Source: Lacunisphaera limnophila (lineage in GTDB: Bacteria > Verrucomicrobiota > Verrucomicrobiia > Opitutales > Opitutaceae). Taken from it: a stretch of DNA of 64,000 nt. The DNA is taken from assembly GCF_001746835.1 (NCBI RefSeq), contig NZ_CP016094.1, positions 620,001 through 684,000 of the forward strand, read 5' to 3'. Positions 1-64,000 of the stretch are shown one piece after another (position 1 is the stretch's first letter; each line of letters begins with the position of its first letter). Made by a program: the position numbers and the translations under genes. The notes below the pieces were generated by a model. The model searched no databases, had not been told where the DNA came from, and worked only from the letters and a program-made list of their open reading frames with translations.

Positions 1-2
1 GC

Positions 3-722
3 CCATGGGGGGTGTTCGAATACGTGTTTGTCGGCCAGGATTACCGGAGACCCTTCAAGCTCTACACCGTCGCCGCGGCGAAGGAGCCGGTCACCGTCTC
101 AGGCGGCCTGACCGTGATGCCCAACCACGCCTTCGCCGACGCTCCCGCGCCCGATGTCATCGTGGTACCGGCCATAGACCTGGAAAAGCTCGCCCCCTCC
201 GCGCTCGAGTGGTTGCGCGCGGCGCAAGCAGACACCGCTGTCACGATGTCTGTTTGCAACGGGTCCCTTGTTCTCGGCCAGGCTGGCCTGCTCGACGGCA
301 AAACCGCCACCGCCCACCATGGCGGCTATACCACCCTGCGCGCGGAGTTCCCGAAGGTGAACGTGGTCCGCGGCGTCCGTTACGTCGAGGATGGCAAGAT
401 CGCCACCGCCGGCGGCCTGACTTCGGGCGTCGATCTCGCCCTGCGCGTGGTCGAACGCTACTACGGCCGAGAGGCGACGCTGCAAACCGCGCGGTATCTC
501 GAATACCAAGGCACTGGCTGGATGCATCCGCAGAGCAATGCCGAATTCGCCCGGAAGCCCGCTCAAGTTCCAGGATATTCGCTCTGCCCGGTCTGCGAAA
601 TGGGAGTCAGTGAAACAACCGCGCTGAAGACCGAATTTGAAAGGAAGACCCACTACTTCTGTAGCCAGTGGTGCCAAGATCACTTCGCGGCGAATCCCCA
701 ACGCTACCTCGACGCGAATTGA
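3..722 (+). CDS. DJ-1/PfpI family protein with C-terminal YHS domain (5' truncated by window edge)
   Basis: The frame is open to the left edge and begins PWGVFEYVF, which matches the middle of the usual DJ-1 N-terminus (DFAGPWEVF), so about 20-30 residues lie outside the window; the GTG at 12 is not a credible start. The DJ-1/ThiJ fold shows the nucleophile elbow SVCNGS and the downstream AGLLDGKTAT..H signature of the PfpI/isonitrile-hydratase-like branch. The last ~45 residues form a YHS domain (CPVCEMGV ... HYFCSQWCQDHFAANPQRYL), with CPVC in place of the usual DPVC, giving four cysteines able to bind a soft metal. YHS domains are common on copper proteins, and this gene lies 27 bp upstream of a copper cluster on the same strand, so a metal-related role is inferred. 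The enzymatic substrate cannot be told. Confidence 0.85.
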   Translation, partial: PWGVFEYVFVGQDYRRPFKLYTVAAAKEPVTVSGGLTVMPNHAFADAPAPDVIVVPAIDLEKLAPSALEWLRAAQADTAVTMSVCNGSLVLGQAGLLDGKTATAHHGGYTTLRAEFPKVNVVRGVRYVEDGKIATAGGLTSGVDLALRVVERYYGREATLQTARYLEYQGTGWMHPQSNAEFARKPAQVPGYSLCPVCEMGVSETTALKTEFERKTHYFCSQWCQDHFAANPQRYLDAN

Positions 723-749
723 GCCCCGCCCTCTGCCGCCATTCACCCC

Positions 750-1262
750 ATGAACTCCTGGAAATTCTCCCTCAAGCAGACGGCCGTCACCGTCTACATT
801 TTCTTCCTCATCATTGCGCTCGGCTACGCCGTCGGCTTCGCCGCCCACGGCCAGATGCTGGTCAAGATCGCGCTGCCGCTCGGCCTCGCCGTCATCCTCG
901 CCGTGTTCTGGCTCGGCCGCACTGCCGAGCTGCTGGCCTGGGCCGGTCTCACCACCTGGTTGGGCATGACCTACGCCCACACCGGCCCGCCGGTCGAGAT
1001 CGCCGTGTTTTTCGGCTACGTCGCTTGCGCCGCCCTCGGCGTCTTCCGCTCGCCGTGGTTCCTTGCCATTCCGTGGCTGGCTCACATCGGGTGGGACTTT
1101 CTGCCGCGCTCCCTGCCCAAGATGTATGAGGAACTGCCCCACGCCTGCGCCCTCTTCGACGGCCCGATCGGCCTCTACCTCGCCTGGGGCGCCTGGCGGC
1201 GCCGCTGGCCGCAACTTTCGCCCACGCCAAATCCGCAACCGACAACCGATCCGCATCCATGA
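750..1262 (+). CDS. Small integral membrane protein, resembles DUF6010
   Basis: A 170-residue protein with four to five hydrophobic segments (about residues 10-30, 34-55, 57-75, 83-105) and a conserved-looking polar patch HIGWDF...LPHACALFDG near residues 114-140. The H.GWD...P.AC..FD pattern and overall size recall the DUF6010 family of uncharacterised membrane proteins; that assignment is from memory and tentative. The C-terminus is a Pro/Thr-rich tail. The stop codon overlaps the ATG of the copper receptor (ATGA, 1259-1262), so the two are probably translationally coupled. By context it belongs to the copper operon; a role in inner-membrane metal handling is inference only. The start at 750 is preceded by a C-rich tract rather than a Shine-Dalgarno. 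Confidence 0.75.
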   Translation: MNSWKFSLKQTAVTVYIFFLIIALGYAVGFAAHGQMLVKIALPLGLAVILAVFWLGRTAELLAWAGLTTWLGMTYAHTGPPVEIAVFFGYVACAALGVFRSPWFLAIPWLAHIGWDFLPRSLPKMYEELPHACALFDGPIGLYLAWGAWRRRWPQLSPTPNPQPTTDPHP

Positions 1263-3346
1263 AAACGTCCGCCCGTGTCCTCCTGGCGCTGCTGGCCCAA
1301 GCCTCCACCGCTCTCCTCGCCCAAACCACCGCCCCGGCCCCCGCCGCGGGCGAATCCGACCCGATCCGGCTCGAGCCAGTGGTTATCACCGCGGCCCAGA
1401 CCCAACAGCCGCTCGTCATCACCGCCGACCCGAAGGCCCCCGCCCAGCCCGTGCCCGCCCACGACGGCGCGGACGTCCTCAAGAACATCCCGGGCTTCGC
1501 CGTCATCCGCAAGGGCGGCACCGACGGCGACCCCGTCCTCCGCGGCCTCGCCGGCTCCCGCCTCGGCATCCAGGTCGACGGCGAGTGCATCTTCGGCGGC
1601 TGCGGCTCCCGCATGGACCCGCCCACCGCCTACGTCTTCCCCACGGCCTACGACCGCATCACCGTCATCAAGGGCCCGCAGACCGTCCTCCACGGACCGG
1701 GCAACACCGCCGGCGTCGTGCTTTTCGAGCGCGACCTGCGCCGCCTCGACCAGCCGTATAACGGCTTCCTGGCCTCCGCCACCGCCGCCAGCTTCGGCCG
1801 CGTCGACGGCGTCGTGGATGCCCGCAGCGGCACCGCCACCGTGCAGGCCCGCGCCACCGGCACCTTCACCCGCGCCGACGATTACGAGGACGGCGCGGGC
1901 CGCGCCGTGCACTCCGCCTACGAACGTTGGAGCACCAACGCCACCCTCGCCTGGACCCCCGACGCCCACACCGTCGTCGAGTTCACCGGCGCCCGCAGCG
2001 ACGGCGAGGCCGCCTACGCCGACCGCATGATGGACGGTGTCCTCTTCGACCGCACCAACTATGCCGTCCAGGTCCGGCGCGAGAACCTCTCGTCCCTCGT
2101 CACCCGCGCCGAGGCCCGCTGGTTCCACAACTACGTGGACCACGTGATGGACAACTACACCCTGCGCCCCTTCGTCGCCTCCATGATGATGCCCGGCCGG
2201 TCCGTCTCGAACCCCGATCGCCTCACCACCGGCGGCCTCGCCCAGCTCACGCTCGCCCCGGCCGCCGCCGTCACCGTCACCGCCGGCCTCGACACCCAGC
2301 GCAACGTGCACGCCCTCCGCTCCACCATGAACCAAGGCATGATGCCCTACGAAGCCCGGGCCCGGGTGCGCGACGCGAAATTCACCCAGGCCGGCGCCTT
2401 TGCCGAGGGCAACTGGCTCGCCGCCCCGGGCCACCGCGTCATCGCCGGCGCACGTCTCGACCGCTGGGAGGCCCAGGATCCCCGCGCCACGGTCGCGCTT
2501 TCCATGATGAGCACCGCCGCCAACCCCAGCGCCGGGCGCACCCGCACCTCCGACCTGGCCAGCGGCTTCGCGCGCTACGAGCACGACCTCGACGGCGGGA
2601 CCCCGGTCACACTCTACGCCGGCCTCGGCCGCGTGCAGCGCTTCCCCGACTACTGGGAACTGATCAAGAACGAGAGCGCCGCCACCGTCTCCGCCTTCGG
2701 CACCAAGCCCGAGACTACGACCCAGTTCGACGCCGGCGCGCTCTACCGCGCGGGTCCGGTCGAGTTCTCCCTCTCGGTCTTCGCCGCGGACCTCGCCGAC
2801 TACATCCTCGTGCAGAGCAACGTCGCCAAACCCTCCGGCATGATGGGCAGCCGGATGGCCGTCATCACCCGCAACATCGACGCCTCCACCTTCGGCGGTG
2901 AGGCCGCGCTCGCCTGGCGCTTCGCCGAACACTGGAAGGCCGACGCCTCGCTCGCCTACGTGCGCGGCGAGAACGACACCGACTCCCGCCCCCTCGCGCA
3001 GCTGCCGCCGCTTGAGGGCCGCCTCGCTCTCGCCTACGCCACGACGGACTGGTCGGCCGGCGGCCTCGTCCGGCTCGTGTCCGCCCAGGACCGCGTCGCC
3101 GTCAACCAGGGCAACATCGTCGGCCAGGACATCGGCCGCTCGTCCGGCTTCGCCATCCTCTCCCTCAACGCCAGCCGCCGCTTCGGCCAGCACTTCCGCC
3201 TCTCCGCCGGAATCGACAATCTCCTCGACCGGACGTATGCTGAACATATCAGCCGCGCCGGCGGCATGGTGTCCGGCTTCATCCAGACCACCCGCGTCAA
3301 CGAACCCGGCCGCACCCTGTGGCTGAAGCTCGATGCGTCCTACTAA
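1259..3346 (+). CDS. TonB-dependent copper receptor, OprC/NosA type
   Basis: A 695-residue outer membrane receptor with signal peptide (cleavage near LLAQ, residue 20), plug domain (about 40-160, with VLKNIPGF, VLRGLAGSRLGIQVDG and VIKGPQTVLHGPGNTAG) and a 22-strand barrel ending NEPGRTLWLKLDASY. The plug carries C115xxxM119 (GGCGSRMD) and the barrel H295xM297 (DHVMDN). These match the CxxxM-HxM copper site described for Pseudomonas OprC, and the 180-residue Cys-to-His spacing equals the one I recall for OprC (C143/H323). Met-rich segments (SMMMPG, NQGMMPY, GMMGSRM) further suggest copper passage. It overlaps the preceding gene by 4 bp and is followed after 12 bp by a CusF-type protein. Function: TonB-driven uptake of copper into the periplasm; the family is known, the substrate here is inferred from the site. 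Confidence 0.93.
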   Translation: MKTSARVLLALLAQASTALLAQTTAPAPAAGESDPIRLEPVVITAAQTQQPLVITADPKAPAQPVPAHDGADVLKNIPGFAVIRKGGTDGDPVLRGLAGSRLGIQVDGECIFGGCGSRMDPPTAYVFPTAYDRITVIKGPQTVLHGPGNTAGVVLFERDLRRLDQPYNGFLASATAASFGRVDGVVDARSGTATVQARATGTFTRADDYEDGAGRAVHSAYERWSTNATLAWTPDAHTVVEFTGARSDGEAAYADRMMDGVLFDRTNYAVQVRRENLSSLVTRAEARWFHNYVDHVMDNYTLRPFVASMMMPGRSVSNPDRLTTGGLAQLTLAPAAAVTVTAGLDTQRNVHALRSTMNQGMMPYEARARVRDAKFTQAGAFAEGNWLAAPGHRVIAGARLDRWEAQDPRATVALSMMSTAANPSAGRTRTSDLASGFARYEHDLDGGTPVTLYAGLGRVQRFPDYWELIKNESAATVSAFGTKPETTTQFDAGALYRAGPVEFSLSVFAADLADYILVQSNVAKPSGMMGSRMAVITRNIDASTFGGEAALAWRFAEHWKADASLAYVRGENDTDSRPLAQLPPLEGRLALAYATTDWSAGGLVRLVSAQDRVAVNQGNIVGQDIGRSSGFAILSLNASRRFGQHFRLSAGIDNLLDRTYAEHISRAGGMVSGFIQTTRVNEPGRTLWLKLDASY

Positions 3347-3358
3347 ACCACCCTTCCC

Positions 3359-3757
3359 ATGAAATCATCCCTCCGCCTCCTCCTCGCGCTGCTTGCCCTC
3401 CCGGCCGCGACGCTCTGGGCCAACGAAAAAACCGACGCCCCGTCCAAGAACTGCGGCTGCGCCTGCTGCAAGGGCAAGGCCACCTGCTGCTGTAACGAGG
3501 AAACGTCCGCTGAACCCGCCCCACCCGACCAGGCGAAGCGGTACCCCCTCAAGGGCGTGATCATGGACATCCTCGCCGACCAGACCGCCCTCCTCGTCAA
3601 ACACGAGGCGATCCCCGGCTACATGAAGGCCATGACGATGCTGCTCAAGGTCGACGCCGCCACCCTCGCCGCCGCCACCAAGGGCCAGGCCATCACCGCC
3701 ACCCTCGTCGAGCGCGCGGACGGTTTCTGGCTCGAGGACGTCCAGTCGGCCAAGTAA
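3359..3757 (+). CDS. Periplasmic Cys-rich CusF-type copper-binding protein
   Basis: A 132-residue secreted protein: signal peptide (1-21, ending LWA), then a cysteine cluster with seven Cys between residues 32 and 45 (CGCACC ... CCC), then a CusF-type beta-barrel (about 61-130). The copper motif is H82 ... M89 xx M92 x M94 (KHEAIPGYMKAMTM). In E. coli CusF the ligands are His, two Met and a capping Trp44; aligned from the MTM end, the Trp position is Met89 here. Family knowledge: CusF domains bind Cu(I)/Ag(I) in the periplasm. The Cys cluster is an extra soft-metal site not normal for CusF. Spacing is 12 bp from the receptor and 7 bp to the next gene, so the same transcript. Likely role: first periplasmic acceptor of copper entering through the receptor (inference). 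Confidence 0.88.
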   Translation: MKSSLRLLLALLALPAATLWANEKTDAPSKNCGCACCKGKATCCCNEETSAEPAPPDQAKRYPLKGVIMDILADQTALLVKHEAIPGYMKAMTMLLKVDAATLAAATKGQAITATLVERADGFWLEDVQSAK

Positions 3758-3764
3758 CCCTCGC

Positions 3765-5990
3765 ATGCGCCCGCTGCTCCTCGTCCTCGCTCTCACGCTG
3801 GCCGGCTGTTCCCGCCAGGAACCGCCGGCCGCGCCCGCCCCCGCCGGCCCGAAGGAATACGCCCTGACCGGCGAGGTCGTGGCGCTCACCCCGGAGCGCA
3901 ACGCCATCATCGCGAAGCATGACGAGATCCCGGGTTACATGCCACCGATGACGATGGAGTTCATCGTCGAGGCGCCGGAACGCGCGAAGCTCGCCGAGGG
4001 CACGCGCTTCCGCGCCCGGCTGGTCGACGACGACTCGGGCACCTTGCGCCTGCTCGACGTCGTGCCGCTCGACCCGGTCAAGGAGGCCGCCGTGGCCGCC
4101 GCCGCCAACCAACTGCGGCAGGACACCTCCATGCGCGGCAACTCCGCCTACCGCGAGATCGGCGAAACCGTGCCGTCGTTCACCCTGTACGACCAGTACG
4201 GCGAGATTTTCTCCCCCAGCCGCGTCCGCGGAAAATGGGTCGTGATGAACTTCATCTACACCCGCTGCCCCATCGCCACGATGTGCCCCGCCGCCACCGC
4301 CCGCATGTATGACCTGCAACGAACCGCCCGCGAGCAGGGCCGCGACGACTTGGAGCTGATCTCCGTCACCCTCGATCCGGCCTACGACACGCCCCCCGTG
4401 CTGAAGAGCTACGCCGAAACCCGCGGCCTCGACGGAAGAAATTTCCACCTCCTCACCGGTCCCGAGGGCGCCGTGCGCGACCTGCTCGTCCAATTCGGCG
4501 TCATCGTCGAGCCCGGCGAAAATTTCCTGAAACACACCCTCGCCACGCTCCTTATCAACCCGCAGGGCAAGATCGTACACCGCGTGGACGGCACCTCCTG
4601 GAAACCGCAGGTCTTCCTCGACCGGTTGCCCGCGGTGAAACCCGCCCCCGCCGTCACGCCGCTCACCTCCGCCGTGCCCGCCGACTCCGGCGAGTCGAGC
4701 CTCGTCCGCGGCCCCGACGGCACGGTCTACCTGACCTATTCCGGCGCTGGGCGCTTGACCGAGGAGCGCGGCCTCTGGCTCGCCACCCTCGCCCCCGGGG
4801 CCGCCGCGTGGACCGCGCCGCGTCTCATCACGAGCACCCCGCTGCTCATGGAAAATTGGGCCGACTTCGCCACGCTCACCGTGGCGACCGACGGCACGCT
4901 CTGGGCCCAATGGTACCAGCGCCCGTCCGGCGACGAGCCCCGCGGCTACGATGGCTGGTTCGCCCGCTCGACCGACGGCGGTGATTCCTGGTCCGACCCC
5001 GCCCCGCTCGGCCACGAGTTCGTCAGCCTCGCCCCGCTCTCCGGCGGCCGCGTCCTCGCCGTGTGGCTCGAAAGCACCCGCGTGCGCGACCCAAACGCCC
5101 CGCGCGTGAAACGCGATCCCAACGCCCCGCGTCCGGCCCCGGACCCGAACGCCCCCTACGCGCCCTCGATGCGCCTGAAATCCCGCCTCCTCGCCCCCGA
5201 CGGCGCCGCCCTCCAGGAGTGGATCGTGGACCCCGACGTCTGCACCTGCTGCCAGACCACCCTCGCCTCCCTTCCCGACGACCACGTCCTCGTCTCCTAC
5301 CGCGGCCACCTGCCCGACGAGACCCGCGACAACCAGCTCGCCCGCTTCGATGGCACCGCCTGGGACACTCCCCGCACCCTGCACGACGACGGCTGGAAGA
5401 TCCCCGCCTGCCCCGTCAACGGCCCCGCCGCCGATGCCCTGCACGAGCATACCGCCGTGGCGTGGTTCACCGCTGCGGAGGGTGTGGCGAGGGTGCAGGC
5501 CAAACTCTCCCCCGACGGCGGTCGCACCTTCGGCCCCGCCCTGCCCATCGACCTCGGCCGCCCCATCGGGCGGCTCGACCTCGTGTCCCTCGCCGACGGC
5601 TCGTCCGTCATTTCCTGGCTCGAGGCCCGGAGCGAGAACAACGCCGCCGGCCTCTACGTGCGCCGCCTCTTCCCCGACGGCCGGCTCTCCGCCCCCCTGC
5701 AGGTCGCCGCCACCAGCGCCGTCCGCGCCAGCGGCTTTCCACGCCTGGCCGCCCAACCGGGCGACCACTTGCCCGTGGTCATCAGCTGGACCGACGCCAC
5801 CCCCTCCGACCCGGCCGACCCGAAATCGCCGGCCGCGACGCGCGTCCTCACCGCCCGCTTCGACGCCGCGCGCCTGGCCAAGGCCGCGCCCACCGCCGCC
5901 GTGCCCGGCTCCGTCCGGCCGATCGCCGTCGTGCGCGGCCAGAACCTCGAACTCCTCGAGGTTTGCGCCGTGCCGGAAATCGGCCACTGA
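3765..5990 (+). CDS. Lipoprotein fusing CusF, SCO1/SenC and a sialidase-like beta-propeller
   Basis: A 741-residue protein with a lipobox (LAGC, Cys15). Domain 1 (about 30-105) is CusF-type with H52, M59, M62, M64. Domain 2 (about 145-295) is SCO/thioredoxin-like: the motif FIYTRCPIATMCP holds C168 and C174, five residues apart rather than the classic CxxxC, and H257 (FLKHTLATLL) is the expected third copper ligand. Domain 3 (about 300-741) is a BNR/sialidase-like propeller, with Asp-box-like pieces such as STDGGDSW and SPDGGRTF, plus a C493xCC496 cluster (DVCTCC). SCO proteins insert or reduce copper in the CuA site of cytochrome oxidase; the propeller is probably a scaffold, since catalytic sialidase residues are not evident. 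Position between two other CusF genes argues for a periplasmic copper chaperone. Confidence 0.88.
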   Translation: MRPLLLVLALTLAGCSRQEPPAAPAPAGPKEYALTGEVVALTPERNAIIAKHDEIPGYMPPMTMEFIVEAPERAKLAEGTRFRARLVDDDSGTLRLLDVVPLDPVKEAAVAAAANQLRQDTSMRGNSAYREIGETVPSFTLYDQYGEIFSPSRVRGKWVVMNFIYTRCPIATMCPAATARMYDLQRTAREQGRDDLELISVTLDPAYDTPPVLKSYAETRGLDGRNFHLLTGPEGAVRDLLVQFGVIVEPGENFLKHTLATLLINPQGKIVHRVDGTSWKPQVFLDRLPAVKPAPAVTPLTSAVPADSGESSLVRGPDGTVYLTYSGAGRLTEERGLWLATLAPGAAAWTAPRLITSTPLLMENWADFATLTVATDGTLWAQWYQRPSGDEPRGYDGWFARSTDGGDSWSDPAPLGHEFVSLAPLSGGRVLAVWLESTRVRDPNAPRVKRDPNAPRPAPDPNAPYAPSMRLKSRLLAPDGAALQEWIVDPDVCTCCQTTLASLPDDHVLVSYRGHLPDETRDNQLARFDGTAWDTPRTLHDDGWKIPACPVNGPAADALHEHTAVAWFTAAEGVARVQAKLSPDGGRTFGPALPIDLGRPIGRLDLVSLADGSSVISWLEARSENNAAGLYVRRLFPDGRLSAPLQVAATSAVRASGFPRLAAQPGDHLPVVISWTDATPSDPADPKSPAATRVLTARFDAARLAKAAPTAAVPGSVRPIAVVRGQNLELLEVCAVPEIGH

Positions 5991-6000
5991 TTGCCCCATC

Positions 6001-7029
6001 ATGTTGCCCCGCGTTGCCCGCTTCCTCCTGCTCACCTGCCCGGTCCTGCTCGCCGCTCACGAATGCTGGCTCCAGCCCTCACGTTTTGACCCCGTCCCCG
6101 GTCAGGAGCTGGGGCTGCGCCTGAATGTCGGCATGAATTTCCAAGGCGAGGCGCGGCCTTTCAACCCGCAGCGTGCCGCGCGCCTGGCCTACTACTCTGC
6201 CGCCGGTGCCGCCGACTGGACCGGAAAGACCTCGGGCCAGACCGAACTGGATTTCTCGCTCCCCACTCCCGGCACCCACGTCCTCGCCCTCGATAGCGGC
6301 GCGAACCTCATCACCCTCGAGGCGGAAAAATTCAACGCCTACCTCAAGGAGGAAGGCCTCACCTCGGTTCTCGCCCAGCGCGAGCAGGCCGGGGAGACCA
6401 ACACGCCCGGCAAGGAACGCTACATCCGCCATATCAAGACCCTCCTGCAGGCCGGCGGCCGCAGTGACGACACCTGGCAGATACGCACCGGCCAGCGCCT
6501 TGAACTCGTGCCGCTCAACAACCCGGCGACCGTGCACCCCGGCGGCACGCAGCGCGTCCAATTGCTCTTCGCCGGCCAGCCGCTCGCCGACAACCTCGTC
6601 CGCGCCTGGCACCGGGCCGGCGACAAGCTAACGGTGATCGACGTTCGCACGAGCGCCTCCGGTGAAGCCGCCTTCACCTTGCCCGCCGCCGGAGCGTGGA
6701 TGCTGAGTACGGTGCACATGGCCCGTGTCACCGGCGACGCGCAGGCCGACTGGGAAAGCCTCTGGGGCAACCTCACCTTCGCGATCACCGAGCCCGCACC
6801 CGCCCACCCGGTGAAGGGCGTGATCATGGGCATCATGACGGAGAAGACTGCGCTGCTCGTGAAGCACGAGGAGGTCCCTGGCGTGATGCGCGCCATGACG
6901 ATGATGTTCAAGGTCGACCCCGCCGTGCTGACGCGCGTGAAACGCACCGACGCGATTCGCGGCAAGATGCAACGCCGCCCCGACGGCTGGTGGCTCCTCG
7001 ACGTCGAGGTCCTCCCCCCGGCGAAATAA
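6001..7029 (+). CDS. DUF4198-CusF fusion, periplasmic
   Basis: A 342-residue protein. The ATG at 6001 is chosen because a signal peptide starts there (MLPRVARFLLLTCPVLLAA) and the mature part opens HECWLQP, the normal N-terminal signature of DUF4198. Residues 20-260 are the DUF4198 beta-sandwich (family associated with metal and cobalt/nickel transport genes); residues 265-342 are a CusF domain with H289, M296, M299, M301 (KHEEVPGVMRAMTM). It is the third CusF domain within four genes. The gap to the upstream stop is 10 bp. If signal peptidase cuts after Ala19, His20 becomes the mature N-terminus, which could take part in copper binding as in histidine-brace proteins; this is speculation. A palindrome at 7058-7090 closes the cluster. 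The frame is open upstream of 6001 but that part overlaps the previous gene. Confidence 0.83.
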   Translation: MLPRVARFLLLTCPVLLAAHECWLQPSRFDPVPGQELGLRLNVGMNFQGEARPFNPQRAARLAYYSAAGAADWTGKTSGQTELDFSLPTPGTHVLALDSGANLITLEAEKFNAYLKEEGLTSVLAQREQAGETNTPGKERYIRHIKTLLQAGGRSDDTWQIRTGQRLELVPLNNPATVHPGGTQRVQLLFAGQPLADNLVRAWHRAGDKLTVIDVRTSASGEAAFTLPAAGAWMLSTVHMARVTGDAQADWESLWGNLTFAITEPAPAHPVKGVIMGIMTEKTALLVKHEEVPGVMRAMTMMFKVDPAVLTRVKRTDAIRGKMQRRPDGWWLLDVEVLPPAK

Positions 7030-7057
7030 CCCGACTCCCTCCCCGCCGTGTACCGTC

Positions 7058-7090
7058 ATGCACAAGTAACCTAATGGGTTACTCGTGCAT
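7058..7090. repeat. 14-bp inverted repeat downstream of the copper cluster
   Basis: Arms at 7058-7071 and 7077-7090 pair over 13 of 14 positions around a 5-base loop (TAATG). No T-run follows on either strand, so it is not a standard intrinsic terminator; it may be a transcript-end hairpin or a protein-binding dyad. No second copy was noticed in the window. Confidence 0.6.
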
Positions 7091-7156
7091 CGGGCGCCGG
7101 ACCGGCGGGTGACTCCGGTGCCTTGCTTCCCAGCGGCGGAGAATTTCAGTGCCATC

Positions 7157-7702
7157 ATGCCCCGCCTGTTTGTTGCCCTTATCCCTCCCGCAACCGTGCG
7201 GTCCGAACTGGCGGCCGCCGCCACGCCGCTCGCGGGCGTGCGCTGGACGCCGGCCGCGAACCTCCATCTGACGATGCGCTTCATCGGCGAAACCGACGAC
7301 GCGCACATGGAACGCTATGCCGCTGCGCTCGCGCGCGTCCGGGTGGAGTCGTTCCTCCTGCCCGTCGGGGGCGTAGGCGTCTTCCCGTCGCGCGGTCCCG
7401 CCAAGGTGCTCTGGGCCGGCGCGGGCTCCGGTCACACCCGGCTCTACCAGCTCCGCAAGCAGGTGGATGAGGCACTGCTCACGGTCGATACCGGGCTCAC
7501 GCTGCCGGGTTTCCACCCGCACTTCACCCTCGGCCGGATCGGGGAGGGCTCCGACCGCAAGGAACTCACGCGCTTCCTGGAAAAGCAGGCCGACTTCGAG
7601 GCCCCACCGTTCCGCGTCGCGGAATTCCACCTGCTGGCCAGCGAGCTGAGCGCCGGGCGCCCGCCAACTTATCGCCCGGTGGAATCGTTTCCATTGGCCT
7701 GA
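7157..7702 (+). CDS. thpR: RNA 2',3'-cyclic phosphodiesterase (ThpR/LigT family)
   Basis: A 181-residue protein of the 2H phosphoesterase family, which opens 2',3'-cyclic phosphates on RNA ends in the cytoplasm. Both catalytic HxTx motifs are present: H37LTM (NLHLTMRFIG) and H122FTL (FHPHFTLGRIG), about 85 residues apart as in the family, and the N-terminus MPRLFVALIPP is typical (RLFVAL.P). The frame opens earlier, at 7085, but the ATG at 7157 gives the family-standard N-terminus, and a weak GGAG lies about 15 bp upstream. It is a stand-alone gene between the copper cluster and the chromate transporter and shows no functional link to either. Confidence 0.93.
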   Translation: MPRLFVALIPPATVRSELAAAATPLAGVRWTPAANLHLTMRFIGETDDAHMERYAAALARVRVESFLLPVGGVGVFPSRGPAKVLWAGAGSGHTRLYQLRKQVDEALLTVDTGLTLPGFHPHFTLGRIGEGSDRKELTRFLEKQADFEAPPFRVAEFHLLASELSAGRPPTYRPVESFPLA

Positions 7703-7821
7703 CCCGGTGGAGGGCCCGCGTCCCGGCGGGCCGGCTCGCAGAGACGCGAGCCCTCCTCATCGCCCCCTTTCGTTACAAAGAAAGGCGTGCAGCGGACGAC
7801 AGGCTTCATTTGCTGGACCCC

Positions 7822-9030
7822 ATGCCGCCCCGTCCGTCCGTGCTGGAAATCTTCCTGGTCGCATTGCGACTCGGCTGCACGTCGTTCGGCGGACCGGTGG
7901 CGCACCTGGCATTTTTCCGCAAGGAATACGTGGAGAAACGCCGCTGGCTCGACGAGGTCCACTACGCCGACCTCGTGGCGCTCTGCCAGTTCCTGCCCGG
8001 ACCCGCCAGCAGCCAGACCAGCTTCGGCATCGGCTACCTGCAGCGAGGCCTCGCGGGCGGTCTGGCGGCGTGGCTCGGGTTCACGCTGCCCTCGGCACTG
8101 CTGATGATCGCCTTCGCCCTCGGCGTCACGGCTCTCGGCGACCTCGGTGCCGCCGGCTGGCTGAAGGGACTGAAGGCCGCGGCGGTGGCGGTGGTGGCCC
8201 AGGCGGTGTGGGCCATGAGCAAGACGCTCTGCCCCGACTGGCCGCGCCGCGTCCTGACCCTGGCCGCCGCGGCCCTGCTGCTTTGGCTCCCCTTCGCCTG
8301 GAGCCAGATCGCGGTGATCGGGGCGGGGGCCATCGCGGGGCTGGCCTTTCTGCGCAATCCCGCCGCCCATCGCGAAAACGCGGAAGAGCGGAAACACGGA
8401 AAATCCGATTCCGCGCTTCCGTCCTTCCGCGTATCCGCGATTTGCCTCGTTCTTTTCTTCGGGCTGCTGCTCGGACTGCCGGTGCTGGCCGGCCTGTCCA
8501 ACCGTCCCGCCCTCGACCTCTTCGACCGCTTCTATCGCGCCGGCTCGCTCGTCTTCGGTGGCGGCCATGTGGTGCTGCCGTTGCTGGAACGCGAGGTGGT
8601 GGCGCCCGGCTGGGTGACGCCGAACCAGTTCCTCGCCGGCTACGGCGCAGCTCAGGCCGTGCCCGGCCCGCTCTTCTCGCTCGCGGCCTATCTCGGCGCG
8701 GTGACGACCCACGGACCGGGCGGAATCTCCGGCGGATGCTGGGCGCTGCTGGCGGTTTTTTTGCCGGCTCTGCTGCTGGTGGCGGGCGCGCTGCCCTTCT
8801 GGCAAACCCTGCGCGGCCGGCCGGCGGCGCAGGCCGCGATGCGCGGCGCCAACGCCGCGGTCGTGGGCGTGCTGCTCGCCGCGCTCATCCACCCGGTCGG
8901 CACGCTGGGGTTGGTCGACGCCCGCAGCACCGCGCTCGCCGTGGCCACCTTCGTCCTCCTGCAACGGACGCGCGTGCCGGTCTGGGCCGTGATCGGCGGC
9001 GCCGCCTTGGCGGGCGCCGCCTTCATGTAG
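7822..9030 (+). CDS. chrA: Chromate transporter ChrA, two CHR domains
   Basis: A 402-residue inner membrane protein with two homologous CHR halves. The first half shows SFGGPVAHLAFFRKEYV...RRWLDEVHYADLVALCQFLPGP, the second SLVFGGGHVVLPLLEREVV...FLAGYGAAQAVPGP; the F-GGP/GGG, E-V and Q-x-PGP motifs are the family signatures. ChrA exports chromate, often with sulfate-type anions; activity here is by family. The ATG at 7822 (MPPRPSVLEIF) is preferred over a TTG four codons upstream. An odd feature: the linker between the two halves (about residues 183-207, HRENAEERKHGKSDSALPSF) is encoded by a 73-bp near-perfect palindrome (8369-8441), as if a REP-like element had entered the gene in frame. Confidence 0.92.
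   Translation: MPPRPSVLEIFLVALRLGCTSFGGPVAHLAFFRKEYVEKRRWLDEVHYADLVALCQFLPGPASSQTSFGIGYLQRGLAGGLAAWLGFTLPSALLMIAFALGVTALGDLGAAGWLKGLKAAAVAVVAQAVWAMSKTLCPDWPRRVLTLAAAALLLWLPFAWSQIAVIGAGAIAGLAFLRNPAAHRENAEERKHGKSDSALPSFRVSAICLVLFFGLLLGLPVLAGLSNRPALDLFDRFYRAGSLVFGGGHVVLPLLEREVVAPGWVTPNQFLAGYGAAQAVPGPLFSLAAYLGAVTTHGPGGISGGCWALLAVFLPALLLVAGALPFWQTLRGRPAAQAAMRGANAAVVGVLLAALIHPVGTLGLVDARSTALAVATFVLLQRTRVPVWAVIGGAALAGAAFM
8369..8441. repeat. REP-like palindrome inside chrA (33-bp arms, 7-base loop)
   Basis: Arms 8369-8401 and 8409-8441 are complementary at 27 of 33 positions around the loop AATCCGA. It lies in frame within chrA and codes for the hydrophilic linker between the two CHR domains. The arms consist of variations on CGCGGAA/GCGGAAA. 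Similar overall size (73 bp) to the palindrome at 51522-51594, though the sequences differ. Confidence 0.75.
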
Positions 9031-9201
9031 GGGCACCGCTGACCCCGTTCGACAAGCTCAGGGCCCCCGAGGGGCGGCGACCTCACCCGCGCGGGCGGCA
9101 GCGAGGGCTAACCCTGCGGTCCGATCCCCATCGAACCCGTAAGACGCGCCTTGTGCTTGGCAGGACCACTTCGCCCCCCATTGTCGCGGCTGCTACCCCT
9201 G

Positions 9202-10635
9202 ATGTCTGAAGCCTCCGTCCACGCGGCTGCGCCCATTCCCAGCCTCCTGATCGCCGTCACCGGCGGACCGGGGGCCAGCAAGACCAGTGTTCTCGCGGAG
9301 CTGGCCGCGGGTCAGCTGGCCCGCGGGCTCCGCGTCGAGGGCATCCTGGCCCTCGCCGGCCGCCGCCGCCAGCCCGGCCAGGGCGCCGAGGAATACTGGC
9401 TCCGCCTGATCGGCACCGACCAGGAACTGAGCTGGGCGATCCGCGACGAATCGCTCATTCCGCCGTACTACTTCGAGCCCGAGACCGAGCGGAAGCTCCA
9501 TGCCTGGGCGGAGCGGCTCGCGGCCCTGCCGCCCACCCCGCTCTTGATTCTCGACGAATTTGGCAAACTCGAGCTCATGGGCCGCGGGCTCCTGCCCGTG
9601 TGGAAAAAACTGGCCGGGGCCCGGCCGCAAATCGTGGTGATCGCGCTGCGCGCGGATCTCGTCAGGCCGATCGAGGACCTGCTGGGCCGGAAATTCGACC
9701 TGTGCCTCGCCGCGGCCGCACCCGACACCCTGCCGCGCCTGCTGCGCACGACCGAGGACTTCGGCGAGTGGACGCGGCTCGGCCTGGTCGGCGGCGCGGC
9801 CGGCGGCCTCGAGATGACCGTGGGCGCGATGCTCCATGCGGCCCGGATCCCCGCCCGCGGCCTGGTGATGAGCAGCCTGCAGGGGGCGATGATGACCTTC
9901 GCCGGCTTCGGCCTGACGCAACCGGGCCGCGTGATCTGGGTCCCGTTCATCTCCGCCGGCCTGAAGGCGCTCTCGCCGGCCGGCAGCCGCGTGCGACCCA
10001 TGATCGCGATCTGTGCCCAGGGTCTGCTCTATGGCGGGACCGTGCAGCTGCTGGGCTGGAATGCTCTCGCCGTGACGCTCGGCGGCGCGCTGATCGGCGC
10101 GTGGTCCGCCCTGCAGGGCTTGCTCCTCCAATACCTTTTTCTTGGTGAGGAACTCATCCGCGCCTACGACTCCACCGTGCTATGGCTGGCCGGCGAGTGG
10201 GGCGTGACCGCCCCGAGTCTGCCCTGGGTCATGGGTGCATGGGCGGGCTTGTGCGCCCTCTGCGCCGGTGGGGTCGCCGCCACCGCCTGGAAACTGCGCG
10301 CTCCGCCCGCGGCGCTGCGCCGGATCATCGAACGCGAGAAGGCCGGAGCCGCCGCCGGCACCCGCCGCGTGGGCGGGCGCTGGCGCGAATTCACCCACTG
10401 GCAGTTCTGGCTGCCGTTGCTGCTGGTCAGCGGCATTCTGCTCGCTGCCGGACGCTCCTGGGAAAGCATCGCCTGGCTGGCGCTGCGCTTCGTCGCCGTG
10501 GGGTTCCTGCTGATGACGCTGGTCTCGTGTCTGCGCCCGGCCCGCTGGGCGGACTACCTGCGCAAGCTGGGCTGGTGGGGCCCGGCGCTCGCGCTGGGTG
10601 GCGCTTTGCGCCGGCGCGAGGCGCCCAAGGAATAG
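9202..10635 (+). CDS. THEP1-like NTPase fused to a polytopic membrane domain
   Basis: A 477-residue protein from the ATG at 9202 (the frame opens at 9151 with no better signal). Residues 15-190 are a P-loop NTPase: Walker A GGPGASKT (21-28) and Walker B DEFGKLEL (118-125), close to the DEIGKMEL motif of THEP1/NTPase_1 nucleoside triphosphatases. From about residue 195 the protein becomes membrane-embedded: small, Gly/Ala-rich helices (GLVGGAAGGLEMTVGAML; ICAQGLLYGGTVQLLGW) weakly like ECF-transporter S components, then a helix pair near 345-370, a basic loop, and further helices near 400-445. A fused soluble NTPase and transporter-like domain is unusual. No S-, T- or A-component gene lies next to it. 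The ligand is unknown; a vitamin/cofactor-transport guess rests only on the weak resemblance. Convergent with the next gene. Confidence 0.75.
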   Translation: MSEASVHAAAPIPSLLIAVTGGPGASKTSVLAELAAGQLARGLRVEGILALAGRRRQPGQGAEEYWLRLIGTDQELSWAIRDESLIPPYYFEPETERKLHAWAERLAALPPTPLLILDEFGKLELMGRGLLPVWKKLAGARPQIVVIALRADLVRPIEDLLGRKFDLCLAAAAPDTLPRLLRTTEDFGEWTRLGLVGGAAGGLEMTVGAMLHAARIPARGLVMSSLQGAMMTFAGFGLTQPGRVIWVPFISAGLKALSPAGSRVRPMIAICAQGLLYGGTVQLLGWNALAVTLGGALIGAWSALQGLLLQYLFLGEELIRAYDSTVLWLAGEWGVTAPSLPWVMGAWAGLCALCAGGVAATAWKLRAPPAALRRIIEREKAGAAAGTRRVGGRWREFTHWQFWLPLLLVSGILLAAGRSWESIAWLALRFVAVGFLLMTLVSCLRPARWADYLRKLGWWGPALALGGALRRREAPKE

Positions 10636-10668
10636 GATCCGGCCGGCGCGGAACGCGCGGGGCTATTC

Positions 10669-11682
10669 TCAGCGCCAGCTCAGGATCAGGCTCGTCAGGT
10701 AGGTGGTGTCGAGCTTCTCGGTGTTGCCCTTCGGCCGGCTCAGGTACTCGTTGGTCATGCCGACCTTGAGTTTCCACAGCGCCGCGGTGAGGGGCAGCTC
10801 CAGACTCGCTTCGTGCCGCAGGCGGTAATTGGAGAACTCCTCGAAGGCCGGCGTGTAGGTCAGCGTGCTGTTGAGCCGCGCCTTCTCGAAGCTGTACGTG
10901 CTGAGGAAAGCCAGGTCCAGGCCGGGTGAGTCGAAATCGGCATTGGACGCGTATTGCTCATACAGGTAGCTCGCGCCAAAACGGAACTGCAGGTCGAGCG
11001 GCCCCTTCCGCACGAGCTTGCGGCTGAAGCCGAAGGCCGTGTTCGAGCGCAGGTCGATCGACCGGATCTGGTCCTTCTCCAGCGAGGTCCGCACGTACCA
11101 GCCGTAGTCCGGGGAGAAAAACACCGAGTAATCCACCCCGCCAAAGTCGCGGTCCGCGGTGGTCACGCCGCGGTCATTGGCCCGCTCGGCGGCGAGGGAC
11201 AGGATCAGGCGGTCCCGGGAACTGGCGAGCGTGGCCTTGAAGCCGAAGGCGGCGTTGAATTTCTCGCGCACGCCGGTGCGGCCGGACGCGGCGACGGAGG
11301 CCTCGAAGGACCACTTGCGCCGGGCCTTCTCCGCCATCTCACGCGACAACCGCCCGGCGGGGCTCTCCGCGCCCTGCCGCCACGCCGCTGCAATGTCCGC
11401 CGGAGTGGCCGGGGTGCCGTCCAGCCGGGCGAGGGCGGTGGTGCCGTCGGCGCGGTTGATGTTCAGCGGCTCCTCCGTGGCCAGCGCCGTCACCTCCGCC
11501 TGGGCGATCGTGATGACCCCGGCAAACCGGGTCTCCACCTTGAGCTTGCCCCCTTCGATCGAGACCAACCGGCCTTGGACGACCGACCCGTCCGCCAGCT
11601 CGACCCGGTCCGCCCGGCCCGCCGGCGCGAGGCCCATGAGAAGGAACAGGGCGGCCAGGACGGAAGGAACGGTAGGCTTCAT
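10669..11682 (-). CDS. DUF481 family outer-membrane-type protein (copy 2)
   Basis: A 337-residue secreted protein. The ATG at 11682 is preferred because a signal peptide begins there (MKPTVPSVLAALFLLMGLAPAGRA), although the frame is open further up. Mature N-terminus DRVELADGSVVQGRLVSIEGGKLKVETRFAGVITIAQ is a small beta domain about how a surface is specified (SH3-like); residues 130-337 form the DUF481 beta-barrel-like domain (alternating aromatic strands, ending TYLTSLILSWR). Closely related to the gene immediately upstream (12863-11811): the same order of blocks (DRxELxDGS, RKWxxEA, YGWYVRTSLEKD, DSPGLDxAF, YRLRHE). DUF481 proteins are uncharacterised, probably outer membrane. A tandem duplication is the simplest explanation. 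A strong terminator separates the two genes. Confidence 0.85.
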   Translation of the reverse strand: MKPTVPSVLAALFLLMGLAPAGRADRVELADGSVVQGRLVSIEGGKLKVETRFAGVITIAQAEVTALATEEPLNINRADGTTALARLDGTPATPADIAAAWRQGAESPAGRLSREMAEKARRKWSFEASVAASGRTGVREKFNAAFGFKATLASSRDRLILSLAAERANDRGVTTADRDFGGVDYSVFFSPDYGWYVRTSLEKDQIRSIDLRSNTAFGFSRKLVRKGPLDLQFRFGASYLYEQYASNADFDSPGLDLAFLSTYSFEKARLNSTLTYTPAFEEFSNYRLRHEASLELPLTAALWKLKVGMTNEYLSRPKGNTEKLDTTYLTSLILSWR

Positions 11683-11756
11683 GTCGAAGGATAAGAAAGT
11701 CTGCATGGTGGTCATATCAACCCGAATTCCTTCGTTTCGTTCCCTCGGGCAGGCAC

Positions 11757-11789
11757 AAAAAAAGCAGGGCCCGTCGGGGCCCCGCTGCA
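11757..11789 (-). terminator. Intrinsic terminator after the upstream DUF481 gene
   Basis: On the minus strand a GC-rich hairpin (11789-11765; GGGCCC arms closed by GCA/TGC, with a small bulge) is followed by eight T residues (11764-11757). It lies about 20 bp downstream of the stop of the gene ending at 11811, so the second DUF481 gene needs its own promoter or read-through. Confidence 0.8.
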
Positions 11790-11810
11790 AGGGTGTGGTC
11801 CGCGGACCGA

Positions 11811-12863
11811 TTATTTCCAGTTCAGGATCAGGCTCGTGAAGTAGAGCGTATCGAGCCGCTCCACGCCGGGCTGCGGGATGCTGGTGTAATCGTTGATGAT
11901 GCCCGTGCGCAGCTTCCACAGCGAGGCCGTGAGCGGCAGCTCGTAGGTCGTCTCGTGGCGCAGGCGGTAGTTGGCAAAATCCTTGAAGGTCGGGGTGTAG
12001 CTCAGCGAGTTGTTCATCAGGCCGTTCTCGAACTTGTAGCTGTGGATGAACGCCACATCGAGACCGGGGGAGTCAAACTTGGACCCGTTCGCGTAGGTCT
12101 CGTACAGGTAGCTCAAACCGAAGCGCAGCTCGAGATCCTGCTGCTCCTTCTTGATCAGCTTGCGGCCCAGACCGAAAGCCGTGGAGGAGCGGAGGTCGAG
12201 GGCCTTGATGGAGTCCTTCTCGACGGAGGTGCGGGCGTACCAGACGTTCGACGCGGAGAAGAACGACGAATAATCGGCGCCGGCCAGCTGGCGATTGGCC
12301 GTCTCGACCCCGTTGTCCTCGGCCTTCTCGGCCTGGATCACGAAGATCAGCTTGTCCTGGGCGCTCTCCAGGGTGGCCTTCAGGCCCACAGCGCCGGCGA
12401 ACTTCTCGCTGGCCCCCGTGCGGCCGTTGATCGCGACCGCGGCCTCGTAGGCCCACTTGCGCTGCGCCTTGGCCACCTCTTCCTTGAGCAGGCGGGTCTC
12501 CGGGCTGTCCGCACCGGGGCGCCAGAGCGCCGCGACCGTGGCGGTGCCGGCGCTCATCTGGCCGTCATTGGCCACAACGGCGATGCCCGCGTCGGCGGCC
12601 TGCACCGTGCCGAGCACCGTGCTGCCCCCGGCAAGCTGGACGTGCACGGCCTCGGTGGTCGTGAAGGTCCGGATCTTCTGCTGCGCGATGACGATCGTGC
12701 CGGCGAAATCAGTTTCGACGTTGAACTTGCCGGCCTCGGCCGAGACCACCTTGCCCAGGACGACGGAGCCGTCGACGAGCTCGATACGGTCGGCGCAAGC
12801 GGTGCCCACCAGAAGGACACCGGTCAGGAGGCCGATAAGTTTACGGAATGATGATGTGTGCAT
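11811..12863 (-). CDS. DUF481 family outer-membrane-type protein (copy 1)
   Basis: A 350-residue secreted protein starting at the ATG at 12863 (MHTSSFRKLIGLLTGVLLVGTACA, signal peptide); another ATG four codons earlier is possible. The mature protein starts DRIELVDGSVVLGKVVSAEAGKFNVETDFAGTIVIAQ, followed by a linker and a DUF481 barrel-like domain ending TSLILNWK. It is a paralogue of the gene at 10669-11682, sharing block order and the last residues (TSLILxWx). Unlike in its sister, Lys/Glu pairs are plentiful in the loops, suggesting diverged surface properties. Function unknown; the family is found in Gram-negative outer membranes. It is divergent from the oxygenase-like gene at 12976. Confidence 0.87.
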   Translation of the reverse strand: MHTSSFRKLIGLLTGVLLVGTACADRIELVDGSVVLGKVVSAEAGKFNVETDFAGTIVIAQQKIRTFTTTEAVHVQLAGGSTVLGTVQAADAGIAVVANDGQMSAGTATVAALWRPGADSPETRLLKEEVAKAQRKWAYEAAVAINGRTGASEKFAGAVGLKATLESAQDKLIFVIQAEKAEDNGVETANRQLAGADYSSFFSASNVWYARTSVEKDSIKALDLRSSTAFGLGRKLIKKEQQDLELRFGLSYLYETYANGSKFDSPGLDVAFIHSYKFENGLMNNSLSYTPTFKDFANYRLRHETTYELPLTASLWKLRTGIINDYTSIPQPGVERLDTLYFTSLILNWK

Positions 12864-12975
12864 AGGATCAGCCATTCAACGGGGGTCAGGGCCGGCTTCA
12901 ATCTGAAATCTGCACCCGCGGGGAGGGCGGCGGCTTCCGGGTTGCGGTTTCGTCCCGATTTTACAGGCTGACCCG

Positions 12976-13593
12976 ATGCCGACCCGCGCCTGGTTCCCCA
13001 CCCTGATTTATCACCAACCCCTGCTGTCCGCGGGGCTCGACCGGTTCAACACCGCCCTGGCCGACGAATGCCGCAGCCTGCGGGACTACGATGCCGCGGG
13101 CCGGCGCTGGTCGGAAAAAAATTACCCGGGCGGCTACACCTCCTACGCCTCCCTCAATCAGTTGCACAAGTTCTCCTCCACCTTCGCCGGGCTGGAACGC
13201 AAGCTCACCGCCCACGTGCGGAAGTACGCCGCCCAACTCGACATGGACCTGCGCGGCCGGACCGTGGCGATGACCGATTTCTGGGTGAACATCATGCCGG
13301 AACATGCCGCGCACAGCCTGCACCTGCACCCGTTGTCGTTCATCAGCGGCACCTACTATGTGGCCACCCCGCGCGGTTGCCCCGGCTTGAAGTTCGAGGA
13401 TCCGCGCCTGAGCCGGTTCATGGCCGCGCCCCCCAAGACCGCCACCGCGCGGCCCGCCAACCGGCCGCACATCACCTATCCGGCCAAAGCCGGCCACGTC
13501 ATTCTCTTCGAAAGCTGGTTGCGGCACGAGGTCGCCGCGAACCGCACCTCCGCGGAACGCATTAGCGTCAGTTTCAACTACAACTGGAGCTGA
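12976..13593 (+). CDS. Putative 2OG-Fe(II) oxygenase (TIGR02466/2OG-FeII_Oxy_5 type)
   Basis: A 205-residue soluble protein. The jelly-roll signatures of the TIGR02466-type putative oxygenases are visible: the N-terminal WFPTLIYHQPL, the central TDFWVNIMPEHAAHSLHLHPLSFISGTYYVATP with the likely first iron His, GLKFEDPR, and the C-terminal GHVILFESWLRHEV...R.SVSFNYNW with the second His (RHEV) and a following Arg for 2-oxoglutarate. These proteins are presumed Fe(II)/2-oxoglutarate dioxygenases, substrate unknown. The start at 12976 fits the family N-terminus. It sits alone between the DUF481 pair (divergent) and a convergent oxidoreductase, so context gives no hint of the substrate. Confidence 0.85.
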   Translation: MPTRAWFPTLIYHQPLLSAGLDRFNTALADECRSLRDYDAAGRRWSEKNYPGGYTSYASLNQLHKFSSTFAGLERKLTAHVRKYAAQLDMDLRGRTVAMTDFWVNIMPEHAAHSLHLHPLSFISGTYYVATPRGCPGLKFEDPRLSRFMAAPPKTATARPANRPHITYPAKAGHVILFESWLRHEVAANRTSAERISVSFNYNWS

Positions 13594-13599
13594 CCAGGG

Positions 13600-14268
13600 T
13601 CAGGGCCCGAAACCACCGAGATCCTCGATCTCGTCCGAGGGAAAAACCAGCAACCCCTGGGCTCCGCGGCCGAAGGAACAACGCAGCATCGCCCGCGCGA
13701 CCGCCTCCGTCCGGATCGCACGGTAGGGCCGGAACCGGCCCACCAACAGCGGCTCGGCCAGCCACAGGACCGCGGCCAGCACCTTTTCCCCAAGACGAAA
13801 TTCACGCCGCCGGGCGAGCAGCAGGCTCGGCTGGAAAATCGCCAGCGTGTCAAAACCCAGCACCGCCAGCGCCGCCTCGGTCTCCCCCTTCACCCGGAGG
13901 TAGAAGTTCCGCGACGCCGGATCCGCCCCGAGCGCCGTGACCACGAAAAACCGCCGCGCGCCCTGCCGCTGCGCCGCCCACGCGAAGGCCAGCACGGCCG
14001 CGTGATCGACGGCGCGAAACGCCTCGCGCGAACCCGCCTGCCGGATCGTCGTACCCAGGCAGCAAAACGCGTCCTCCCCCCGCCAGTCCTCCAGGACCCC
14101 CTCGAGGGCGGCGAAATCCGCCGACACCTGCACCAGCTTCGGGTGGGTCACCGCCAGCGGGCGCCGCCCGAGCGAGACGACGCGGTCATATTCCGGCGCG
14201 GCGAGCAGCTGGTCCAGCAGCCGGCGACCAACCTGGCCGCTGGCCCCGGCGATAAAGGCAGTGGGCAT
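13600..14268 (-). CDS. NAD(P)-binding Rossmann oxidoreductase (HTATIP2/NmrA-like)
   Basis: A 222-residue short-chain-type protein starting at the ATG at 14268 (MPTAFIAGASGQVGRRLLDQLL), since the dinucleotide-binding GASGQVG must lie at the N-terminus; the open frame extends 17 codons further up. Other signatures: VVSLGRRPL (cofactor-selecting loop with two Arg, suggesting NADPH), DAFCCLGTT, and FFVVTALGAD...NFYLRVKGETEAAL, which matches the YxxxK region of TIP30/HTATIP2-like and YbjT-like proteins. Such proteins are atypical SDR/NmrA members whose substrates are mostly unknown. Convergent with the oxygenase-like gene (6-bp gap) and divergent from the SeqA-like gene. Confidence 0.88.
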   Translation of the reverse strand: MPTAFIAGASGQVGRRLLDQLLAAPEYDRVVSLGRRPLAVTHPKLVQVSADFAALEGVLEDWRGEDAFCCLGTTIRQAGSREAFRAVDHAAVLAFAWAAQRQGARRFFVVTALGADPASRNFYLRVKGETEAALAVLGFDTLAIFQPSLLLARRREFRLGEKVLAAVLWLAEPLLVGRFRPYRAIRTEAVARAMLRCSFGRGAQGLLVFPSDEIEDLGGFGP

Positions 14269-14382
14269 GGCGCCACCATGACGCCTCCGCGTCTTCCCGA
14301 AAGCGGGAAATCCGGTCAAGGGTTACAAAGAGCCAGCGGGTCGCAGCGTTGCCCGGCCCCGCCGACCGGCTACGCTGGTGAC

Positions 14383-14817
14383 ATGGAAAAGCGGGCCACC
14401 TCCCTCGCGATCGACGGGCGTCCGCCCCTGGCCGGCGACCGCCTCCTCCTCCATCTCGCCGGCGCGGAGTTCACCTCCCTGGCCGATCCGACGGACCGCT
14501 ACCTCGCCCTGCTGGCTTGGTGCGCGCAGGTTGACGCCACCGACTTCGCCGACTTCATCGCCCACCAGGAAAGCGGGCGCCGTTACCTCGCCTGGAGCCG
14601 CGACGAGATCAACGAGGCCCGCGCCCGCAACCAGGCCCGCCCGATCGCCGGCACGCCTTTCTGGGCCGTGATGACGATCGACGATTCCACCCGGCGGCAC
14701 TTCGTGTGCCGCCTGCTCGAGTACATCGGCTGCCACGACGAGACGGTGTCCGCCGCCTGCCACGCCCTGGGTTTCGCTACGCCGGGCACACCTCGCTTTC
14801 GCCTGCTGAGCGCGTAA
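14383..14817 (+). CDS. Small protein resembling the C-terminal DNA-binding domain of SeqA
   Basis: A 144-residue protein. Residues 36-130 align by eye with the hemimethylated-GATC-binding domain of E. coli SeqA: DRYLALLAWCAQVDATDFADF against NRFMLLLSTLYSLDAQAFAEA, then GRRYLAW, then NQARPIAGTPFWAV against NQTKPKHVPGTPYWVI, and the C-terminal helix EYIGCHDETV. The NQ..P..GTP-aromatic-W core is the strongest match. Differences: SeqA's N-terminal oligomerisation segment is absent, and the Asn pair (N150, N152 in E. coli) that reads the methylated site aligns with Thr/Asp here. SeqA sequesters oriC in Dam-positive gammaproteobacteria; this protein may bind DNA differently. The ATG at 14383 starts directly at the conserved part; no Dam gene is in the window. 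Assignment is by recalled sequence, not a search. Confidence 0.6.
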   Translation: MEKRATSLAIDGRPPLAGDRLLLHLAGAEFTSLADPTDRYLALLAWCAQVDATDFADFIAHQESGRRYLAWSRDEINEARARNQARPIAGTPFWAVMTIDDSTRRHFVCRLLEYIGCHDETVSAACHALGFATPGTPRFRLLSA

Positions 14818-14945
14818 GCGCCGTTCGGGCACGGAGGGGTTCTATCAGGATTCACCGCCGAGCATATCCGCTTGCCCGCATGGCTGAATGTTGGTTTGTT
14901 GGGAGCCGAACGGGCCGCCAGACAGTCAATCTTATCCCCATCTCG

Positions 14946-16091
14946 ATGAATACCCTTCGTTGCGGTTCGTATGCTTTGTGCCTGCTCATCCACGTAAACC
15001 TGTCCGCTCAGTGGAGCGCGACCGTGTTGAACCCTGAGGGGACTAACTTCTCCTCCGCCAACGGGGTCAATGCCGGATACCAGGCAGGTTATATCACCGT
15101 GGAGGGCGCCAATCATGCCGCGATCTGGACCGGGACCGCCGGGTCGGTGGTGGATATCCATCCCACGAGCGGCGCCATCCTCTCATATGTGAATGCCGTC
15201 AGCTCAAACCAACAGGGCGGATCCATCAATGCCACCACGGGGCCTTCAGTCCAGGCCTCGCTTTGGTCCGGCACCGCGGGTAGTCATGTCAGCCTCAGCC
15301 CGGCAGGATATGACGGATGGTCCATAGTGCGTGCGATGAGCGAAACGCAGCAAGGCGGCTACGTTTCCTATGCTGCCAGCCTGGGATTTCAGTACGCCGC
15401 ACTTTGGACAGGCACCGCAGGCAGTTTTGTGAATCTTCACCCGGGAGACATCTACACCACCGGTTCGTCCGTCTACGCCATGTCCTCCTCCCAGCAGGCG
15501 GGCATCGGCCGGGTGAGCGGTGGTTGGCGCCGCGCCGTTCTGTGGTCAGGGAGCGCGGAGAGCGTGGTGTATCTACACGCCTCCGGCCCGACATCCCTGG
15601 CAGAGTCCGGCGTCTATGCCATGACCGATTCGGCCCAGGGTGGCTTTGTGAATCTTACTGGTGGTGACTCGCAAAACCACGCGGCGATCTGGTTTGGCGA
15701 TCCCGACAGCCGGGTCGACCTGCACCCAACCGGGGCTACCCGATCAGAAATTCTTGCGATGGCTGGCGGTTTCCAAGCGGGCTTTGTGGACAATCAAGCC
15801 GCGGTCTGGACTGGCAGCGAAGCGAGCTACCTGAATCTGCACAGTTACGTGACCTCCCTCCTGGGTTCGGATTTCACCCAATCCAGTATCAAAGGGGCCT
15901 ATCTTGACGCCGGCACCCTTAATCTCGTGGGATCCGCCTCGGATCCCACACACTCGCTGACTTATGCCATGCTGTGGACGATGGCGATCCCGGAGCCCTC
16001 GACTTATGGCCTCGCCATCGGGCTGGTAACCCTGGGCCTGGTCCTGTGGCGCAAGCGGCACGGGCCAGCAGCTCAGGGGCGCGGAAATTGA
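14946..16091 (+). CDS. PEP-CTERM protein with about six internal repeats
   Basis: A 381-residue exported protein: signal peptide (MNTLRCGSYALCLLIHVNLSA), a repeat region and a PEP-CTERM sorting tail (IPEPSTYGLAIGLVTLG..LWRKR), which in PEP-CTERM organisms is processed by an exosortase (none in this window). About six repeats of 40-50 residues follow the pattern A-x-W-T-G-T-A-G-S-x-V-x-L-H-P ... YAM-S-x-x-Q-Q-x-G, beginning near residues 40, 87, 133, 180, 230 and 270. The same fold type is seen in HAF-repeat proteins. The ATG at 14946 is chosen for the signal peptide; the frame is open upstream. Codon use looks less GC-biased than the neighbours, as does the 130 bp upstream, hinting at recent acquisition or relaxed selection. 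Surface or extracellular role; ligand unknown. Confidence 0.85.
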   Translation: MNTLRCGSYALCLLIHVNLSAQWSATVLNPEGTNFSSANGVNAGYQAGYITVEGANHAAIWTGTAGSVVDIHPTSGAILSYVNAVSSNQQGGSINATTGPSVQASLWSGTAGSHVSLSPAGYDGWSIVRAMSETQQGGYVSYAASLGFQYAALWTGTAGSFVNLHPGDIYTTGSSVYAMSSSQQAGIGRVSGGWRRAVLWSGSAESVVYLHASGPTSLAESGVYAMTDSAQGGFVNLTGGDSQNHAAIWFGDPDSRVDLHPTGATRSEILAMAGGFQAGFVDNQAAVWTGSEASYLNLHSYVTSLLGSDFTQSSIKGAYLDAGTLNLVGSASDPTHSLTYAMLWTMAIPEPSTYGLAIGLVTLGLVLWRKRHGPAAQGRGN

Positions 16092-16109
16092 TTTGAGGGT
16101 GGCCGTGGG

Positions 16110-16565
16110 GTGCGCTCCACTTCCCCCGTGAGCGAGCCAATCCCCCCGCCCGAGGCCAAGCGTCGCGACTTCCGAAATTTCTTCCAGTCGGTCGGCTACG
16201 CCCTGGAGGGATTCCGCGCCGCGCTCAAGCACGAGCCCTCGTTCCGCGAGGACCTGCTCTTCATGGCGGTCCTCACCCCGCTGGCCGTCATTCTGCCGGT
16301 CAACGCCGTCTCCACGGCAGTGATGATCTTCTCACTCTTCCTCATCGTCATCGCCGAGCTGCTGAACTCAGCCATCGAGTGGACGATCGACGATATCTCC
16401 CTCGCCAAGCGCCCGTTCGCCAAGCGCGCCAAGGACATGGGCAGCGCGGCGGTCTTCCTCGCCTACATCAACTGCATCGTGGTGTGGGGCGTTATTCTCT
16501 ACTCCAACTGGAATCGCATCGCGACCCTCGAGTTCCTGAAGTGGCCGCCGCCATTCCTGCCCTAA
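16110..16565 (+). CDS. dgkA: Diacylglycerol kinase DgkA family
   Basis: A 151-residue inner membrane enzyme that phosphorylates diacylglycerol or undecaprenol-type lipids. Signatures: N-terminal RNFFQSVGYALEGFRAALKHEPSFREDLL, three membrane helices, and the active-site stretch ELLNSAIEWTIDDIS followed by AKDMGSAAVFLA, which carry the catalytic Glu and metal-binding residues of the family. The start is GTG at 16110 (or the GTG at 16128); no ATG lies in a suitable place. It is 18 bp after the PEP-CTERM gene and 6 bp before the esterase gene. Whether it is the lipid-recycling kinase or an undecaprenol kinase cannot be decided here. Confidence 0.93.
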   Translation: MRSTSPVSEPIPPPEAKRRDFRNFFQSVGYALEGFRAALKHEPSFREDLLFMAVLTPLAVILPVNAVSTAVMIFSLFLIVIAELLNSAIEWTIDDISLAKRPFAKRAKDMGSAAVFLAYINCIVVWGVILYSNWNRIATLEFLKWPPPFLP

Positions 16566-16570
16566 CGCCC

Positions 16571-17452
16571 ATGAAATCGCTCGTCCTTGCCGCGGCGCTC
16601 CTCGCGACCTGCCCGGGCGGGGCGGCCGACCTGCCCGATCCCCTGCCCGCCATGGAGACCCGTCCCTACAAACACGTGGCCGGCCGCGATCTGTCGGTCG
16701 ATATCTTCCGGCCCGGTCCCGCCCACCCCGCGGCCGGGCGGCCCGCCATCGCCTTCTTCCACGGCGGGGGCTGGGTCTTCGGCCAGCCGGCCGAGTTCCA
16801 CGCCGCCTGCCGGCGCTATGCCCGCCTGGGCTTCGTCACCTTCGCCTTCTCCTACCGCCTGTCGATCAAGCCGGACGGCACCTATCCCCATCCCGACATC
16901 ACCCTCGTCGAGTCGGTCAAGGACGCCCGCTCTGCCGTCCGCTGGCTCCGGACCAACGCCGCGGACCTCGGCATCGACCCGGCCCGGATCGTCGTCGCCG
17001 GCCAGTCCGCCGGCGGCGAACTCGCCTGGGCCACCGCGCTATGCGACGCCGTCAACGAGGCCACGGACGATCCCGCCGTCAGCCCGCGGCCCGACGCCCT
17101 GCTGCTGTATTCGAGCAACTACAACACCATGGAGGTCTGGGCCGACCTGATCATGGACCGGCGCCGCGCGGAAATCTGGTCCGTCTCGCCCTACCACAAC
17201 CTGAAAGCCGGCCTGCCGCCCGCCCTGGCGTTTCACGGGACCAAGGACTCGCAGGTCCCTTATTTCAGCGTGCAGCTCTTCGCCACCAGGACGCGCGAGC
17301 TCGGCAACGCCTTCGAACTGGTGACCTTTGAAGGGCGCGACCACTACCTAGGGGAAGGCCACGCGGAATACGCCCGGTATTTCGATGACGCGATCCTGGA
17401 ACGGACCGATGCGTTCCTGCGGCAGCTCGGCTTCATGCCCGGGCCCCGCTGA
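16571..17452 (+). CDS. Secreted alpha/beta hydrolase, HSL-type esterase
   Basis: A 293-residue hydrolase with signal peptide (MKSLVLAAALLATCPGGAA) and the hormone-sensitive-lipase layout: oxyanion motif FFHGGGWVFG, nucleophile elbow GQSAGGELAW, a late Asp in HGTKDSQVP and catalytic His in EGRDHYLGEG. Such enzymes act on short-chain acyl esters in periplasm or medium. The ATG at 16571 is the only one that yields the signal peptide; it follows dgkA by 6 bp. Substrate unknown; a link with polysaccharide deacetylation is possible but unsupported. Convergent with the LptF/G gene. Confidence 0.9.
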   Translation: MKSLVLAAALLATCPGGAADLPDPLPAMETRPYKHVAGRDLSVDIFRPGPAHPAAGRPAIAFFHGGGWVFGQPAEFHAACRRYARLGFVTFAFSYRLSIKPDGTYPHPDITLVESVKDARSAVRWLRTNAADLGIDPARIVVAGQSAGGELAWATALCDAVNEATDDPAVSPRPDALLLYSSNYNTMEVWADLIMDRRRAEIWSVSPYHNLKAGLPPALAFHGTKDSQVPYFSVQLFATRTRELGNAFELVTFEGRDHYLGEGHAEYARYFDDAILERTDAFLRQLGFMPGPR

Positions 17453-17461
17453 TCGCCCCGC

Positions 17462-18574
17462 CTACCGCATCCGCCCGAAGAACCACGCGGCAATCCCGAT
17501 CATCGCGAGGTTGGGCATGGCCGCCGCCCAAACCGGCTCGACCAGCCCCTTGCCGCCGAGGATCGTGGCGAGGCTGCTGAGCAGGTAATAGACGAAAAAC
17601 AGGCCGATCGACTTCGACACCCCGACCGCCGGACTCACGCGCACCCCCGAAACCGCGAAGGGCACCGCGATCGCGATCACGATGAGCGGCCCCAGCGTCG
17701 AAAACATCACGCTGTAGTAACGCACCTCGTAGCGCAGGACCTTGGGGTTGTGCTCGGCGTGGAAATAATCCGTGATGCGCTGGAGCTCGTTGAAGGAGAG
17801 GTCCTGCGGCCGGCGGTCGATCAGCAGCATCAGCGCGGGGTCTTCCCGGAAGTGCGGCACCGTCTTCTCGGCAAAGGACACCGAGCGCAGCAGCTCCCCC
17901 AGCTCCGGGTCGAACCACAGTTCCCGTCCGTCGCGAAAGGTCCAGGCGCGCTGCCCGGCATCATAGGTGGCCTCGCGGGCCATCAGGCGCGTCTTCTCGC
18001 GGCGTTGCGGATCGAGCTCCGACACGGTCACGCCGAAGGATTTGCCCGAGTAGCGGCTGTAGCGGTTGATGAACCACATGCGGTTCTGCGGCCGGTTGTC
18101 GAACGCCACGCTGGAGACGAGCCCGAGGGTATCGCCGCCCTTCTGCTCCGCCTCGGCCCGGAACTCGAAGCGCTCGAGCAGGCTGCGCGAGGTCTCCACC
18201 GACCAGGGCACGACGCTGGAATTGAGCAGGAGCGATACGCCGCAAAAAAACAGCCCGGCCAGCCAAAGCGAGCGCGTGGTGGCGAAGATGTTGAGCCCGG
18301 CGGCGCGGATGGCGGTCAGCTCATTGTTGCGGTGCAGCTTGCCCAGCACGAACAGCAGCGACAACAGCATCGAGAGCGGCAGCACCAGCGTCAGGTAGCT
18401 GGGCATGAGGGTGGCAAAATAAAGCAGGATGTCGCCCGCCCCGGCCCCGACGTCGATCAATTCGCGCAGTTTGTCCGACAGCGCCGTGATCAGCAGCAGG
18501 CCGATCGTGGCCGCCAGCAGCAGCCCGAGCATTTTCAGCCATTCGGCGAGGAGGTAGCGGTCCAGGAGTTTCAA
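17462..18574 (-). CDS. LptF/LptG family permease (LPS export), TTG start
   Basis: A 370-residue inner membrane protein of the YjgP/YjgQ family, which with LptB and LptC extracts lipopolysaccharide from the inner membrane. Six helices with a large periplasmic beta-jellyroll (about residues 100-260): LPSYLTLVLPLSMLLSLLFVLGKLHRNNELTAIRAAG is the family signature, and the C-terminal pair of helices (LIVIAIAVPFA ... GGKGLVEPVWAAAMPNL) closes it. The start is set at TTG 18574 (MKLLDRYLLAEW) because a GAGG lies six bases upstream and the family N-terminus begins there; the ATG at 18646 would add 24 non-conserved residues. Only one of the LptF/LptG pair is in the window. Divergent from the NSS transporter. 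Confidence 0.88.
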   Translation of the reverse strand: MKLLDRYLLAEWLKMLGLLLAATIGLLLITALSDKLRELIDVGAGAGDILLYFATLMPSYLTLVLPLSMLLSLLFVLGKLHRNNELTAIRAAGLNIFATTRSLWLAGLFFCGVSLLLNSSVVPWSVETSRSLLERFEFRAEAEQKGGDTLGLVSSVAFDNRPQNRMWFINRYSRYSGKSFGVTVSELDPQRREKTRLMAREATYDAGQRAWTFRDGRELWFDPELGELLRSVSFAEKTVPHFREDPALMLLIDRRPQDLSFNELQRITDYFHAEHNPKVLRYEVRYYSVMFSTLGPLIVIAIAVPFAVSGVRVSPAVGVSKSIGLFFVYYLLSSLATILGGKGLVEPVWAAAMPNLAMIGIAAWFFGRMR

Positions 18575-18696
18575 CGTCGGCCTCAGACAACCGATCCGCC
18601 CCCGGGTGGCAAAGCCGAATCCGTCGCTCGTCGCCGGGAATCGCACGGCGGCCAGTTGGGGTTTGCACGAGGGGCGGTTTCCCCTTTCATCCGCGC

Positions 18697-20313
18697 ATGG
18701 TAAAAACCCAAGAAGCCTGGAGTTCTCGTCTGGGCGTGATTCTGGCCGTGGCCGGCAGCGCGGTCGGCCTCGGCAACTTCCTCCGCTTTCCCGGCCTGGC
18801 CGCCCAGTATGGCGGGGCCTCGTTCATGATCGCCTACTTCATCTCGCTGGTGCTGCTCGGCATCCCGATCGGCTGGGCGGAATGGACGATGGGCCGCAAG
18901 GGTGGCATCGCCGGCTACCACTCCTCCCCCGGCATCTTCCACGCCATCGTCAAGCACCCGTGCGGCAAATACCTCGGCCTGCTCGGCTTCATCATCCCCG
19001 TCATGGTCTATATGTACTACGTGTACATCGAGGCCTGGTGCCTGGGCTACGCCCTGAACGCCGCCACCGGCGTCCTCAGCCAGCCCGGCATGAACTACAG
19101 CTCGTTCTTCGCCACCTTCACCGGGGCGGGCCAGGACGGCGCCTCGATTCATTTCGGCCTGCATGACGTCGGCATCTTCGTCGTCATTGTCTACGCCCTG
19201 AATTTCTTCTTCATCTACCGCGGCATCTCCAAGGGCGTGGAATTCGTCTGCAAATGGGGCATGCCCGTGCTGATCGTGATCGCCCTCATCATCCTCGCGC
19301 GCGTGCTCACGCTCGGCACCCCCGATCCCGCGAAACCCGACCAGAATGTGCTCAACGGCCTCGGCTTCATGTGGAACCCCAAGGAGATCGTCAGCGGACT
19401 CAAGAACCCCCAGCTCTGGCTCGCCGCCGCCGGCCAGATCTTCTTCTCCCTCTCCGTCGGCTTCGGCGCCATCATCACCTACGCCAGCTACCTGAAGAAA
19501 AAAGACGACGTCGTGCTCAGCGGTCTCACCGCCGCCTCGGCCAACGAGTTCTGCGAGGTCGCTCTCGGCGGGCTCATCACCGTCCCCGCCGCCTTCGTCT
19601 TCCTCGGCGCGGCCGGCATCGTCGGCATGGGGACCTTCGGCCTCGGGTTCAACGTCTTGCCCCACGTCTTCGCCCAGATGGCCTTCGGCCAGTTCTTCGC
19701 CACCATCTTCTACCTGCTGCTCTTCCTCGCGGCCATCACCAGCTCCCTCTCGATGCTCCAGCCCGGCATTGCCTTCTTCGAGGAGGGCCTCGGCCTGGGC
19801 CGCAAATCCGCGATGGGCGTCCTCGGCCTCCTCACCGCCCTCGGCACCGCCCTGGTGTGGTGGTTCTCCAAGGACCTCAAGGCCCTCGACACAATCGATT
19901 TTTGGATCGGCACCGTCGGCATCTTCATCTGCGGCACCATCCTGATCATCGTCTTCGGCTGGGTCATCGGCATCGACGAGGGCGTGGCCGAGGCCCACCA
20001 GGGCGCCGAGATGCGCATCCCGGCCTTCTACAAGCCGGTCATGAAATACATCACGCCGCTCTACCTGCTGGCCATCTTCGTGATGTTCATCCTCGCGAAT
20101 GTCTTCGGCTGGAACTTCACCTTCGGCGCCGGGGCGGAATTCAAGCCCACCGGCTACATCACCGACCTCGTCGGCGAAAATCCCAGTGCCCCGGCCCGCA
20201 TCGCCTTCGGCTTTATCATCATCACCATCATCTTCGTCACCCTGCTCGTCGCCCAAGCCGGCAAACGCTGGGAAGCGGCGGACAAGAACAAACTCGGAGG
20301 CACCAAGTCATGA
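18697..20313 (+). CDS. Sodium:neurotransmitter symporter family amino-acid transporter
   Basis: A 538-residue inner membrane transporter with about 12 helices. Helix 1 carries the LeuT-fold sodium/substrate motif AVAGSAVGLGNFLRFPGLAAQYGGASF, and helix 6 the unwound region FFSLSVGFGAIITYASYL. The family (NSS/SNF) imports amino acids or amines with sodium; bacterial members with a tiny partner, like MetP/MetS, import methionine and alanine. The ATG at 18697 fits the family N-terminus (SSRLGVILAVAGSAVG). The stop overlaps the ATG of a 51-residue gene, which supports a MetPS-type two-component symporter. Terminated at 20503-20529. Confidence 0.93.
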   Translation: MVKTQEAWSSRLGVILAVAGSAVGLGNFLRFPGLAAQYGGASFMIAYFISLVLLGIPIGWAEWTMGRKGGIAGYHSSPGIFHAIVKHPCGKYLGLLGFIIPVMVYMYYVYIEAWCLGYALNAATGVLSQPGMNYSSFFATFTGAGQDGASIHFGLHDVGIFVVIVYALNFFFIYRGISKGVEFVCKWGMPVLIVIALIILARVLTLGTPDPAKPDQNVLNGLGFMWNPKEIVSGLKNPQLWLAAAGQIFFSLSVGFGAIITYASYLKKKDDVVLSGLTAASANEFCEVALGGLITVPAAFVFLGAAGIVGMGTFGLGFNVLPHVFAQMAFGQFFATIFYLLLFLAAITSSLSMLQPGIAFFEEGLGLGRKSAMGVLGLLTALGTALVWWFSKDLKALDTIDFWIGTVGIFICGTILIIVFGWVIGIDEGVAEAHQGAEMRIPAFYKPVMKYITPLYLLAIFVMFILANVFGWNFTFGAGAEFKPTGYITDLVGENPSAPARIAFGFIIITIIFVTLLVAQAGKRWEAADKNKLGGTKS

Positions 20314-20465
20314 CCACCGGCGGCTGGCTCACCATGATCTTCTCGGTCGGTTTCGTCACCGTCCTCTTCGTCTATTGCGTCTGGCGCGTCCTCACCGGCC
20401 ACCAGCCCGACCACGATCTCGGCCACATCGAGCCCGTGCACGACGACCAGGTGGACGAACGCTGA
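20310..20465 (+). CDS. Small subunit of the NSS transporter (MetS-like)
   Basis: A 51-residue single-pass membrane protein (MTTGGWLTMIFSVGFVTVLF..., helix about residues 6-28, then a hydrophilic acidic/His-rich tail QPDHDLGHIEPVHDD). It overlaps the transporter stop by 4 bp (ATGA) and has one of the few good ribosome binding sites in the window (GGAGG, about 10 bp upstream at 20296). Small single-helix partners are needed by MetP-type symporters, and size, position and topology match. The exact family assignment is by analogy. Confidence 0.72.
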   Translation: MTTGGWLTMIFSVGFVTVLFVYCVWRVLTGHQPDHDLGHIEPVHDDQVDER

Positions 20466-20489
20466 CCCCGGGGTCACCCATTCTCCCGC

Positions 20490-20516
20490 TTGATTTTTCC
20501 GGGAGCCCGCTACAAT
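20490..20516 (+). promoter_or_regulatory. Possible htpG promoter overlapping a terminator
   Basis: TTGATT (20490-20495) and TACAAT (20511-20516) are separated by 15 bp, slightly short for sigma-70. The -10-like box lies in the loop of the terminator hairpin at 20503-20529, so transcription would begin about 20523, past most of the hairpin, and escape termination. No heat-shock inverted repeat (CIRCE) or sigma-32 motif was recognised. Confidence 0.35.
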
Positions 20517-20529
20517 GGCGGGCTCTTTT
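20503..20529 (+). terminator. Intrinsic terminator of the NSS transporter unit
   Basis: Perfect 8-bp stem (GAGCCCGC at 20503-20510 with GCGGGCTC at 20518-20525), 7-base loop, then TTTT. It ends only 30 bp before the htpG start codon. Confidence 0.85.
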
Positions 20530-20559
20530 CATTTTCCAACCACCCTCCCTCCTCCTCCC

Positions 20560-22407
20560 ATGTCCACCACCCCCGCTCCGCAGAAGTTCGAGTTCCAGGC
20601 TGAGATCAAGCAGCTCCTCGATATCGTCATCCATTCGCTCTACACCGAGAAGGAAATCTTCGTCCGCGAGCTCGTCTCCAACGCCTCCGATGCCCTCGAG
20701 AAACTCCGCCACCTCCAGCTGACCGAGAAGGACATCCAGGACGGCGACGCCCCGCTCGAGATCACGATCTCCACCGACGAAACCGCCAAGACCATCACGA
20801 TCCAGGACTCCGGCCTCGGCATGACCCGCGCCGAGCTGATCGAGAACCTCGGCACCATCGCCCACTCCGGCTCCAAGCAGTTCCTCAAGGCCCTCGGCGA
20901 GGGCGGTGCCAAGAATTCCAGCCTCATCGGCCAGTTCGGCGTCGGTTTCTACTCCGCCTTCATGGTCGCCAAGTCCGTCAAGGTCTACAGCCGCTCCTGG
21001 CGCACGGCCGAGCCCGGCCACGTCTGGACCAGCGACGGCTCCGGCTCCTACGAGGTCGAGGAGGCCGCCGACCTCCGCCGCGGCAGCAAGATCGTCGTCG
21101 AGCTCAAGGACGAGTGCGACGAGTTCGCCAAGGACTGGCGCATCAAGGAAATCCTCACCCGCTACAGCGCCTTCGTCGGTTTCCCCGTCACCCTCAACGC
21201 CAAGAAGTTCGAGACCGTCCAGGCTCTCTGGCTCCGCTCCAAGAACGAGATCAAGGACGAGGAATACACCGAGTTCTACAAGTTCCAGGCCAACGCCCAC
21301 GACGCCCCGCGCTACCGCCTGCACTTCTCCGCCGACGCCCCGCTGGCGATCAACGCCCTTGTCTTCGTCCCGCAGGACAACACCGAGAAGCTCGGCTTCG
21401 CCCGCCTCGAGCCCTCTGTGGCCCTTTACTGCCGCAAGGTCCTGATCGACGCCGCACCGAAGAACCTCCTGCCCGAGTGGCTCCGCTTCATGAAGGGCGT
21501 GATCGACAGCGAGGACCTCCCGCTGAACATCTCGCGCGAGACCATGCAGGACAAGGCCCTGCTCGACAAACTCGGCAAGGTCATCACCAAGAAATTCCTG
21601 AAGCTGCTCGAGGACGAGGCCGGCGCGCGCGCCGACACCTACAACGAGTTCTACCAGGAATTCGGCATCTTCCTGAAGGAGGGCGCCGCCCTCGACTTCA
21701 CCCACAAGGACCAGATCGTGAAGCTCCTCCGCTTCGAATCCTCCCTGACCGAGCCGGGCAAGACCACCTCGCTGGCCGACTACGTGTCGCGCATGAAGGA
21801 CGGCCAGAAGGAAATCTATTTCCTCATCGCGCCCAACCGCGCCGCCATCGAGTCCGGCCCCTACCTCGAGGGCTTCAAGGCCCGCAACCTCGAGGTGCTC
21901 TTCTGCCACGAGCCGGTGGACGAGTACGTCTTCAACAACGTCCGCGAATTCGACGGCAAGAAGTTCCTCGCCGCCGACCACGCCGACGTGAAGCTCGACG
22001 ACGTCCCGCAGACCGGCGAGGCCCTCTCCGAGGCCGACGCCAAGGATCTCGCGAAATGGCTCCAGGACACGCTCGGCACCCAGGTCGCCGAGGTGAAGAC
22101 GTCCGACCGCCTCGTCGGCTCCCCCGCCCTCGCGACCAACGCCGACAAATTCATGACCGCCCAGATGCGCCGCATGATGAAGGCCATGAAGAAGGACGGC
22201 GGCCCCGACGAGCCGGTGAAGGTCAACCTCGAGATCAACCCGCGCCACGCCGTGATCAAGAAACTCGCCGCCCTGCGCACGACCGACGCCGACAAGGCCG
22301 AGCTCATCGCTGAGCAACTCCTCGACAACTCCCTCATCACCGCGGGCCTGATGGAAGATCCCTCCCGGATGATCGCGCGCCTGAACAAACTCCTCGAGAG
22401 CGTCTGA
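20560..22407 (+). CDS. htpG: Molecular chaperone HtpG (Hsp90)
   Basis: A 615-residue cytoplasmic ATP-dependent chaperone. The N-terminal ATPase of the GHKL fold is clear: LVSNASDALEKLRHLQL (metal Asn/Glu helix), IQDSGLGMTRAELIENLGTIAHSGSKQF (Asp/Gly nucleotide box), LIGQFGVGFYSAFMVA (lid). The middle domain includes LPLNISRETMQ and the catalytic Arg region; the C-terminal dimerisation domain ends AELIAEQLLDNSLITAGLMEDPSRMIARLNKLLES. Length is normal. The ATG at 20560 is chosen over an in-frame ATG at 20515 that lies within the upstream terminator. It is preceded by CCCTCCTCCTCCC rather than a Shine-Dalgarno sequence. Confidence 0.97.
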   Translation: MSTTPAPQKFEFQAEIKQLLDIVIHSLYTEKEIFVRELVSNASDALEKLRHLQLTEKDIQDGDAPLEITISTDETAKTITIQDSGLGMTRAELIENLGTIAHSGSKQFLKALGEGGAKNSSLIGQFGVGFYSAFMVAKSVKVYSRSWRTAEPGHVWTSDGSGSYEVEEAADLRRGSKIVVELKDECDEFAKDWRIKEILTRYSAFVGFPVTLNAKKFETVQALWLRSKNEIKDEEYTEFYKFQANAHDAPRYRLHFSADAPLAINALVFVPQDNTEKLGFARLEPSVALYCRKVLIDAAPKNLLPEWLRFMKGVIDSEDLPLNISRETMQDKALLDKLGKVITKKFLKLLEDEAGARADTYNEFYQEFGIFLKEGAALDFTHKDQIVKLLRFESSLTEPGKTTSLADYVSRMKDGQKEIYFLIAPNRAAIESGPYLEGFKARNLEVLFCHEPVDEYVFNNVREFDGKKFLAADHADVKLDDVPQTGEALSEADAKDLAKWLQDTLGTQVAEVKTSDRLVGSPALATNADKFMTAQMRRMMKAMKKDGGPDEPVKVNLEINPRHAVIKKLAALRTTDADKAELIAEQLLDNSLITAGLMEDPSRMIARLNKLLESV

Positions 22408-22447
22408 GCCGTCACACCCTGCCAAGGATCGGTAGGCCCCGCCTGCC

Positions 22448-22984
22448 ATGGAACCTGCCCCGACCAAGCCTGCGTTTCCCCTCGCCCTGCCGGCGCCCAG
22501 CACGGCTGTGACCGTTCTCAGCCAGGATCTGCTGCAGGCCGCCATCACCGGGTCGCGCCAAAGTCCTCGCCGCCGAATCATCCTACCCCTGCACCAGGCG
22601 GCGGGCGACAGCCTCCACCGGATGCTGAATGCGATCCAACCGCGCAGCTACATCCCGCCCCACCGCCACCTCAACCCGCCCAAGGCGGAGAGCATTGTCG
22701 TGCTGCGGGGCGCCATCCTCTACCTGACCTTCACCGCGGCGGGCGCCGTCGAACAAACGCACCGGCTGGGCGCGGACCTGCCCACGTTCGGTGTGGATAT
22801 CCAACCGGGCGTCTACCACACCTTCCTCGCCCTGGCCGAGGACACCGTGCTGTTTGAGGTCAAACCCGGGCCCTACGAGAAAGCTTCCGACAAGGACTTC
22901 GCCCCCTGGGCTCCGGCGGAAGCGAGCGCCGAGGCGGAAGCCTATCTGGATCAGCTCTACCGGTTCTGCGGGAAAAAGGATTAA
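22448..22984 (+). CDS. WbuC-family cupin-fold metalloprotein
   Basis: A 178-residue cupin. Signatures of WbuC proteins, often met near O-antigen clusters: SPRRRIILPLHQAAGDSLHRMLNAI followed by RSYIPPHRHLNPPKAESIVVLRG, which gives the HxH...K.E metal-site pattern, then VDIQPGVYHTFLALAEDTVLFEVKPGPY, with the third His. Function is unknown for the family; sugar-nucleotide modification or sensing has been suggested by context elsewhere, but no such genes are near. Its stop (22984) overlaps by 4 bp the convergent PEP-CTERM gene end (22981). Confidence 0.88.
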   Translation: MEPAPTKPAFPLALPAPSTAVTVLSQDLLQAAITGSRQSPRRRIILPLHQAAGDSLHRMLNAIQPRSYIPPHRHLNPPKAESIVVLRGAILYLTFTAAGAVEQTHRLGADLPTFGVDIQPGVYHTFLALAEDTVLFEVKPGPYEKASDKDFAPWAPAEASAEAEAYLDQLYRFCGKKD

Positions 22985-23868
22985 GCCCCCCGCCGCCGCC
23001 ACGCGACCAGCCCCAACGCCGCCAGGCCGGCAAACATGGCGTAGGTCGCGGGCTCGGGGATGGCGTTGGTGGTGATCCAGTCACCCGTGGAGGCAACCGT
23101 GACCCCGGCCAGGGGAGTATTTCCGAGATCCACGACCTCGTTGATGCCGAGCCAGTGCAGGTTGAAGGTCGACGCGGCCGACAACGCCTCGGTCATGCCG
23201 CGCGGCTGCACCAAACTTTCGGCCCGGCCGGTGATGGTCAGGGTGAAGGCGCTGCCGAACGTGAAAGGGATCGAGAGATCATAGACCTGGAAGTTGGCAC
23301 TCCCGCTCAACTCGCTCACATCGCCCGCCACAATATCCAGTCGGCTCACCCCGCCCACCTGACCCTCATCACCGAACAGGTAATTGGGACTGGCGGCAAG
23401 ACTCCACGACACGTTGACCGGCTGGGCCCCGGTGAAGGTCGAGCTGACCGAGCCGGGCAGGCTCAGGCTGCCGCCCGCCTGAAACTGCGCGTGCAACCGC
23501 CCCTGCGTCCCCGCCAGCCCGGCGGCCGTGACGAGGATCGAATCCGTCCAGACGGCGCGCGCCATGGCGTGAGTCGTGACCTCATCGCCATCGCCTCCCA
23601 TCGGATCAGCGGCGGAGGAGGCAAACAGCTGCATCACGCCAAACGTGGATGTGGCCTGCGCCTGACCATAAGCCGTTGACACATTGGCCGTGCCCGCGGC
23701 GCTGGAGGGCCCGTAATTCTGATCGGCCACCGTGTACAAGGCCGGGACATACGTCGACGTCTCCAGGGTCAGCGTGACCTGGGCCGTCGCCGGTCGCGCC
23801 GCGGCGAGCGCCAGCATCAGGCTCGCGGAGAAACGCAGGACACCGGAAACGAACGGTCTGTTGTTCAT
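22981..23868 (-). CDS. PEP-CTERM protein, unknown function
   Basis: A 295-residue exported protein: signal peptide (after MNNRPF, cleavage near ATA|Q, residue 29), a beta-rich middle with Ser/Thr/Gly abundance, and a PEP-CTERM tail (IPEPATYAMFAGLAALGLVAWRRR). The ATG at 23868 overlaps the stop of the upstream large PEP-CTERM gene (ATGA), showing co-translation, so the two are probably exported and sorted together. No catalytic motif is visible. Likely a surface or matrix component sorted by an exosortase that is not in this window. Confidence 0.85.
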   Translation of the reverse strand: MNNRPFVSGVLRFSASLMLALAAARPATAQVTLTLETSTYVPALYTVADQNYGPSSAAGTANVSTAYGQAQATSTFGVMQLFASSAADPMGGDGDEVTTHAMARAVWTDSILVTAAGLAGTQGRLHAQFQAGGSLSLPGSVSSTFTGAQPVNVSWSLAASPNYLFGDEGQVGGVSRLDIVAGDVSELSGSANFQVYDLSIPFTFGSAFTLTITGRAESLVQPRGMTEALSAASTFNLHWLGINEVVDLGNTPLAGVTVASTGDWITTNAIPEPATYAMFAGLAALGLVAWRRRGA

Positions 23869-26543
23869 GAGGTTTTCTTCCGGCGCCACAGCGCCAGACC
23901 CAACGCCGCCAGACCGGCCAGCCCGGCATAGGTCGACGGCTCCGGGATCGGCGCCATGTCCGTGACGGAAATCACGCCGGTGGTGGCCAGCAGGCTGGTG
24001 TCCCAAAACAATCCGGGCGTGAGGGTCGGGGTATCAAAATACTGGAAGGTGACGCTGCCGGTGTTGCCCCAATCGAGCAGGTTGAAGCTGTCCCCCGCAC
24101 CGGGCATGAAGCCGTTGATCAAAGCCAGACGGATGGTACCTTCGCTGCCAAAGGTCCCACCAAGATTGATGGCATCGTATTCGGTGCCGCGGACCAGGCC
24201 GCCAAGGTCGAACCTCAGCGACCCGGTGAGGCCCAGGGTGAGATTCCCACTCACGCTGACCAAGGCCAGGCTGTCTCCCGGCTCGAAGGTGCCATCAACG
24301 TTCAGGTCGCCCGTGACGTCGCCACTACCCGTGAGGGTCCCCGCCAGGCCGATCGCCACTGAACCGGTCCCCAGCGCGCCAGAACCCGAGATGCGCAGGG
24401 TGCCCGTATCGATGCGCGTGCCACCCGTGAAGGTGTTGGGCGTCCCGATGGCCAGCACGCCCGCCCCGTCCTTCGCCAGGGTGCCGCCCCCGCTGATCAG
24501 CCCGGCCAGGGTCAGGGTCGTCGCCCCGTTGGTCACGTCGATGGTGCCCGCCCCGCCTTCCAGCTGGATCGTGCGGGTGACCGTGGCCGTGCCGCCGGTG
24601 TAACGCAGCGCGCCGTCCACCGGTCCTTCCGACTGATAACCCAGCGCAATGCCCGTGCCGGCCCCGAGCGGGCCGGCCACGCCGTCCGCGTTGATCACCG
24701 CCACCGTCACGCCCTCGCCGCCCGTGGTGATGCGGCCCGTGAATGTGTTGGCCCCGGCCAGCGTGGCGCCGTCGACAAACAGGTCGCGCGGCCCGTCGGC
24801 CTCGGTGATTACGCCGTTCACCGTCAGGGTGGAGTTTTGGCTGCGGTTGGCGCCGTAGAGATAGCCCGTGGTCTCGAGCCGGATCCCGCCGTTGAACACC
24901 ACCGTCCGCCCCTCCGCCGACTGCATGCCGAGGTCGAAATACCCGCCGCGCATGATGAAATCCTCGTTGCTGACGAGGCTGGCCACGGCCGTGACCCGGC
25001 CGCCCTCGAGGACTGTCTCGTTGCCCGTGCCGGTGGCGCCGAGCGCCTGGTCGTGGCTGATCTCGATGTCGCCGGTGCTGACCCGGGTCTGCCCGGTGTA
25101 GGTGTTGGCGGCACCCAGGTGCAGCGTGCCGCTCCCGGTCTTCCAGAGGCCGGCACTGCCGGCGAGTTCGGTGTTCAGGGTGAACCGGCTCTGGCTCCCC
25201 TCGGTGTTGACAAAGGCTTGGCCCGTGAAGGTCAGGGTCTCAGTCCCCGCCGGGGTCACGGTCACGTTCGCGTTGTTGGACAGGATCGCACCCTCGAGCG
25301 AGAGGCTGTCCGTGAGCGTGATCGCGGCGCTCGCGCTGGAACTGGTCTGGAAATGGGCGATGGCGCCGTTGGTCCAGGTGCCGCGGTTGTTGCCCGCCGG
25401 ATCGGTCGCCCAGACTCCGGCGCTCGTGCTCCAGTCGGCCGCGCCCAGCTCCAGCCCCGCCCCAGCCCCGGCATCGAGATAGAGGAACGGCGCGATCGGG
25501 GTGAGCAGGAAGGCGCGCGTCTGGCCGCCGGTCGTGGTGCCATAACCGACAATCTGCCCGTTGTCCGAGATGCCCATGGCCTCGTTCAGGTAGTCGAAGC
25601 CCGCGGCCGAAATGTCGGTCAGCGAATTCAGCAGCTTGTAGCCACCGAGGTTGCTGTCGTAGAGGTAGGCCTGCGGGGTGTAGTAGGCGTCGAAGTAGCC
25701 GATAGCGCCGACGACCAGGTTGCCGTTGTTGATGTCGCGCGCGGTACTGCCCCCCACGTAGCTGTTGAACAGGTAGTCGATCGCCGGGCCGCTGGCGGGG
25801 TTGGCGGTGCCGAACAACGCCGAATAGGTGGCGCCGAAGCCGGGCTGGGAGTTGGTGCCGGCGACCCGGCCGGCATCGTTCACCCGCAGGAAGTCGAACG
25901 CCGAGTTGTTGCCGGTCGGCCAGTAGTTGTAGAGCGTGCCGCCGATGACGGCGAACTGCGAGCCGGTGTAGGGCGAGAATACCCCCGGCGGATCATAATA
26001 CTTGCCGCCGCCGACCACGGTGCCGCTGTTGTTGATGCCGGTGCCGAAGTAACTGTCCTCCGGCGCATGCTTGGGCAGCAAGGTCAGGCTGCCGCCAGTC
26101 TGGAGGTAGGCCGAATTGCCCGCGGCGCCGGTGATCTGGCCGGCGTTGTTGATTGCATAAGCGTTGTTCGTCCCCGCCAGCACGCTGAGGGAGCCGCCCG
26201 AGTAGAGAAACCCGAGGCTGCCGGCCTCCGACACGTCCGATCCGTAACCCACGATCTGGCCGGAGGCGTTAATGTCGGTGGCCTGGCTGTAGGCGCCCCC
26301 CGGTGTGCCCAGGTTGGTCAGGCCATTGGCCACGGTGAACACAAAGGCCTGGTAACTGCCGTTGCCCGTCACATCCGAGTAACCAACAACCTGGCCGGCG
26401 TCATTCACGGCCGTGGCCCGGCTGTTGGTCCCGCCCAGCGTGCCGACCTGGGTGGTCGTGTAGAGCATCTGCGCCCGTAGCATGCCGGGGCCGAAGACCA
26501 GCGTGAGCAGGAGCGAGATGTACCCTAAGCGGTAATTTTTCAT
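23865..26543 (-). CDS. Large PEP-CTERM protein with HAF repeats and autotransporter-type beta-strand repeats
   Basis: An 892-residue exported protein. After a signal peptide (MKNYRLGYISLLLTLVFGPGMLRAQ) come HAF repeats (about 30-350) with the pattern LGTxGGxxSxAxxIN-xxGQ-VVGYS, six or more copies. The middle and C-terminal half (about 400-860) is a stack of autotransporter-associated strand repeats: GSGTLHLGAANTYTGQTRV, GANTFTGRITTGG, GVLAIGTPNTFTGGTRID, GTLTGSGDVTGDLNVDG. It ends in a PEP-CTERM tail (IPEPSTYAGLAGLAALG..WRRKK), not a translocator barrel, so the passenger-like stack is anchored by exosortase sorting instead. Overlaps the next gene by 4 bp. Divergent from the sigma-factor gene with about 90 bp between. 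Probable surface/matrix adhesin. Confidence 0.87.
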   Translation of the reverse strand: MKNYRLGYISLLLTLVFGPGMLRAQMLYTTTQVGTLGGTNSRATAVNDAGQVVGYSDVTGNGSYQAFVFTVANGLTNLGTPGGAYSQATDINASGQIVGYGSDVSEAGSLGFLYSGGSLSVLAGTNNAYAINNAGQITGAAGNSAYLQTGGSLTLLPKHAPEDSYFGTGINNSGTVVGGGKYYDPPGVFSPYTGSQFAVIGGTLYNYWPTGNNSAFDFLRVNDAGRVAGTNSQPGFGATYSALFGTANPASGPAIDYLFNSYVGGSTARDINNGNLVVGAIGYFDAYYTPQAYLYDSNLGGYKLLNSLTDISAAGFDYLNEAMGISDNGQIVGYGTTTGGQTRAFLLTPIAPFLYLDAGAGAGLELGAADWSTSAGVWATDPAGNNRGTWTNGAIAHFQTSSSASAAITLTDSLSLEGAILSNNANVTVTPAGTETLTFTGQAFVNTEGSQSRFTLNTELAGSAGLWKTGSGTLHLGAANTYTGQTRVSTGDIEISHDQALGATGTGNETVLEGGRVTAVASLVSNEDFIMRGGYFDLGMQSAEGRTVVFNGGIRLETTGYLYGANRSQNSTLTVNGVITEADGPRDLFVDGATLAGANTFTGRITTGGEGVTVAVINADGVAGPLGAGTGIALGYQSEGPVDGALRYTGGTATVTRTIQLEGGAGTIDVTNGATTLTLAGLISGGGTLAKDGAGVLAIGTPNTFTGGTRIDTGTLRISGSGALGTGSVAIGLAGTLTGSGDVTGDLNVDGTFEPGDSLALVSVSGNLTLGLTGSLRFDLGGLVRGTEYDAINLGGTFGSEGTIRLALINGFMPGAGDSFNLLDWGNTGSVTFQYFDTPTLTPGLFWDTSLLATTGVISVTDMAPIPEPSTYAGLAGLAALGLALWRRKKTS

Positions 26544-26633
26544 AGGCGGTGCGTGGAATCACCGCGCGCATGACGCGCGTGGTTACTGCAAGTTATTGAC
26601 TCCGCGGGGAGGAATTTCCGAAAAAGATGCCCG

Positions 26634-27389
26634 ATGCCCTCATCGCCGCCGGATCCGACTCCCGCACCCGCCGGCGGTCCCGGCCACCAGCCCGGGGTTT
26701 TTGTCACGACGGATTGGAGCATCATCCTGGATGCGGCGACCGACGGATCGCGCAAAAGGCTGGCGTTGGAAAAGTTATGCCGCAGCTACTGGCGACCGGT
26801 CTACACCTTCATCCGCCGCCTCGGCCACGATGGGGAGTCGGCCAAGGACCTGACCCAGGCCTTTTTCGCCCACCTGCTGGAAAACGATTTTTTTGCCACC
26901 GCCGACCGCGAGCGCGGGCGCTTCCGCGGCTACCTCCGCCAGACCTGCCGGCATTTCCTCAGCAATGACTGGCAGAAACGCACCGCGGAGAAACGCGGCG
27001 GCGGCCAGGCCGCCATCCCTTGGGAAAACCTGACCGCGGCCGAAGAGCAACAATTCGCCTCGCCGGCGGATCCCAGCATGGAATTCGACCGCCAGTGGGC
27101 GATCACGCTGCTGCGCCATGCGCTTGAGCACCTTGAGGCCGAGTCCGTGCACGCCGGGGAGCAGCGCACGTTCGAACTGCTCCGACCCTACCTCACGCTG
27201 CGCCCCGAGCCCGGTGACTACGCCCGCCTCGCGGCCAGCCTCGGTGTCTCGCGCGGCTCGGTGCCCGTGCTGGTCCACCGCCTCAGCCGCCGCTATCAGG
27301 AACTGATCCGCGCCCAGGTCGCTGCGACCGTCGCCGACCGCACCGAGATCGACGATGAGCTGCGCTACTGCCTGAAGGCGCTGGGCTGA
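26634..27389 (+). CDS. ECF-type sigma factor of the kinase-linked group
   Basis: A 251-residue sigma-70-family protein. Region 2 is LEKLCRSYWRPVYTFIRRLGHDGESAKDLTQAFFAHLLEND..., with the RFRGYLRQTCRHFLSND promoter-melting part; region 4 is the C-terminal helix-turn-helix YARLAASLGVSRGSVPVLVHRLSRRYQELIR. The linker between them is long (about residues 115-180). The type with DLTQAFF and an adjacent protein-kinase gene is frequent in Planctomycetes and Verrucomicrobia. No anti-sigma factor is seen; the kinase 60 bp downstream is the likely controller. A GGGAGGA lies about 20 bp before the ATG at 26634; an out-of-frame ATG at 26627 is not used. Confidence 0.88.
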   Translation: MPSSPPDPTPAPAGGPGHQPGVFVTTDWSIILDAATDGSRKRLALEKLCRSYWRPVYTFIRRLGHDGESAKDLTQAFFAHLLENDFFATADRERGRFRGYLRQTCRHFLSNDWQKRTAEKRGGGQAAIPWENLTAAEEQQFASPADPSMEFDRQWAITLLRHALEHLEAESVHAGEQRTFELLRPYLTLRPEPGDYARLAASLGVSRGSVPVLVHRLSRRYQELIRAQVAATVADRTEIDDELRYCLKALG

Positions 27390-27449
27390 CCACATTCGTC
27401 GAAAGCGGCGCGGGAATTTCCACTATCCCTGTAGTTGCCCCGGATCACG

Positions 27450-30400
27450 ATGGCCACCTGCCCCACCTGCTCGCTCCACTACGATGCCGCCGCCACCGGC
27501 GGGCCTTGCCCGCGCTGTGCGCTGGCCGGGGCGCTCACCGCCGCCAATCCGGCCGGGACCGCAGACTACGAGTTCTTGGGCGAGCTGGGCCGCGGCGGCA
27601 TGGGCGTGGTCTCGCTGGTCCGCCAGCGCAGCCTCGACCGCCTCGTGGCTCTCAAGGTCATCGCCGCCACCGGCGATGCCACCGGCCCCGCCCGCCTGCT
27701 GCGCGAGGCCCGCGCCGCCGCCGCCATCACTCACCCCCACGTCGTGGCCGTGCACGAGGTCGGTCAGGGCGAGTCAGGCGCCTTTATCGCCATGGAATAT
27801 TGCGAGGGGGGCGACCTGCGCGCCCGGCTCAAGCAGGGTCCGCTCGCCCCGCGCGCCGCCGCCACCCTGGGCCTCAAGCTCGCGGCCGCCGTCGCCCGGG
27901 CCCACGCCCTCGGCGTCCTCCACCGCGACCTCAAGCCCTCGAACGTGCTGCTCACCGGCACCGGCGAACCCAAGCTCTGCGACTTCGGCCTCAGCGGCTC
28001 CGTCGCTGGCACCGCCTCGGAGCACACCCGCACCGGGATCCTGGCCGGCTCGCCCTCCTACCTCGCCCCGGAAGTGCTGTCTGGTGCCGATCCCACCCCC
28101 GCCCTCGACCTCTACGGCCTCGGGGCGATCCTCTATGAATCCGTGACCGGCCGGCCGCCTTTCACCGGCGACTCGCCCGCCGCCGTCCTCGCCCAAATCG
28201 GCACCACCGAGCCGGTGGCCCCGCGTCGGCTGAGCCCCGCCGTGCCGGCCGACCTCGAGACCATCATCCTCACCTGCCTCGCGAAGGACCCCGCCGCCCG
28301 CTACGCCAGCGCCCACGCCCTGTGGGCGGACTTGGAAAATTTCCTCGCCGGCCGGCCCATCCACGCCCGGCCGCCCTCGCCCGCCGGCCGCCTCGGGCGC
28401 TGGGCGCGGCGCAACCCCGCCCTGGCCGCCGCCCTCGCCATCATCGCCACCGGGACCGTCGCCGCGACCACGCTGCTCGTCGAGCGCAACCACCAGCTCC
28501 ACGCGGCGCTCGCCCGCTCGGAAATCGCCGAGGCCGATGCCCGCCTCGCCCTCCGCGACTCGCTTTTCGCCCAAGCCCGGGGCGTCCGCCAAAGCGGCCG
28601 CACCGGTCAGCGTCATGAAGCTCTCCGCCTGCTCCGCGCTTCCGCCGCGCTCGCCGGACCCACCGCCGCGATCCGCGCGGAGGCGCTGGCCGCCCTGGCA
28701 CTCGATGACTGGCAGTGGGGGAAACCCCAGGCCGTGCCGCACCTGCGTTTCAGCCAGCTGGTTGGCTTCGACTCGGCCCTGGAGCACGCCGCCGTGCCCG
28801 CCGCAGACGGCACGACCATCGAGGTCCGGCGCATGCGCGACGGTCAGGTGCTGCGCCACCTGCAAACCGCCTCCGCCAGCCGCGTCCGTGAAACCCGTTA
28901 CGCCCCCTCCGATGCCTGGATCCTCGCCGAATCCGAGGACGGCACCCAGGCTGTCTGGGCTGCCGGCGCAACGGTGCCGCACTGGATCCACCAGCCCGCC
29001 GGGATCCAATACGTGGGACTCGATTTCGCCTCCGACGACAGCGGCTGGTGGTACACCACTACCGGCAACCAGCTCATGTGGTGCGACGCCCGCACCGGGA
29101 CCGGGCATCCGGTCGGCGACCCGGGCACCACCATCTACGGCATCAAACCCTCGCCCGATGGCACCCGGCTCGCCGTGCTGCGCGATGATGGCTTGGAGCT
29201 GTGGCAGCTGCGCGATCGGCAGCTGCTCTGGCGGATCGACGGCGACGTCGGCTCGGCGGCCCCGGCCTGGACGCCAGACGGCCACCATCTGATCACGGAA
29301 GCTTACAACGGCTCGCCCCAGATCGCGGTCTGGGACGCAGCCGACAAGCGGCAGGTCCTGACCCTGCGGCCGGGCAACATGCGGGCCAGCCGCTTCGCCA
29401 TGCTGCCGGATGGCCGGCGGCTGCTGTCGCTGGATACGGATTCGGTCCTGCGACTCTGGGACATCACCGCCGGCCGCGAATTGCTGCGCGGGCAGGCCGG
29501 CCCCCACGGCCTGCGGCTCAGCGCCGATGGGCGGCAGGCCGCCGGATCCTCCTCATTCCAACAGCTTGCCCGCCTGGATCTGGCCCCCCTCGACGTCGTA
29601 CAACCCCTGGGGTTTGCCCTGGGCCAAAACTCTGGCCTCTGGCGGCAAGCCGCCGTCAGCCCCGATGGACGCTGGCTCGTCGGACAAAGCACCACCTTCC
29701 TTCGCGCCTACGATCTGCCGCAGCATCGGGAAACGGCGCGATACCGGTATGCCGCCGGCAAGACCAAGGCCCTGGCCTTCCTGCCCGATGGCGGGCTGCT
29801 CTACAGTTCGCCCACCCTTGGCATCCGCCGCACCCGGCTGGTGGACACCCCCGCCGGGCCGGGGTGGGAGGATCACGCGGAACTCGCCGCGCCCGGCCTC
29901 GCCCAGCTGCAGTCTATCGACCGCGCGGGCCGGCACTGGCTCATCGACCGGCCGGATACCAACGGCGTATGGCTCTGGCCAGACGGTGATGCCACCCGCG
30001 CGACCGCCCTCGGTTCCGCCGATTCCACCATCATCCAACGCCTCAGCGCGGATGGCCGCTGGGCCGCCCTGCTGACGACCCTCCCCGCAACCGAAGCCCG
30101 GCTGTATGCCCTGCCCGGCGGCGAACGGCAGGCCGCCCTGCCGGTCAGCGGCGCCACGCTGGCGGAGTTTTCCCCCGACGGCGAATGGCTCGTGCTGGGC
30201 ACCGCCGAGGGGTTTTCGATCCACCGCACAAGTGCCCCGACCCAACCCGCGCATCAGTTCAAATGCCCGGTGCCCGGCGCCCTCTATGGCTACAGCACGT
30301 TTTCGCCCGATGGCCGCCGCTTCGCTTACATGCACGAGTTGAGCGCCGTGGCTTTCGCTCAGCCCGGCGAATGGCAGCCGGATCTCATTCTCACCCTGCC

Positions 30401-30548
30401 TCACGAGGTCCAGCGCACGGCCTGGGCCTGGGCGCCCGATGGCGAGACCCTGTATATTCTATCCGGCCGCAACGAGGGCTACGCACTGCGCCCCGCCGCC
30501 GCCGCCGCCGCGCTCGACCAGCTCGGCTTCACGCCGCCTACCCCCTGA
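27450..30548 (+). CDS. Membrane Ser/Thr protein kinase with WD40-like sensor domain
   Basis: A 1032-residue protein. A zinc ribbon opens it (C4xxC7 ... C20xxC23), then the kinase domain (40-300) with complete motifs: GRGGMG 47-52, catalytic Lys69, Glu86, HRDLKPSN 158-165, DFG 178-180 and GSPSYLAPE. A transmembrane helix (about 322-343) is followed by a region of coiled-coil character (345-400) and a long WD40-like propeller (about 440-1020) with repeated units such as SPDGTRLAVLRDDGLELWQLRDRQLLW and DSVLRLWDITAGRELL. The ATG at 27450 is used; a TTG five codons upstream is possible. Arrangement, with the sigma gene 60 bp upstream, suggests phosphorylation control of that sigma factor or its targets. 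The propeller would lie outside the membrane, as a sensor (inference). Confidence 0.93.
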   Translation: MATCPTCSLHYDAAATGGPCPRCALAGALTAANPAGTADYEFLGELGRGGMGVVSLVRQRSLDRLVALKVIAATGDATGPARLLREARAAAAITHPHVVAVHEVGQGESGAFIAMEYCEGGDLRARLKQGPLAPRAAATLGLKLAAAVARAHALGVLHRDLKPSNVLLTGTGEPKLCDFGLSGSVAGTASEHTRTGILAGSPSYLAPEVLSGADPTPALDLYGLGAILYESVTGRPPFTGDSPAAVLAQIGTTEPVAPRRLSPAVPADLETIILTCLAKDPAARYASAHALWADLENFLAGRPIHARPPSPAGRLGRWARRNPALAAALAIIATGTVAATTLLVERNHQLHAALARSEIAEADARLALRDSLFAQARGVRQSGRTGQRHEALRLLRASAALAGPTAAIRAEALAALALDDWQWGKPQAVPHLRFSQLVGFDSALEHAAVPAADGTTIEVRRMRDGQVLRHLQTASASRVRETRYAPSDAWILAESEDGTQAVWAAGATVPHWIHQPAGIQYVGLDFASDDSGWWYTTTGNQLMWCDARTGTGHPVGDPGTTIYGIKPSPDGTRLAVLRDDGLELWQLRDRQLLWRIDGDVGSAAPAWTPDGHHLITEAYNGSPQIAVWDAADKRQVLTLRPGNMRASRFAMLPDGRRLLSLDTDSVLRLWDITAGRELLRGQAGPHGLRLSADGRQAAGSSSFQQLARLDLAPLDVVQPLGFALGQNSGLWRQAAVSPDGRWLVGQSTTFLRAYDLPQHRETARYRYAAGKTKALAFLPDGGLLYSSPTLGIRRTRLVDTPAGPGWEDHAELAAPGLAQLQSIDRAGRHWLIDRPDTNGVWLWPDGDATRATALGSADSTIIQRLSADGRWAALLTTLPATEARLYALPGGERQAALPVSGATLAEFSPDGEWLVLGTAEGFSIHRTSAPTQPAHQFKCPVPGALYGYSTFSPDGRRFAYMHELSAVAFAQPGEWQPDLILTLPHEVQRTAWAWAPDGETLYILSGRNEGYALRPAAAAAALDQLGFTPPTP

Positions 30549-30606
30549 CGTCGCGCGACCGTCACTTATCACTTGCGACAGCGCCGACGGATTTTACACC
30601 TTCCCC

Positions 30607-32241
30607 ATGCCGATCTCATCGATCTCTCCGCGCGGCCTGGTCTTCACTTTCACCCTGTTGGCCGCGGCGCTCGCCCCTGCCGCCGACCTGGCCACCACCA
30701 CGCAACGGGTGCAGGCCCACACGACTTTTCTCGCCGACGACCTGCTCGAAGGCCGCGGCACGGGCACGCGCGGTTACGACCTCGCGGCCCGCTACGTCGC
30801 CAGCCAGTTCGCGCGCCTCGGCCTCGAACCGGGCGCGGACGGCGGCCAGTACCTGCAGCCGATGAAATTCCGCGAGGCGACGCACCAGATCGAGGCCGGG
30901 CGCCTGGTCGTCCGCCATAACGGCGCGGAAGATGCCCTGACCCCGATCAATGACATGGTCGTCACCGCCGGCTTCAGCCGGACCGCCGACACCATCACCG
31001 CCCCCGCCGTGTTCGTCGGCTACGGCGTGCACGCACCGGAACTCGGCTACGATGACTACGCCGGCGTCGATCTCACGGGCAAGATCGCGGTCGTGCTCAG
31101 TGGCGCGCCGAAACAGTTCCCGAGCACCCAGCGCGCCCACCATTCCTCCAGTAGCCAGAAGCGCGAGCTCGCCGAGCAACACGGCGCGATCGGCATGGTC
31201 GCGATCATGACCCCGGCCGACGAGGCCCGCTACCCCTGGGCCGTCGTGACGGCCCAGTCCCGGTTCCCCTCCATGCGCCTGCTCGATGCCGCGGGCAACC
31301 CCGTCAACGACTTCCCCGCCTTGCGTGTCTCCGGCACCACCAGCCGTGCGGCCGCGGCCCGCCTCTTCGTCGGCAGCGGCCGCACCACCGAGGAGGTCTT
31401 TGCCCGCGCAGAAGCCGACGAGGCCCAGAACTTCCCGCTCAACGTCGAGCTGACCCTCGCGGGGGCCAACACCCAGCGCGAGGTCGTGTCGGCCAACGTG
31501 CTCGGCTGGCTGCCCGGCACGGATCCCGCGCTGGCCGACCAGCCGCTGGTCGTCACCGGCCACCTCGATCACCTCGGCATCGGCACGGCGATCAACGGCG
31601 ACAGCATCTACAACGGGGCGATCGACAACGCCGTCGGCATCGCCCTGATCCTCGCCGCGGCCGAGGAAATCGCCGCCGGCCCGCGGCCGGCCCGCCCGGT
31701 CCTCTTCGCCGCCCTTACCGGCGAGGAAAAGGGGTTGCTAGGCGCCTTCCACCTCGCGGCCAATCCGCCGGCCCGCGTCCGGCGCTTTGCGGCCAATCTC
31801 AACGTGGACATGCCCTTGTTTCCCGTCCCCGTGCGCAGCCTCATCGCCTGGGGCGCCGAACACACCACCCTGGGTGCGCTCGCCGCCACCCGCGCCACCC
31901 AGGCGGGGTTCACCGTCACGCCCGACCCCATGCCCGCGGAAACCATTTTCGTGCGCAGCGACCAATATGCCTTCGTGAAAATCGGCGTGCCCGCCCTCTA
32001 CCTGAGCAGCGGCCAGCAGGCGGTCGACCCGGCGGTGGATCTCGCCGGGCTCTGGCGCAAACACCTGCAGGAGCGCTACCACAAGCCCTCCGACGATCTG
32101 AACCAGCCCATCGACTGGCCCTCCGCCGGCGCCTTCGGGCTCCTGGTGGCTGACCTGATGAGGGACATCGCCAACGCGCCCCAGGCCCCGGCCTGGCTGC
32201 CCGGCGACTTCTTCGGCGGACTTTACGGAACGAAAAAGTGA
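30607..32241 (+). CDS. M28 family zinc aminopeptidase with PA domain
   Basis: A 544-residue exported peptidase: signal peptide (1-26, ALAPAADL), N-terminal half of the catalytic domain, a protease-associated insert (about 120-250, GVHAPELGYDDYAGVDLTGKIAVVLSG), and the zinc core. Candidate ligands and catalytic residues: H319 in GHLDHLG, D340 in IDNAVG, E373/E374 in TGEEKG, D401 in NVDMP, H492 in YHKPSDD, matching the M28 order H-D-E-E-D-H. These enzymes remove N-terminal amino acids from peptides in periplasm or medium. The ATG at 30607 provides the signal peptide. It follows the kinase gene after 58 bp and converges with the M3 peptidase. Confidence 0.93.
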   Translation: MPISSISPRGLVFTFTLLAAALAPAADLATTTQRVQAHTTFLADDLLEGRGTGTRGYDLAARYVASQFARLGLEPGADGGQYLQPMKFREATHQIEAGRLVVRHNGAEDALTPINDMVVTAGFSRTADTITAPAVFVGYGVHAPELGYDDYAGVDLTGKIAVVLSGAPKQFPSTQRAHHSSSSQKRELAEQHGAIGMVAIMTPADEARYPWAVVTAQSRFPSMRLLDAAGNPVNDFPALRVSGTTSRAAAARLFVGSGRTTEEVFARAEADEAQNFPLNVELTLAGANTQREVVSANVLGWLPGTDPALADQPLVVTGHLDHLGIGTAINGDSIYNGAIDNAVGIALILAAAEEIAAGPRPARPVLFAALTGEEKGLLGAFHLAANPPARVRRFAANLNVDMPLFPVPVRSLIAWGAEHTTLGALAATRATQAGFTVTPDPMPAETIFVRSDQYAFVKIGVPALYLSSGQQAVDPAVDLAGLWRKHLQERYHKPSDDLNQPIDWPSAGAFGLLVADLMRDIANAPQAPAWLPGDFFGGLYGTKK

Positions 32242-32254
32242 AGGGCGGCCGCGC

Positions 32255-32383
32255 TTAGCGGCTGCTCACCTTTATCGGCGAAGTTTCACCCGCCACTGCC
32301 GGGTAGTCCGGTTGGAACGTAAACACGTGCCGGACGAAAAGGACCGCCACGACGGCAACGATGGCTGCGATGATGAAAGCCAC
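32255..32383 (-). CDS. Possible 42-residue single-helix membrane protein
   Basis: A short frame with a GTG start, MAFIIAAIVAVVAVLFVRHVFTF..., ending in a polar tail (PAVAGETSPIKVSSR). It starts 17 bp after the stop of the M3 peptidase on the same strand. One clear hydrophobic helix (about 2-17) supports a real small membrane protein, but there is no ribosome binding site and no family recognised. It lies between two convergent peptidase genes and may instead be non-coding. Confidence 0.3.
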   Translation of the reverse strand: MAFIIAAIVAVVAVLFVRHVFTFQPDYPAVAGETSPIKVSSR

Positions 32384-32399
32384 CGCGGCCGGTCCGGCG

Positions 32400-34508
32400 C
32401 TACCGCTTGATCCCCACGTAGTCGAGGTAAGCCGCCTGCGAGCGCGCCCGCCCGAGGAACTTCTCGACCGATTCGGCCACCTCGCGGGTGTTGCCCGCGG
32501 CGTAGATCTCGTCACGCAGGCGGTGCCCGACCGTCTCGTCGAAGAATCCACCGGGGGCCGCCCTGAAGATGCTGGCCATGTCGATGGCCATGACCTTCGA
32601 CCAGAGATAGCCATAGTAGCCCGCATCGTAGCCGGCGAGATGGCCGAAATTCGCGACGAACGCGGTGTCCGCCGCCGGCTCCAGGTAAACGCGGGCCGCT
32701 ACCGCGTCACTCAACGCCACGACATCGGCGGTCCACGCGTCATCGACGCTGAGCGTGTGCAGGCCGAGATCGATCAGGCCGAGGGAAAGCTGGCGGCGGG
32801 TCGCGAACCCTTCCGTTGCCTCGCGGGCCCGCACCATCGCCGCGATGGTCTCGGCCGGGATTTTATTCGCGGGGTCGCGATAGTCGGCGGCGAAGGTGTC
32901 GAGCACGGCCTTGTCCCACACCCAGTTTTCCAGCATCTGCGAGGGCGCCTCGACGAAGTCGCGCGGCACGCCCGAGTAGGTCTGGCTCTGGTACCGGGCG
33001 CGGCCGAGCAGGTTGTGCAGGACGTGGCCGAACTCGTGGAAGAGCGTCGTGACGTTGCCGTGCGAGAGCAGCGACGGCCGGTCGGCCGAGGGCGGCGGGA
33101 AATTGCAGAGCAGCACCGACACCGGCAGCTCGTAGCGCCCGTCGGACAGGTAACGGGCTGTCTTTTGCCGGAAATGCGCGAAGTGGTTGTATTTCCCCTC
33201 GCGCGGAAACATATCGAGGTAGAACGCGCCCTGCGGCTCGCCGGTGGTCGCGTCCGCGACGACATAAAGCTGCACGCCCGGTGCCCAGACGTAGGGCGCG
33301 CCCACCTCGGTGAACTTCAAGCCGAAGATGCGCTCGTAGATGGCCAGCATGCCCTGCAGCGTCGCCTCATAGGGGAAGAAGACCTTCAGCGACTCGGTGT
33401 CCACCGCATAGCGCTCCTTCAACAGCCGGTTGGTGTAGAAGCTCACGTCCCACGGGTCGAGTTTCGCTTCCGCCAGCCCGGTGTGCGCCGCCTTGAGTTC
33501 GCGCAGGGTTTCCTTCTCGGCATCGAACTTGGGCTGCAGGCCCGCCGTGAGTTCCTCCTCGAACTTCAGGGCGGTCGCGGCGTTACCCGACATGCGGGTC
33601 TCGGTGCGGAAGTCAGCCCAGTTAGCGTAGCCGAGGCGCTGGGCGATCTCGGCGCGCAGGGCGACGAGTTTGGCGAGCACCGGGATGTTCTTCTCCCGTG
33701 CGAGGCGGCTGCGCGCCAGGTGGACGGCACGGCGCGTCTCCGGGTTCGCGGCATTCTCGGCGATGGCCACGGTGTGGAAGGTGATCTGCGGCTGCACGCG
33801 GTAACGTCCGTCGGCCTGCCTCACGCCGGGGCTGTCGAGGAAGGTCTGCGGCACGCCCGCGAGCTCCTCCGCCGAGAAATCAAGCGGGGCGCGCGCCTGG
33901 TTGATGTTGAGCGAGAATTGCTGCTCCAACTCGCCCAGCCGCTTGCGCAGCTGCTCGACGCGGGTGCGCTCCACCGGCGGCAAAGCCAGGCCGGCGCGGC
34001 GGTAATCGCGCAGGGTATGGTCCATCAGCCGCTGCTGCTGCGCATCGAGCGCGGGCTTGGTGTCGGCCACGGCCTTGAGCGCGAGGTAGATGTCTTCGCG
34101 GTATTCGAGGGCGATGCCCCAGTTCTCGAGGCTGACTTCGGCCGCGCGGGCGGCGTCACGCAGGGCGGCATCGGGATTTGACTCGGCGATGGTCGAGATC
34201 TGGTTGGCGCAGGTCGCCACCGCGCTGGTGATGGTGTCCGCCGCCGCGAAGGTGCTGGCAAAGGTGGCCCGGGCTGGATCCTGCGCCACGAGCTTCGCAA
34301 AGGCGGCGTCCGCCTCCCGGATCGCGGCCTCGGTACGGGCCTTGATGGCGTCGGCCGTCAGCGGATAATCAGGCAGGCTCAGGATGTGGCCGGCCTTGGC
34401 GGCCCGCGCTTGGAAGTCGGCGAGCGGGGCGGGAGCGGCGAAAGCGACCGGAGGAGTAATGGCGGCCAGCAGCAGGGAGGACAGGAGCAAACGGAATGGA
34501 GTCGTCAT
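32400..34508 (-). CDS. M3 family metallopeptidase (oligopeptidase A/Dcp type), exported
   Basis: A 702-residue zinc peptidase with signal peptide (to about residue 25, PVAFAAP). The M3 zinc site is intact: H491EFGH495 (LFHEFGHVLH) with third ligand E520 (FVEAPSQMLENW), then the substrate-binding FGHLAGYDAGYYGYLWSKVMAIDM, typical of oligopeptidase A, Dcp and related enzymes. Such enzymes degrade short peptides; a signal peptide places this one in the periplasm, where Dcp-type dipeptidases of Xanthomonas and Bacteroidetes also occur. Length matches the family. It converges with the M28 aminopeptidase, so the two together could finish peptide digestion outside the cytoplasm. Confidence 0.93.
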   Translation of the reverse strand: MTTPFRLLLSSLLLAAITPPVAFAAPAPLADFQARAAKAGHILSLPDYPLTADAIKARTEAAIREADAAFAKLVAQDPARATFASTFAAADTITSAVATCANQISTIAESNPDAALRDAARAAEVSLENWGIALEYREDIYLALKAVADTKPALDAQQQRLMDHTLRDYRRAGLALPPVERTRVEQLRKRLGELEQQFSLNINQARAPLDFSAEELAGVPQTFLDSPGVRQADGRYRVQPQITFHTVAIAENAANPETRRAVHLARSRLAREKNIPVLAKLVALRAEIAQRLGYANWADFRTETRMSGNAATALKFEEELTAGLQPKFDAEKETLRELKAAHTGLAEAKLDPWDVSFYTNRLLKERYAVDTESLKVFFPYEATLQGMLAIYERIFGLKFTEVGAPYVWAPGVQLYVVADATTGEPQGAFYLDMFPREGKYNHFAHFRQKTARYLSDGRYELPVSVLLCNFPPPSADRPSLLSHGNVTTLFHEFGHVLHNLLGRARYQSQTYSGVPRDFVEAPSQMLENWVWDKAVLDTFAADYRDPANKIPAETIAAMVRAREATEGFATRRQLSLGLIDLGLHTLSVDDAWTADVVALSDAVAARVYLEPAADTAFVANFGHLAGYDAGYYGYLWSKVMAIDMASIFRAAPGGFFDETVGHRLRDEIYAAGNTREVAESVEKFLGRARSQAAYLDYVGIKR

Positions 34509-34569
34509 ACGATGATCGATCTCGCTTATGACCTGACCCCACCGAACAGCCAGCCCCGAAACCGCGCCC

Positions 34570-34896
34570 TCAGGCGGCCATTTCCTTCAGTTCCCGCTCC
34601 AGGACGGCTTGCAGCCGCTTCGCCGACACGCGCAGCCGGAGCACGGTGCGCAAGAATCCGCGGTTATGCGGGTGGTAGTGATACTCGATCGCCTCGTTGC
34701 GGTACTCCTTCCATACTCGCAGGTCGCCCACGCACCGCACAAATTCGTAATCGGGCGAGGTGTACGCGCGATTCATGCCCAGCAACCAATAGAACGGCCG
34801 GGCCTGCCAATGCAGGCTGCGGTGGACGAGCTCATGCTCGAAGGCGTGGGTGGAAATCCCGCGGCGCTCGCAATACAGTTCGCGAAAAGTTTTCAT
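34570..34896 (-). CDS. Small hypothetical protein, His/Arg-rich
   Basis: A 108-residue soluble protein, basic and aromatic (MKTFRELYCERRGISTHAF..., RSLHWQARPFYWLLGMNR, EYHYHPHNRGFLR, ending LERELKEMAA). The ATG at 34896 is preferred; an in-frame ATG nine codons upstream exists. No family recognised, no signal peptide. It is kept because it fills its space, ends cleanly and has normal codon bias. The C-terminal helix (about 80-108) is predicted coiled. It sits between the M3 peptidase and tRNA-Ser on the same strand. Confidence 0.5.
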   Translation of the reverse strand: MKTFRELYCERRGISTHAFEHELVHRSLHWQARPFYWLLGMNRAYTSPDYEFVRCVGDLRVWKEYRNEAIEYHYHPHNRGFLRTVLRLRVSAKRLQAVLERELKEMAA

Positions 34897-35047
34897 GGCC
34901 CGATCACGTGGAGGAGCAGACACCCTGCCATTTTGCCCAATCTGTTGGCAAGAATGGAGAATGGGCCGCCCTCATGCCGGGTTTTGCATCAATGCGGCCC
35001 GCGGAAAAAAGCTCGAACGGCGGAAGGATCTTGCGCGGCATCGCAAG

Positions 35048-35135
35048 TGGCGGAGGGGGAGGGATTCGAACCCCCGGGACCTTGCGGCCCACCTGATTTC
35101 GAGTCAGGCGCGATCGACCACTCTGCCACCCCTCC
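35048..35135 (-). tRNA. tRNA-Ser (anticodon CGA)
   Basis: An 88-nt class II tRNA with encoded CCA (35050-35048) and discriminator G. The acceptor stem pairs perfectly over 7 bp (GGAGGGG/CCCCTCC); the anticodon stem CTGA/TCAG encloses loop CTCGAAA, anticodon CGA for the codon UCG; a long variable arm (GTGGGCCGCAAGGTCCC) and a TTCGAAT loop are typical of tRNA-Ser. Confidence 0.95.
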
Positions 35136-35209
35136 GGAACAAGAGGGGCGAACGTAGGCCCCCGCCCCCAAAACGGAAGCCGAAATTTTCACCGGCACCC
35201 GCGTAAAAA

Positions 35210-35617
35210 TCAGACGTTCTCGTCCTCGGTGGCATCCAGCGGGCGCCGGTTGGCCGGCAGGTGCTGCGGGAAGAAGCTGTAATAAAGCATCAACTGCCAA
35301 CTCCGGGAGGACCGGTAGAGCAACATCGGCACGACCAGCGAGCCGCCGATGGCCAGACCCACGGCCAGCCGGCCACCCAGCCACCCGGCATACCAGGCGA
35401 GCAACACCGGGATCAGAAATCCCACCAGGGTGACTCCATAGTTGAGCGACATCGCGCCGAGAAAAAAGCCGTCGTCCTTCTCGAATTTCAACCGACAGTC
35501 CGGACACTCGCGGTTGAGCTCGAACAACGTGCCCGCCTTGAAGAGCTGCCGCCCGCCGCAATTGGGGCAGCGGTGGGTGAGCCCGCGGGTGATGATCAGG
35601 CCGTGCGTGACTTTCAT
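35210..35617 (-). CDS. DUF983 family membrane protein with zinc-ribbon motif
   Basis: A 135-residue protein. Two CxxC pairs (CPNCGG at about 17 and CPDC at about 38) form a small zinc ribbon, followed by KFEKDDGFFLGAMSLNYG, the signature of DUF983, and two membrane helices (about 60-78 and 84-101). DUF983 proteins are uncharacterised; some lie near cytochrome oxidase genes. It starts at 35617 with no Shine-Dalgarno sequence and is preceded on the same strand by the tsf-rpsB unit, from which it is separated by a strong terminator. Confidence 0.9.
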   Translation of the reverse strand: MKVTHGLIITRGLTHRCPNCGGRQLFKAGTLFELNRECPDCRLKFEKDDGFFLGAMSLNYGVTLVGFLIPVLLAWYAGWLGGRLAVGLAIGGSLVVPMLLYRSSRSWQLMLYYSFFPQHLPANRRPLDATEDENV

Positions 35618-35709
35618 GGAGGCAGGTTAGCGCCTCGGCCGGAAAGCGAAAGCCTGCTCTGGAACTTAGACCGATATCCCATAGGCCCTATAAGTCCTAT
35701 AGGCCCCAT

Positions 35710-35737
35710 AAAAAAGGCGCCCCGTTGCCGGGGCGCC
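35710..35737 (-). terminator. Intrinsic terminator after tsf
   Basis: Perfect 8-bp stem (GGCGCCCC/GGGGCGCC, 35737-35716 on the minus strand) with a 6-base loop, followed by six T residues (35715-35710). It lies about 26 bp downstream of the tsf stop. Confidence 0.92.
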
Positions 35738-35762
35738 TGAAGGTGATGATGCCGTCGTCGCC

Positions 35763-36359
35763 TTAGGCGCCGAGCTGGAAGCGGACAAACCGGCGGATCG
35801 AGATGTTCTCGCCGAGCTTGCCGACCTTCTCGGACAGGATGTCCTTGATGGTCTTCTTGCCTTCGGGATCCTTCACGAACGGCTGGTCGAGCAGGCAGAC
35901 CTGCGAGTAGTACTTCTCGAGCTTGCCCTCGACGATCTTCTGCACGGCGGCCGGCGGCTTGCCCGCCATCTGCGCCGTGGCGATTTCACGCTCCTTGGCC
36001 AGATCGGCCTCGGGCACGTCCTCGCGGCGCACCACGGTGGGGGCGGCGGCGGCGATCTGCAGGCTCACGTCCTGGCAGAGCGCCTTGAAGTCATCGTTGC
36101 GGGCCACGAAGTCGGTCTCGCAGTTGATCTCGACGAGCACGCCGACCTTGCCGCCGACGTGGATGTAGGAATGGACGAGTCCTTCCTTGGTCGCACGGCT
36201 GGCGAGCTTGTCGATCTTGTTGCCCAGCTTCTTGCGGAGGATCGTGGTGGCCTCCTCAATGTTGCCCTGGGCCTCATCGAGGGCCTTCTTGACGTCGAGC
36301 AGACCGGCTCCGGTTTTCTCCCGGAGCTCGCTGATCATGGAGGTGGTGACAGTAGCCAT
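35763..36359 (-). CDS. tsf: Translation elongation factor Ts
   Basis: A 198-residue short-form EF-Ts, which exchanges GDP for GTP on EF-Tu. The N-terminal UBA-like domain (SMISELREKTGAGLLDVKKALDEAQGNIEEATTILR) is complete, followed by the core with TDFVARND, the EF-Tu contact motif. It lacks the long second core subdomain of E. coli EF-Ts (283 aa) but matches short forms in other phyla. It follows rpsB by about 20 bp on the same strand, the standard order rpsB-tsf. No Shine-Dalgarno is seen before the ATG. Confidence 0.96.
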   Translation of the reverse strand: MATVTTSMISELREKTGAGLLDVKKALDEAQGNIEEATTILRKKLGNKIDKLASRATKEGLVHSYIHVGGKVGVLVEINCETDFVARNDDFKALCQDVSLQIAAAAPTVVRREDVPEADLAKEREIATAQMAGKPPAAVQKIVEGKLEKYYSQVCLLDQPFVKDPEGKKTIKDILSEKVGKLGENISIRRFVRFQLGA

Positions 36360-36379
36360 AGTGGGTGATGCTTCGGCGA

Positions 36380-37243
36380 TCAGACCTCGTCGGTGGTGAC
36401 GGCGGCCTTGTTGGCGCCGCTGGTGCGGGCCGGGCGCTTCTTGGCGACGGGCTTCTCCTCCACGACGTCCTTCAGGCCGGCGGGGATGACCACCTTGTCG
36501 AGGTCAACTTCGCCGGTGGCGCTGGCCGCGGCGGTCTCGGCCGGGGTGGCGCGGCGGGTCTCGCGGTGGGCGAGGCCGGCCTGGATGGCGGCGACGATCG
36601 TCTCGATGATGATGCGCACCGACTTGGCGGCGTCATCGTTGCCCGGGATCGGGTGCGTGAGCTGGGTCGGGTCGGAATTCGTGTCCACCAGGCCGATGGA
36701 GGGGATGCCGACGCGCTTGGCCTCGGCCACCGCGATCTCCTCGTAGTTGGTGTCGATCACGAACATCGCGCGCGGCAGGGCGGTGAGGCCGATGATGCCG
36801 TCGAAATTGCGGGTCATGCGGGCCATCTCGCGGCGGATGGCGGACTCCTCCTTGGAGGAGAACTTGCCGAGCTCGCCGCTGGCATCCATCGCCTGGTACT
36901 TCTTGTACTTGGCGAGGGACTTCTTGATGGTCTCGAAATTGGTGAGCGTGCCGCCCATCCAGCGGGTGGTGACGTAGGGCATGCCGGTCGCGGCGGCGGC
37001 CTCGCGGATCATCTCCTGGGCCTGGCGCTTCGTGCCGACCAGCAGGATGTCGTCACCGTGGGCGACGAGGTTCTCGACGAACACGCAGGCTTTTTCCAGC
37101 GCGGCGTGCGTCTTCTCGAGGTCGATGATGGAAATGCCCTGACGGTGGTCGAAGATGTAGGGCTTGGAGCGCGGATTCCAACGCTTGGTCTGGTGACCGA
37201 GGTGGACGCCGGCATCGAGGAGGTCTTTGGGAGTTACGTTCAT
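36380..37243 (-). CDS. rpsB: Ribosomal protein S2
   Basis: A 287-residue protein of the small ribosomal subunit. Family signatures are complete: [56 protein letters not shown], and [43 protein letters not shown]. The C-terminus has about 45 extra residues, rich in Ala, Thr and Lys ([13 protein letters not shown] ... [13 protein letters not shown]), beyond the usual ~240. It is the first gene of the rpsB-tsf unit. No promoter was recognised with confidence in the 260 bp upstream, which also serves the divergent sugar ABC operon. Confidence 0.97.
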
Positions 37244-37400
37244 GTGGATCTATGTCGTGACGAGACACAGGTCGGCCAACTGGGCCGCCTTGCGATCGTT
37301 ACTGTCGTTTAGGTTGATGGATTAAGGTACAGGAAGGGCTGAAAACAGAGATAGGCCGGGCCCTTGGCAAGGCGATTCTCGGGGGCCGGGCGCCGGCTGG

Positions 37401-37427
37401 CTAAATGGCATGCCGACTGGCATTTAG
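37401..37427. promoter_or_regulatory. Palindrome upstream of the sugar ABC operon, possible operator
   Basis: Perfect 7-bp arms CTAAATG (37401-37407) and CATTTAG (37421-37427) with a 13-bp spacer, about 80 bp before the permease start. A -10-like TGTAAT at 37442-37447 would place a weak -35 inside the right arm, so a repressor bound here would block it. The size suits a LacI/GntR-type dimer. The rest of 37244-37505 shows nothing else. Confidence 0.4.
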
Positions 37428-37505
37428 ACTGTCCTAGACCGTGTAATGGTTTGACGCGACGCGGCCCAACCGGTGAATTCCCGCTGGTCCCCGGCTCCTA
37501 CCCCC

Positions 37506-38624
37506 ATGTTATCGCCCCTGCGCACTCTCTTCCGTTTCCAAGAAAGCGGCCTGCTGCTGGTCATTGTGGCGCTGGGCGTGTTGCTCACGGCCTTCAGCGG
37601 CACGGTCCGCACCCCCGTTTTCGAACTCGGCCCCGATGGCGCCCGGCAGCGGGTCTTCACCACCAATGACGCCGGCGAACGCCTGCCGGCCTTCATCGAG
37701 AAAAACAAGTTCCTCAACGCCCAGAACCTCGCCCAGCTCGCCAAGGACACCAGCTTCATCGCCATCATGGCGGTCGGCATGTCCATCGTGATCATCGCCG
37801 GCGGCATCGACCTCTCCGTCGGTTCCATCTACGCCCTCGCCTCGGTCCTCGGCGCCCTCGCCTTCCAGCACTTCGGCCCCACCGGCGCGGCGGCCGGCAC
37901 CGCCCCTTGGCTGGCCGTCTCCCTCGGGGCCCTCGCCTGCGTGGGCACCGCCTCGGCCTGCGGCCTGATCAATGGCAGCCTCATCGTCGCCCTGCGCGTC
38001 CACCCCTTCATCATTACCCTCGGGGCCATGGCCATCCTCCGTGGCATCGCCTTCGTCGTTACCAAGGGCCAGTCGGTCGGCGGATTTCCGCCCCTCTTCC
38101 GCGAGATGGTCCGCTGGGAAACCGCCGGCGGCCTCAGTCTCGTGCCCCTCGGCGTCATGATCGTGGTGCTCATCCTCGGCTGGATCTTCCTCTCCCGCCT
38201 CGCCGCCGGCCGCCGCGTGTACGCCGTCGGCGGCAACGAGCTCGCCTCCCGCTTCAGCGGCATCCGCGTCGAACGCGTGAAGCTCGGGGTCTACCTGCTC
38301 TCCGGCCTCACCGCCGGCATCGCCGCCCTCATCGCCCTCGGCTACTATGGCAGCGCCAGCTCGGGTGACGGCCAGGGCTACGAGCTCAATGTCATCGCCG
38401 CCGCCGTCGTCGGCGGCGCCAGCCTCACCGGCGGCCGCGGCACCGCCCTCGGCGCCGTGCTCGGGGCGCTCATCATCCAGATGATCTCCAGCGGCATCGT
38501 CATCCTCGGCATCGACCAGAACTACAGCCAGATCATCATCGGCACCGTCGTCATCGCCGCCGTGGTCCTCGACAACTTCAACACCTGGCTCGCCAAGCGC
38601 CGCCTCACCGCCAAGGCCGGGTGA
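37506..38624 (+). CDS. Sugar ABC transporter permease (RbsC type)
   Basis: A 372-residue inner membrane permease of the ribose/xylose/galactose branch (BPD_transp_2): about ten helices, with the signatures MAVGMSIVIIAGGIDLSVGSIYALASVLGAL, GLINGSLIVALRVHPFIITLGAMAILRGIA, and AAAVVGGASLTGGRGTALGAVLGALIIQMI. The ATG at 37506 is chosen over a GTG at 37473. A periplasmic loop of about 55 residues after helix 1 (TVRTPVFELGPDGARQRVFTTNDAGERLPAFIEKN) is longer than in E. coli RbsC. It heads an operon of permease, binding protein and ATPase, an order different from rbsACB. Confidence 0.93.
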   Translation: MLSPLRTLFRFQESGLLLVIVALGVLLTAFSGTVRTPVFELGPDGARQRVFTTNDAGERLPAFIEKNKFLNAQNLAQLAKDTSFIAIMAVGMSIVIIAGGIDLSVGSIYALASVLGALAFQHFGPTGAAAGTAPWLAVSLGALACVGTASACGLINGSLIVALRVHPFIITLGAMAILRGIAFVVTKGQSVGGFPPLFREMVRWETAGGLSLVPLGVMIVVLILGWIFLSRLAAGRRVYAVGGNELASRFSGIRVERVKLGVYLLSGLTAGIAALIALGYYGSASSGDGQGYELNVIAAAVVGGASLTGGRGTALGAVLGALIIQMISSGIVILGIDQNYSQIIIGTVVIAAVVLDNFNTWLAKRRLTAKAG

Positions 38625-38626
38625 TC

Positions 38627-38727
38627 TTAACCGCGAAGGACGTAAATTCACGCCCAGGATCCGAACCCAGCCCGCCGCGCCCTGTCCCCCTTTCTGCTTC
38701 GCACTCCTTCGCCCCCTTCGCCGTTAA
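38627..38727. repeat. Imperfect inverted repeat between permease and binding-protein genes
   Basis: The ends TTAACCGCGAAGG (38627-38639) and the complement of TTAACGGCGAAGG (38715-38727) pair with one mismatch; inside, further GCGAAGG-like units occur. It is placed in the 137-bp gap of the ABC operon and resembles the dispersed GCGAAGG-type repeats of Verrucomicrobia, as I recall them. Confidence 0.5.
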
Positions 38728-38761
38728 CCTCCCCACCCTCTTCCACAACCCCCCATACCTC

Positions 38762-39712
38762 ATGAAACGCCTGCTCCTCCTCACCGCCTCCCTGGCCCTC
38801 GCCCTCACCGGCAGCGCCGCCCCCCGCGAACTCGTGATCGGCCTCGTCGCCAAGTCCCAGGGCAACCCCGTCTTCCAGGCCGCCCGCGTCGGCGCCGAGG
38901 ACGCCGCCAAGGAACTCAGCGCCAAGCACAAGATGAACATCCGCATCGACTGGCGCACCCCCAACGAGGAGGACGCCCAGAAGCAGGCCGAGGCCATCGA
39001 GCAACTCGTGCTCGCCGGCGCCGAGGGTATCGCCGTCTCCTGCTCCGACGCCAACAAGCTCACCGACGCCATCAACCGCGCCGTCGACAACGGCGTCCCC
39101 GTCGCGACTTTCGACTCCGACGCCCCCGCCTCCAAGCGCTTCGTCACCTACGGGGTCGATGACATCGATTGCGGCCGGCAGACCATGGAGGAACTCGCCA
39201 AGGTCATGGGCGGCAAGGGCATCATCGCCGTCCTCGCCGGCAACCAGAACGCCCCCAACCTCCAGCAGCGCGTGCAGGGCGTCCGCGAGGTCGCCGCCAA
39301 GTTCCCCGGCATCACCATCCGCGACGTCTACTACCACAAGGAAACCCCGCAGGACGCCGCCGCCAAGGTCGAGCAGGTCATGCAAGCCAACCCCGACATC
39401 ACCGGCTGGGCCATGATCGGCGGCTGGCCGCTCTTCACCGAGAACGCCCTGAAATGGCAGCCCGGCACCGTGCAGTGCGTCTCCGTCGACGCCCTCCCCG
39501 CGCAGCTCGCCTACATCCGCAGCGGCCACGTCCCCGTCCTCCTCGCCCAGCAGTGCTACGCCTGGGGCCACCGCTCCGTCGAGCTCCTCATCGAGAAGAT
39601 CGTCGAGAAGAAGAATCCCCCCGCCGTGAAGGAGGTCAGCGCCCTGATCCCCGTCACCAAGGACACCGTCGACGAATTCGCCAAGAACTGGACCAAGTGG
39701 CTGCCGAACTGA
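38762..39712 (+). CDS. Periplasmic sugar-binding protein (RbsB type)
   Basis: A 316-residue protein: signal peptide (MKRLLLLTASLALALTGSAA), then the periplasmic-binding-protein-4 fold (LVIGLVAKSQGNPVFQAARVGAEDAAKEL, QAEAIEQLVLAGAEGIAVSCSD, NRAVDNGVPVATFDSDAP, VTYGVDDIDCGRQTMEELAKVMGGKGIIAVLAG). This is the ribose/allose/galactose-like class and supplies the ligand to the permease. The exact sugar cannot be read; an epimerase at the operon end suggests an aldose that exists as anomers. The ATG at 38762 begins the signal peptide. Confidence 0.93.
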   Translation: MKRLLLLTASLALALTGSAAPRELVIGLVAKSQGNPVFQAARVGAEDAAKELSAKHKMNIRIDWRTPNEEDAQKQAEAIEQLVLAGAEGIAVSCSDANKLTDAINRAVDNGVPVATFDSDAPASKRFVTYGVDDIDCGRQTMEELAKVMGGKGIIAVLAGNQNAPNLQQRVQGVREVAAKFPGITIRDVYYHKETPQDAAAKVEQVMQANPDITGWAMIGGWPLFTENALKWQPGTVQCVSVDALPAQLAYIRSGHVPVLLAQQCYAWGHRSVELLIEKIVEKKNPPAVKEVSALIPVTKDTVDEFAKNWTKWLPN

Positions 39713-39720
39713 TTTCCGAA

Positions 39721-39802
39721 GTAGCGAGTAGCGAGCATCGAGGAGTGAGCATTACGCTGCGCTGACTCTTCTGCTCGCTCCTCACTACCCGCTACTCGCT
39801 CC
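39721..39802. repeat. REP-like palindrome (30-bp arms) before the ABC ATPase gene
   Basis: Arms 39721-39750 and 39773-39802 pair at 24 of 30 positions around a 22-base loop. The arms are made of AGCGAGTAGCG- and GAGGAGTGAGC-like units. It fills almost the whole 97-bp gap between binding protein and ATPase genes, so its hairpin could reduce read-through or stabilise the upstream mRNA. Confidence 0.7.
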
Positions 39803-39809
39803 TTCCTCC

Positions 39810-41300
39810 GTGCCCTTCCTCGAATTCAGCGGGATTACCAAGCGCTTCCCCGGCGTGCTCGCGCTCGACGGGGTCGGCTTCACCGTGGAAAAGGGCACCT
39901 GCCACGCCCTCATCGGCGAGAACGGCGCGGGCAAGAGCACGCTCGGCAAGATCCTCGCCGGCGTGCACACCGCCGACGGCGGCGAGATCCGTCTCGACGG
40001 CCGCGCCATCGCCCCGACCGACCCGCTCGACGCCCGCGGGCTCGGCATCGCGATGGTGCACCAGGAACTCGCGTTCTGCCCCAACCTGAGCGTCGCCGAG
40101 AACCTCTGCCTCGGCGACCTGCCCCGCCGCGCCGGCTTCGTGCAGCGCGGCGAGCTCCGCGCCCGCGCCGCGGCCATGCTCGCCACCATCGGCGCCGACA
40201 TCGACCCCGCCGCCATCATCGGCACCCTCTCCACCGGCCGCGAACAGCTCGTGCAGATCGCCGCCGCCGTCGGCACCGGCGCCAAGGTCATCGTCATGGA
40301 CGAGCCCACCAGCTCCCTCTCCGCCGCCGAGACCGCCGACCTCTTCAAGCTCGTGCGCGACCTGAAAGCCCGCGGCATCACGCTCATCTACGTCTCCCAC
40401 CGTATTGAGGAACTCTTTGCCCTCTGTGACAACATCACCGTCCTGCGCGACGGCAAACACGTCGCCACCGAGAAGATCGCTGAAACCACCCCGCACCGCG
40501 TCGTCACCCAGATGATCGGCCGCGAGCTGCTCATCGCCACGCCGAATCACCTCGCCCGCGAACCCGGCGCCGAGCGCCTGCGCGTGGAGTCCCTTTCCTC
40601 CCCCGGACAATTTTCAGATATCAACCTCACCGTCCGCGCGGGCGAGATCGTCGGCCTCGCCGGCATCGTCGGCGCCGGCCGCAGCGAGACGGTGCAGGCC
40701 ATCATGGGCCTCGACCCCGCGGCCACCGGTACGATCACCGTCGATGGCAAGCTCCTCCGCCCCGGCTCGATCGACGCCGCGCTCGCCGTCGGCGTCGGCC
40801 TCGTGCCCGAGGACCGCAAGCGCCAGGGCCTCGTGCTCGGCCTCAACTGCCGCGAGAACACCGCCCTCGCCACCCTGCCCGCCCTGTCGCGCTTCGGCTG
40901 GGTCAACCGCGGCGCCGAGCACACGCTCACCCAGCGCTACAGCCAGCGCCTGCGGGTGAAGGCTCCTTCCCTCGAATCCATCACCGCCGGCCTCAGCGGC
41001 GGCAACCAGCAGAAGATCGCCCTCGCGAAGTGGCTGGCCCGCTCCTGCGACGTCCTCCTGATCGACGAGCCCACGCGCGGCGTCGATGTCGGCGCCAAGG
41101 CCGAGATCTACCAGCTCCTCGACGAACTCGCCTGCGAGGGCAAGGCCCTGCTCGTCGTCTCCTCCGAGCTGCCCGAGCTCATCGGCCTCTGCCGCCGCAT
41201 CCTCGTGATGCGCAACGGCAGCCTCGCCGGCGAAGTCGCCCGCGCCGACTTCAGCGAAGCCGCCCTCATGCGCCTGATGGCCGGCGTCGCCGCCGCCTGA
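39810..41300 (+). CDS. Sugar ABC transporter ATP-binding protein (RbsA/XylG type)
   Basis: A 496-residue tandem ATPase. The first half has Walker A GENGAGKST, signature LSTGREQLVQIA and Walker B VIVMDEPTSSLS; the second half has the degenerate P-loop GIVGAGRSE, LSGGNQQKIALAKWLA and LLIDEPTRGVDVGAK, the typical double-ATPase layout of CUT2 importers. It energises the permease at 37506 and is fed by the binding protein at 38762. GTG start at 39810, directly before MPFLEFSGITKRFPGVLALDG. Followed by the epimerase after 16 bp, so in one operon. Confidence 0.95.
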   Translation: MPFLEFSGITKRFPGVLALDGVGFTVEKGTCHALIGENGAGKSTLGKILAGVHTADGGEIRLDGRAIAPTDPLDARGLGIAMVHQELAFCPNLSVAENLCLGDLPRRAGFVQRGELRARAAAMLATIGADIDPAAIIGTLSTGREQLVQIAAAVGTGAKVIVMDEPTSSLSAAETADLFKLVRDLKARGITLIYVSHRIEELFALCDNITVLRDGKHVATEKIAETTPHRVVTQMIGRELLIATPNHLAREPGAERLRVESLSSPGQFSDINLTVRAGEIVGLAGIVGAGRSETVQAIMGLDPAATGTITVDGKLLRPGSIDAALAVGVGLVPEDRKRQGLVLGLNCRENTALATLPALSRFGWVNRGAEHTLTQRYSQRLRVKAPSLESITAGLSGGNQQKIALAKWLARSCDVLLIDEPTRGVDVGAKAEIYQLLDELACEGKALLVVSSELPELIGLCRRILVMRNGSLAGEVARADFSEAALMRLMAGVAAA

Positions 41301-41316
41301 TTTCCTGCTCCTCGCC

Positions 41317-42399
41317 ATGTCTTCCCTCCCGTCCATCACCTCTGCCCCCTTCGGCCCGCTCGCCGATGGTCGCGCCACCACGCTCTACACGCTCGTCAAC
41401 GCCCGCGGGGCGCGCGCCGACATCACCGACTACGGCGCCATCGTCGTGCGCCTGTTCATGCCGGATCGCGCCGGCCGGCTGGACGACATCGTGCTGGGCT
41501 ACAATTCCGTGACGGACTATGTCCGCAGCAGCCCCTACTTCGGCGCCATCGTCGGCCGCTTCGGCAACCGCATCGCCCACGGCCGCTTCACCCTCGATGG
41601 CCAGACCTACCCGCTCGCCACCAACAACACCCCCGGCAACCTGCCCTGCCATCTTCACGGCGGCAACGTTGGCTTCGACAAGGTGCTCTGGTCCGCCACC
41701 CCCGCCGTCGTCGACGGCGCCCCCACCCTCACGCTGCAGTACCGCAGCCCCGACGGCGAGGAAGGCTACCCGGGCAACCTCGACGTCACGGCCGTCTACA
41801 CGCTCGGCCATGACAACTCGCTGCGCGTCGACTACCGGGCCACGACCGACCGCGCCACCCCGGTCAACCTCACGCAGCACTCCTATTTCAATCTCCAGGG
41901 CGAAGGCCGCGGCGACATCCTCGATCACCAGCTCCAACTCCACGCGAGCCACGTCACGCCGGTCAACGCCGGCCTGATCCCCACCGGCCGGATCGCCCCC
42001 GTCGCCGGCACCCCGTTTGATTTCACCACCCCGCAGCGCATCGGCGATCGCGTGGACGCGCCGGACGAGCAGCTGCAATTCGCCGGCGGCTACGACCACA
42101 ACTGGGTCCTCGACAGCCAATCCGGCCAGCTCGCCCTCGCTGCCACCGCCTCGGAACCCACCTCCGGCCGCACGATGCAGGTCTGGACGCAGGAGCCCGG
42201 CGTCCAGTTCTACGGCGGCAACTTTCTCGACGGCTCCGCCGTCGGCAAAAGCGGCCAGCCCTACGGTCGGCGCTCCGGCTTCTGCCTCGAGACGCAGCAT
42301 TACCCCGACTCGCCCAACCAGCCCGCCTTCCCCAGCACGATCCTGCGTCCCGGCCAGACGTACCGGACGAGCACCGTCTTCAAATTCTCGGCCCGTTGA
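41317..42399 (+). CDS. galM: Aldose 1-epimerase (mutarotase)
   Basis: A 360-residue enzyme that interconverts alpha and beta anomers of galactose, glucose and related aldoses in the cytoplasm. Catalytic residues are recognisable: H188 in LTQHSYFNLQG and E325 in FCLETQHYPDSPN; NRIAHGRFTLDGQTYPLATNN and LHGGNVGFDKVLW are family signatures. The gene is placed 16 bp after the sugar ABC ATPase, a common pairing for monosaccharide import. No signal peptide. Confidence 0.95.
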   Translation: MSSLPSITSAPFGPLADGRATTLYTLVNARGARADITDYGAIVVRLFMPDRAGRLDDIVLGYNSVTDYVRSSPYFGAIVGRFGNRIAHGRFTLDGQTYPLATNNTPGNLPCHLHGGNVGFDKVLWSATPAVVDGAPTLTLQYRSPDGEEGYPGNLDVTAVYTLGHDNSLRVDYRATTDRATPVNLTQHSYFNLQGEGRGDILDHQLQLHASHVTPVNAGLIPTGRIAPVAGTPFDFTTPQRIGDRVDAPDEQLQFAGGYDHNWVLDSQSGQLALAATASEPTSGRTMQVWTQEPGVQFYGGNFLDGSAVGKSGQPYGRRSGFCLETQHYPDSPNQPAFPSTILRPGQTYRTSTVFKFSAR

Positions 42400-42470
42400 G
42401 ACCGGGACCCGCCGTGAAAATGGCCGCTTGACAGTGTCCGTCCCGGTTCGCACGTTGGCCCTCCCCTTGT

Positions 42471-42547
<77 letters not shown>

Positions 42548-42552
42548 ATTTA

Positions 42553-42590
42553 TCCCTCGTGACCGCAAGGTCGCGGGGGATTGTTGTTTT
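42553..42590 (+). terminator. Intrinsic terminator after tRNA-fMet
   Basis: An 11-bp stem with GU-type pairs (42554-42564 with 42569-42579), GCAA tetraloop, followed by TTGTTGTTTT. It starts 6 bp after the tRNA 3' end. Confidence 0.78.
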
Positions 42591-42654
42591 AACGGGTTGG
42601 AACGGCGGACCCACCAATCATGGCCCCGGCCCGGCCGTGGGGGTGATTTCACCC

Positions 42655-42691
42655 GCCCAAACGAAAGGCCCGCAGATTGCTCCGCGGGCCT
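42655..42691 (-). terminator. Possible terminator of the nifJ unit
   Basis: Perfect 8-bp stem (AGGCCCGC at 42666-42673 with GCGGGCCT at 42684-42691), 10-base loop; on the minus strand it is followed by TTCGTTT. It lies about 170 bp beyond the stop of the dihydroorotate-dehydrogenase-like gene, so it may be distal or bidirectional. Confidence 0.4.
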
Positions 42692-42729
42692 CACGTTTTC
42701 ATGCCGCCCCGTGGCGCCGGACCGATGGA

Positions 42730-42825
42730 GCTTCCACGCAAACCCTCGGCCCGCGCCACGAGACGGATGAAATTGTTGAACTGCCGTCCCGCGGCACCGG
42801 CATCGGATGGGCTTCCACGCAAACC
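42730..42825. repeat. 15-bp direct repeat, 81 bp apart
   Basis: GCTTCCACGCAAACC occurs at 42730-42744 and 42811-42825, with similar flanks (GATGGA/GGATGG before). The surrounding 42592-42859 interval holds no gene that I can support; the purpose of the repeats is unknown. Confidence 0.45.
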
Positions 42826-42859
42826 GCCCGAACCGTGCCGCAGGGCGGCAGAAATGGTT

Positions 42860-43848
42860 TTATTCGCGCCAGAGTTGCATGCTCCTTAGGTAGTTGCCCC
42901 GCTCGTAGGCCTCGGGGTCGGCGCACCGCTTCAGGCTGAGCGCGCCGCGCATCTTGGTGACGGAATCGTACTCATGCTCCTCCATCCACTGGCGGAGGCC
43001 GGCGAGCAACCGGGCGAATTCGCCCGGGCCGTGCCGCAGGAGGGCCGCGACGGTCTGCACGGTGTCGGCGCCGGCGAGGATCGCCTTCACCACATCGTCG
43101 GACCGCTGCACCCCGCCGCTGCAGGAAAGGTTCAGCTTCACCTGGTCGCGCAACAGGCCCAGCCAGCGCAGGCGCAGGCGCAGGTCCTCGGCGGTCGACA
43201 GGTCGAGATGCGGCCGGACCTCGAGGGTCTCGGTGTCGATCTCAGGCTGGAAAAACCGGTTGAACAGCACGAGGCCGTCCACCTTCTCCTTCTCCAGCCC
43301 GCCGGCGAGATGCGCGACCGAGGTGTAGAAGGAGGAGAGTTTCACCGCGATGGGGATGCGGACGTTGCTGCGGACGGCGCGCACGATGTCCATGAGGCGC
43401 TGTTCCAAGTCGGGCCCGCTGACGCTCATCTGCGTCGCGAGGAAGTACGTGTTGAGCTCGATCGCGTCGGCGCCGGCCTGTTCCATCAGCTTCGCGTAGT
43501 CGGTCCACGAGCCGGGTTGGTTGCCGTTGAGCGAGGCGATGACCGGCAGTCCGGTCACGCGCTTGATGCAGCCGAGCCGCTCGAGATACTCGTCCGGGCC
43601 CAGGCGGTAGTCGCCGGTCTCGGGGAACATCGTCGTGGCCTCGGCGAAGCTGTCCTGCCAGCGGCCCAGGTGGCGGTCAAAGGCCACCGCGTTGCCCTCC
43701 AGCTGCTCTGCGTAGAGCGAGTGCATCACGATGGCGGGCGCGCCGGCATCCTGCAGCCGGCGCACGCTGTCCATGTTGTCCACCAGCGGCGAGGCGCCGG
43801 GGAGGAGCGGGTTGGCCAGCTTGAGCCCGAGATAGGTGGTCGTCAGGT

Positions 43849-43852
<4 letters not shown>
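42860..43852 (-). CDS. Dihydroorotate dehydrogenase-like flavoprotein
   Basis: A 330-residue TIM-barrel protein of the class 1 DHODH-like group: MNLTTTYLGLKLANPLLPGASPLVDN, LPVIASLNGNQPGSWTDYAKLMEQAGADAIELNTYF (FMN/substrate side), IPIAVKLSSF, and LSCSGGVQRSDDVVKAILAGADTVQTVAALLRHG (phosphate site of FMN). These uncharacterised members typically lie next to nifJ or other pyruvate oxidoreductase genes, as here, where start and nifJ stop overlap (ATGA, 43852-43849). Pyrimidine synthesis is therefore less likely than a redox role connected with pyruvate oxidation. No true orotate-pathway neighbour is present. Confidence 0.87.
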
Positions 43853-47460
<3,608 letters not shown>

Positions 47461-47602
47461 CCGGTCAGCATAGCGGAGATGCGGGCGCTTGCCCCCGCAG
47501 CAGTTGCCGAGAGCCATGCATATCTTGGCTGATCCCGCGGCCCGGCCCTGCATTGACCCGATCCGCATTAGCTGTCTGCGTATCCGCCTGCCCCCCATCC
47601 CC

Positions 47603-48943
47603 ATGCCCCAACGCCTGCTTTGCCTGCTCCTGCTCGTGACGGCCCTGCGCGCCGCCGACACCCCGATCAGCCCCGTCCCTTCGCCCGCCGATTTCCGCGT
47701 GGCCACCATCCAGGTGCGCATCGCACCCGATCACCGCGATTGGACCTACCGGCTGGGTGAACCGGCCAAGTTCCGCATCATGGTCACCGCGGACAACACC
47801 CCGGTGGACCAGGCCACGGTCACCTACTCGGTTGGGCCGGAAATGATGCCGGTGGCCACGCAGACCGCCCTGGTGCCGCTCGACGGTCTGGTGGTGGACG
47901 GCGGCACCCTGCACACGGGCGGCTTCATCCGCTGCAAGGCCTCGGTGGAGTTCGCCGGCCGCACCTACCAGGGCGTAGGCACGGCCGCCTTCGCGCCGGA
48001 GACCATCCGGCCCGTGCAAACCGACCCGGCCGACTTCGATGCCTTCTGGCAGAAGGGCAAGGACGAGCTCGCGCAGATCCCGGTCGAGGCCAAGGTGACG
48101 CTCCTGCCCGACGCCTGCACCGACACCGTGAACGTGTATCACGTCGGCATCCGCACCGTGGGCCGTTCCTGGGCGGCCGCCGGCCGCGTCTACGGCATCC
48201 TCACCGAGCCGAAGGCCCCGGGTCGCTACCCGGCCGTCCTGATGGTGCCCGGCGCCGGGGTGCGCCCTTACCCCGGCAACACCGACCTGGCCGCCCGCGG
48301 CGTGATCGTGCTCGAGATCGGCATCCACGGCCTGCCCGTCAACCTCGCTAAGGAAGTCTACGACCAGCTGCACGCCGGCGCCTTGAACGGCTACCAGACT
48401 TTCAACCTCGATGACCGCGACACTTACTACTATCGCCGGGTCTACCTGAATTGCATCCGCGCCAATGATTTTCTGGTCGCGCGCCCGATGTGGAACGGCC
48501 GGGACCTCCTCGTGACCGGCGCCAGCCAGGGCGGCCTGCTCTCCATCGTGACCGCCGCGCTCGACCCGCGCGTCACGGGCCTGGCCGCGATCCATCCCGC
48601 GCTCTGCGACGTCGCCGGCCCGCTCCACGGCCGCGCCGGCGGCTGGCCCCACCCCTTCAAACCGGCGGACGACGGCACGCCCTCGGCCCTGGCCACGCCG
48701 GCCAAGATCGCCACGCTCACCTACTACGACGCGGTGAACTTCGCCCGCCGCCTGAAGGTGCCCGGCTTCTACATCTGGGGCTACAACGATGAGGTCTGCC
48801 CGCCGACCTCCACGTTCGCCGCCTATAACATCATCACCGCGCCCAAGACCCTCGCTGTCCAGCCGGAGCAGGCCCACACCTACCCGGCGGAACAGGGGGA
48901 GGCGGTCAACCGCTGGCTGCTGCGCACGCTGAAGTTAAACTAA
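47603..48943 (+). CDS. Secreted acetylxylan-esterase-like hydrolase (CE7 type)
   Basis: A 446-residue exported esterase: signal peptide (MPQRLLCLLLLVTALRAA), an N-terminal Ig-like domain (about 30-150), then an alpha/beta hydrolase of the AXE1/CE7 group. The catalytic triad is S308 (GASQGG), D396 (GYNDEVCPP) and H425 (QAHTYP). CE7 enzymes remove acetyl groups from xylo- and other oligosaccharides and antibiotics; in this locus an acetylated mannan oligosaccharide is plausible (inference). The ATG at 47603 is chosen because the signal peptide begins there; divergent from nifJ. The Ig-like part is seen in other secreted Bacteroidetes/Verrucomicrobia CE7 proteins. Confidence 0.87.
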   Translation: MPQRLLCLLLLVTALRAADTPISPVPSPADFRVATIQVRIAPDHRDWTYRLGEPAKFRIMVTADNTPVDQATVTYSVGPEMMPVATQTALVPLDGLVVDGGTLHTGGFIRCKASVEFAGRTYQGVGTAAFAPETIRPVQTDPADFDAFWQKGKDELAQIPVEAKVTLLPDACTDTVNVYHVGIRTVGRSWAAAGRVYGILTEPKAPGRYPAVLMVPGAGVRPYPGNTDLAARGVIVLEIGIHGLPVNLAKEVYDQLHAGALNGYQTFNLDDRDTYYYRRVYLNCIRANDFLVARPMWNGRDLLVTGASQGGLLSIVTAALDPRVTGLAAIHPALCDVAGPLHGRAGGWPHPFKPADDGTPSALATPAKIATLTYYDAVNFARRLKVPGFYIWGYNDEVCPPTSTFAAYNIITAPKTLAVQPEQAHTYPAEQGEAVNRWLLRTLKLN

Positions 48944-48960
48944 ACCCCTCCCCCGTCCGA

Positions 48961-49016
48961 GTCTCAATTTCGCAACAAGGATTCTCATTACCTTGCGGCA
49001 GGCCCGCCGCTAAGAT
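48961..49016 (+). promoter_or_regulatory. Regulated promoter of the GH1-GH130 unit with XylR-type operator
   Basis: Two direct half-sites, TCTCAAT (48962-48968) and TCTCATT (48983-48989), lie 21 bp apart. The right half-site ends 22 bp before a -10 box TAAGAT (49011-49016). The 29-bp element 48961-48989 matches 58417-58445, upstream of the TonB receptor, at 23 of 29 positions, with identical spacing to the -10. Direct repeats at 21 bp are the architecture of AraC/XylR sites. Confidence 0.65.
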
Positions 49017-49061
49017 GACGATTCCCGGTCTTCAACCGCCTCCCCTACCCCCGTCCTCCTG

Positions 49062-50423
49062 ATGTCCTTCTCCACCGATTTCACCTGGGGCGCCGCCGCC
49101 GCCGCCTACCAAATTGAAGGCGCCGTCGCCGAAGACGGCCGCGCGCCCTCCATTTGGGACATCCACACCCACCAGCCCGGCCGCATCTTCGAAGGTCACA
49201 CCGGTGACACCGCGTGCGACCACTACCATCGGTATGCGGAGGATGTCGCCCTCCTGAAGAATCTCGGCGTCAAGGCCTACCGCCTGTCCATCGCCTGGCC
49301 CCGCGTCATCCCGCAGGGCACCGGCAAGCCGAACCCCAAGGGCCTGGCCTTCTACGACAAGCTCTTCGACGAACTCCTCGCCGCCGGCATCACGCCCTGG
49401 GTCACGCTCTTCCACTGGGACCTGCCCAACGCGCTCCAACGCCGCGGCGGTTTCTCGAACCGCGACATGGTCGAGTGGTTCGGCGACTACGCCGCCCTCA
49501 TGGCGGATCGCTACGGCGACCGGGTGAAGAACTGGATCACCTTCAACGAGCCGCCCTGCACCGTCGGCCTCGGCTTGCTCGACGGCGTCTTCGCCCCTGG
49601 TTACAAGCTCCCGCACAGCGAGTGCCTGCTCGCCGCCCACCACCTGCTGATGGCCCACGGCCGCGGCGTCCAGGCCCTCCGCGCCGGCTGCGACGGCAAG
49701 ATCAAGGTCTCGATCGCCCACACCGCCCGCGAACGCATCCCCGCCACCGGCAGCAAGCGCGACATCGAGGCCGCCCGCCGCGACTACTTCGCCAGCACCA
49801 ACCGCGACATGTGGAACCTCTCCTGGTGGGCCGACCCCATCATGTTCGGGCGCTACCCCGAGGACGGCCTCAAGGCCTTCGGCGCCGAGGTGCCCGAGAT
49901 CCGCACCGGTGACATGAAGCTGATCTCCCAGAAGGTCGACCTGCTCAGCTACAATTGCTACACCGGCAACCGCTACCGCGCCGCCGCGGGCGGCACGACC
50001 GAAAAGGTCCCCGACAGCTGGGGCATCGGCAACCCCCGCGGCACGCTCCCGTGGCTGCAGGTCGCCCCCGACGCCCTCTACTGGGCCGCCAAGTTCCAGA
50101 CCGAGCGTTACGGCCTGCCGATCGCCTTTTCGGAAAACGGTTTTTGCAACACCGACTTCGTCCACCTCGACGGCAAGGTGCACGACTCGCAACGCATCGA
50201 CTTCCTCAGCCGCTACCTCGCGGGCCTCAAGCGCGCCGCCGCCGAGGGCGTGCCGGTCGCCGGCTACTTCTACTGGTCCATCCTCGACAACTTCGAGTGG
50301 TGCGAGGGCTACAAGGACCGCTTCGGCCTCATCCACGTCGACTACCAGACCCAGAAACGCACGCCCAAGGATTCCTACTACTGGTACCGCGACGTCATCC
50401 GCCGCAACGGCGCCACCCTCTGA
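49062..50423 (+). CDS. GH1 beta-glucosidase/beta-mannosidase-type enzyme
   Basis: A 453-residue cytoplasmic GH1 enzyme (no signal peptide). FTWGAAAAAYQIEGA is the family N-terminal signature; the acid/base is E163 (ITFNEPPC) and the nucleophile E358 (FSENGFC); WSILDNFEW holds the aglycone/substrate residues. It splits beta-glucosides, and in some members beta-mannosides; in this locus the cello/gluco-mannan oligosaccharides are the likely substrate. It is the first gene after the shared operator/promoter at 48961-49016, 35 bp before GH130. Confidence 0.95.
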   Translation: MSFSTDFTWGAAAAAYQIEGAVAEDGRAPSIWDIHTHQPGRIFEGHTGDTACDHYHRYAEDVALLKNLGVKAYRLSIAWPRVIPQGTGKPNPKGLAFYDKLFDELLAAGITPWVTLFHWDLPNALQRRGGFSNRDMVEWFGDYAALMADRYGDRVKNWITFNEPPCTVGLGLLDGVFAPGYKLPHSECLLAAHHLLMAHGRGVQALRAGCDGKIKVSIAHTARERIPATGSKRDIEAARRDYFASTNRDMWNLSWWADPIMFGRYPEDGLKAFGAEVPEIRTGDMKLISQKVDLLSYNCYTGNRYRAAAGGTTEKVPDSWGIGNPRGTLPWLQVAPDALYWAAKFQTERYGLPIAFSENGFCNTDFVHLDGKVHDSQRIDFLSRYLAGLKRAAAEGVPVAGYFYWSILDNFEWCEGYKDRFGLIHVDYQTQKRTPKDSYYWYRDVIRRNGATL

Positions 50424-50458
50424 CGGCCCACCCGCCACTTTCCCCCGCCTCCCCGTCC

Positions 50459-51448
50459 ATGAAACTGAAGATCCACGCCCCCGCGCTTCCGAACATCCCC
50501 TGGCAGCCCCGCCCGAAGGGCAACACCGACCTGCTCTGGCGTTACAGCAAGAACCCCGTCGTCGGCCGCCGCCCGCTCCCGCACGTCACCGGCATCTACA
50601 ACAGCGCCGTCGTTCCGTGGAAGAAGGGCTTCATCGGCGTGTTCCGCACCGAGGGCATGTCCCGCGTCCCGCACCTGCACGTCGGCCGCAGCCCCGACGG
50701 CCTCAAGTTCACCTTCGAGCCCAAACCGATCGTCCTCACGAACGCCGACCCCGAGGTCACCCGCTTCGAATACGCCTACGACCCGCGCGTGACGCTCATC
50801 GACGGCGTCTACTACGTCACCTGGTGCAACGGCTACCACGGTCCGACCATCGGCATCGCCAAGACCACGGACTTCGTGAACTTCGAGCAGGTCGAGAACG
50901 CCTTCCTGCCCTACAACCGCAACGGCGTGCTCTTCCCCCGCAAGGTCAACGGCAAGTACCTCATGCTCAGCCGGCCCTCCGACACCGGCCACACGCCCTT
51001 CGGCGACATCTTCACCAGCGAGAGCCCCGACCTCGTCCACTGGGGCAAACACCGCCACGTCCTCGGCAAGGGTTGGCCCTGGTTCCAGGGCACGAAGATC
51101 GGCGCCGGTCCTTCGCCCATCGAGACCAGCGAGGGCTGGCTGCTCATCTATCACGCCGTCACGGGCACCTGCAACGGCTTCGTCTACTCCATCAGCGCCA
51201 TGCTGCTCGACCTCGACCAGCCGTGGAAGGTCATCGCGTCGGCCAACCAGGCCCTGCTCTGCCCCGAGGCGGAGTATGAGCTCTCCGGTTTCGTCCCCGG
51301 CGTGTGTTTCCCGGTCGGTGCCCTCTGCGACGCCGCCACCGGCCGCCTGGCGCTCTATTATGGCGCCGCCGACACCTTCACCGCGCTCTGCTTCGGCAAC
51401 GTCGAGGACATCGTCCGGTTCGTGAAGGAAAATCCCCTCCAGAAATGA
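50459..51448 (+). CDS. GH130 mannoside phosphorylase/hydrolase
   Basis: A 329-residue protein with the five-bladed propeller of GH130: NPVVGRRPLPHVTGIYNSAVVPWKKGFIGVFRTEG, YDPRVTLIDGVYYVTWCNGYHGP (catalytic Asp region), KIGAGPSPIETSEGWLLIYHAV and SAMLLDLDQPWKV. GH130 enzymes phosphorolyse or hydrolyse beta-mannosides, e.g. mannosyl-glucose to mannose-1-phosphate. Which subfamily is not decided. It starts at the ATG at 50459 after a CCTCCCCGTCC tract, and ends before a strong terminator at 51455-51483, so GH1-GH130 form one unit. Confidence 0.9.
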   Translation: MKLKIHAPALPNIPWQPRPKGNTDLLWRYSKNPVVGRRPLPHVTGIYNSAVVPWKKGFIGVFRTEGMSRVPHLHVGRSPDGLKFTFEPKPIVLTNADPEVTRFEYAYDPRVTLIDGVYYVTWCNGYHGPTIGIAKTTDFVNFEQVENAFLPYNRNGVLFPRKVNGKYLMLSRPSDTGHTPFGDIFTSESPDLVHWGKHRHVLGKGWPWFQGTKIGAGPSPIETSEGWLLIYHAVTGTCNGFVYSISAMLLDLDQPWKVIASANQALLCPEAEYELSGFVPGVCFPVGALCDAATGRLALYYGAADTFTALCFGNVEDIVRFVKENPLQK

Positions 51449-51454
51449 GCCCCG

Positions 51455-51483
51455 GGGCGGTCATCACGACCGCCCTTTGTTTT
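51455..51483 (+). terminator. Intrinsic terminator after GH130
   Basis: Perfect 8-bp stem GGGCGGTC/GACCGCCC (51455-51462 with 51468-51475), 5-base loop ATCAC, then TTTGTTTT. It divides the carbohydrate locus between GH130 and the GH2 gene. Confidence 0.88.
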
Positions 51484-51521
51484 ATGCCGCCGAGGAGAAT
51501 CTCCACCCCAGGTTCGCCCAC

Positions 51522-51594
51522 GTGGGAGGGACTTTGTATCCCGACCAGCACCACGCTGCGTTCACGCCCCGTCGCGGCGTAAAGCCGCTCCCAC
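51522..51594. repeat. REP-like palindrome between GH130 and GH2
   Basis: Ends 51522-51545 and 51571-51594 are imperfect inverted copies (shared blocks GTGGGAG, CTTT, CGAC); each arm also folds on itself (GGGA/TCCC, CGGC/GCCG). Total 73 bp. Located in the 170-bp gap behind a terminator and before the GTG start of GH2; no promoter was recognised there. Confidence 0.6.
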
Positions 51595-51618
51595 CCTCCC
51601 CTTTCTGGCCGACGCCCC

Positions 51619-54135
51619 GTGTCCACCCTCTCCCTCGCCTCCGCCCGCTGGCAGTTCCGCGATGCGACAGAGCAAACGCCCTGGCGCGCCGCCACCGTGC
51701 CGGGCTGCGTGCACACCGACCTGCGCCGGCACCGGCTGATCCCCGACCCGTTCTGGGGCACCAATGAGCTGGAGCTCCAGTGGATCGAGGAGCATGACTG
51801 GGAATACCGCACGACCTTCCGCGTTTCCGCCGCCCTGCTCGCCGAGGAAAATCTCGACCTCGTGGCCGACGGTCTCGACACCGTCGCCACCGTACGCCTC
51901 AACGGCCGCCTCGTCGCCCGCACGGAGAACATGTTCCTCGGCCACCGCTGGGCCGTGCGCCCGCTGCTCCGGCCCGGCGCCAACGAGCTCGTGATCCGTT
52001 TCGGCAGCGCGATGAAATACATCCGCACGCACCGGCCCGCGCACACCCCGCGCGAGTTCAACGATCCCGTCGGCCGCAGCCAGGTCATCCGCAAGCAACC
52101 CTGCCAGTTCGGCTGGGACTGGGGCCCGCGTCTCGTCACCGCCGGCATCTGGCGTGACCTCCGCCTGGAGGCCTGGAGCGGCAACCGCCTGGAAACCGTC
52201 CGCATCACGCAAAAGCACCGCAAGGACGGCAGCGTGCTCCTGACCTTCGAGCCCGAGCTGGCCCGGAAGGAAGCAAAGATCGACATCCTCGGCACCGTTT
52301 CGCTCAACGGCAAAGTCGTCAGCCAAATCGCCAATCTTAAATCTCTCGTCGTCAATCCTGCCCTTTGGTGGCCCAACGGCCACGGCGCCCAGCCGCTTTA
52401 CCAGATCGAACTTGCGGTCACCGACCGTCACGGCGGGCTCATCGGTCGTTGGTCGAAACGGATCGGCCTGCGCACGCTCGTCCTCGACCGCCACCCCGAC
52501 GCGGCCGGCGAGACCTTCCAGTTCGTGGTCAATGGCCGCGCGATCTTCGCCAAGGGTGCGAACTGGATCCCCGCCCACAGCTTCGTCGCCGGCCTGACCC
52601 GGGCCGACTATGCCCGCGACCTCACCAGCGCTGCCGCGGCCCACATGAACATGCTGCGCGTCTGGGGCGGCGGCATCTACGAGAGCACGGATTTCTACGA
52701 CCTCTGCGACGAGCTCGGCCTCATGATCTGGCAGGACTTCATGTTCTCCTGTTCGATCTACCCGGGCGACGCCGCGTTCCGGGCCAGCGTGCGGGCCGAG
52801 GCGGTCCACCAGGTGAAGCGCCTGCGCCACCACGCCTGCCTCGCGCTCTGGTGCGGCAACAACGAGATTGCCCAGCTCAACACTTACGGCGGCGGGATCA
52901 ACAAGGGCGACCTGATCGATCAGCCGAAGCTGCGTCGCGACTACGAGGCCATCTTCCACCAGCTCCTGCCCGCCGCGGTCGCGGCGCACGACGGCGTCAC
53001 GGCCTACTGGCCCTCCTCCCAATGGCGCAACACCTTCGCGGACTCGGTTTCCAAAACCGCGACGCACCCGGCCGGTGAACAGCGCGGCGACACCCACTAC
53101 TGGGATGTCTGGCACGCCCGCCACCCGGTGAAGGACTACGAGAAATGGCGATTCCGCTTCTGCTCGGAATTCGGCATGCAGAGCTACTGCTCCCCCGCCA
53201 CCACGGCCACGTTTACGCCCCCGGACCGCCGCAACGTCTTCGGCCCACTGATGGAGAACCACCAGAAGAATCGCGCCGGCAACCAGATCATCCTCGATTA
53301 CGTCTCGCGCCGCTACCGTTTCCCCAAGTCGCAGGAGGCGCTCATCTACCTCTCCCAGCTCAACCAGGCCCATTGCATGCAGGTCGGCGTCGAGCACTAC
53401 CGCCGCCACATGCCGCACTGCATGGGCGCGCTCTACTGGCAGCTCAACGACTGCTGGCCCGTCGCCTCGTGGAGCTCGCTCGAGTTCACCGGCCGCTGGA
53501 AGGCCCTGCACCACGCCGCCCGCCGCTTCTTCGCCCCGGCCCTGGTCAGCGCCCACGTGCCCGGCGACGAGGACACGATCATCGGCAACTACCGCACCAC
53601 GACCGTCGACGCGGTCCATCTCCACACCGTCTACGACGCCCCCGCGCCGGCCCGCGGCGAACTCCGCTGGGAACTCTTCCACCTCGACGAGCACATCATC
53701 ACCCGCGGGCGGAAGAAAGTCATCCTGCGCCCAGGCGAGAGCGTCCGCCAGCAGACCCTGCGCTTCGGCAAACTCATGGCGGCGCACGGCCGCGACAACC
53801 TCCACCTGCGCATCGCCCTCGTCATCGGCCGCCGCCGCGTGAGCGAGGAGACGGTGTTCTTCGCCCCGCCCCGTTTCCTCAATCTGCAGCGGCCCAAAAC
53901 CAAGGTTGCGATCCGCGCCGTGGGCCCGGCGGCCTTCGATCTCACGTTCCGCACCTCGGCCTTCCAACACCGCTTCGCCTTCGACCTGCCCGGACTGGCG
54001 CACCGCAGCGACGACAACTGGTTCGAGCTCTACCCCGACGAGCCCAAGACCGTGCGGGTCTTGTGCAATCAACCGCAATCCTTGGCGCGCGTGCGAAAAA
54101 GCCTCGTGCACCAATCACTGGTCGACAGCTACTAG
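51619..54135 (+). CDS. GH2 beta-mannosidase
   Basis: An 838-residue GH2 enzyme with the beta-mannosidase layout: N-terminal sugar-binding domain (WRAATVPGCVHTDLRRHRLIPDPFWGTNELELQWIEEHDWEYRT), Ig-like domain, TIM barrel with acid/base E416 (CGNNEI) and nucleophile E517 (CSEFGMQS), and C-terminal beta domains. FLVVNGRAIFAKGANWIPAHSFVAGL-like stretch and the WGGGIYES motif (near 350) are the mannosidase hallmarks. No signal peptide, hence cytoplasmic. GTG start at 51619. Followed after 20 bp by the two transporters, so oligosaccharides are probably imported first and then cut. Confidence 0.95.
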   Translation: MSTLSLASARWQFRDATEQTPWRAATVPGCVHTDLRRHRLIPDPFWGTNELELQWIEEHDWEYRTTFRVSAALLAEENLDLVADGLDTVATVRLNGRLVARTENMFLGHRWAVRPLLRPGANELVIRFGSAMKYIRTHRPAHTPREFNDPVGRSQVIRKQPCQFGWDWGPRLVTAGIWRDLRLEAWSGNRLETVRITQKHRKDGSVLLTFEPELARKEAKIDILGTVSLNGKVVSQIANLKSLVVNPALWWPNGHGAQPLYQIELAVTDRHGGLIGRWSKRIGLRTLVLDRHPDAAGETFQFVVNGRAIFAKGANWIPAHSFVAGLTRADYARDLTSAAAAHMNMLRVWGGGIYESTDFYDLCDELGLMIWQDFMFSCSIYPGDAAFRASVRAEAVHQVKRLRHHACLALWCGNNEIAQLNTYGGGINKGDLIDQPKLRRDYEAIFHQLLPAAVAAHDGVTAYWPSSQWRNTFADSVSKTATHPAGEQRGDTHYWDVWHARHPVKDYEKWRFRFCSEFGMQSYCSPATTATFTPPDRRNVFGPLMENHQKNRAGNQIILDYVSRRYRFPKSQEALIYLSQLNQAHCMQVGVEHYRRHMPHCMGALYWQLNDCWPVASWSSLEFTGRWKALHHAARRFFAPALVSAHVPGDEDTIIGNYRTTTVDAVHLHTVYDAPAPARGELRWELFHLDEHIITRGRKKVILRPGESVRQQTLRFGKLMAAHGRDNLHLRIALVIGRRRVSEETVFFAPPRFLNLQRPKTKVAIRAVGPAAFDLTFRTSAFQHRFAFDLPGLAHRSDDNWFELYPDEPKTVRVLCNQPQSLARVRKSLVHQSLVDSY

Positions 54136-54155
54136 CCGGACCTTCCGCCCAACCC

Positions 54156-55586
54156 ATGAAACCATCCCCGGCCCCTGACGCCACCGCCCCTGAAGATCGC
54201 GTGCCCCTCAAGACCAAGGTCTCCTACGGCCTGGGCGGCTCCGTGGACATGTGGGGCCACTGGCTCTACCCCAATCTGGCCTACCCGGTCTTCAACATCT
54301 TCCTCGGGCTCTCGCCCCAGCTCGTGGGCACGGCGCTGATGCTGATCCGGCTCGTGGACGCGCTCTCCGACCCGCTCTTCGGCTGGCTCTCGGACAACGC
54401 GCGCACCCGCTACGGCCGGCGCCGGCCGTTCATCCTCGTCGGCGGCATCTGCTCGGCGGTCGGGCTGCCGCTGCTGTTCTTCATCCCGGCGGACTGGCGC
54501 GGCGACATTGTCTTCTGGTGGATGCTGGGCACCAGCCTGCTGTTCATCCCCTTCGTCAGCTGCTTCAACATGCCCTACCAGAGCCTCGGCAACGAGCTCA
54601 CGCCGGACTACCACGAACGCACCAGCGTGATGGCCGTGAAAGGCATGATCCAAAAGATCTTCGAGGTCGCGTTCTTCGTCGGCCTGCCGTTCACCAACCT
54701 CGCGATGTTCACGATGGCCGACGGCAAGCAGAACGTCCTCTTCGGCGTCCAGGTTTTCTGCGCCGGCCTCGGCGTGCTGATGCTCTTCAACACGCTGATG
54801 GTGTTCTTCAACGTCAAGGAGCGCTACTACGCCGGCGTCGCCGCCCGGAAGCAGGAGAAGGTCGGCTTCAAGGAATCCATCTACGAGACCATGAAGTGTC
54901 GGCCCTTCCGGCTGAAGATGTTCGCCGTGCTCAGTTTTTCGCTCGGGACGAGCATGATCGGCTCCCTCGGCTACTACGCCACGCTCTACTACGTCGCCGG
55001 CGGCGACACCAAGTCCGGCAACAACTGGAACGGCCTGATGGGCCTCTCCTACATGCTCGGCGGCTTCGTCGGTGCCCCGGCCCTCGCCTGGGTGTGCCGC
55101 CGGCTGGGCAAGAAGCCCACCGTGCTCTTCATCTGCGGCCTCGGCTCCGCAATCTACGGCGCGACCTGGTTCCTCTACACGCCGTCCCTGCCGTGGCTGC
55201 AGGTCTTTGCCTCCGCCTCGATCGCGTTCACCGCCGCCGGCTACTACATGATGGATCAGACCATCGGCGCCGACATCATGGACTACGACGAGCTCAACAC
55301 CGGCAAGCGCCGCGAGGGCGCCTTCTCCGCCTGCGGTTCCTGGATGAGCAAGGCGGGCAACGCTTTTGGCTACTTCATCTCGGGCCAGGTGCTCGGTCTC
55401 ACGGGTTTCGCCGCCGACAAGGCCGTGCAGAGCCCCGAGACGATCTTCTGGATCCGCGCCATGCTCGCCGGCATCCCCATCCTCGGCCTGATTTTGGTCG
55501 CAATCTTCATGGCGCAGTATCCGCTCACGCAGCAGAAGATGGCCGAGATCCGCGCGCAGCTCGAGGCCCGCCGCGGCAAGGTCTGA
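54156..55586 (+). CDS. GPH-family sugar:cation symporter (first copy)
   Basis: A 476-residue 12-helix transporter of the glycoside-pentoside-hexuronide family. Signatures: N-terminal VSYGLGGSVDMWGHWLYPNLAYPVFNIFLGLSP, RLVDALSDPLFGWLSDNARTRYGRRRPFIL (the conserved DP...D...R-GRRRP loop) and MDQTIGADIMDYDELNTGKRREGAFSACGSWMSKAG. GPH proteins import glycosides with sodium or protons. Adjacent to the second copy (30-bp gap) and to GH2. The substrate is probably a mannose-containing disaccharide. Its N-terminal extension (SPAPDATAPEDRV) precedes the first helix. Confidence 0.93.
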   Translation: MKPSPAPDATAPEDRVPLKTKVSYGLGGSVDMWGHWLYPNLAYPVFNIFLGLSPQLVGTALMLIRLVDALSDPLFGWLSDNARTRYGRRRPFILVGGICSAVGLPLLFFIPADWRGDIVFWWMLGTSLLFIPFVSCFNMPYQSLGNELTPDYHERTSVMAVKGMIQKIFEVAFFVGLPFTNLAMFTMADGKQNVLFGVQVFCAGLGVLMLFNTLMVFFNVKERYYAGVAARKQEKVGFKESIYETMKCRPFRLKMFAVLSFSLGTSMIGSLGYYATLYYVAGGDTKSGNNWNGLMGLSYMLGGFVGAPALAWVCRRLGKKPTVLFICGLGSAIYGATWFLYTPSLPWLQVFASASIAFTAAGYYMMDQTIGADIMDYDELNTGKRREGAFSACGSWMSKAGNAFGYFISGQVLGLTGFAADKAVQSPETIFWIRAMLAGIPILGLILVAIFMAQYPLTQQKMAEIRAQLEARRGKV

Positions 55587-55615
55587 ACGCTTTCGTCCCC
55601 CTACCCCCCGTCCCC

Positions 55616-57037
55616 ATGACCCAGAATCAAGAAACCAAACTTCCGTTCCGCGAGATGCTCGCCTTTGGCTGCGGCGATTTCGCCTCCGTCCTCTACTGGC
55701 AGACGTTCATGCGTTACCTGCCGTATTATTACACCGAGGTCTTTGGCATCACCGCGGGCGCCCTGGCCACGATGCTGCTCATCAGCCGCATCTGGGACGG
55801 CGTGAACGACCCCATCATCGGCATGCTGGCCGACCGCACGGAGTCCCGCTGGGGCAAGTTCCGGCCCTTCATCCTCTTCGGCTGCGTGCCGTTCGCCATC
55901 TTCGGCGTGCTCACCTTCACCACCCCCGATCTCGGCATGACGGGCAAGCTCATCTGGGCCTACCTCACCTACAACGGCCTCATGATGCTCTACACCACGG
56001 TCAACATCCCCTACACCGCGCTGATGGGCGTGATGACCAGCAACCCCGTCGAGCGCACGCGCCTCTCCTCGATCAAGTTCGTCTTCGCCTTCTCCGCCGG
56101 CATGGTGATCTCCGCCACGCTCCTGCCCATGGTCTCGGCCCTCGGCGGTGACCTCAACCCCCAGCGCGGCTGGCAGCTGGCCTTCGCCGTGGTCGGCATC
56201 GCCGCCATCGGCTTCTTCCTCATCACGGTCTTCGGCACCAAGGAGCGCATCAAGCCCGCCCCCGAGGCCAACACCTCCGTGGTCCGCGACCTGAAGTTCC
56301 TCGTCACCAACAATGCCTGGGTGCTGCTCCTCTGCACCACCCTGACCTGGATCCTCTTCATCGCCCTGCGCAGCTCGGTCTCGGCCCACTACTTCAAATA
56401 CTACCTGTACAACGGCTCGCCGGAGACGCCGCTGCCCTTCCTCGGCCGGGAATTCACCCTCGATGTGCTGCTCTCGTCCTTCAACACCCTCGGCCAGGCC
56501 GCCTCGGTGGGCGGCGTGCTGATGGTCAGCGTCATCGCCTCCCGCTTCCCCAAGAAGGGCCTCTTCATCAGCCTCTTCGTGCTGCAGATCGTGAACTATG
56601 TCGCCTTCTACTTCCTGCAGCCGGGCCAGCTCGGGGCCATCTTCATCCTCGAGATCGTGGGCAGCTTCTTCGGTGCCCCGCTGCCCGTCCTGATGTGGGC
56701 CATGTACGCCGACACCGCCGACTACGGCGAGTGGAAGAGCGGCCGCCGCACCACCGCACTGGTGTTCTCCGCCTCGACCATGAGCCAGAAATTCGGCTGG
56801 GCCCTCGCGGCGTTCCTCGCCTTCCAGCTCCTCCAGTTTGTCGGCTTCCAGGCCAACGTCATCCCCTCCGACGCCGTCAAGGGCAGCCTCGTCAGCCTGA
56901 TGAGCATCTACCCCGCCCTGCTCGGCGTGGTCTCGATCGTGATCTTCCTGTTCTATCCGCTCACGGAAAAGCGGATGATCGAGATCAACACCGAACTTAG
57001 CGCCCGCCGCCAGAAAGCCGGCCCCGCCCCGGCCTGA
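55616..57037 (+). CDS. GPH-family sugar:cation symporter (second copy)
   Basis: A 473-residue 12-helix MelB-like transporter: FREMLAFGCGDFASVLYWQTFMRYLPYYYTEVFGIT (helix 1), SRIWDGVNDPIIGMLADRTESRWGKFRPFIL (conserved loop), and MWAMYADTADYGEWKSGRRTTALVFSASTMSQKFGWAL (late cytoplasmic region). Clearly paralogous to the upstream transporter but of a different subgroup, suggesting a second substrate such as a longer oligosaccharide or monosaccharide. ATG at 55616 follows CTACCCCCCGTCCCC. The unit ends at a strong terminator at 57075-57101. Confidence 0.93.
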   Translation: MTQNQETKLPFREMLAFGCGDFASVLYWQTFMRYLPYYYTEVFGITAGALATMLLISRIWDGVNDPIIGMLADRTESRWGKFRPFILFGCVPFAIFGVLTFTTPDLGMTGKLIWAYLTYNGLMMLYTTVNIPYTALMGVMTSNPVERTRLSSIKFVFAFSAGMVISATLLPMVSALGGDLNPQRGWQLAFAVVGIAAIGFFLITVFGTKERIKPAPEANTSVVRDLKFLVTNNAWVLLLCTTLTWILFIALRSSVSAHYFKYYLYNGSPETPLPFLGREFTLDVLLSSFNTLGQAASVGGVLMVSVIASRFPKKGLFISLFVLQIVNYVAFYFLQPGQLGAIFILEIVGSFFGAPLPVLMWAMYADTADYGEWKSGRRTTALVFSASTMSQKFGWALAAFLAFQLLQFVGFQANVIPSDAVKGSLVSLMSIYPALLGVVSIVIFLFYPLTEKRMIEINTELSARRQKAGPAPA

Positions 57038-57074
57038 TCCGGCCCGCGCCCGGCGCGCCGCGCCGGTTCCCTCA

Positions 57075-57101
57075 GGCCGCCCGACCGGGCGGCCTTTTTT
57101 T
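57075..57101 (+). terminator. Intrinsic terminator after the second GPH transporter
   Basis: Perfect 8-bp stem GGCCGCCC/GGGCGGCC (57075-57082 with 57087-57094), 4-base loop GACC, followed by seven T residues. Separates the GH2-transporter unit from the regulator. Confidence 0.93.
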
Positions 57102-57187
57102 GCCACCGCAAGACTGCACGACATGATGCTGGCGTCGCCGCTCCACGCGGGCTTGCGCCGCATGGCGGCGAAGCTAGCGTGCGCCTC

Positions 57188-58348
57188 ATGCGGCCGCAGG
57201 TGCTCCTGATTTTCCAGACCCGTTTCGAAGAGTGCACCGCCATGCTCAAGGGCATCGCGCACTTCGAGCGCAGCCACCAGCTCTGGATCGGTTTTCTCGA
57301 CGACGAGGCCCGCGCCGAGCAGGACCCGCAGTGGTTGCGCAGCAAGCGCTGGGACGGTGTGATCAGCCGCCACACCACCGCCGGGCTCGCGCAGATGTGC
57401 GCCGAGCTGAAGCTCCCGCTCGTCGACCTCAACGACTCTGAGCCGTTTGCCGGCGTGCCGAAGATCCGGCCCGATAACGTCGGTCTCGGCCATCTCGGCG
57501 CCGAGCACTTCATCGAGCGCGGCTACCAGCACTTCGGCTTCGCCGGCTTCGCCAACAACGGCTGGTCGCGCGAACGCCGCGACGGCTTCACCGAGGCCCT
57601 GCGCCTCGCCGGCAAGACCTGCGATGTGTTCGACGTCAACTACCCCGGGGACTACACGCCGTTCTGGGACACCCAGCAGATCGACGCCCTGGTCCGCTGG
57701 CTCACCGGGCTGCCCCGGCCGGTGGGCATCATGGCGTGCAATGATATGCGCGCCCAGCAGGTCATCAGCGCCGCCCACGCCTGCGACATCCTCGTGCCGG
57801 AAGAGGTCGCCGTGCTCGGCGCCAACAACGAGCCCATCCGCTGCGAACTCGCCTACCCGCCGCTTTCCAGCGTCAGCCCCAACGCCTTTCAGTCCGGCTA
57901 CAAGGCCGCCGAGGTCCTCGCCGGGTTGATGAACCAGCAGCCCCCCGACTCCTTTGACCTGCGGATCGAGCCCGTCGGCGTCGCCGTTCGTCCCTCCACC
58001 GATGTGCTGGCCATCGACGATCGCAGCGTGACGACCGCCCTGAGTTATATCCGGCAAAAGGCCTGCAGCGGCCTGAGCGTCGACACAGTTGTAAAAATCG
58101 CCCACGCCTCTCGCAGCCAGCTGGAGAAGAAATTCCGCCGTTATCTCGGCCGTTCCCCCCAGGCCGAAATTCGCCGGGTCCAAGTCGCCAAAATCAAACA
58201 GCTGCTCATGGAGACCGACTACCCCTTGAAGAGAATCGCGGATATGACTGGCTTTGAACATGTTGAATACATGTCCGTCGTTTTCAAGCGCCTCACGGGC
58301 GACTCGCCCGGCGGTTTTCGCAAGCGGACCCAGATCAATCGCGGCTAA
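57188..58348 (+). CDS. XylR-type regulator: sugar-binding domain plus AraC helix-turn-helix
   Basis: A 386-residue regulator. Residues 1-270 are a LacI/periplasmic-binding-like sensor (VLLIFQTRFEECTAMLKGIAHFERS, RWDGVISRH, IRPDNVGLGHLGAEHFIERGYQHFGFAGF, PVGIMACNDMRAQQVISAAHACDILVPEEVAVLGANNEP), and residues 285-386 are the AraC DNA-binding domain with two helix-turn-helices (VDTVVKIAHASRSQLEKKFRRYLGRSPQAEIRRVQVAKIKQLL, PLKRIADMTGFEHVEYMSVVFKRLTGDSPGGFRKR). This is the E. coli XylR architecture, an activator that binds direct repeats when sugar is present. ATG at 57188 (a GTG lies three codons upstream). It probably acts on the two matching elements at 48961 and 58417. Confidence 0.93.
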   Translation: MRPQVLLIFQTRFEECTAMLKGIAHFERSHQLWIGFLDDEARAEQDPQWLRSKRWDGVISRHTTAGLAQMCAELKLPLVDLNDSEPFAGVPKIRPDNVGLGHLGAEHFIERGYQHFGFAGFANNGWSRERRDGFTEALRLAGKTCDVFDVNYPGDYTPFWDTQQIDALVRWLTGLPRPVGIMACNDMRAQQVISAAHACDILVPEEVAVLGANNEPIRCELAYPPLSSVSPNAFQSGYKAAEVLAGLMNQQPPDSFDLRIEPVGVAVRPSTDVLAIDDRSVTTALSYIRQKACSGLSVDTVVKIAHASRSQLEKKFRRYLGRSPQAEIRRVQVAKIKQLLMETDYPLKRIADMTGFEHVEYMSVVFKRLTGDSPGGFRKRTQINRG

Positions 58349-58416
58349 TTTCCGGTCTTCCCGGGGTCCGTCCCGCGGTCAGGGGGTATTTTGGAGAATT
58401 TTGAACGTGGGAATAT

Positions 58417-58472
58417 GTCTTAATATCGCGGCAACGAATCTCATTTGAAGTACGCGCAAGCCCCGGTATAGT
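58417..58472 (+). promoter_or_regulatory. Regulated promoter of the TonB receptor with XylR-type operator
   Basis: Half-sites TCTTAAT (58418-58424) and TCTCATT (58439-58445) lie 21 bp apart. The -35 TTGAAG (58445-58450), 16-bp spacer and -10 TATAGT (58467-58472) follow directly, so the right half-site abuts the -35, as for class II AraC activation. The element matches 48961-48989 at 23 of 29 positions. Confidence 0.68.
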
Positions 58473-58510
58473 CCTCCCGCTGCAATGCTGTGTCCTAATG
58501 GCCTGCAGTG

Positions 58511-58528
58511 ACGGTTATTATTAACCGT
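58511..58528. promoter_or_regulatory. Short palindrome in the receptor leader
   Basis: Perfect 7-bp arms ACGGTTA and TAACCGT (58511-58517 and 58522-58528) with TTAT loop, about 22 bp before the ATG at 58550, within the predicted 5' leader. May be a second operator or an RNA hairpin affecting translation. Confidence 0.45.
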
Positions 58529-58549
58529 GTTTCACCCCTAACCCAAAAT

Positions 58550-61500
58550 ATGACCATGAATCGCCTGACCGTGCGGTCACGTGCCCTTGTTGGCGCGTCC
58601 GCACTTTGTCTTGCTACCGTGTTGCGCCTTAACGCGCAAACTACTGCCCCCACACAGGGCCAAAACCCCGCGGAGCTCGAAGAAACCCTCGTGCTCTCCC
58701 CGTTCGTGGTGGACGCGTCGGAAGACGCCGACAGCTACGCCGCCAAGAGCACCCTGGCCGGCACGCGCGTGCGTACCGAGCTCAAGGACGTCGCGTCCGC
58801 GATCTCCGTCGTCACGAAGCAGTTCATGCGTGACACCGGTGCGACCGACAGCGCCTCCCTGCTGCAGTACACGACGAACACCGAAGTCGGTGGTCTCGGC
58901 GGTAACTTCTCCGGCAACGCCGGCGGCCTGCAGTTCAACGAGGACAGCTCCCTCCGCCGCCCGAACACCAACACCCGCGTGCGCGGTTTGGATTCGGCCG
59001 ACAACACCCGCGACTATTTCCTGACGGAAATTCCGTGGGACGGCTACAACGTCGACCGCGTCGACCTGCAGCGCGGACCCAACTCCATCCTGTTCGGCGT
59101 CGGCAGCCCGGCCGGTATCATCAATACCTCGGTCAACAGCGCGACGTTCAAGAACAAGAACTCGTTCGAGAACCGCATCGACAAGTTCGGCTCCATGCGT
59201 TTCACGGCCGACTTCAACTACGTGCTCCTGCCGAATGAGCTGGCCGTCCGCGTGGCCGCCCTCGACGACAAGAGCCAGTACCGCCAGGAACCGGCCTACA
59301 ACCACGACAAGCGCGTCTTCGGCGCCATTCGTTACACGCCGCAGCTGTTCGGCGAAGGTGCCAACACCTCGATCCGCGCCAACTTCGAGAGCGGCAAGGT
59401 CAACGCCAACCGCCCCCGCACGCTGCCCCCGGTCGACTCCATCACGCCGTGGTTCTACACCGGCACGGACGGCCAGGGCAACCTGATGCTCAACAAGTTC
59501 ACCTACGATGCGAGCAAGGTCAACCCGGGCAACGCCCCCTTCAACCGCGACAATCGCGGCGCCTATCCCTTCGCCTACCTGAACAACGGTGCGGTCGGCC
59601 GCCAGTTCTGGACCAGCATCGTGGGCTTCTATGGCAACAACGAGGACTCCAATGCCACCTTCATCATGCAGCCGGGTGGCGGCTCCGGCCGCAACGGCAT
59701 CGGGCCGAACGGTCAGCCTGACCTCGGCATCGGTGGTCTCCCCAGCGCCCGCGCCGTGGGTATCACCAGCTTCTCCAGCTACATGATCGCCTCCGGCCTC
59801 CCCGGCGGCGCGAACTATGCCGACCGCTCCCTGAGCGACCCGACGATCTTCGACTTCTACAACAACCTGATCGACGGTAACAACAAGTTCGAGTGGCAGA
59901 ACTGGAACTCGGGCAATGTCGCCATCGCCCAGACCTTCCTCAACGACCGCGTCGGCTTCGAGGCGGTCCTCGACTACCAGCGCTACAAGGACGGCGCCCG
60001 CGTCTTCCTCGGCAACTCCGACACGTACAAGATCGGCATCGACCTGATGTCGCACTTCCATGACGGCACCGCGAACCCCAACGTGGGCCGCGCGTATGTC
60101 GCCAACTCCACGGAGCGCGCCAACAACATGGCCGACATCGAGCGCGACGGTCTGCGCTTCACCGGTTACGCGGAACTCCGCGCCGATGACTTCCTCGATA
60201 AGTCCTCCAAGCTCGCGAAGATCCTCGGCCGCCACGTCCTCACCGGCCTGGTTAGCCAGGACGAGAAGCGCGTGTTCGACCGCAGCTGGGCGACCTCGGC
60301 CGCCACCGCTGACTACACGGCGTTCACGGGTGAGAGCAACAACCTCAGCTCCCACTTCCGCTCGTACGACTTCGTCTCCTACATCAGCGAAACCAGCCTC
60401 GCCAGCCGCACGTCGGCTTCGGGCGCCTTCCTGAGCCGGGTGAACAACATCGTCCGCGCCCCCAACCAGGCCCTCGTCCGCGTGTTCGACAACCACTGGG
60501 CCCGTTCCACGACGCCCGGCGACGCGAACTACGTCGATCCGGCCGCTGCCTACTCCTGGTGGGGCCTCAACTCCCAGCTGCCCTTCATGCCCGCCAACAA
60601 CGGCCTGATCAGCACCGGCACCCAGTCCGAGAACCCCGCCAACTACGTCGGCTGGCGCAACATGGTGGTGGACATGCTCGACGCCGACAACGGCGACATC
60701 GACGCCCTCACCACCGGTTCCAACCGCTCGCTCGGCATCAACCGCTCCCAGGGTCTCACCTGGCAGGGTTACATGTTCGGCGATGTCCTCGTCCCGGTCT
60801 TCGGCTGGCGCAAGGATCGCATCGAGAACTCGAACTACAGCGGCACCCCCGACGCCCTCGGCGTCGTGAGCACCGACTTCAACATCCCGGAATCCCGCAA
60901 GAACTTCGCCACCGGCGAGAGCAAGAGCTGGGGCGCCGTCCTGCACGTGCCGGCCAAGTGGACCTCGTTCCTCCCGGCCAGCACGACCGTCAGCGGTTTC
61001 TTCAATCGTTCCGAGAACTTCAAGGCTGACGCCATCCGTGGCGACGTCTTCGGCAACGCCATCCCGAACCCCCTCGGCAAGACCAAGGAATACGGCGTGG
61101 TGATCAGCACCCTCGACGACAAGCTGACCCTCAAGGTCACGAAGTATGAGACCACCGTCGCCAATGCCACCCTGCCGGGCAGCAATCCCCTCGGCCAGAA
61201 CAGCTACTTCCTGTGGGCGGTCCCCGTCTGGGGCACGGCCTTCGTGACGAACGCTGACCAGGGCATCAAGGGCAACAACGACAACAACTCGTGGGCCTGG
61301 AACTACGCGGCGAACGATGACTCCGCCGCCCCGCAGTTCCGTAATCCTGACCAGTCCCTCAACCAGGCCTGGCAGAACCACCCCAGCACGATCCGCGAGA
61401 AGGCGGCCATCGATGCCTGGCGCCAGCTGCCCCTCGAGCAGAGCTTCTTCGGCGCCTACGGTGGCGAAGTGGCCCTGATCAACGTCGAAGCCATGCGCGC

Positions 61501-62257
61501 CGGCAACTGGCCCGCGGCCGACCCGATCTGGCAGCAGAAGTTCGACAACCAGCCGGGCCCCGGCGGCACCGGCTTCGGCACGGGCACGTTCACCGTCGAC
61601 ACCGTCTCCAAGGGTTACGAGATCGAGCTGCTCGCGCAGCCCACCAAGAACTGGAATGTCTCCGTCAACGCCTCCAAGACCTTCGCCTCCCGCGCCGCCC
61701 TGGCGCCGACGATCGTCACGCTGATGGAAGAGATGACCACGTTCCTCGCGGGTCCCGCCGGTGACATCCGCCTCTGGGGCGGTGGCGCCTCCAACGCCCT
61801 GCGCCTCCAGTGGCAGAACAACATCGTGAATCCGTACAACACGTTCAAGTCGCAGGAAGGCAGCAATGCCCCTGAGATCGCTCCCTGGCGCTTCAACGCC
61901 GTCACCACCTACAACTTCAGCGAAGGTCGCCTGAAGGGTTCGTGGATCGGTGGTGCGTACCGCTGGGAAGACAAGCGCGTGCTGGGCTACCAGTTCGACC
62001 CCACCATCGGCAACACCGGTGGCGCCCTCGACATCACCAAGCCCTGGAAGAGCGACACGGATGCTCACCTCGACATGTGGATCGGTCACTCCCGCAAGAT
62101 CTCCGAAAAGATCAACTGGCGCGTGCAGCTCAACCTGCGCAGCGTCGGCGAGAGCACCGGCCTGGTCCCGGTCAGCTTGAATCCGGACGGCACCGTCGCC
62201 TTCTCCCGCATTCAGGAAGGTATGGTCTGGCAGCTGACCAACACCTTCGAGTTCTAA
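58550..62257 (+). CDS. Large TonB-dependent receptor for oligosaccharides
   Basis: A 1235-residue outer membrane receptor; ATG at 58550 (or 58556) gives a signal peptide ending LRLNA|Q. The N-terminal ETLVLSPFVVDAS is the TonB-box-like element seen in Opitutaceae receptors; the plug domain follows (TRVRTELKDVASAISVVTKQFMRDTGATDSASLLQYTTNTEVGG, RVRGLDSADNTRDYF, VDLQRGPNSILFGVGSPAGIINT), then a large barrel ending in WQLTNTFEF with a C-terminal Phe. No SusD partner is beside it. Position after the XylR-type regulator and its operator, and before no other gene, makes it the likely importer of the mannan-type oligosaccharides processed by GH1/GH2/GH130. Ends with a terminator at 62293. Confidence 0.93.
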   Translation: MTMNRLTVRSRALVGASALCLATVLRLNAQTTAPTQGQNPAELEETLVLSPFVVDASEDADSYAAKSTLAGTRVRTELKDVASAISVVTKQFMRDTGATDSASLLQYTTNTEVGGLGGNFSGNAGGLQFNEDSSLRRPNTNTRVRGLDSADNTRDYFLTEIPWDGYNVDRVDLQRGPNSILFGVGSPAGIINTSVNSATFKNKNSFENRIDKFGSMRFTADFNYVLLPNELAVRVAALDDKSQYRQEPAYNHDKRVFGAIRYTPQLFGEGANTSIRANFESGKVNANRPRTLPPVDSITPWFYTGTDGQGNLMLNKFTYDASKVNPGNAPFNRDNRGAYPFAYLNNGAVGRQFWTSIVGFYGNNEDSNATFIMQPGGGSGRNGIGPNGQPDLGIGGLPSARAVGITSFSSYMIASGLPGGANYADRSLSDPTIFDFYNNLIDGNNKFEWQNWNSGNVAIAQTFLNDRVGFEAVLDYQRYKDGARVFLGNSDTYKIGIDLMSHFHDGTANPNVGRAYVANSTERANNMADIERDGLRFTGYAELRADDFLDKSSKLAKILGRHVLTGLVSQDEKRVFDRSWATSAATADYTAFTGESNNLSSHFRSYDFVSYISETSLASRTSASGAFLSRVNNIVRAPNQALVRVFDNHWARSTTPGDANYVDPAAAYSWWGLNSQLPFMPANNGLISTGTQSENPANYVGWRNMVVDMLDADNGDIDALTTGSNRSLGINRSQGLTWQGYMFGDVLVPVFGWRKDRIENSNYSGTPDALGVVSTDFNIPESRKNFATGESKSWGAVLHVPAKWTSFLPASTTVSGFFNRSENFKADAIRGDVFGNAIPNPLGKTKEYGVVISTLDDKLTLKVTKYETTVANATLPGSNPLGQNSYFLWAVPVWGTAFVTNADQGIKGNNDNNSWAWNYAANDDSAAPQFRNPDQSLNQAWQNHPSTIREKAAIDAWRQLPLEQSFFGAYGGEVALINVEAMRAGNWPAADPIWQQKFDNQPGPGGTGFGTGTFTVDTVSKGYEIELLAQPTKNWNVSVNASKTFASRAALAPTIVTLMEEMTTFLAGPAGDIRLWGGGASNALRLQWQNNIVNPYNTFKSQEGSNAPEIAPWRFNAVTTYNFSEGRLKGSWIGGAYRWEDKRVLGYQFDPTIGNTGGALDITKPWKSDTDAHLDMWIGHSRKISEKINWRVQLNLRSVGESTGLVPVSLNPDGTVAFSRIQEGMVWQLTNTFEF

Positions 62258-62292
62258 GCCGGGTTTCAAACCCTGCTAGTTCTGGACACTTC

Positions 62293-62326
62293 AGTCCGGC
62301 GGCCCAAAGCCGCCGGACTTTTTCTT
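62293..62326 (+). terminator. Intrinsic terminator after the TonB receptor
   Basis: Perfect 11-bp stem (62293-62303 with 62309-62319), loop CCAAA, followed by TTTTCTT. About 35 bp after the stop codon. Confidence 0.93.
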
Positions 62327-62810
62327 GCCCAAATCCCAGCCGGCACCGCCGCAGTTCATGCCGATAGCCCCCACCACGTGGAGCCGGGGTCGCTGACCCT
62401 GGACAACGTCAACCCGCGCCCGCTCCCCGACCAGATTCACCGACGCCGCCCACAGCTCGCGGCCCTTGCCAATGCCATGGTGAAGCGCCTTGCCCCAAGG
62501 CGCTCGATCGAAGCGCCCCGCCGCAACGCGCCGGCCTCTTTCATCTTGAAGAGCTGCTCGCGAGCACGACCGCACGCGCTCGCGCGGCGGAGCTGCCAGA
62601 TCGCCTGCGAGCCAGCACCTTCATTACCACCAGTCAGTGCGCGGCTCTTGCCGGCCCTTTATACCAGCGTCCCGGCGCTTTTTGACCTTTGGGCTATTCG
62701 AAGTTGTAGGGCGGGGTCGCCGAACCCCGCCTCGGTGCGATCACTTTGCCGCGTGCGAGGCGGGGTTCGGCGACCCCGCCCTACACTCCGAAATCTTGGG
62801 CCGTTTGGTA
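62327..62810. other. Gene-free interval with a long palindrome
   Basis: Between the receptor terminator and the stop of the converging VCBS-repeat gene no coding region with plausible composition or family resemblance was found; short open frames are spurious. Its only clear structure is the palindrome at 62706-62784. Confidence 0.5.
62706..62784. repeat. Perfect 29-bp inverted repeat, REP-like
   Basis: Arms 62706-62734 and 62756-62784 are exact reverse complements, separated by 21 bases. Each arm is itself partly palindromic (GGCGGGGT...ACCCCGCC), so the element can form two small hairpins or one long one. It lies about 26 bp beyond the stop of the minus-strand VCBS-repeat gene and could end its transcript. 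Confidence 0.85.
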
Positions 62811-64000
62811 TTACTTCCGCCCCTGGTTCCGAAACGCCAGCGTGCTCCCGTGATTCCGGCTCACTAGGAAATCCGGCCAGCCATCCCGATCAAGATCCAG
62901 CACCACGACGGCCTTCGCCTCGCCCGGCACCACCAGACCGCTCTCCACCGGAGCCACGGCTTGAAAACCCCCGCGACCATCGCCGCGTAACAGCTGGCTG
63001 AGCCCGCCGTCGAAACGCCCCACCACCGGCGTGGGCGCATGGGAATTTTGCACGGCATAAAGGTCGGCGTGACCGTCACGATCAAAGTCTCCGGTCACGC
63101 TTGCGGTCAGCGGCGCAAGCTGGGCGACCCGCGGCAGCGCCTCGAAACGGTAGCGCCCGTCCGGCTGGCTCAGGAACACGCCGCTCCGCAATTCCGTCGC
63201 CGCGAAGCGCTGCGCCTGCGCCAGCTTCGGCTCCCCCACGATCTCGCCCAGCGTGGCCCGGGCGTAGAAGTCATTCCGCGGATAACGCTGCAGGATCGAC
63301 GGAATCGCCGCCCCCAGGTCCCGGCGGGTGCGCCGCGGATAGACTTTGCCCCCCTCGTAATACGCCTCGATCAGGAGCGGGCCGGAGCCCTCGCGGAATA
63401 CGCCGTTATATAACAGGGTCGGCGCCTCGGCGGACGCGTGATACGGCGTGTTCAGGCCGACGTTGCCCGCGACGAAATCCGGCCGGCCATCCCCGTTGAA
63501 ATCGGCCGCCGCCAGCGACTGCCACCAGCCCGTGCCGGCCGCGGCAAACCCCGCCGCCTCCGTCCGGTCCTCCAAACCCCGACCCTGCCGGTTGTGGAAG
63601 TATTTCACGTGACCCCATTCCAGCGTCAGCAACAGATCCGGCCACTCATCGCCATCCACATCACTCCAGAGCGCCGCCGTCACCAGGCCCACCTCCCCCA
63701 GTCCCGGCGCGAGCTCGGCCGTGACATCGACAAAGCCGCCCGCCCGGTTGGCGAGCAGGACGCTGCGCGGGGTGTCCGGGTATTGGTTGGGCACCAGCCG
63801 CGCGCCGAGGAAAAGATCCGGGCGGCCGTCGCGGTCAAAATCCGCCGCTCCCGCCGCGCCGGCGCTCATCGACAATGTCGGCATGACTCCGGGGCCGGCC
63901 GGCTGCAGGCCGCTGCCGGAATTCATCAGCAACCGCGGTTGGTAATCCGCGGCTCCCGCCGGCTGGCTGTTGCCCCCCTTGGTGATCAACAAATCGTTCC
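62811..64000 (-). CDS. VCBS/FG-GAP repeat protein (5' part outside window)
   Basis: The frame is open to the right window edge, beginning NDLLITKGGNS, so the N-terminus lies beyond it; at least 395 residues are present. Repeated calcium-binding-type blades occur: DFDRDGRPDLFLG, DVDGDEWPDLLLT, DFNGDGRPDFVAGN, DFDRDGHADLYAV, DLDRDGWPDFLVS, the D-x-D-x-D/N-G-x-x-D pattern of integrin-like propellers. Blades with GxNTPYHASAEAPT and RNQGRK at the end recall the CRTAC/ASPIC-type secreted proteins of Planctomycetes/Verrucomicrobia. Probably extracellular or outer surface; function unknown. Ends 26 bp from the palindrome at 62706-62784. Confidence 0.85.
   Translation of the reverse strand, partial: NDLLITKGGNSQPAGAADYQPRLLMNSGSGLQPAGPGVMPTLSMSAGAAGAADFDRDGRPDLFLGARLVPNQYPDTPRSVLLANRAGGFVDVTAELAPGLGEVGLVTAALWSDVDGDEWPDLLLTLEWGHVKYFHNRQGRGLEDRTEAAGFAAAGTGWWQSLAAADFNGDGRPDFVAGNVGLNTPYHASAEAPTLLYNGVFREGSGPLLIEAYYEGGKVYPRRTRRDLGAAIPSILQRYPRNDFYARATLGEIVGEPKLAQAQRFAATELRSGVFLSQPDGRYRFEALPRVAQLAPLTASVTGDFDRDGHADLYAVQNSHAPTPVVGRFDGGLSQLLRGDGRGGFQAVAPVESGLVVPGEAKAVVVLDLDRDGWPDFLVSRNHGSTLAFRNQGRK

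Follow-up and report, generated by a model that had tools for sequence, protein, structure and literature searches.

The window, a 64,000-nucleotide stretch of Lacunisphaera limnophila DNA (contig NZ_CP016094.1), opens with six genes at positions 3-722, 750-1262, 1259-3346, 3359-3757, 3765-5990 and 6001-7029, separated by intervals of 27, -4, 12, 7 and 10 bp. An earlier, sequence-only reading had described them as a six-gene operon of consecutive, closely spaced genes on one strand. Their positions and intervals are confirmed and the gene run stands, but it is not complete, as five more ORFs on the same strand lie upstream and place the start of the unit about 6.3 kb beyond the window edge. 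The first of the six does encode DJ-1 and YHS domains; its supposed start at position 3, however, is merely where the window edge truncates the gene, which begins at window position -204. The six genes are the tail of a longer cluster, probably for copper uptake. Upstream genes are numbered below in the extended locus L007, from which window positions are obtained by subtracting 12000; negative window positions lie upstream of the edge.

L007 5657-6043 (window -6343 to -5957), same strand as the six window genes: leader ORF
L007 6227-8458, same strand as the window genes: TonB receptor, TBDR_A
L007 8536-9099, same strand as the window genes: 187-residue membrane protein, mem187
L007 9096-9638, same strand as the window genes: cytochrome c lipoprotein
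L007 9657-11783, same strand as the window genes: TonB receptor, TBDR_B
L007 11796-12722 (window -204 to 722), plus strand: DJ-1/PfpI and YHS protein (Pfam) with a signal-like N-terminus
750-1262, plus strand: 170-residue membrane protein, DUF6010-like below cut-off
1259-3346, plus strand: OprC, TonB-dependent copper receptor (TIGR01778, copper ligands)
3359-3757, plus strand: Cys-rich periplasmic protein with a CusF domain (PF11604)
3765-5990, plus strand: lipoprotein with CusF, SCO1/SenC (CX5C) and a propeller carrying VCTCC and CPVNGP
4650-5987, plus strand: propeller domain of this lipoprotein, with four invariant Cys (residues 198, 200, 201 and 254 of the stretch)
6001-7029, plus strand: DUF4198 and CusF protein with a probable mature N-terminal His (AHECWL)

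Consensus scans neither split this run nor prove a single unit, since their matches are at chance level: seven terminator-like matches against 4.3 expected upstream and one against 3.9 in the window, with all plus-strand terminator-like matches inside genes, and no promoter-like match upstream and one in the window. Rfam gave no match over L007 4000-14000.

The proposed copper receptor is borne out. OprC scores 696.8 bits on TIGR01778 (TonB-copper; cut-off 472.45), and in a PDB search the structures of Pseudomonas aeruginosa OprC were the sole matches at E<=1e-20. The likeness to that protein (PDB 6fok) is nearly full-length and includes the same CxxxM-HxM site, formed by C143, M147, H323 and M325 in P. 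aeruginosa, according to the available part of PMC8610252, and by C115, M119, H295 and M297 here. The C-M-H-M pattern is kept in all 40 aligned sequences, the one from the window included. While the site shows no difference between the two receptors, their operon contexts differ.

All three CusF domains noted previously score above the PF11604 cut-off of 27 (36.8, 32.3 and 36.8 bits); as the 4.2 Mb genome holds just four such domains, their concentration here exceeds chance. The pattern H-x6-M-x2-MTM occurs in 53 of 55 CusF-labelled genes, and the Trp of E. coli CusF has no counterpart at the corresponding place. The SCO part of the lipoprotein matches SCO1-SenC (PF02630; 82.6 bits, cut-off 22.8). 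The copper motif of SCO1/SenC chaperones is defined as CxxxC, whereas the lipoprotein reads CPIATMC, a CX5C spacing found in 13 of 14 SCO-labelled genes; the His-Thr/Ser motif is shared with the chaperones, likewise in 13 of 14. A CusF-SCO paralogue adjoins ctaA, a UbiA (ctaB-like) gene and genes for COX2, COX1 and COX3, and so shares the neighbourhood of SCO chaperones as well; unlike these, the SCO domain is fused to CusF and, in this cluster, also to the propeller. Comparable fusions recur in relatives: CusF+SCO (11), propeller+CusF (6), and CusF+propeller+CusF, DUF4198+CusF, CusF+SCO+propeller and DUF4198+propeller (2 each), besides one CusF+propeller. Together with the copper site of OprC, these fusions support the earlier proposal of copper uptake combined with periplasmic carriers.

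Among the remaining components, the DUF4198 domain is unambiguous by score (PF10670; 120.1 bits, cut-off 34), and in all nine listed DUF4198 proteins, judged by eye, AHE follows the signal-like N-terminus, giving a putative mature N-terminal His. The DJ-1/PfpI and YHS domains of the first window gene lie above their curated cut-offs. The 170-residue protein is a membrane protein as described before, but its assignment to DUF6010 (PF19473) does not hold at 15.7 bits against a cut-off of 27.3.

Both the leader and a second, CrtA-related receptor escaped the sequence-only reading because they lie outside the window. CrtA is the nearest solved TonB receptor to TBDR_A (9rvq, 269 bits; next 123), also by profile comparison (349 bits; next 155). 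TBDR_A was nevertheless not assigned to CrtA: residue pairs read by eye from HMMER alignments place R372, an Arg invariant in TBDR_A, at the essential H358 of CrtA, and further replace Q356 by I370, Y130 by T126 and W265 by Y260, so that only E337 and R395 remain (2/6). TBDR_A and TBDR_B both score above the cut-off of the TonB-siderophor subfamily.

The leader ORF has a hydrophobic N-terminus, a CxxC motif and a C-terminus reading PPPR-A-stop. In all 39 leaders found by BLAST, CxxC is combined with [P/R]PPR located 1-7 residues before the stop, at a CxxC-to-PPR spacing of 58-71 residues. Such an ORF lies within about 1.2 kb upstream of 36 of the 41 OprC ORFs examined, two of the other five being at contig ends, and upstream of 15 of 21 TBDR_A ORFs, with five more behind an OprC that has a leader and one at a contig end. 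The interval to the receptor gene is long (110-463 bp in the 34 cases measured); since in many cases a same-strand gene precedes the leader, its place as first gene is only putative. By profile search, 70 of 288 Verrucomicrobiota genomes contain such leaders. All 41 leaders outside the family have CxxC; PPR is present in 27, a run of PPP in a further 11, and neither in three. In 15 of the 41, the next gene encodes a TonB receptor, and the 64 proteins scanned downstream with Pfam include 14 TonB barrels, six cytochromes c, four PepSY_TM and three SCO proteins. At the protein level, dN/dS for the leader was 0.17 against G161, close to the 0.18 of the operon lipoprotein, and 0.45 and 0.54 against two other leaders. 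The leader matches no Pfam family. We rejected membership in DUF2946 (PF11162), which has no match in the genome and was absent from the 12 families obtained for the 39 leaders at E<=10, in a HMMER-level comparison whose filters drop most matches above about 0.1; the C-terminal RAPP is absent too, [P/R]PPR standing in its place in 39/39. The region behind the leader showed no conserved RNA structure. A Rho-type C-over-G bubble was likewise rejected: in 27 of 34 cases the leader-receptor gap has a higher C content than the receptor gene, but the C-over-G excess is unexceptional for this genome. Compared with coding windows, the mean of the focal gap ranks at the 76th percentile and its best leader-plus-gap window at the 98th.

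The synteny that the sequence-only reading had proposed as a check is only partly there. The exact six-gene order occurs in none of 60 relative loci chosen for containing OprC or the propeller/lipoprotein, while a looser core of the cluster recurs among them; DJ-1/YHS, DUF6010, mem187 and TBDR_B are rare or absent in the relatives' clusters, and a CusF, SCO, propeller or DUF4198 gene lies within 6 kb of OprC in only 17 of 41 OprC loci. The close propeller subfamily is accompanied by TBDR_A in 20 of 24 genomes (P=5e-18) and 7 of 8 genera (P=3e-6), both values being inflated by relatedness. With OprC it shows no association (5/46 OprC genomes, P=0.80), and we rejected OprC as its partner; a second propeller subfamily, about 30-40% identical, follows some OprC genes. 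In these counts the best five candidates per genome were scored under E-value limits that differ between lists, which makes absences soft. Of the seven sampled genomes with both OprC and TBDR_A, six have the two receptors together in a single leader-headed cluster.

Based on these results, we consider it probable, at roughly 60%, that the locus is an operon for the acquisition and delivery of copper, beginning about 6.3 kb upstream of the window edge and placed under leader-peptide control, its genes presumably being co-transcribed. The leader would be a copper-sensing peptide of the CruR/CutF type, with CxxC as the sensor and a polyproline arrest motif, putatively PPPR, at the stop codon, and would tune transcription or translation of the downstream genes to copper. 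Two kinds of receptor, the CrtA-related one, with copper as its presumed ligand, and OprC, would import copper through the outer membrane. In the periplasm, Cu(I) would be bound by CusF domains and accepted by the CusF-SCO-propeller lipoprotein, in which the SCO part and the four-Cys propeller would serve as donor and acceptor. A respiratory cuproenzyme, such as cytochrome oxidase or possibly NirK, may be the final recipient.

The sequence-only reading knew of no described pathway in which these parts come together, and this was too strong: judging from the parts of the papers available, operons headed by CruR that include OprC-type receptors, SCO and PCuAC (PMC9426467) and crtA operons with ScoI/PCuAC (PMC12914433) have been described, and the cluster is a variant of these published CruR-headed OprC/SCO operons. 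The closest known systems, on the same partial basis, are the latter and the cruR-crtA-crpH operon of Bordetella pertussis (PMC9426467, PMC12914433, PMC13038864). Shared features are the small CxxC ORF, the long interval, a copper TonB receptor and, in some, SCO-type chaperones; the gene types behind verrucomicrobial leaders (TonB receptor, PepSY_TM, SCO) also overlap the partners reported for CruR. In contrast to the operons as described there, OprC and a CrtA relative occur together here, and CusF, DUF4198 and propeller proteins stand where PCuAC does. By sequence, the leader is laid out in a way resembling the copper-sensing uORFs CruR and CutF, the leader peptides of this kind that, in the sources as available, have been studied in detail, with CopL mentioned as similar. 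CruR itself has 45 residues between CxxC and its C-terminal motif (PMC9426467, available part); the verrucomicrobial leader differs in having no DUF2946 match and in ending on PPPR rather than RAPP. CutF of the Rhodobacter CutF-CutO-CutG system is a DUF2946 protein with CxxxC, unlike our leader, and controls a multicopper oxidase, whose expression it raises with copper (PMC9973294, available part). Arrest by CruR and CutF is described as not yet experimentally demonstrated in the accessible part of PMC10987492.

It is conceivable that the cluster serves copper defence, its periplasmic CusF, SCO, DUF4198 and propeller proteins sequestering excess copper with the receptors as bystanders. CusF was originally known from the Cus efflux system, some distant propellers lie near genes for multicopper oxidases or heavy-metal ATPases, and CutF-type leaders often precede efflux or detoxification genes (PMC9973294, available part). 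We regard this as improbable, however, as the cluster was found to encode neither an efflux pump nor a Cu-ATPase or multicopper oxidase, and as OprC and CrtA are reported, in the portions of the literature available, to be importers whose genes are lowered by copper. An unlikely alternative of a different kind would divide the locus into two or three adjoining units for different metals, joined by position only: a siderophore-type block for iron or nickel (TBDR_A, mem187, cytochrome c and TBDR_B) and a copper block from OprC to DUF4198-CusF. The subfamily scores of both receptors would fit this division, as would the nickel preference of one studied DUF4198 protein (PMC12537917), the arrangement TBDR_A-CusF-lipoprotein-DUF4198/CusF in G161, where the middle block is absent, and G037, where leader-OprC and leader-TBDR_A lie at two separate places. 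Yet the tie between TBDR_A and the close propeller, its P values inflated by relatedness, and the six leader-headed clusters that unite both receptors argue against it.

The leader, finally, might be an ordinary small exported copper-binding protein rather than a regulator, a rather unlikely option. Its hydrophobic N-terminus with CxxC and the purifying selection on the protein agree with this, and CutF-like proteins vary in their mode of action (PMC9973294, available part). Its conserved PPR at the extreme C-terminus speaks against it, as does the receptor interval, which is long as in CruR (162 bp; PMC9426467, available part).

The propeller is a specific candidate for a copper protein that has so far escaped recognition. 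It reaches 25.0 bits on BNR_2, below the cut-off of 31.4, although the 30 sequences of alignment A1, among them the window propeller, all match at E<=0.01; A1 leaves out L023 and five other propeller-labelled genes, and a joint CusF-SCO/propeller alignment (A2) was misaligned and discarded. For alignment A3, 59 of 80 loci were taken and four with stops or unknown residues removed; 35 of the remaining 55, plus the window, were used, and the structure model derives from A3 only. This confident model is a beta-propeller, with Foldseek matches to sialidase/PLL-lectin type propellers (E to 2e-10, TM about 0.5). The likeness is limited to fold class and an Asp-box stretch; the VC[T/D]CC and CPVNG motifs and the thioredoxin-fold neighbours set our domain apart. 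The family spans several phyla with four conserved Cys. CxCC is present in 35 of 36 propeller-labelled genes, the exception, L023, being the weakest match, and in all 55 usable propellers from the 80-locus set. Neither the propeller family nor a PPPR leader appears in the titles and abstract openings listed by literature searches, mostly non-subscription, on the propeller, DUF4198 with copper, verrucomicrobial copper leaders, DUF2946/CruR and OprC with SCO/CusF; the CruR and CutF papers do not use 'Verruco' in their main text, nor does PMC10987492 use 'PPPR'.

How copper passes the bacterial outer membrane and is handed over to enzymes is poorly known. A possible, if speculative, extension of our reading holds that Verrucomicrobiota have their own phylum-wide nascent-chain copper sensors (CxxC...PPPR-stop, with no detectable DUF2946 kinship) heading copper-receptor operons, that the VC[T/D]CC/CPVNGP propeller is a new copper protein with a four-Cys site loaded or kept reduced by an SCO or TlpA-like partner, and that, in this genome, a single lipoprotein combines chaperone with client, and two receptor operons, each under leader control, have become one. 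If true, such a sequence-distinct leader family would mean that nascent-chain metal sensing arose or diverged repeatedly. Outside Verrucomicrobiota, 44 loci were collected, of which three had no called propeller gene; thioredoxin-fold genes stand beside the propeller in 15 of the other 41, counted with a profile built from 12 of the neighbours and with several near-duplicate loci, and Pfam confirmed the fold in 10 of 10 neighbours scanned. A multicopper oxidase is encoded within four genes of the distant propeller at L114, L123 and L127, and a heavy-metal ATPase at L123 and L138.

Judged by its own sequence and that of its relatives, the copper gene cluster that opens the window is best accounted for as an operon for acquiring copper. 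In this account a leader peptide would control it, receptors of two types would serve it, and its periplasmic copper carriers would be assembled from shuffled domains (CusF, SCO, DUF4198, propeller); its expression, the arrest, the propeller's binding of copper and the identity of the end user are all elements that we infer. This kind of system is already known from CruR-headed operons; what is new is the leader family, together with the propeller and the fusions. The six ORFs proposed in the sequence-only reading were found at the same positions, with gaps of 27, -4, 12, 7 and 10 bp, and Pfam and NCBIfam recovered most of their assigned domains: DJ-1/PfpI with YHS, a TonB-dependent copper receptor (OprC; 696.8 bits on TIGR01778 of NCBIfam), CusF, CusF with SCO1/SenC, and DUF4198 with CusF. 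DUF6010, however, stayed below the cut-off, and the BNR match of the CusF-SCO-propeller lipoprotein was weak (Pfam). Three of the four CusF domains above cut-off in the whole genome lie in this cluster; the fourth belongs to a CusF-SCO gene at 90-91 kb, which adjoins ctaA, UbiA-type (ctaB-like), COX2, COX1 and COX3 genes.

The unit extends beyond the window on its upstream side. Gene 1 (DJ-1/YHS) truly starts at window -204, and 5' of it runs a same-strand series of TBDR_B (gap 12 bp), a cytochrome c lipoprotein (18), the membrane protein mem187 (-4) and TBDR_A (77), with a small leader ORF on the same strand 183 bp further up from TBDR_A. On L007, the locus stretch with upstream DNA (window coordinate = L007 minus 12000), these features are:

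L007:5657-6043, same strand as the operon: leader, a small CxxC ORF heading the cluster
L007:6227-8458, same strand as the operon: TBDR_A, a TonB receptor
L007:8536-9099, same strand: mem187, a 187-aa membrane protein (FUSC_2 18.4 bits, cut-off 25.6)
L007:9096-9638, same strand: cytochrome c lipoprotein (PF00034, 51.2 bits)
L007:9657-11783, same strand: TBDR_B, a TonB receptor with a Met-rich stretch in the plug
L007:11796-12722, same strand: DJ-1/YHS protein

A LigT-like gene 127 bp downstream of the cluster need not belong to the unit. In the closest relative, G161, the order is leader-TBDR_A-CusF-lipoprotein-DUF4198/CusF, and the six genes that run here from mem187 to OprC are missing; this block was therefore either gained in the host or lost in G161. 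DJ-1/YHS, DUF6010 and TBDR_B have no counterpart in the clusters of the mapped relatives, except for gene 5 of L046, in which CusF is fused to a DJ-1-like domain, an independent link between the two; a mem187-like gene is present in L061. A TIR-domain gene (L007:4242-5480, window -7758 to -6520) lies 95 bp 5' of the gene caller's longer leader version, and its homologues adjoin the leader or cluster in L014, L021, L022 and L070 and lie a few genes upstream in L024.

Judged by its alignment with relatives, the leader probably starts at the GTG at L007:5657, giving 128 codons, with a hydrophobic N-terminus, a CDLC motif and the C-terminus VPVPPPRA before the stop. All 39 BLAST-found leaders have a single CxxC and, 1-7 residues from the stop, a [P/R]PPR motif, the two being spaced by 58-71 residues. 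Its dN/dS is 0.17 against the G161 leader (codons 7 to 128; 0.18 for the operon lipoprotein), and 0.45 and 0.54 against two more distant leaders. No Pfam family matched the focal leader at E<=10 and none was common to more than two of the 39, DUF2946 not being among the families listed. The leader profile matched 70 of 288 Verrucomicrobiota genomes, other orders and classes included, and one leader only in the host. The 40 places taken outside the family yielded 41 leaders, all with CxxC, 27 with PPR, 11 more with a PPP run and three with neither, counts that are not fully independent because the search profile includes those columns.

The next gene encodes a TonB receptor, by our own profiles, behind 15 of these 41 (one has no called gene behind it). 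Of the 69 proteins encoded one or two genes downstream of distant leaders, 64 were scanned with Pfam, giving TonB barrel (14), cytochrome c (6), Phenol_MetA_deg (6), PepSY_TM (4), SCO (3) and BNR_2 (2), the remainder being many single unrelated families. In position, CxxC and part of its partners the leader resembles the CruR uORF as portrayed in passages of PMC9426467, and in the same respects it is partly like CutF (passages of PMC9973294). Stalling is relieved by copper in the CruR model; for CutF, copper is proposed to prolong it. A ~350-384 aa family beginning 'HAPI.....H.H..G.WM..YR.M' recurs behind distant leaders (L197, L203, L205, L210, L215, L216, L221), two scanned members matching Phenol_MetA_deg, and an 865-878 aa gene follows those of L199, L213 and L219, the one scanned matching Lactonase propeller plus CCP_MauG.

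OprC aligns over nearly its whole length with P. aeruginosa OprC structures, whose four copper ligands, taken from passages of PMC8610252, are kept in 40/40 aligned sequences. TBDR_A matches CrtA (9rvq) far above every other structure and is, judged by sequence, a CrtA relative; the CrtA residues given as essential or conserved in section 7 of PMC12914433 are, however, mostly replaced, with an invariant Arg for His358, and an assignment as CrtA itself was rejected. In 61 loci (the focal upstream region plus 60 loci of relatives, picked for OprC or propeller/lipoprotein), a leader lies within ~1.2 kb upstream of 36 of 41 OprC ORFs, the other five including two at contig ends, and of 15 of 21 TBDR_A ORFs; the TBDR_A ORFs without their own leader comprise five behind a leader-OprC pair and one at a contig end. 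CusF, SCO, propeller or DUF4198 follows within 6 kb downstream of 17/41 OprC and 19/21 TBDR_A. Across 200 family genomes, OprC occurs in 46, TBDR_A in 24 and both in seven, six of which have them in one cluster; in the family genome G037 each has its own leader. Of the 27 TonB-receptor barrels that exceed the cut-off in the host, three are in this cluster; a second TBDR_A-like receptor (44% identity) lies elsewhere, at G000:C1:1068179-1070434.

As for the putative carriers, the CusF motif H-x6-M-x2-MTM is kept in 53 of 55 genes, the SCO Cys motif is CX5C in 13 of 14, and in 9/9 listed DUF4198 proteins the mature chain probably begins with His. A simple copper role for DUF4198 is less favoured, since a studied member bound Ni better than Cu (passages of PMC12537917). 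In L009:6619-15939, a cluster combines a NirK-cytochrome c fusion with one COX1-type and one CuA-type subunit; its two SCO genes read CxxxC at the Cys motif.

The lipoprotein's third domain is a beta-propeller according to its predicted model (pLDDT 86.8, pTM 0.85), which resembles both PLL lectins and sialidases (TM about 0.5). The mapped relatives mostly have it as a separate gene, often adjoining CusF-SCO; the triple fusion was seen there in two proteins, the host's and G161's. CxCC and CPVNGP are each present in 35 of 36 propeller-labelled genes, and C198, C200, C201 and C254 are invariant in both alignments (30 family members; 36 sequences from several phyla). Named genomes gave at least 588 matched stretches (568 confirmed, 80 kept), with Verrucomicrobiota, Gemmatimonadota, Acidobacteriota, Bacteroidota, Pseudomonadota and others among the matches listed. 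The close propeller subfamily is found in 20 of 24 TBDR_A genomes (P=5e-18) and, by genus, in 7/8 (P=3e-6), relatedness inflating both P values and absences being soft; it is found in only 5 of 46 OprC genomes, where absences are likewise soft. Outside Verrucomicrobiota, 44 loci were tried and 41 had a called propeller gene, which a same-strand thioredoxin-fold gene adjoins in 15 (Gemmatimonadota, Acidobacteriota, Bacteroidota) and not in 26; as a control, the 307 genes lying two to six positions away gave one match. AhpC-TSA/Redoxin exceeded the cut-off in all ten of the 15 neighbours scanned. Genes for DUF3347, a multicopper oxidase or a heavy-metal ATPase also occur close to distant propellers (L119, L145, L114, L127, L123, L138).
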